DNA of 15,932 bases from Comamonadaceae bacterium (GTDB lineage Bacteria; Pseudomonadota; Gammaproteobacteria; Burkholderiales; Burkholderiaceae). The notes under the pieces are model-generated. The model made no database searches. It was given only the letters and a program-made list of their open reading frames with translations, and was not told where the DNA came from. The position numbers were made by a program, and so were the translations under genes. The stretch is from positions 1-15,932 of the forward strand of contig CANNNB010000028.1 of the NCBI GenBank assembly GCA_947505995.1. Reading direction: 5' to 3'. Positions 1-15,932 of this stretch are shown here, piece after piece (positions within the stretch are counted from its first letter, which is position 1; each line of letters starts with the position of its first letter).

Positions 1-180
1 CATGCGCATGTGGGCTACAAGCAAAAAGTGTCTGGCGCTGCACTGAACTGGTTTGCAAGGATCAACAATCTCAGTAACCAATGGGCCTACAGCGCCACCT
101 CTATCTTGACTTCCACAGCGCCCGGTAAGGCGCCGCTGCCGGGGCGAAGTTTGAAGTTGGGTGTGGTGGCTGCCTTTTAA
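1..180 (+). CDS. TonB-dependent outer-membrane receptor, C-terminal end (partial)
   Basis: The first 180 bases read in frame 1 as 59 codons ending in TAA; the gene begins outside the window. The visible peptide has the form of the last beta-strands of a TonB-dependent receptor. [12 protein letters not shown] segment matches the usual R-x-x-N-L-x-N-x-x-Y stretch. It is followed by [11 protein letters not shown] and a terminal phenylalanine, the C-terminal signature recognised by the BAM machinery. Such receptors take up siderophores, cobalamin, sugars or other large substrates across the outer membrane using TonB energy. The substrate cannot be told from this fragment. The stop codon overlaps the stop of the convergent pdxH in the four bases TTAA at 177-180, so no separate terminator fits between them. 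Confidence 0.85.
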
Positions 181-809
181 GGCGCCAAGCGTTCGCGAAG
201 CCAATCGCCTTCATTGAATCGATAGCGCAATCGATCATGAAGGCGGCTTTTGCGGCCTTGCCAAAACTGCCATTCATCTGGAACCAATCGATACCCGCCC
301 CAGTGCGGTGGGCGCGGGGGATTTAACATAAATTGGGCAGCGTACTTGGCAGCGTTGGTGACCAGCACGGTACGGCCATCAATCACTTGGCTTTGCGGAG
401 AAGCCCATGCGCCAATGCGCGAGTCAAGGGGGCGACTGTGAAAGTAAGCATCACTTTCTGCTTCACTGATTTTCTCCATGCGGCCTTCAATGCGCACCAC
501 ACGCTCAAGTTCAACCCAATGAAATTGCAAAGCTGCAAACGGATTGCCTGCCAACTCTTGGCCTTTGCGGCTGTCGTAGTTGGTGTACCAAACAATGCCG
601 CGCTCGTCGTAGCCTTTGATCAGCACCACCCGTGTGCTGGGGCGCATGTTGCTGGCCACAGTGGCAACGGTCATGGCATTGGGCTCGGGCACTTCTGATT
701 GAATGGCTTCGGTCAGCCAGCGTTCAAATTGTTGAAGCGGGTTAGAGGCTGAAGCGTGTTCACTCAGCTCGGCTTTCTCGTAACTTTTACGCAAATCGGC
801 GATATTCAT
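177..809 (-). CDS. pdxH: Pyridoxamine 5'-phosphate oxidase PdxH
   Basis: The 210-residue product is a full-length PdxH, the FMN enzyme that oxidises pyridoxine or pyridoxamine 5'-phosphate with O2 to pyridoxal 5'-phosphate, the last step of PLP synthesis and salvage. Family blocks are visible in order: [12 protein letters not shown] and the YTNYDSRKG segment that binds FMN and substrate phosphate (about residues 60-83), FHW and RIEGR (about 96-110), [16 protein letters not shown] (about 124-139), and the C-terminal [14 protein letters not shown] block followed by a RLAP end. The length equals that of typical bacterial PdxH, which supports the ATG at 809. It lies 2 nt downstream of the chaC-like gene and is almost certainly cotranscribed and translationally coupled with it. 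No known pathway link joins the two genes. Confidence 0.95.
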
Positions 810-811
810 GG

Positions 812-1426
812 TCAGTCCTTGGCATGCTCAAGCAAGCCTTCGAGGGCCTTGTCGTGAATGCCGTGTTGTTTCAAGCTGTTAAAGGTATCTTTCGCGTAGT
901 CTAAGGTAGTGCCATAGCGGCCTTTGGCATTTTGAAAGATATGTTGATATTGCGCAGGGGATAAATCACCTGTGTAACTGGGGCTACTGCGAGGCAAAGT
1001 GAAAGCCAGTGCATTGACCAGTCCTTGCGGTGTGGGGCAGTGCAGCCAGCGTGTTGTGTAAACATTGTTTGGCATTTCACGCAACCAAAGTTGCTCGATG
1101 GTCTGCTTGACTTGCCGTGCGGGCGTTCTAAACAACATGCCTTGGCAACTGCCGCCAGACAGCAATGCAAACACCAAGCCAGGACATTCAGGCGAACCGC
1201 GGTTCACACGACTCCACATTTTGAGAGCTCGGTGCCAGCCTTGAACTTTGATCAGGTGCTGTTCCAAAATTTCAAACTCAGGGCGCCAGATGAGCGAGGC
1301 ATACCCAAAGACCCATAGGTCTTGTGATTCAGGCCAATTTGCTAGCAGGGCCTCTCGGGTGGGGGCGCTTAAGAATTGATTGTGCCTGTCGAAATGAGTT
1401 GGGGCAGGTAACTTCAAAATACACAA
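812..1426 (-). CDS. chaC: ChaC-like gamma-glutamylcyclotransferase (glutathione-specific)
   Basis: The 204-residue product belongs to the ChaC branch of the gamma-glutamylcyclotransferase fold. This branch cleaves glutathione to 5-oxoproline and Cys-Gly in the cytosol. The substrate-binding loop [11 protein letters not shown] lies at about residues 39-49 and the expected catalytic glutamate is E117 in the LWLREM block; YTTRWL follows. The start is unusual. No ATG occurs between the upstream in-frame stop (TAG, near 1444) and the VFGYASLIW motif. The coordinates given use TTG at 1426, and another TTG lies at 1417. No clear Shine-Dalgarno sequence precedes either. The gene is first in a two-gene unit with pdxH and is divergent from edd. 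Family assignment is firm; the exact start is not. Confidence 0.85.
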
Positions 1427-1427
1427 A

Positions 1428-1439
1428 TGAATTAATTCA
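1428..1439. promoter_or_regulatory. Perfect 12-bp palindrome at the chaC start
   Basis: TGAATTAATTCA is a perfect inverted repeat lying immediately upstream of the TTG start of the chaC-like gene. It resembles the TTGAA-TAA-TTCAA palindrome at 4589-4605 upstream of gloA. It may be an operator or simply AT-rich sequence; no known binding protein was recognised. Confidence 0.25.
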
Positions 1440-1492
1440 AGCTATTTTGAAGCCAAAGACGCCATCTTGGGTCCTTTTATCAACCCAAATTC

Positions 1493-1566
1493 GTAACCGG
1501 TCGGTAACTTTAGGTGACCCAAAGCGGGCGTTGTCGAGTTACCATTCAATATGTAACAAAGTTACA
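1493..1566. promoter_or_regulatory. Cluster of GTAAC/GTTAC half-sites upstream of edd
   Basis: GTAAC occurs at 1493 and 1504 (an 11-bp period) and at 1553, and its reverse complement GTTAC occurs at 1538 and 1561. GGTAAC at 1503-1508 and GTTACC at 1538-1543 form a widely spaced inverted pair. The last two half-sites make the perfect palindrome listed separately. The cluster sits directly in front of edd, so binding of one regulator at several places is plausible. A single site plus chance copies remains possible. Confidence 0.45.
1552..1566. promoter_or_regulatory. Probable HexR-type operator of edd-eda
   Basis: TGTAAC-AAA-GTTACA is a perfect 15-bp inverted repeat with a 3-nt centre, ending 18 nt before the ATG at 1585. 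HexR, the RpiR-family sensor of KDPG that represses edd, eda and zwf in many proteobacteria, is known to bind boxes of the form TGTAAT-nnn-ATTACA. This site has the same architecture with C/G in place of T/A at the sixth position. Its place in front of edd makes HexR-type control the best reading. The regulator gene is not in the window. Confidence 0.6.
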
Positions 1567-1584
1567 AGCTTAATTTCAACCGGA

Positions 1585-3444
1585 ATGACCTTGCCTATGA
1601 CCGTGAATGCCACCGTTGCCAAAGTAACCGCACGCATTGTTCAGCGCAGCCAAGCTACGCGTGCAGCCTATCTTCAACAAGTTGATGAGGCCGCAGCGCG
1701 CAAGCCTGGTGCAGACCGCCTTGGCTGTGCCAACGTGGCGCACGCATTTGCCGCCATGCCTGCTGACGACAAATCAAGGGCCTCAGGTTTGGCTGCTATT
1801 CCTGTAGTCAACGCCACCGAACGTGGTCCAAACATTGGGGTGGTCACAGCCTACAACGATTTGTTGTCGGCGCACGCACCCCTTCAACATTACCCCGACT
1901 TGGTGAAAGACGAAGCCCGCAAGTGGGGGGCAACAGCCCAAGTAGCGGGCGGTGTGCCCGCCATGTGCGACGGTGTGACTCAGGGTACGCCAGGAATGGA
2001 GCTCAGTTTGTTTAGCCGCGATGTGATTGCCATGTCGACCGCCGTGTCTTTAAGCCACGACGTATTTGACGCAGCGTTGATGTTAGGTGTGTGCGACAAA
2101 ATTGTGCCAGGCCTCTTGATCGGTGCTTTGCAGTTTGGACATTTACCCACAGTGTTTGTGCCAGCTGGCCCCATGGGCAGTGGCTTGTCTAACAATGAAA
2201 AATCCAAAGTGCGCGAACAAGCTGCGCAAGGTTTGGTAGGCCGTGCGGAATTGTTAAAAGCAGAATCTGCGGCCTATCACGGTGAAGGTACTTGCACTTT
2301 TTATGGCACTGCCAACAGCAACCAAATGCTCCTTGAAGCCATGGGCCTGCATGTGCCTGGTACGGCCTTTGTCAATCCTGGCGATGGCTTGCGCAACGAG
2401 CTTACACGTGAATCGGTACGAACCGTTTTGCAATTGGTCAAAGCCAAAAACTTCACGCCGATTGGCAAGCTGGTAGACGAGCGATGTACCGTCAATGCCA
2501 TGGTGGCCTTGTTGGCCACAGGTGGCTCTACCAATCATTTGATTCACTGGGTGGCTGTGGCACGCGCTGCAGGCTTGATCATTGACTGGGATGACTTTTC
2601 TGCGTTGTCAGACGTGGTGCCTTTGCTGACTCGCGTTTATCCCAATGGCAGCGCTGATGTGAACCAATTTCAAGCAGCCGGTGGTCCTGGCTATGTGATA
2701 CGTGAATTGTTGGATGCTGGCTTTATGCATGCAGATGTGTTGACAGTGCGCGCAGGCGGCATTCGTGAGTTCACGCAAAAGCCTGTCTGTGTCAACGGTC
2801 AATTGACGTGGCAAGATATTGGCCCTTCCCAAGACGACTCAGTGGTTCGTCCCGCTTCGTCGCCTTTCAGTGTGACAGGTGGATTGCGCTTGTTGAAAGG
2901 AAATTTGGGACGCAGCGTGATCAAGGTGTCTGCCGTGCCTGAAGAATGCCATGTGATTGAAGCACCTGCACAGGTCTTCAACTCGCAAGAAGAATTGTTG
3001 GACGCTTTCAAAGCTGGCAGTATGAACAAAGATGTGGTGTGCGTGGTCCGCTGGCAAGGCCCCCAAGCCAATGGCATGCCTGAATTGCACAAGCTAACGC
3101 CTCCGTTGGCGGTGTTGCAAGGCCAGGGCTTTAAAGTGGCGCTGGTGACCGATGGCCGAATGAGTGGCGCTTCCGGCAAAGTGCCGGCGGCAATTCATGT
3201 GTCGCCGGAAGCAGCGTCAGGCGGCCCTTTGGCGCGTGTTTTGAATGGCGATGTCATTCGCATGGACGCCGTGGCCGGAACCTTGCAAGTTTTGGTAGAT
3301 CCTGAAACATGGCATGCCCGAACTCCGGCAACCATGTCCTCTGAATTGCAAGCTGCCAACAGTCGCGGCATGGGAAGAGAACTGTTTACCAACTTGCGCA
3401 AGCATGCGCTGAAAGCTGAAGAGGGAGCCTGTACATGGCTTTGA
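1585..3444 (+). CDS. edd: 6-Phosphogluconate dehydratase Edd
   Basis: Edd removes water from 6-phosphogluconate to give 2-keto-3-deoxy-6-phosphogluconate (KDPG), the first committed Entner-Doudoroff step. The 619-residue product is close to E. coli Edd (603). IlvD/Edd iron-sulfur cysteines are seen in [13 protein letters not shown] (C128), [11 protein letters not shown] (C170) and [10 protein letters not shown] (C237). [32 protein letters not shown] and a C-terminal GRELF block follow. The reading frame stays open upstream to 1324, but that part overlaps chaC and is unlike Edd, which begins at the [16 protein letters not shown] helix. ATG 1585 is used here; ATG 1597 (615 aa) is an equal candidate, with GGA at 1582-1584 as a distant ribosome-binding site. 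It overlaps eda by 10 nt. Confidence 0.95.
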
Positions 3445-4091
3445 ATACGATGAAGATGCCACACTTTACGGCTCTGCAAGTGATGCAAGACGCGCCCGTC
3501 ATTCCTGTTATTGTGTTGAGCGATGTGGCACACGCTGTGCCCATGGCACGTGCGTTGGTGGCCGGAGGCATTCGCATGTTGGAGGTCACATTGCGAACAC
3601 CACAAGCACTTGCTTGCATGGAGGCCATTGCCAAAGAAGTGCCCGATGCAGTGGTGGGTGCTGGCACAGTTCGCAGTGCCGCCGATGCTAAAGCAGCGGC
3701 CAATGCAGGGGCGAAATTTGCGGTAAGCCCTGGCTATACATCGGCTGTAGGCCAAGCCTGCCGCGATGAGGGTTTGTCTTTGTTGCCCGGCGTGGCCACT
3801 GGCAGTGAAATCATGCTGGCGCTAGAAGACGGTTACACCGAGTTAAAGTTTTTCCCAGCCATGCAAGCAGGTGGTCAGGCTATGCTGAAAGCTTGGGGCG
3901 GCCCCTTCTTTGATGTGCGGTTTTGCCCGACTGGCGGCGTCACCCTACAAAACGCCACAGAGTTTTTGAGTTTATCCAATGTGGCGTGTGTGGGCGGTTC
4001 ATGGTTGGTGCCTGCTGATGCGTTGGCAAAAGGCGATTGGGCCCGCATTGAGCATTTGGCGCGAGAAGCCAGTCAACTCAAAAGAGCTTGA
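3435..4091 (+). CDS. eda: KDPG aldolase Eda
   Basis: Eda is the class I aldolase that splits KDPG into pyruvate and glyceraldehyde 3-phosphate; it often also acts on 4-hydroxy-2-oxoglutarate. The 218-residue protein has the single TIM-barrel expected. The general-base glutamate and substrate-binding arginine lie in LEVTLRT (E50, R54), the Schiff-base lysine is K138 in ELKFFPA, and the phosphate-binding RFCPTGGV and GGSWLVP blocks follow. The ATG at 3435 is preceded by GAGGGAG at 3421-3427 inside the end of edd, a strong ribosome-binding site. The 10-nt overlap with edd indicates translational coupling and a 1:1 pairing of the two Entner-Doudoroff enzymes. Confidence 0.96.
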
Positions 4092-4109
4092 AACGTATTT
4101 AAATTAAAT

Positions 4110-4141
4110 AGCCCTGAGCTTTAATTCAGGGGCTTTGTTTT
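4110..4141. terminator. Intrinsic terminator between eda and gloA
   Basis: AGCCCTGA and TCAGGGGCT form a stem of about 8 bp with one bulged G around an 8-nt loop, followed on the plus strand by TTTGTTTT. It lies 18 nt after the eda stop. On the minus strand the stem is followed by an AT-rich stretch (TATTTAATTT), so it may also end gloA transcription. Confidence 0.8.
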
Positions 4142-4151
4142 GCGGTATGGC

Positions 4152-4541
4152 TCAAGCAAAGTCGCGCTGAATCAATTCCACTTTGTAACCATCGGGGTCG
4201 GTGATGAATGCGATCACGGTGGTACCGCCTTTAACCGGCCCTGCTTCCCGTGTAACTTTGCCACCGGCATTGCGGATTTTTTCGCAGGCTGCGTAGGCGT
4301 CTGGAACTGCAATGGCCAAGTGACCGTAGGCGGTGCCCATGTCGTAAGTCTCAACGCCCCAGTTGTAGGTAAGTTCAAGCTCTGCATGGTCGGGGTTGCT
4401 GCCATAACCCACAAAGGCCAATGAATATTTGTATTCCGTGTTTTCTGTGGTTTTGAGCAAAGTCATGCCCATGACCTTGGTGTAGAAATCAATTGCACGT
4501 TGAAGATTGCCAACGCGAAGCATGGTGTGAAGAAGTCTCAT
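4152..4541 (-). CDS. gloA: Lactoylglutathione lyase (glyoxalase I)
   Basis: GloA isomerises the hemithioacetal of methylglyoxal and glutathione to S-lactoylglutathione, the first step of methylglyoxal detoxification. The 129-residue product aligns throughout with E. coli GloA. All four metal ligands are present at the E. coli positions: H5, E56, H74 and E122. The short form without the extra loops of Zn-type enzymes suggests the Ni/Co-activated class. The [11 protein letters not shown] start and [17 protein letters not shown] block are diagnostic. It lies 78 nt downstream of dgoA on the same strand and could be partly cotranscribed with it, or use its own promoter. Its place between two operons that both make glyceraldehyde 3-phosphate fits a protective role against triose-phosphate-derived methylglyoxal (inference). 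Confidence 0.96.
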
Positions 4542-4588
4542 AAAGCCTATTGGGTCTGATTGAAAAATATTGGATTGAAGTGCTAAGG

Positions 4589-4605
4589 ACTTGAATAATT
4601 CAAGT
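4589..4605. promoter_or_regulatory. 17-bp inverted repeat between dgoA and gloA
   Basis: ACTTGAA-TAA-TTCAAGT is a perfect 7-bp inverted repeat with a 3-nt centre, 48-64 nt upstream of the gloA start and 15-31 nt past the dgoA stop. No T-run follows on either strand, so it is a poor terminator. An operator for gloA or an RNA hairpin at the end of the dgo message is more likely. No regulator is recognised. Confidence 0.35.
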
Positions 4606-4619
4606 GCAAATTTTGGCCA

Positions 4620-5252
4620 TTAAGCCTTGCGCCAAGCTTGAACAAAAGTGGCTGCAGATTCGCCCACGGCTTCAGCCGATTTACCTGGCGCAAACAATGC
4701 TGAACCAATGCCAAACCCCGAAGCGCCGCTTGAGCGGTACTCTGCCATGTTGTGAATACCAATGCCGCCTACAGGAATAATTCGCACCTCTTTGGGCAAC
4801 ACAGCACGCATCGACTTGACCACTGCGGAGCTGATCATTTCTGCAGGAAATAACTTCAGGCCATGGGCGCCCAGCGCAAGGGCCCTAAAAGCTTCGGAGG
4901 GCGTGGCCACACCAGGCAAGGAAATTAAACCTAAATTGACAGCTTCGCAAACCACGTTGTCATCTAGGTGTGGGGAAATGATGAGTTGGCCACCTGCGGC
5001 TTTGATATCTCGCACTTGTTGTGCGGTGGTCACTGTGCCGGCTCCCACCAGTGCATTGGGAAAAGCAGCCGACAGCATTTGAATGCTGCGAAGTGGTTCG
5101 GGTGAATTGAGAGGTACTTCCAGAATGTGAAAGCCTGCATTGACAATGGCTTGACCTACGGCCAATGCTTCTTCGGGTTTCAAGCCGCGCAAGATGGCCA
5201 GCAATGGCAGGCTGTCCATGCAAGTATGAAATTTGGAAAGCAGAGGTGTCAT
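4620..5252 (-). CDS. dgoA: 2-Dehydro-3-deoxy-6-phosphogalactonate aldolase
   Basis: This 210-residue class I aldolase cleaves 2-keto-3-deoxy-6-phosphogalactonate (KDPGal) to pyruvate and glyceraldehyde 3-phosphate, the last step of the DeLey-Doudoroff pathway. It is a paralogue of Eda but carries DgoA markers: LLAILRGLKPEEAL, the EVPLNSPEPL block with catalytic E45 (Eda has EVTLRT), GAGTV, LISPHLDDNV, and Schiff-base lysine K133 in GLKLFPAE. The VGGIG block binds phosphate. The frame is open further to 5318. Using ATG 5252 gives a length close to the E. coli enzyme (205) and an ATGA overlap with the dgoK stop, which indicates coupled translation. The longer version would add 22 residues with no family counterpart, running deep into dgoK. 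Confidence 0.93.
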   Translation of the reverse strand: MTPLLSKFHTCMDSLPLLAILRGLKPEEALAVGQAIVNAGFHILEVPLNSPEPLRSIQMLSAAFPNALVGAGTVTTAQQVRDIKAAGGQLIISPHLDDNVVCEAVNLGLISLPGVATPSEAFRALALGAHGLKLFPAEMISSAVVKSMRAVLPKEVRIIPVGGIGIHNMAEYRSSGASGFGIGSALFAPGKSAEAVGESAATFVQAWRKA

Positions 5253-6172
5253 GTGCGTGAGCTTAACGTGAAATGGTCTGGATACAGATGATGCGCCAAG
5301 GCCCAAATACCTGACCACGTGACTTCATCGGCCAAGGCTTGAGTAGACAGCCCTAGTGCTTCCATGGCAAAGGTGTAGCGCTGGGTGAGTTGGCTGTTGC
5401 CCAAAATGAACAAAGGCGTGCTGGCCGCATGCACATCACTTTTGGCGGACTTGATTTCTTCACCAATGAGCAAGCCTGAAATGTAGCTGCTCGATTGCGC
5501 AGGATTGAGCTTTTCAAACAAGGCCAAACTTCTGGCAGAAAAGGCATGGTGCAGCAGACCACCCCGTTTTTGACTTTGCATGACGCCATCCAGAAACACT
5601 TCTTTTTTCAAAGGTGCATCGGGCAAGCAGGTTTTTGCCAAGATGGAATGCTGACTCAGCAGTGCGTAAAACTCGCCAGTCATGAAGGTTTCGAAATGAG
5701 TAATTCTGCCGTCTAAAACTTGCGCCCATTTGCTGTGGGTACCTGGCAAAATAAATTGTGCTGTGTCAATTTGTAAGGTGTTCAGTGCGCCGAAAATTTG
5801 AATTTCTTCACCGCGCATGACATCGGGCGTTGAGTCATTGAAAGTGGACAAACCCGGCACAATGCCAATGCGGTCCTTCTCGATCCACTGAAGGTGATGG
5901 GCAATGTCTTCAAAGCCGCTGGGACAAGGGCAGTAGGGCGCTTCACGCCAACCTTGCCTGCTGCCCGCCATGCCCGAAACAAAGCAAAGGGTATCGTCCT
6001 CGGTCATCCAATCGCCAAAGCGCTGCTCAAAAACGTTTTGAAACTGTCCGTGGGCAACTTGCAAAATACCTTGCGGAAAAGCACGCTTTTCAAGCACAAG
6101 TCCGTCGCTGCTGATGAGCGCGCCCCTAAGGGAAGAGGTACCCCAGTCAATAGCGACAAGCTTGCGTTGCAT
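5249..6172 (-). CDS. dgoK: 2-Dehydro-3-deoxygalactonokinase
   Basis: DgoK phosphorylates 2-keto-3-deoxygalactonate with ATP to KDPGal, the substrate of the next gene. The 307-residue product matches the family from the N-terminal nucleotide-binding loop AIDWGTSSLRG (residues 7-17) onward. FVSGMAGS, the VMRGEEIQIFGA block, LPGTHSKWAQV, FMTGEFYALL, SGLLIGEEI and LGNSQLTQRY follow in the order seen in E. coli DgoK (292 aa). It starts 2 nt after the stop of the DenD-like dehydrogenase and overlaps dgoA by 4 nt, so it is an internal gene of the aldonate operon. Its presence is the strongest indication that the operon handles a galactonate-type acid through a phosphorylated route. Confidence 0.94.
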   Translation of the reverse strand: MQRKLVAIDWGTSSLRGALISSDGLVLEKRAFPQGILQVAHGQFQNVFEQRFGDWMTEDDTLCFVSGMAGSRQGWREAPYCPCPSGFEDIAHHLQWIEKDRIGIVPGLSTFNDSTPDVMRGEEIQIFGALNTLQIDTAQFILPGTHSKWAQVLDGRITHFETFMTGEFYALLSQHSILAKTCLPDAPLKKEVFLDGVMQSQKRGGLLHHAFSARSLALFEKLNPAQSSSYISGLLIGEEIKSAKSDVHAASTPLFILGNSQLTQRYTFAMEALGLSTQALADEVTWSGIWALAHHLYPDHFTLSSRT

Positions 6173-6174
6173 GA

Positions 6175-7179
6175 TTATTTATTCAAGCCATCGAGAGCAT
6201 GGGGCGGGTAGTAGGGCAGTTTGCAGTCTTCAATGTATTGCTGAATGATGTCTTTGAACGAGTCATCTGGTTTCAAGCCCAAGGCTGCCGCGCGTTGCGC
6301 GCTGCCGCCTTTGGCCCAGTTAGCCACAATGCCTGCAATCTGTTCATTGCGCACAAACTTCACGTGTTGACGAACGGCAGGGCCGGCCACATCTTCAAGG
6401 GCTTTTAGCATTTCTTTGACTGTCACATTGAGGCCAGGTAAATTCAAAGCCAAGCGACCTTGCATGGCTTCACGGCTGGCTTCATACACTGCGATCAAGC
6501 ACTTGATGGTGTTGTTGGGTGAGGACACTGAGTGCGAAACATTTTCGTCCACAGGGCAAATGGATTCTTGGCCTGCAAGTGGCTCGCGAATGATGCCGCT
6601 GAAAAAGGAGGAAGCCGCGCCGTTGGGTTTGCCTGGGCGCACTGTGACTGTCATCAAGCGAGCAGCACGGCCATCGACATAGCCTTTGCGTGTGAAGTCG
6701 GCCAGCAAATATTCCAACATGAGTTTGTGGGTACCGTAAGACGTTTGAGGTGAGGGCAGGGTGTTGTCGGCCACGATGTTGGGCATGGGGTTGCTGGGGT
6801 CGGGACCAAACACAGCCACAGAACTGGCAAACACCATGCGCGGCACATTGCCTGCTTTGCGCAAACCATCGAGCAACAAGCGTGTGCTGTCTAGGTTGGA
6901 GCGCATACCCAGATCAAAGTCTTGTTCGCATTCACCAGACACGGCAGACGCCAAATGGAACACGCCATCAAAGCCGCTTTGAAACAAAGCGCCTTGCTCC
7001 AGCATGGGACCAGCATGGCCTTTCACACGGGAGTCGGCCAATAAATCGGCTGGCGCGGGGAACAAATCGGCAATGTGCAACTCAGTGACTTTTTGGCCGC
7101 TGAGTTCGCCTTTCTTGAGAATTTCGCGAGCCAGGCGTGCGCCTAGAAACCCTGCGCCACCGGTGATGAGTAATTTCAT
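6175..7179 (-). CDS. denD: DenD-like NAD-dependent extended SDR dehydrogenase
   Basis: The 334-residue protein is an extended short-chain dehydrogenase/epimerase. It shows the Rossmann signature TGGAGFLG (6-13), FHLASAVSG (74-82), FASSVAVFG with the catalytic serine (about 117-125) and the Y148-x3-K152 pair in SYGTHK. The later RPGKPNGAASSFFSGIIREPL and LNLPGLNVTVKEML blocks match, from memory, the D-erythronate dehydrogenase DenD of Cupriavidus necator. Here the gene sits between a sugar-acid dehydratase (31 nt upstream) and dgoK (2 nt downstream), with no other erythronate genes nearby. The physiological substrate may therefore be a hexose, pentose or aldonate. The family call is good, the substrate is open. 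GAAAG about 6-10 nt before the ATG may serve as ribosome-binding site. Confidence 0.75.
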   Translation of the reverse strand: MKLLITGGAGFLGARLAREILKKGELSGQKVTELHIADLFPAPADLLADSRVKGHAGPMLEQGALFQSGFDGVFHLASAVSGECEQDFDLGMRSNLDSTRLLLDGLRKAGNVPRMVFASSVAVFGPDPSNPMPNIVADNTLPSPQTSYGTHKLMLEYLLADFTRKGYVDGRAARLMTVTVRPGKPNGAASSFFSGIIREPLAGQESICPVDENVSHSVSSPNNTIKCLIAVYEASREAMQGRLALNLPGLNVTVKEMLKALEDVAGPAVRQHVKFVRNEQIAGIVANWAKGGSAQRAAALGLKPDDSFKDIIQQYIEDCKLPYYPPHALDGLNK

Positions 7180-7210
7180 GGTGAATGCTTTCTAATTTAA
7201 ATTGAAAAAA

Positions 7211-8947
7211 TCAGTGGTTGTCTTTGGGTACAAATGCACCGCGCTTGCCCACCAAGAAGTCGAGGTCGCAGCCTTCGTCAGCTTGAAGCACGGTGTCGAC
7301 ATACAGTTTCCAGTAGCCTGACTTTAAGGGAGGCTCTGGGCGAATCCACTTGGCCAAACGAGCTTTGAGCTCTTCATCGCTGATCAGTAATTGCATTCTG
7401 CGCTCGGGGACATTCAGTTCAATCATGTCGCCATTTTGAACAACCGCCAAGGGGCCACCGTCGGCTGCCTCAGGTGTGGTGTGCAGCACCACCGTGCCGT
7501 AGGCAGTGCCACTCATGCGCGCATCGCTGATGCGAACCATGTCTGTAATGCCTTTGCGCAAGACTTTTGGGGGTAGTGGCATGTTGCCCACTTCGGCCAT
7601 GCCGGGATAGCCTTTGGGACCGCAATTTTTGAGCACCAAAATGCAGTTTTCATCAACGTCCAAAGATTCATCGTCGATGCGTTTGTGAAAGTCGTCGCTG
7701 TCTTCAAACACAACGGCACGGCCAGTGTGCACCATGAGTGCTGGCGTGGCAGCACTGGGTTTGATGACGGCGCCGCGTGGTGCCAAGTTGCCACGCAAGA
7801 TGGCAATGCCCGCTTTTTCCTTGAACGGCGCTGCCAAAGTTTTGATCACACGTGGATCGTAGTTTTCTGCACTGGCCACGTTTTCGGCCACGCTCTTGCC
7901 GCTCACGGTCAAGATATCTTTGTGTAAAAACTGTTGAATCTCTTTCATCACGGCAGGCAGGCCACCGGCATAACAAAAGTCTTCCATGAGGTGATCGCCA
8001 GAGGGCTGCAAATTCAAAATATTGGGCATGTCGCTGCCTAGTTTTTCAAAGTCGTCAATGGTGAGCTGAATATTTAAGCGGCGAGCAATGGCAACCAAGT
8101 GAATCACGGCATTGGTCGAGCCACCAATGGCTGCCAAAGTGCGAATGGCGTTTTCAAAGGCTTCGCGTGTGAGTATTTGAGAAATTTTCACATCTCTGTG
8201 CACCATGTCCACAATGCGCCTGCCTGATTCACGTGCCAACACGTTGCGGCGGCCATCGACGGCAGGGTAGGCTGCATTGCCAGGCAAGCCAATGCCCAAG
8301 GCCTCCACCATGCTGGCCATGGTGCTGGCGGTGCCCATGGTCATGCAGTGGCCGTGGCTGCGGTGCATGCAGCTTTCGGCTTCAAAGAAATCTTGCAGTT
8401 TGAGGGTGCCAGCGCGAACTTGCTCGCTCATGCTCCAAAGGCCTGTGCCAGAACCTAATTCTTGCCCGCGCCACTTGCCGTTCAACATCGGGCCGCCCGA
8501 TACGCCAATGGTGGGCAGGTCAACGCTAGACGCACCCATAAGGAGAGAGGGTGTGGTTTTGTCGCAGCCCATTAGAAGCACTACGCCATCGATGGGGTTG
8601 CCGCGAATGCTTTCCTCCACGTCCATAGAGGCTAGGTTGCGATACAGCATGGCCGTAGGGCGCAGCAAGGTCTCACCCAAAGACATGACTGGAAATTCGA
8701 GCGGAAAACCACCCGCTTCATACACGCCAATCTTGACCTGCTCCGCCAAGGTGCGAAAGTGTGAATTGCAGGGTGTGAGTTCGCTGAAGGTGTTGCAAAT
8801 GCCAATCACAGGACGGCCATCAAACTGATCGTGCGGCACACCTTTGCCTTTGACCCAACTTCTGTAGGCAAAGCCGTCACGGTCTTGTCGGCCAAACCAC
8901 TGTTGGCTGCGCAATTCTTCGGGTTTTTTCTTGGGGCTTTGAGTCAT
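7211..8947 (-). CDS. IlvD/Edd-family aldonate dehydratase (L-arabinonate/D-galactonate type)
   Basis: The 578-residue protein is an Fe-S, Mg-dependent sugar-acid dehydratase that would turn an aldonate into its 2-keto-3-deoxy acid. Cluster ligands are C60, C128 (in GCDKTTPS with D129 and K130) and C201 (in SHGHCMTMGTAS), and the conserved serine is S479 in DARMSGTAYG. Spacing and wording (RSQQWFGR, GNLAPRGAV, CGPKGYPGMAEVGNMPLPPKVL) follow the Rhizobium leguminosarum L-arabinonate dehydratase, 579 aa, which is known also to take D-galactonate and D-fuconate. It is therefore not branched-chain IlvD. With dgoK and dgoA downstream, D-galactonate is the best substrate guess. A TTG five codons upstream (8962) is open, but ATG 8947 fits the family length. 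This is the first gene of the operon. Confidence 0.85.
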   Translation of the reverse strand: MTQSPKKKPEELRSQQWFGRQDRDGFAYRSWVKGKGVPHDQFDGRPVIGICNTFSELTPCNSHFRTLAEQVKIGVYEAGGFPLEFPVMSLGETLLRPTAMLYRNLASMDVEESIRGNPIDGVVLLMGCDKTTPSLLMGASSVDLPTIGVSGGPMLNGKWRGQELGSGTGLWSMSEQVRAGTLKLQDFFEAESCMHRSHGHCMTMGTASTMASMVEALGIGLPGNAAYPAVDGRRNVLARESGRRIVDMVHRDVKISQILTREAFENAIRTLAAIGGSTNAVIHLVAIARRLNIQLTIDDFEKLGSDMPNILNLQPSGDHLMEDFCYAGGLPAVMKEIQQFLHKDILTVSGKSVAENVASAENYDPRVIKTLAAPFKEKAGIAILRGNLAPRGAVIKPSAATPALMVHTGRAVVFEDSDDFHKRIDDESLDVDENCILVLKNCGPKGYPGMAEVGNMPLPPKVLRKGITDMVRISDARMSGTAYGTVVLHTTPEAADGGPLAVVQNGDMIELNVPERRMQLLISDEELKARLAKWIRPEPPLKSGYWKLYVDTVLQADEGCDLDFLVGKRGAFVPKDNH

Positions 8948-8993
8948 GGTGATTTTCTTCAATGAAGGTTTGGGGTTGCGTCAATACTGACAA

Positions 8994-9011
8994 TATTATC
9001 GTATGATGATA
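8994..9011. promoter_or_regulatory. Probable GntR/FadR-type operator in the divergent control region
   Basis: TATTATC-GTAT-GATGATA is an 18-bp inverted repeat with one mismatch per arm. It lies 47 nt from the dehydratase start and about 100 nt from the start of the hydroxyacid dehydrogenase. It contains TATGAT (9002-9007, plus) and GATAAT (minus), both good -10 candidates, so a bound protein would block both divergent promoters. The GntR protein encoded at 10107 is the natural candidate ligand. The rest of the 165-nt intergenic region shows only the ribosome-binding site AGGAGA at 9099-9104. Confidence 0.6.
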
Positions 9012-9112
9012 GGTGATTTGAGTTTCTTTTTAAATCAATCAGCACTCGTGCAAACCCTCAATCCATTTGCCGCCTTGGCCGCGGTTTTCTTTGTGACCAG
9101 GAGATTCTCAAA

Positions 9113-10057
9113 ATGAACATTCACCATCCAGAAATTCTTGTGACATCGCGCATTCCGCCTTATTTAACGACGGGCTTGCAAGAGAAATTTGTGGTGCATG
9201 AGCGTGATCACATCCGCGATCGTCAAGTTTTTGGTCGTGTGCGTGCCTTGGTTGGGGGTGGCGAGTCCAAAATTGATGCGAGTTACATGGCCATGTTTCC
9301 TGCACTCGAAATGATTTCAGTGTGTGGTGTGGGTTACGACGGTATCGATGTAGCGGCAGCTAAAAAGCGTGGCATCATGGTCACACACACGCCCGATGTG
9401 CTGAACGATGATGTGGCCGATTTGGCCTTGGGCTTGTTGCTGGCCGTGGCGCGCAAAATCCCTGCAGCCGATCGCTTTACCCGCAACGCCGATTGGGTGG
9501 ATGGCCCTTTTCAGCTCACACGCAAACTCACTGGCGCTAAGTTAGGTATTGTGGGCATGGGCCGCATTGGCCAAGCCATCGCCAAACGTGCGGCTGCCTT
9601 TGACATGGTCATTAGCTACACCACACGCCATCAACGCTCTGATGTGACTTACGCATACGTGCCCAATGTCACAGCATTGGCATCAGCAGTTGATTTCATG
9701 GTGGTCATCACACCTGGTGGGGCTACCACCAAAAATCTCATCAATGCCGAGGTATTGAAGGCCCTAGGTCCGCAAAGCTTCTTGGTCAATGTGGCGCGCG
9801 GATCTGTGGTCGATCAAGCAGCCTTGATTGAAGCCTTGCAAAAGAAAACAATTGCGGGTGCAGGCCTGGACGTGTATGTGGATGAACCCAATGTGCCTGC
9901 TGAACTGAGAAAGCTCGACAACGTGGTACTGACCCCTCACATTGCCAGCGGTACTGTTGAAACACGCAAGGCCATGTCGGCCTTGGCTTTGGCCAACTTG
10001 GAGGCACACATGGCAGGTCAGCCCGTTCTAACGCCAGTGCCTGAATGCCGTTCTTGA
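9113..10057 (+). CDS. D-isomer-specific 2-hydroxyacid dehydrogenase (glyoxylate/hydroxypyruvate/2-ketoaldonate reductase type)
   Basis: The 314-residue protein is a NAD(P)-dependent D-2-hydroxyacid dehydrogenase, which interconverts a 2-keto acid and its D-2-hydroxy acid in the cytosol. The cofactor loop GMGRIG is at 148-153. The catalytic triad is complete: R229 (NVARGSVVD), E258 (VDEP) and H276 (TPHIAS). R172 and the nearby basic residues after the second Rossmann strand (YTTRHQR) suggest NADPH preference. The family includes GhrB, hydroxypyruvate and 2-ketogluconate reductases, so the exact substrate cannot be assigned. AGGAGA 8 nt before the ATG is a strong ribosome-binding site. It leads a plus-strand unit with the GntR regulator (49 nt later) and the cupin, divergent from the aldonate operon, so it probably acts on a related keto acid. 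Confidence 0.85.
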   Translation: MNIHHPEILVTSRIPPYLTTGLQEKFVVHERDHIRDRQVFGRVRALVGGGESKIDASYMAMFPALEMISVCGVGYDGIDVAAAKKRGIMVTHTPDVLNDDVADLALGLLLAVARKIPAADRFTRNADWVDGPFQLTRKLTGAKLGIVGMGRIGQAIAKRAAAFDMVISYTTRHQRSDVTYAYVPNVTALASAVDFMVVITPGGATTKNLINAEVLKALGPQSFLVNVARGSVVDQAALIEALQKKTIAGAGLDVYVDEPNVPAELRKLDNVVLTPHIASGTVETRKAMSALALANLEAHMAGQPVLTPVPECRS

Positions 10058-10106
10058 ACCTCACTTTGAGTTCAAAAATCCCTCACAAAAATGACCATGG
10101 CTTCGA

Positions 10107-10865
10107 ATGATCAAAAACGTTCACGGCAACACGGTTGACTTTTTAGGCGAGGCCATCGTTGGTGGTCAGTACCCCATAGGCGGTAGTTTGCCCCCCGAGC
10201 CTGTTCTGTGCGAGCAATTGGGTGTGAGTCGCACCGTGATTCGCGAGGCCGTTAAATCACTGGTGGCCAAGGGTCTCATCTTTACGGGCCCCAAGGTGGG
10301 CACCCGTGTCTTGCCCGAAGAGCAATGGAATTGGTTTGACACCGATGTCATTGCGTGGCAGGCCAAAGCGGGCCTGACAGCCGAATTTTTGCGCGACCTT
10401 CAGGAGTTGCGCAGAGTTGTTGAGCCTGCTGCTGTGCGCTTGGCAGCACAGCGCGCCACTGCAACCGACATCGACGGTGTGTCTTCGGCTTATGCCGGTA
10501 TGAAAAAAGCCATCGAAGAAGGCGGTGACTACGTCACCCACGACATGCACTTTCACACGGGCATGTTGGTGGCTTCGCACAACCGAATGATTGTTCAAAT
10601 GAGCAAGGCCTTGGGTGCTTTGCTTCGAACCAGTTTTGAGATTTCAACCTCTCGCAAGGATGCACCTAAGGCGGCATTGCCCTTGCACAAGGCCGTTTTG
10701 GACGCAGTGATTGCCAAAAATCCAGACAAGGCTGAAAAGGCCATTCGCGTTTTGATTGAAGGTGCGCACCAAGACATGGAGCATGTTTTAAACTCACGCA
10801 GAAAGTTGCCCAGCCTTTCGGGGCCAGCAAAACTCATCAAAGCGCCCTCAGCTCATTCAAATTAA
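10107..10865 (+). CDS. GntR/FadR-family transcriptional regulator, DgoR-like
   Basis: The 252-residue protein has an N-terminal winged helix (about residues 5-70, with PPEPVLCEQLGVSRTVIREAVKSL and the GPKVGTRV wing) and a C-terminal FCD ligand domain. Candidate metal ligands in the FCD domain are D146, H150, H194 and H221. The linker WNWFDTDVIAWQ closely recalls the WN-x-x-DTDV-x-x-W of E. coli DgoR, the galactonate-responsive repressor of dgo genes. This supports control of the neighbouring aldonate operon through the palindrome at 8994-9011. The start at 10107 is the first ATG after an in-frame stop at 10092; no good ribosome-binding site precedes it. The reading that it is a repressor released by an aldonate or 2-keto-3-deoxy acid is inference. 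Confidence 0.88.
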   Translation: MIKNVHGNTVDFLGEAIVGGQYPIGGSLPPEPVLCEQLGVSRTVIREAVKSLVAKGLIFTGPKVGTRVLPEEQWNWFDTDVIAWQAKAGLTAEFLRDLQELRRVVEPAAVRLAAQRATATDIDGVSSAYAGMKKAIEEGGDYVTHDMHFHTGMLVASHNRMIVQMSKALGALLRTSFEISTSRKDAPKAALPLHKAVLDAVIAKNPDKAEKAIRVLIEGAHQDMEHVLNSRRKLPSLSGPAKLIKAPSAHSN

Positions 10866-10880
10866 AGAGACCCTTCAACC

Positions 10881-11264
10881 ATGACAAATTTCACCAAGGT
10901 GGTGCTGTTCACTGACACCGATGGCAAGGCCAAATTCAAGGAAGTAAATTTGGCATTCAGCCAGGGCACACCGCAGAGCCAATTGTCTGACATCTTTTCA
11001 GCGGAAGGCTATCAATTGCGCTTTAGCCCCGTTGGATTTCGCAGTCAATTTCACGTCACCGGCAAGCCTCAATGGGTCTTCATTTTGTCAGGACAAATGG
11101 AAATTGGTTTGCAAGACGGTACATCTCGAATTTTTTCTGCAGGCGACCATTTCTACTCTGCAGACACCTTGCCTGAAGGGTCAACTTTTGATGCATCAGT
11201 GCATGGGCACTGGAGCCGTCAGGTAGGGGAGCAACCCTTGAGAACTTTGTTTCTGAAGGATTGA
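10881..11264 (+). CDS. Small single-domain cupin protein
   Basis: The 127-residue protein is a one-domain cupin. The central part FHVTGKPQWVFILSGQMEIG (57-76) and FSAGDHFYSADTLPEGSTFD (85-104) correspond to cupin motifs 1 and 2. The usual H-x-H pair of motif 1 is reduced to a single H58, so metal binding and catalysis are doubtful; a sugar-binding or sensing role is equally possible. It follows the GntR gene by 15 nt, preceded by AGAGA, so it is likely the third gene of that unit. It is convergent with the flavin-reductase gene 20 nt further on. No hairpin with a T-run was seen between them. Its function in the aldonate cluster is unknown. Confidence 0.75.
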   Translation: MTNFTKVVLFTDTDGKAKFKEVNLAFSQGTPQSQLSDIFSAEGYQLRFSPVGFRSQFHVTGKPQWVFILSGQMEIGLQDGTSRIFSAGDHFYSADTLPEGSTFDASVHGHWSRQVGEQPLRTLFLKD

Positions 11265-11284
11265 TCCGGCAACTTTAGAGGCAA

Positions 11285-11899
11285 TCAGTTTGAAGGCCGA
11301 TGCAGTTTGAACAACTGTTCTGGCCCAATTGAAAAATAATCGGCAGGCCCTCCGCCGCGAAGAATGTGTTGTGCATTGGCTGTGTCGTAAACCCCGTTAT
11401 TCAAGAGCTTTTCATCGATGTGAACACCAATCACTTCACCAAAAACCATCCAGGTCTGAAGTGACTCACCTTGCAGATTTTTCATTTGCAAAATTTGGGT
11501 GCACCGACATTCAAAGCTCACAGGGCTTTCGGCCACTCGCGGCACCTTGACCAATCTTGATGGCGCTGTTGACAGCCCTGAAATTTCAAATTCATTGACC
11601 TCAGGGGGAACTGCTTTGCAGGTCTGGTTCATGGCTTCAACTTGTGGGCGTGTAACCAAGTTCCATACAAATTCACCAGTGGCCTCAATGTTGTTGAGTG
11701 AATCTTTGCGTCCAATGCTTGAGAAGCCGATGAGTGGCGGGGTGTAATTGAAGGCATTGAAGAAGCTGTATGGCGCTAAGTTCAAGACGCCATCTGCGCT
11801 TTGTGAGGAGATCCAGCCGATAGGGCGTGGGCCCACAATGGCATTGAATGGATCATGTGGAAGTTGGTGTCCAAGACGGGGTTCGTAAAAATAGGTCAT
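11285..11899 (-). CDS. Flavin-reductase-family protein (FMN-binding split barrel)
   Basis: The 204-residue protein belongs to the flavin reductase-like family with an FMN-binding split-barrel fold. The signature PRPIGWISS lies at 24-32, followed by NLAPYSFFNAF (40-50) and PPLIGFSSIGRKDSL (54-68). Members bind FMN and either reduce free flavin or use it for small redox reactions. It starts 3 nt after the photolyase stop, so it is the third gene of the DUF2256-photolyase unit. Supply of reduced flavin to, or maintenance of, the flavoenzyme photolyase is an attractive but unproven inference. Operon placement could also be incidental. Confidence 0.87.
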   Translation of the reverse strand: MTYFYEPRLGHQLPHDPFNAIVGPRPIGWISSQSADGVLNLAPYSFFNAFNYTPPLIGFSSIGRKDSLNNIEATGEFVWNLVTRPQVEAMNQTCKAVPPEVNEFEISGLSTAPSRLVKVPRVAESPVSFECRCTQILQMKNLQGESLQTWMVFGEVIGVHIDEKLLNNGVYDTANAQHILRGGGPADYFSIGPEQLFKLHRPSN

Positions 11900-11902
11900 T
11901 TT

Positions 11903-13444
11903 TTAAATATAAGGGCTGGTCAGAAGTTTGGCTTGCGCTGCAATGGCGCTTTTTTCTTCATTCGAAAGACGATTGAGATTTTTCAACTGCATGAGCATAC
12001 GCGGATTTTTGGCCAATACATCAACATGTCGGTTGAGGTAATCCCAATAGAGGGTGGTGAAAGGGCAGGCTGATTCGCCAGTGGACAAAGCTGGATTAAA
12101 ACGACAGCCCTTGCAATGGTTGCTCATGCGGTCAATGTATTTGCCGCTGGCCACATAGGGTTTGCTGGCCATCACGCCGCCATCTGCAAACTGGCTCATG
12201 CCCAATGTGTTGGGCAGTTCCACCCACTCCACCGCATCGACATAAACACCCAAGTACCAGGCATGAACTTCTTTGGGCACCACGCCCAGCAACAGCGCAT
12301 AAAGCCCCGTGACCATCAGGCGCTGAATGTGATGGGCATAGCCATGGTTCAGCGTTTGAGAAATGGCGTCGCGCAAGCAAGCCATTTCTGTTTCACCTGT
12401 CCAGTAAAATGCGGGCAGGTGTGCTTTGGCCTGCATTGCATTGCGCTCTAAATACTCTGGCATTTGCGTCCAGTAGATACCGCGCACGTATTCTCGCCAT
12501 CCTAAAATTTGACGAATAAAGCCTTCAACCGCTGGCAGCGGCGCATGACCTTGTTCGTAGGCTTTTTCTGCAGCACTGACTACTTCTTTTGGATTGAGCA
12601 GTTTCAAATTCAAGGCGCTGGCGATGTGCGAGTGATACAGCCAAACCTCACCCTCCCACATCGCATCTTGGTACAAGCCAAAGGAGGGCAGTCGGTGCTG
12701 AATGAAGCTGTCAAGTGATTCAAGGGCTTGCGTGCGTGTGACGGGCCAGCCAAAGCTGTTCAAATTGCCTGGGTTTGCAGCCAGCTTCTCATTGACCAAG
12801 TTCATCACATCTTGTGTGATGCTGTCGGGTTCAAATCGCAAGGGTTTGGGCAACAAGCCCGGGCCTGCCTTGCCAAAGCTGCCGCGATTTTCTTCGTCAA
12901 AGTTCCATTGCCCGCCAATGGGCTTTTTGCCATCCATCAGAATGCCAGTTTTTTGACGTAACTCGCGGTAGAAAAATTCTTGGCGCAACTGTTTGCGACC
13001 CTTGGCATGCTCAGCAAACTCGCGCACCGTGCTAAAAAAATGCGCGTCTTCGCGGACTTCCAATGGCAGGCTGTTCTTCTTGGCAATGGTTCGCAAACTT
13101 TGCAACACACGCCACTCTCCAGGTGCCGTCATGACAATTTGTTGCGGTTTGGTTTGTTGGATGACTTTGTCGAGCTCACCCGCCAAGGTGCCAACATTGT
13201 CTGCATCGTTAAGTTGGCTGTAATGAAGTGGCCAAGCTTGGTCTTTGATGGTTTTAGCAAAGTGGCGCATGGCACTTAGGAACAGGGTGCTTCGCTGTTT
13301 AGAGGATGCGACATGGGTTGACTCTTCCATGACCTCGGCCATCCAAATGGCGTCTTGTGCAGGGTCAAAGTCAGTCAGGGCACTGGCGTCTAAATTCAAT
13401 TGATCACCCAAAATCACGACCAAATGACGTAAGGATTTAGCCAT
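11903..13444 (-). CDS. FeS-cluster bacterial photolyase/cryptochrome ((6-4) photolyase type, PhrB/CryB family)
   Basis: The 513-residue protein is a member of the FeS-BCP (CryPro) class, whose characterised members repair UV (6-4) photoproducts (Agrobacterium PhrB) or act as cryptochromes (Rhodobacter CryB). The N-terminal antenna domain starts LRHLVVILGDQL. The FAD domain holds EGFIRQILGWREYVRGIYW. Four cysteines, C356, C444, C447 and C460, have exactly the spacing of the PhrB [4Fe-4S] ligands (350, 438, 441, 454). At the same offset of six, HHIQR (H371, H372, R375) and W348, W396 and Y397 match PhrB's active-site histidines and electron-transfer residues. Known members carry FAD and a lumazine antenna. 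Its ATG overlaps the end of the DUF2256 gene by 8 nt, with GAGAG just upstream. Confidence 0.95.
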   Translation of the reverse strand: MAKSLRHLVVILGDQLNLDASALTDFDPAQDAIWMAEVMEESTHVASSKQRSTLFLSAMRHFAKTIKDQAWPLHYSQLNDADNVGTLAGELDKVIQQTKPQQIVMTAPGEWRVLQSLRTIAKKNSLPLEVREDAHFFSTVREFAEHAKGRKQLRQEFFYRELRQKTGILMDGKKPIGGQWNFDEENRGSFGKAGPGLLPKPLRFEPDSITQDVMNLVNEKLAANPGNLNSFGWPVTRTQALESLDSFIQHRLPSFGLYQDAMWEGEVWLYHSHIASALNLKLLNPKEVVSAAEKAYEQGHAPLPAVEGFIRQILGWREYVRGIYWTQMPEYLERNAMQAKAHLPAFYWTGETEMACLRDAISQTLNHGYAHHIQRLMVTGLYALLLGVVPKEVHAWYLGVYVDAVEWVELPNTLGMSQFADGGVMASKPYVASGKYIDRMSNHCKGCRFNPALSTGESACPFTTLYWDYLNRHVDVLAKNPRMLMQLKNLNRLSNEEKSAIAAQAKLLTSPYI

Positions 13445-13616
13445 GATTTGGACTCTCGAGAACAGCGGTTGATTTTTTCTTTCTGCAAGCGTCAGAGCAG
13501 TACAAAACCTGTTCCCAATTTTTGGCCCAGGCTTTGCGCCATGACATGTCTCGCCCGCATACGTTGCAGGGTTTGCTGGGGAGGCTTTTTTTGTTGCCTT
13601 TGAAAGTGCTTTTCAT
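13437..13616 (-). CDS. DUF2256 zinc-ribbon-like small protein
   Basis: Translating the minus strand from ATG 13616 gives a 59-residue protein ending in TAA. It has a C-x2-C (C17, C20) and a C-x3-C (C40, C44) separated by a tryptophan- and lysine-rich middle (SWRKAWAKNWEQVLYCSD). This is the pattern of DUF2256, a family of 40-60-residue proteins of unknown function; the four cysteines should bind zinc. The last 8 nt overlap the start of the photolyase gene, so the two are translationally coupled. A good promoter lies 46-73 nt upstream, but no clear Shine-Dalgarno is seen. The basic, Trp-rich make-up suggests nucleic-acid or protein binding, perhaps as a photolyase accessory (inference). Confidence 0.88.
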   Translation of the reverse strand: MKSTFKGNKKSLPSKPCNVCGRDMSWRKAWAKNWEQVLYCSDACRKKKSTAVLESPNHG

Positions 13617-13661
13617 GGGGCTATTGTGGCGTTAAGCGCCGTGAGTTTGCTGGCCTGCTGG

Positions 13662-13689
13662 ATAATCTCCCTAGTCAATAAATTGTCAA
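13662..13689 (-). promoter_or_regulatory. Sigma70-type promoter of the DUF2256-photolyase operon
   Basis: On the minus strand a perfect -35 TTGACA (13689-13684) is followed after 16 nt by GATTAT (13667-13662) as -10. The start of transcription would fall about 35-40 nt before the DUF2256 ATG. TTGAC recurs 11 nt downstream (TTGACA then TTGACT), a tandem repeat that could be part of an operator overlapping the promoter. Confidence 0.6.
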
Positions 13690-13709
13690 CACAGGAATCA
13701 ACTGCCACC

Positions 13710-13994
13710 ATGTCCAAAGCGATTGAAAACACCACGCCCCTCAGCCCTGGGGATGTGTCTGCTGTGATTCAAATGGCATGGGAGGACCGAACCACCTTTG
13801 AGACAATTTATGAAAGAACGGGCGTCACAGAACCCGGCGTGATCAAAATCATGCGTGCCGAATTAAGTTCAAAGTCTTTTAAAATGTGGCGAGCCAGAAT
13901 GCGGGGCAGGGTGACCAAGCACCGTGAACTGCGCAGCCCCGACATGAAGTTTGATGATCGGGCCATTGCCGATCACAGACGTGCTAATTGCTGA
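13710..13994 (+). CDS. TIGR03643/DUF2805 small conserved protein
   Basis: The 94-residue protein matches the TIGR03643 (DUF2805) family of short bacterial proteins of unknown function. Family features are the conserved IQMAWEDRTTFETIY block (20-34), a helix-turn-helix-like GVTEPGVIKIMRAEL (38-52), SFKMWRARMRGRVTKH (56-71) and a short charged tail. The spacing of the helices recalls small DNA-binding proteins, but no function is established. ATG 13710 is preceded by AGGA at a rather long distance. A GTG at 13626 would add 28 residues with no family match that cross the divergent promoter, so it is rejected. The gene is divergent from the DUF2256-photolyase unit (93 nt between starts) and may share its control. 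It is convergent with rhlE. Confidence 0.85.
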   Translation: MSKAIENTTPLSPGDVSAVIQMAWEDRTTFETIYERTGVTEPGVIKIMRAELSSKSFKMWRARMRGRVTKHRELRSPDMKFDDRAIADHRRANC

Positions 13995-14005
13995 TGAATG
14001 CTTGA

Positions 14006-15892
14006 TTAGCGGCCGAACGAGCGGCCACCACCACCACCACCGTTACCGCCGCCATAGCCACCGCCACCGCCACCGCCACCGCCACCGCCTCTACGGCCAC
14101 CACCACCACCACCATTGCCACCGCCAAATCCACCGCCACCGCCACCACCGTGACGGCGAGGGCCGCCGCGGCCACTGCCAGCCAAACTGTCGATACTGGT
14201 GCGAGTTGGGTCAGGTTGACCGCCACCGCCACCGCTGTTGCGACGAGGTGCGCCTTGGCGTGCAAATTGATTTGTCATGAGTGGGTCGATGTGACGTGGC
14301 AATTCATCACCACGTGGGCCACGGTCATGGTCTCTGTCCAAGTTGCGGTCGTTGGGCCTGTCATTGGGACGATCGTTGCGACGATCACCTCGCTCATTAA
14401 AACGATCTGATGGTGGTCCATCAAAATTTCTTTCGCCGCGATCTTGGCGATCAGTGCGTGGGCCTTGAGCAGGTCCGCCACGGCGTGAAGGGGGAGGGCC
14501 GTTGCGTGATCGGCCTGCGCTGCCTTCTGGGCGAGTTTGTCCACCACCACCACCACCACCACCAGAGCGAGCTCCACGTCCACCACCACCGCCTTCACCT
14601 GCAGCACCTTTTGTTTCGCGAATACGTTGCATCATGTCTGAGCGTGCTGCTTTGGCTGCTGCTTGCATCACATCACGGCTAGGTGGACGGCCTGCACCAC
14701 CCCACAAAGTTTGACGTCCCATTGCAATTGGCTCAGGCTTCTCGCCCGGCTCAGGCCCAAAGCCTTCCAAAATTTGGACTGGAATTTCTTGTTTGGTGAA
14801 GCGCTCGATTTCCATCATGAAACCTTCTTCGTCCAAGCACACCAAGCTCACCGCTTCGCCACTTGCACCAGCACGTCCCGTGCGGCCAATGCGGTGCACG
14901 TAGTCTTCAGACACGTTGGGGATTTCGTAATTCACCACATGCGGCAAGTCTTCGATGTCAATGCCGCGGGCTGCAATGTCAGTAGCGACCAAGACGCGAA
15001 TGTCGCCACTCTTGAATCCTGCCAAAGCTTGGGTGCGAGCGGTTTGGCTCTTATTGCCATGCAATGCCATGGACTTGATTCCGTTTTTGGTGAGATAGTC
15101 GGCCACGTTGTTCGCACCAAACTTGGTGCGTGTGAAAACCAGTACTTGGCTCCAGTTGTGCTGGTTGATGATGTGCACCAGCACTTCTTTTTTCTTGCCA
15201 CGACCCACGGGGTGAATGACTTGAGAGATGCGCTGCACGGTTGTGTTGCTGGGTGTCACTTGAATGCTCTGAGGATTTTTCAAGAGCGTCGCGGCAAGAT
15301 CGCGAATTTCATCGCTGAAGGTGGCTGAGAACAACAAGCTTTGTTTGTCTTTTGGCACCAAGGCCAAGACTTTTTTCACATCATGAATGAAGCCCATGTC
15401 GAGCATACGGTCTGCTTCGTCCAAGACCAAAATTTCAATGCTGGACAAATCGAGCAGGCCCTGGCCTTGCAAGTCGAGCAAGCGGCCTGGCGTGGCCACC
15501 AAGACATCGACGCCGCGTTTGACGCGATCGACTTGGGGTTTCATGCCAACGCCACCAAACACAACGGTGGACTGCAGGCTGAGGTATTTGCCGTAATCTT
15601 TGGCGGACTCTTCAATCTGGGCTGCCAATTCGCGTGTGGGCGTTAGCACCAGCGCGCGAATGGCCTTGCCGCCAAATTTGTTCCTACCGGCTTCTGTCAA
15701 GCTCAGCTTGTGCAAGATGGGCAGCATGAATGCGGCTGTTTTGCCGGTGCCAGTTTGTGCGCCAGCCAACAGGTCGTGACCTGCCAAGACGATGGGTATC
15801 GCTTGAGCCTGCACGGGCGTTGGAGTGTCGTAGCCTTGCTCTTGCACGGCCTGCAGAATGGCCGGGGCCAAATTCAATTCTTCAAATTTCAT
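14006..15892 (-). CDS. rhlE: DEAD-box ATP-dependent RNA helicase RhlE with long Gly/Arg-rich tail
   Basis: The 628-residue protein is an RhlE-group DEAD-box helicase, which unwinds short RNA duplexes in ribosome assembly, RNA decay or cold adaptation. All motifs are intact: Q motif around Q28, motif I AQTGTGKT (45-52), PTRELA (85-90), TPGR (134-137), DEAD (158-161), SAT (189-191), HGNKSQ (278-283), the TDIAARGID block (304-312) and HRIGRTGR (333-340). From about residue 430 the protein changes to a tail of roughly 200 residues. The tail has poly-Gly runs up to 11, RGG elements and an Asp/Arg/Asn-rich part with DRPN repeats (505-525). The tail is probably disordered and RNA-binding. The ATG at 15892 begins MKFEELNL as usual for RhlE; no clear ribosome-binding site is seen. 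Gene neighbours to the right lie outside the window. Confidence 0.95.
14024..14150. repeat. Low-complexity CCACCG/CCACCA tract coding poly-Gly of rhlE
   Basis: A run of CCACCA and CCACCG hexamers, broken by CCAT, CTCTACGG and AAAT, covers about 125 bases. On the minus strand it encodes the GGT/GGC glycine runs at residues 582-624 of RhlE. Mixed codon use keeps it from being a perfect microsatellite, but slippage or unequal exchange in 3-nt steps would change tail length without breaking the frame. Confidence 0.8.
14539..14592. repeat. Second glycine-coding trinucleotide tract in rhlE
   Basis: Eight consecutive CCA triplets (14541-14564) are followed by a shorter CCACCACCACCG block near 14579-14592. 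On the minus strand these code the poly-Gly runs around residues 433-451 of RhlE. The near-perfect (CCA)8 is the most slippage-prone tract in the window. Confidence 0.75.
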
Positions 15893-15932
15893 GATGGCGC
15901 GCCAAGAACGGCGTATGGCATCGGTTTGTCAG

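Follow-up and report, generated by a model that had tools for sequence, protein, structure and literature searches.

Does a photolyase have a small protein partner that is made together with it? Teaching presents photolyases as enzymes that act alone; the question is raised by a contig of a Comamonadaceae bacterium (GCA_947505995.1, CANNNB010000028.1; the window, that is, the whole stretch of 15,932 nucleotides that we analysed). According to its open reading frame listing, the genes for a DUF2256 protein, an FeS-BCP photolyase and a flavin-reductase-like protein follow each other in this order on the minus strand (Table 1). The original prediction, a tight operon of the three, had been drawn from a 59-aa DUF2256 gene with C-x2-C and C-x3-C pairs, its overlap with the photolyase start and a flavin reductase 3 nt further on. 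Its gene boundaries were confirmed, and the small protein is a clear member of PF10013.

Table 1. Positions of the features discussed, numbered from the first nucleotide of the window.
Feature	Position	Strand	Remarks
DUF2256 protein (PF10013), 59 aa	13437..13616	-	ATG start; Pfam 66.9 bits vs cut-off 25
FeS-BCP / prokaryotic (6-4) photolyase, 513 aa	11903..13444	-	ATG start; PF04244 252.5 bits vs cut-off 22.1
Flavin-reductase-like protein, 204 aa	11285..11899	-	ATG start; PF01613 77.7 bits vs cut-off 27
Overlap of DUF2256 stop and photolyase start, 8 nt	13437..13444	-	
Gap between photolyase and flavin reductase, 3 nt	11900-11902	-	
DUF2805 / TIGR03643 protein, divergent from DUF2256	13710..13994	+	94 aa from ATG 13710, start judged likely
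Conserved block in the divergent intergenic region	13646..13674	-	alignment of L001-L007 and window
Cupin-like gene, convergent with flavin reductase	10881..11264	+	Pfam matches below cut-off
DEAD-box helicase, very long Gly-rich low-complexity C-terminal tail	14006..15892	-	

The photolyase gene is classed as an FeS-BCP by its PF04244 domain, its full-length similarity to known enzymes, its cysteines and its His/Trp residues, from which repair activity and cofactors are predicted. Over its length the protein resembles solved prokaryotic (6-4) photolyases (E 3e-159 to 4e-155 for the best six sequences), PhrB and CryB being among the solved proteins aligned with it. All four [4Fe-4S] cysteines are present (C356, C444, C447 and C460), and H372, W348 and W396 align with PhrB H366, W342 and W390, described in the available part of PMC4619345 as the catalytic histidine (H366) and the electron path (W342, W390). 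The closest known enzymes are thus PhrB, CryB, Cc(6-4)PL and SePhrB. Unlike these four, whose descriptions mention no DUF2256 partner in the sections available, the window photolyase has genes for DUF2256 and a flavin reductase directly beside its own.

The 8-nt overlap of DUF2256 and photolyase is also present in seven related loci (L001-L007) and, because it is repeated there, we do not take it for chance; translation of the two genes is probably coupled through it. Among the best 80 of 228 loci, the nearest relatives of the window DUF2256 are Comamonadaceae and Limnohabitans contigs, which suggests a freshwater setting.

The window DUF2256 protein carries C17-x2-C20 and C40-x3-C44, overall a C-x2-C-x19-C-x3-C pattern, and these four cysteines are invariant in our alignment A1 of 54 sequences. 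Twelve residues are invariant in all (L12, P13, K15, C17, C20, W26, R27, W30, W34, C40, S41 and C44), and the family core reads LP.K.C..C.RPF.WRKKW...W..V.YCS..CR. The family is large, with at least 7,989 clustered proteins matched and with Bacteroidota, Gemmataceae and Pseudomonadota among the names; the literature naming it assigns it no function in the portions available. DUF2256 is similar to YacG (PF03884), a zinc-finger inhibitor that binds DNA gyrase and whose older name we take to be DUF329, in its size, its C2C2 pattern and a weak HMM and fold likeness. DUF329 and DUF2256 are placed together with MYND and HIT fingers in the TRASH zinc-finger clan, according to the available part of PMC4047054. 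Among relatives of DUF2256, the HMMs of YacG, MYND and HIT are matched weakly: the YacG profile matched two of the four relatives scanned (E 0.02-0.03; 14.4 and 15 bits, cut-off 25.5) and gave no match to the window protein at E 0.01. Modelled alone, DUF2256 reached pLDDT 74 and pTM 0.46, and the top Foldseek match of this model was gyrase-bound YacG (4tma, E 0.49), with nothing at E of 0.001 or less. The likeness lies below every significance threshold; it agrees with an analogy and proves nothing, and the C-x2-C-x19-C-x3-C spacing, the WRKKW core and the photolyase neighbourhood are DUF2256's own features in comparison with YacG. The comparison with YacG could make DUF2256 a finger that binds proteins and acts on an enzyme working on DNA.

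We sampled 249 Pseudomonadota genomes for DUF2256 (up to 28 candidates per genome scored, a few genes possibly missed) and for PF04244. DUF2256 was found in 73 genomes and PF04244 in 76, both in 64, DUF2256 only in 9, PF04244 only in 12 and neither in 164. PF04244 occurs in 64/73 genomes with DUF2256 versus 12/176 without it (Fisher odds ratio 97, p 7e-37, with kinship ignored). To take kinship into account, we compared independent pairs on a tree of rpoB domains from 120 of the genomes, 85 of them positive and 35 drawn from the 164 double negatives: about 6 pairs were concordant, 0.3 opposite and 8.6-9.9 without a difference in the second trait. The sign test corrected in this way gave a median p of 0.06 in one direction and 0.03 in the other, with a range of 0.008 to 1 over random pairings, so that the co-occurrence keeps its direction and becomes borderline. 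The photolyase domain PF03441 was also considered as a genome-level partner, being present in 72 of the 73 DUF2256 genomes but also in 157/249 overall, and was rejected, as kinship-corrected pairs give no signal.

Exceptions are found on both sides. Of the 12 among 76 genomes that carry PF04244 without DUF2256, 11 have a photolyase with all four cysteines and the remaining one, G244, a truncated photolyase, which rules out that the DUF2256-free carriers are a cluster-less type. Searching these 12 genomes again with a 43-aa motif query yielded no accepted DUF2256 (best matches E 0.003, with an internal stop, and E 0.009, overlapping a long unrelated ORF). Among the nine genomes with DUF2256 and without PF04244, a photolyase lies within about 5 kb in one only, G186, where a DASH cryptochrome is directly followed by DUF2256. 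Outside this sample, 14 named control genomes were scanned: Caulobacter vibrioides and Synechococcus elongatus gave matches to both DUF2256 and PF04244, Haloferax volcanii to PF04244, and PF10013 was not matched in E. coli.

Whether DUF2256 genes lie mostly away from FeS-BCP genes, the point on which the original prediction was to be judged, has a divided answer: of the 64 genomes that have the two genes, 33 show them at most 3 kb apart, and the other 31 show them farther apart or on different contigs. The 33 adjacent pairs come in three arrangements, DUF2256 before the photolyase (10), DUF2256 after it (16) and opposite strands (7). On a quick tree of 75 photolyases plus that of the window (G244 left out, G245 on a very long branch) these arrangements correspond to 8, 9 and 4 changes, respectively, and the photolyases from genomes without DUF2256 occupy 11 scattered rows, with 11 changes. 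Adjacency has been re-formed repeatedly and in different orders, and no other result of this analysis speaks as strongly for a functional tie between DUF2256 and photolyases.

The same tie is seen in the 80 Burkholderiales-type loci, a non-random set made of the best 80 of 228 by closeness to the window DUF2256. In 75/80 of them a photolyase-superfamily gene lies within 500 nt of DUF2256: FeS-BCP only in 27, a PF00875/PF03441-type gene only in 29 and both in 19, which makes 46/80 for FeS-BCP and 48/80 for the PF03441 type. Three of the five loci without such a gene are at contig edges. FeS-BCP is absent from 16/80 loci that extend at least 3 kb after DUF2256, and in 14 of the 16 genomes concerned PF04244 is matched at another place. 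The photolyase-like PF00875/PF03441 neighbours at L017:5183-6706, L022:4426-5979 and L041:6165-7718 score below every NCBIfam cut-off and possibly represent a divergent, uncharacterised photolyase group. Eight plasmid stretches were examined out of 93 matching records. A photolyase stands beside DUF2256 in three (Vibrio, Sphingomonas, Cupriavidus), and none was found within 6 kb, or up to the record end, in those from Pantoea, Agrobacterium, Acinetobacter, Thioclava and Deinococcus. On the Cupriavidus plasmid (L168), DUF2256, the photolyase and the excinuclease gene cho are consecutive genes; genes for a lipocalin, chalcone isomerase and CFA synthase lie close by. DUF2256-photolyase fusions were sought with region 1-58 of a fused chain against 5.8 billion proteins, by a method that needs shared 5-mers, and of two candidates none was significant, which speaks weakly against such fusions.

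DUF2256 also persists where the photolyase no longer has its cluster ligands. In the family of G245 (61 genomes), 12 of 37 PF04244 proteins are without all four cluster cysteines (loci L252-L256, L288-L293 and L213). DUF2256 is carried by 12/12 of the genomes concerned, which are related and do not count as 12 events, by 20/25 with cluster cysteines and by 11/24 without a PF04244 match; in one of these 11, G254, a photolyase truncated at the end of the contig lies beside DUF2256. In the twelve genomes with cysteine-less photolyases DUF2256 was never seen near the photolyase: in five the two genes share a contig and are all more than 190 kb apart. The link of DUF2256 is specific neither to FeS-BCP nor to the Fe-S cluster. 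These twelve photolyases moreover form a natural set for studying loss of the cluster.

A further member of the DUF2256-photolyase neighbourhood is the divergent DUF2805/TIGR03643 gene, which the original prediction did not list and whose mechanical ORF starts at GTG 13626. It occurs in 26/249 genomes; PF04244 is present in 25 of these and DUF2256 in 23, and in 6/26 PF04244 lies within 3 kb of the DUF2805 gene. The conserved block upstream of DUF2256 is possibly part of a putative shared promoter/operator for DUF2256 and DUF2805. No lead was found in the portions of the TIGR03643/DUF2805 literature available.

What, then, does DUF2256 do? The original prediction saw in the three genes a possible maturation, loading or reactivation kit, with the flavin-reductase-like protein as a partner. 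This protein belongs to PF01613, which predicts a flavin reductase, and it might keep the photolyase FAD reduced, as its 3-nt spacing in the window and the gene order kept in six close relatives would suggest. Such a kit is barely credible in view of its distribution, since a flavin reductase is adjacent in just 6/80 DUF2256 loci of the best 80 of 228 (L001, L002, L003, L005, L006 and L007; L004 ends too early to show it) and at 1/112 FeS-BCP-centred loci, 111 of which extend at least 600 nt beyond the photolyase match. The single exception comes from the window's own clade, and in PhrB the FAD is photoreduced via W342/W390 (PMC4619345, part available). Adjacency being limited to this clade, the flavin reductase is a lineage-specific local neighbour outside the DUF2256-photolyase unit; of the tight operon of three, the DUF2256-photolyase pair stands, with its 64/73 genomes and 33/64 adjacent cases, and the third gene does not. 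The cupin-like gene is kept beside the flavin reductase in the same six relatives. The other half of the kit would make DUF2256 a factor that matures FeS-BCP or loads it with its [4Fe-4S] cluster, FAD or antenna. This fits with the four cysteines of DUF2256 and the tight operon, with the requirement of the cluster for PhrB stability (PMC4619345) and with the E. coli-made SePhrB that was without antenna, a defect remedied there by a pigment-synthesis gene (PMC9178010). However, SePhrB from E. coli contained about 3.5 Fe and 4.2 sulfide as well as FAD and had 6-4 repair activity (PMC9178010), active Cc(6-4)PL (PMC12082625) and PhrB (PMC4619345) were obtained from the same host, and the excerpts available of these three papers describe such FeS-BCPs as soluble, cofactor-loaded and active; PF10013, as said, was not matched in the E. 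coli control genome. Because E. coli-made enzymes are loaded and genomes with cysteine-less photolyases keep DUF2256, and given its place beside DASH and PF03441-type genes, we consider a loading factor very unlikely on this indirect evidence, and the kit finds no support in this comparison. A role of DUF2256 at native expression levels may be compatible with both the E. coli and the cysteine-less data.

Two other explanations were considered. DUF2256 might serve on its own in light or UV stress, with promoters and islands in common with photolyases but without ever meeting them, in line with its location away from the photolyase in 31/64 genomes, the five plasmid stretches without an annotated photolyase nearby, the Cupriavidus island and the conserved intergenic block facing DUF2805. 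Co-regulation by itself does not readily account for the specific tie to photolyases at 75/80 loci (best 80 of 228), nor the overlapping frames and the three recurrent orders, and we hold it to be rather unlikely. Alternatively, DUF2256 might be a finger that binds nucleic acids, either to regulate the photolyase operon or to attach to damaged DNA by itself. This would agree with the basic WRKKW core and basic tail, with a DUF2256 gene that is often first or divergent, and with a weak PHROGs match of three DUF2256 proteins to the zinc region of an HNH endonuclease family (E 0.0002-0.0016). It is quite unlikely, as DUF2256 follows the photolyase in 16/64 genomes or lies far away, and no DNA-binding family was found above cut-off in the DUF2256 proteins scanned.

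We therefore favour, with a probability of roughly 0.45, a small zinc C2C2 treble-clef protein that acts as an accessory of photoreactivation, most likely as a photolyase adaptor. Cells would produce DUF2256 along with a photolyase, in most cases the prokaryotic (6-4) enzyme. The invariant Trp/Arg/Lys core of DUF2256 would dock on the photolyase, or on DNA beside it, and assist the enzyme in the cell in locating lesions, staying on them or releasing them. Docking is modelled here on that of YacG on gyrase, and zinc as the metal, the treble-clef fold, the docking and the effect on repair are predicted. When DUF2256 and the photolyase were folded together in one chain, with three DUF2256 alignment rows, no confident docking was obtained (DUF2256 pLDDT about 62-71, linker disordered). 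The three invariant tryptophans, spaced i, i+4 and i+8, might form a docking or electron-relay face. It is tempting to extend the adaptor to a dedicated photolyase auxiliary of several phyla, which would bind several classes (6-4 with or without cluster, PF03441-type and DASH) and set their activity in the cell; we regard this wider proposal as doubtful.

The claim that the association is undescribed agrees with our survey: no description of a DUF2256-photolyase link was found in the DUF2256, COG4338 or FeS-BCP literature, as far as the available portions go. COG4338 itself returned no literature, and for PF10013, IPR017136 and PIRSF037205 the titles suggest that the strings mean other things. 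Published photolyase operons include the two-photolyase operon of Synechococcus PCC 7335 and the nudix-photolyase operon of Prochlorococcus, and PMC9649867, in the part available, knew of only two earlier reports. Co-transcription of a photolyase with another gene is described for these and predicted for the operon proposed here; DUF2256 is not named in that part of PMC9649867, and a DUF2256 neighbour is the window's feature.

In summary, the DUF2256-photolyase association is real and recurrent, and DUF2256 is a good candidate for an overlooked photolyase helper. If DUF2256 is indeed a dedicated auxiliary, photoreactivation would involve several proteins, in contrast to the single-enzyme reaction described in textbooks. 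Such an accessory role could explain differences in repair between the tube and the cell, and would give a role to an orphan family with thousands of members.
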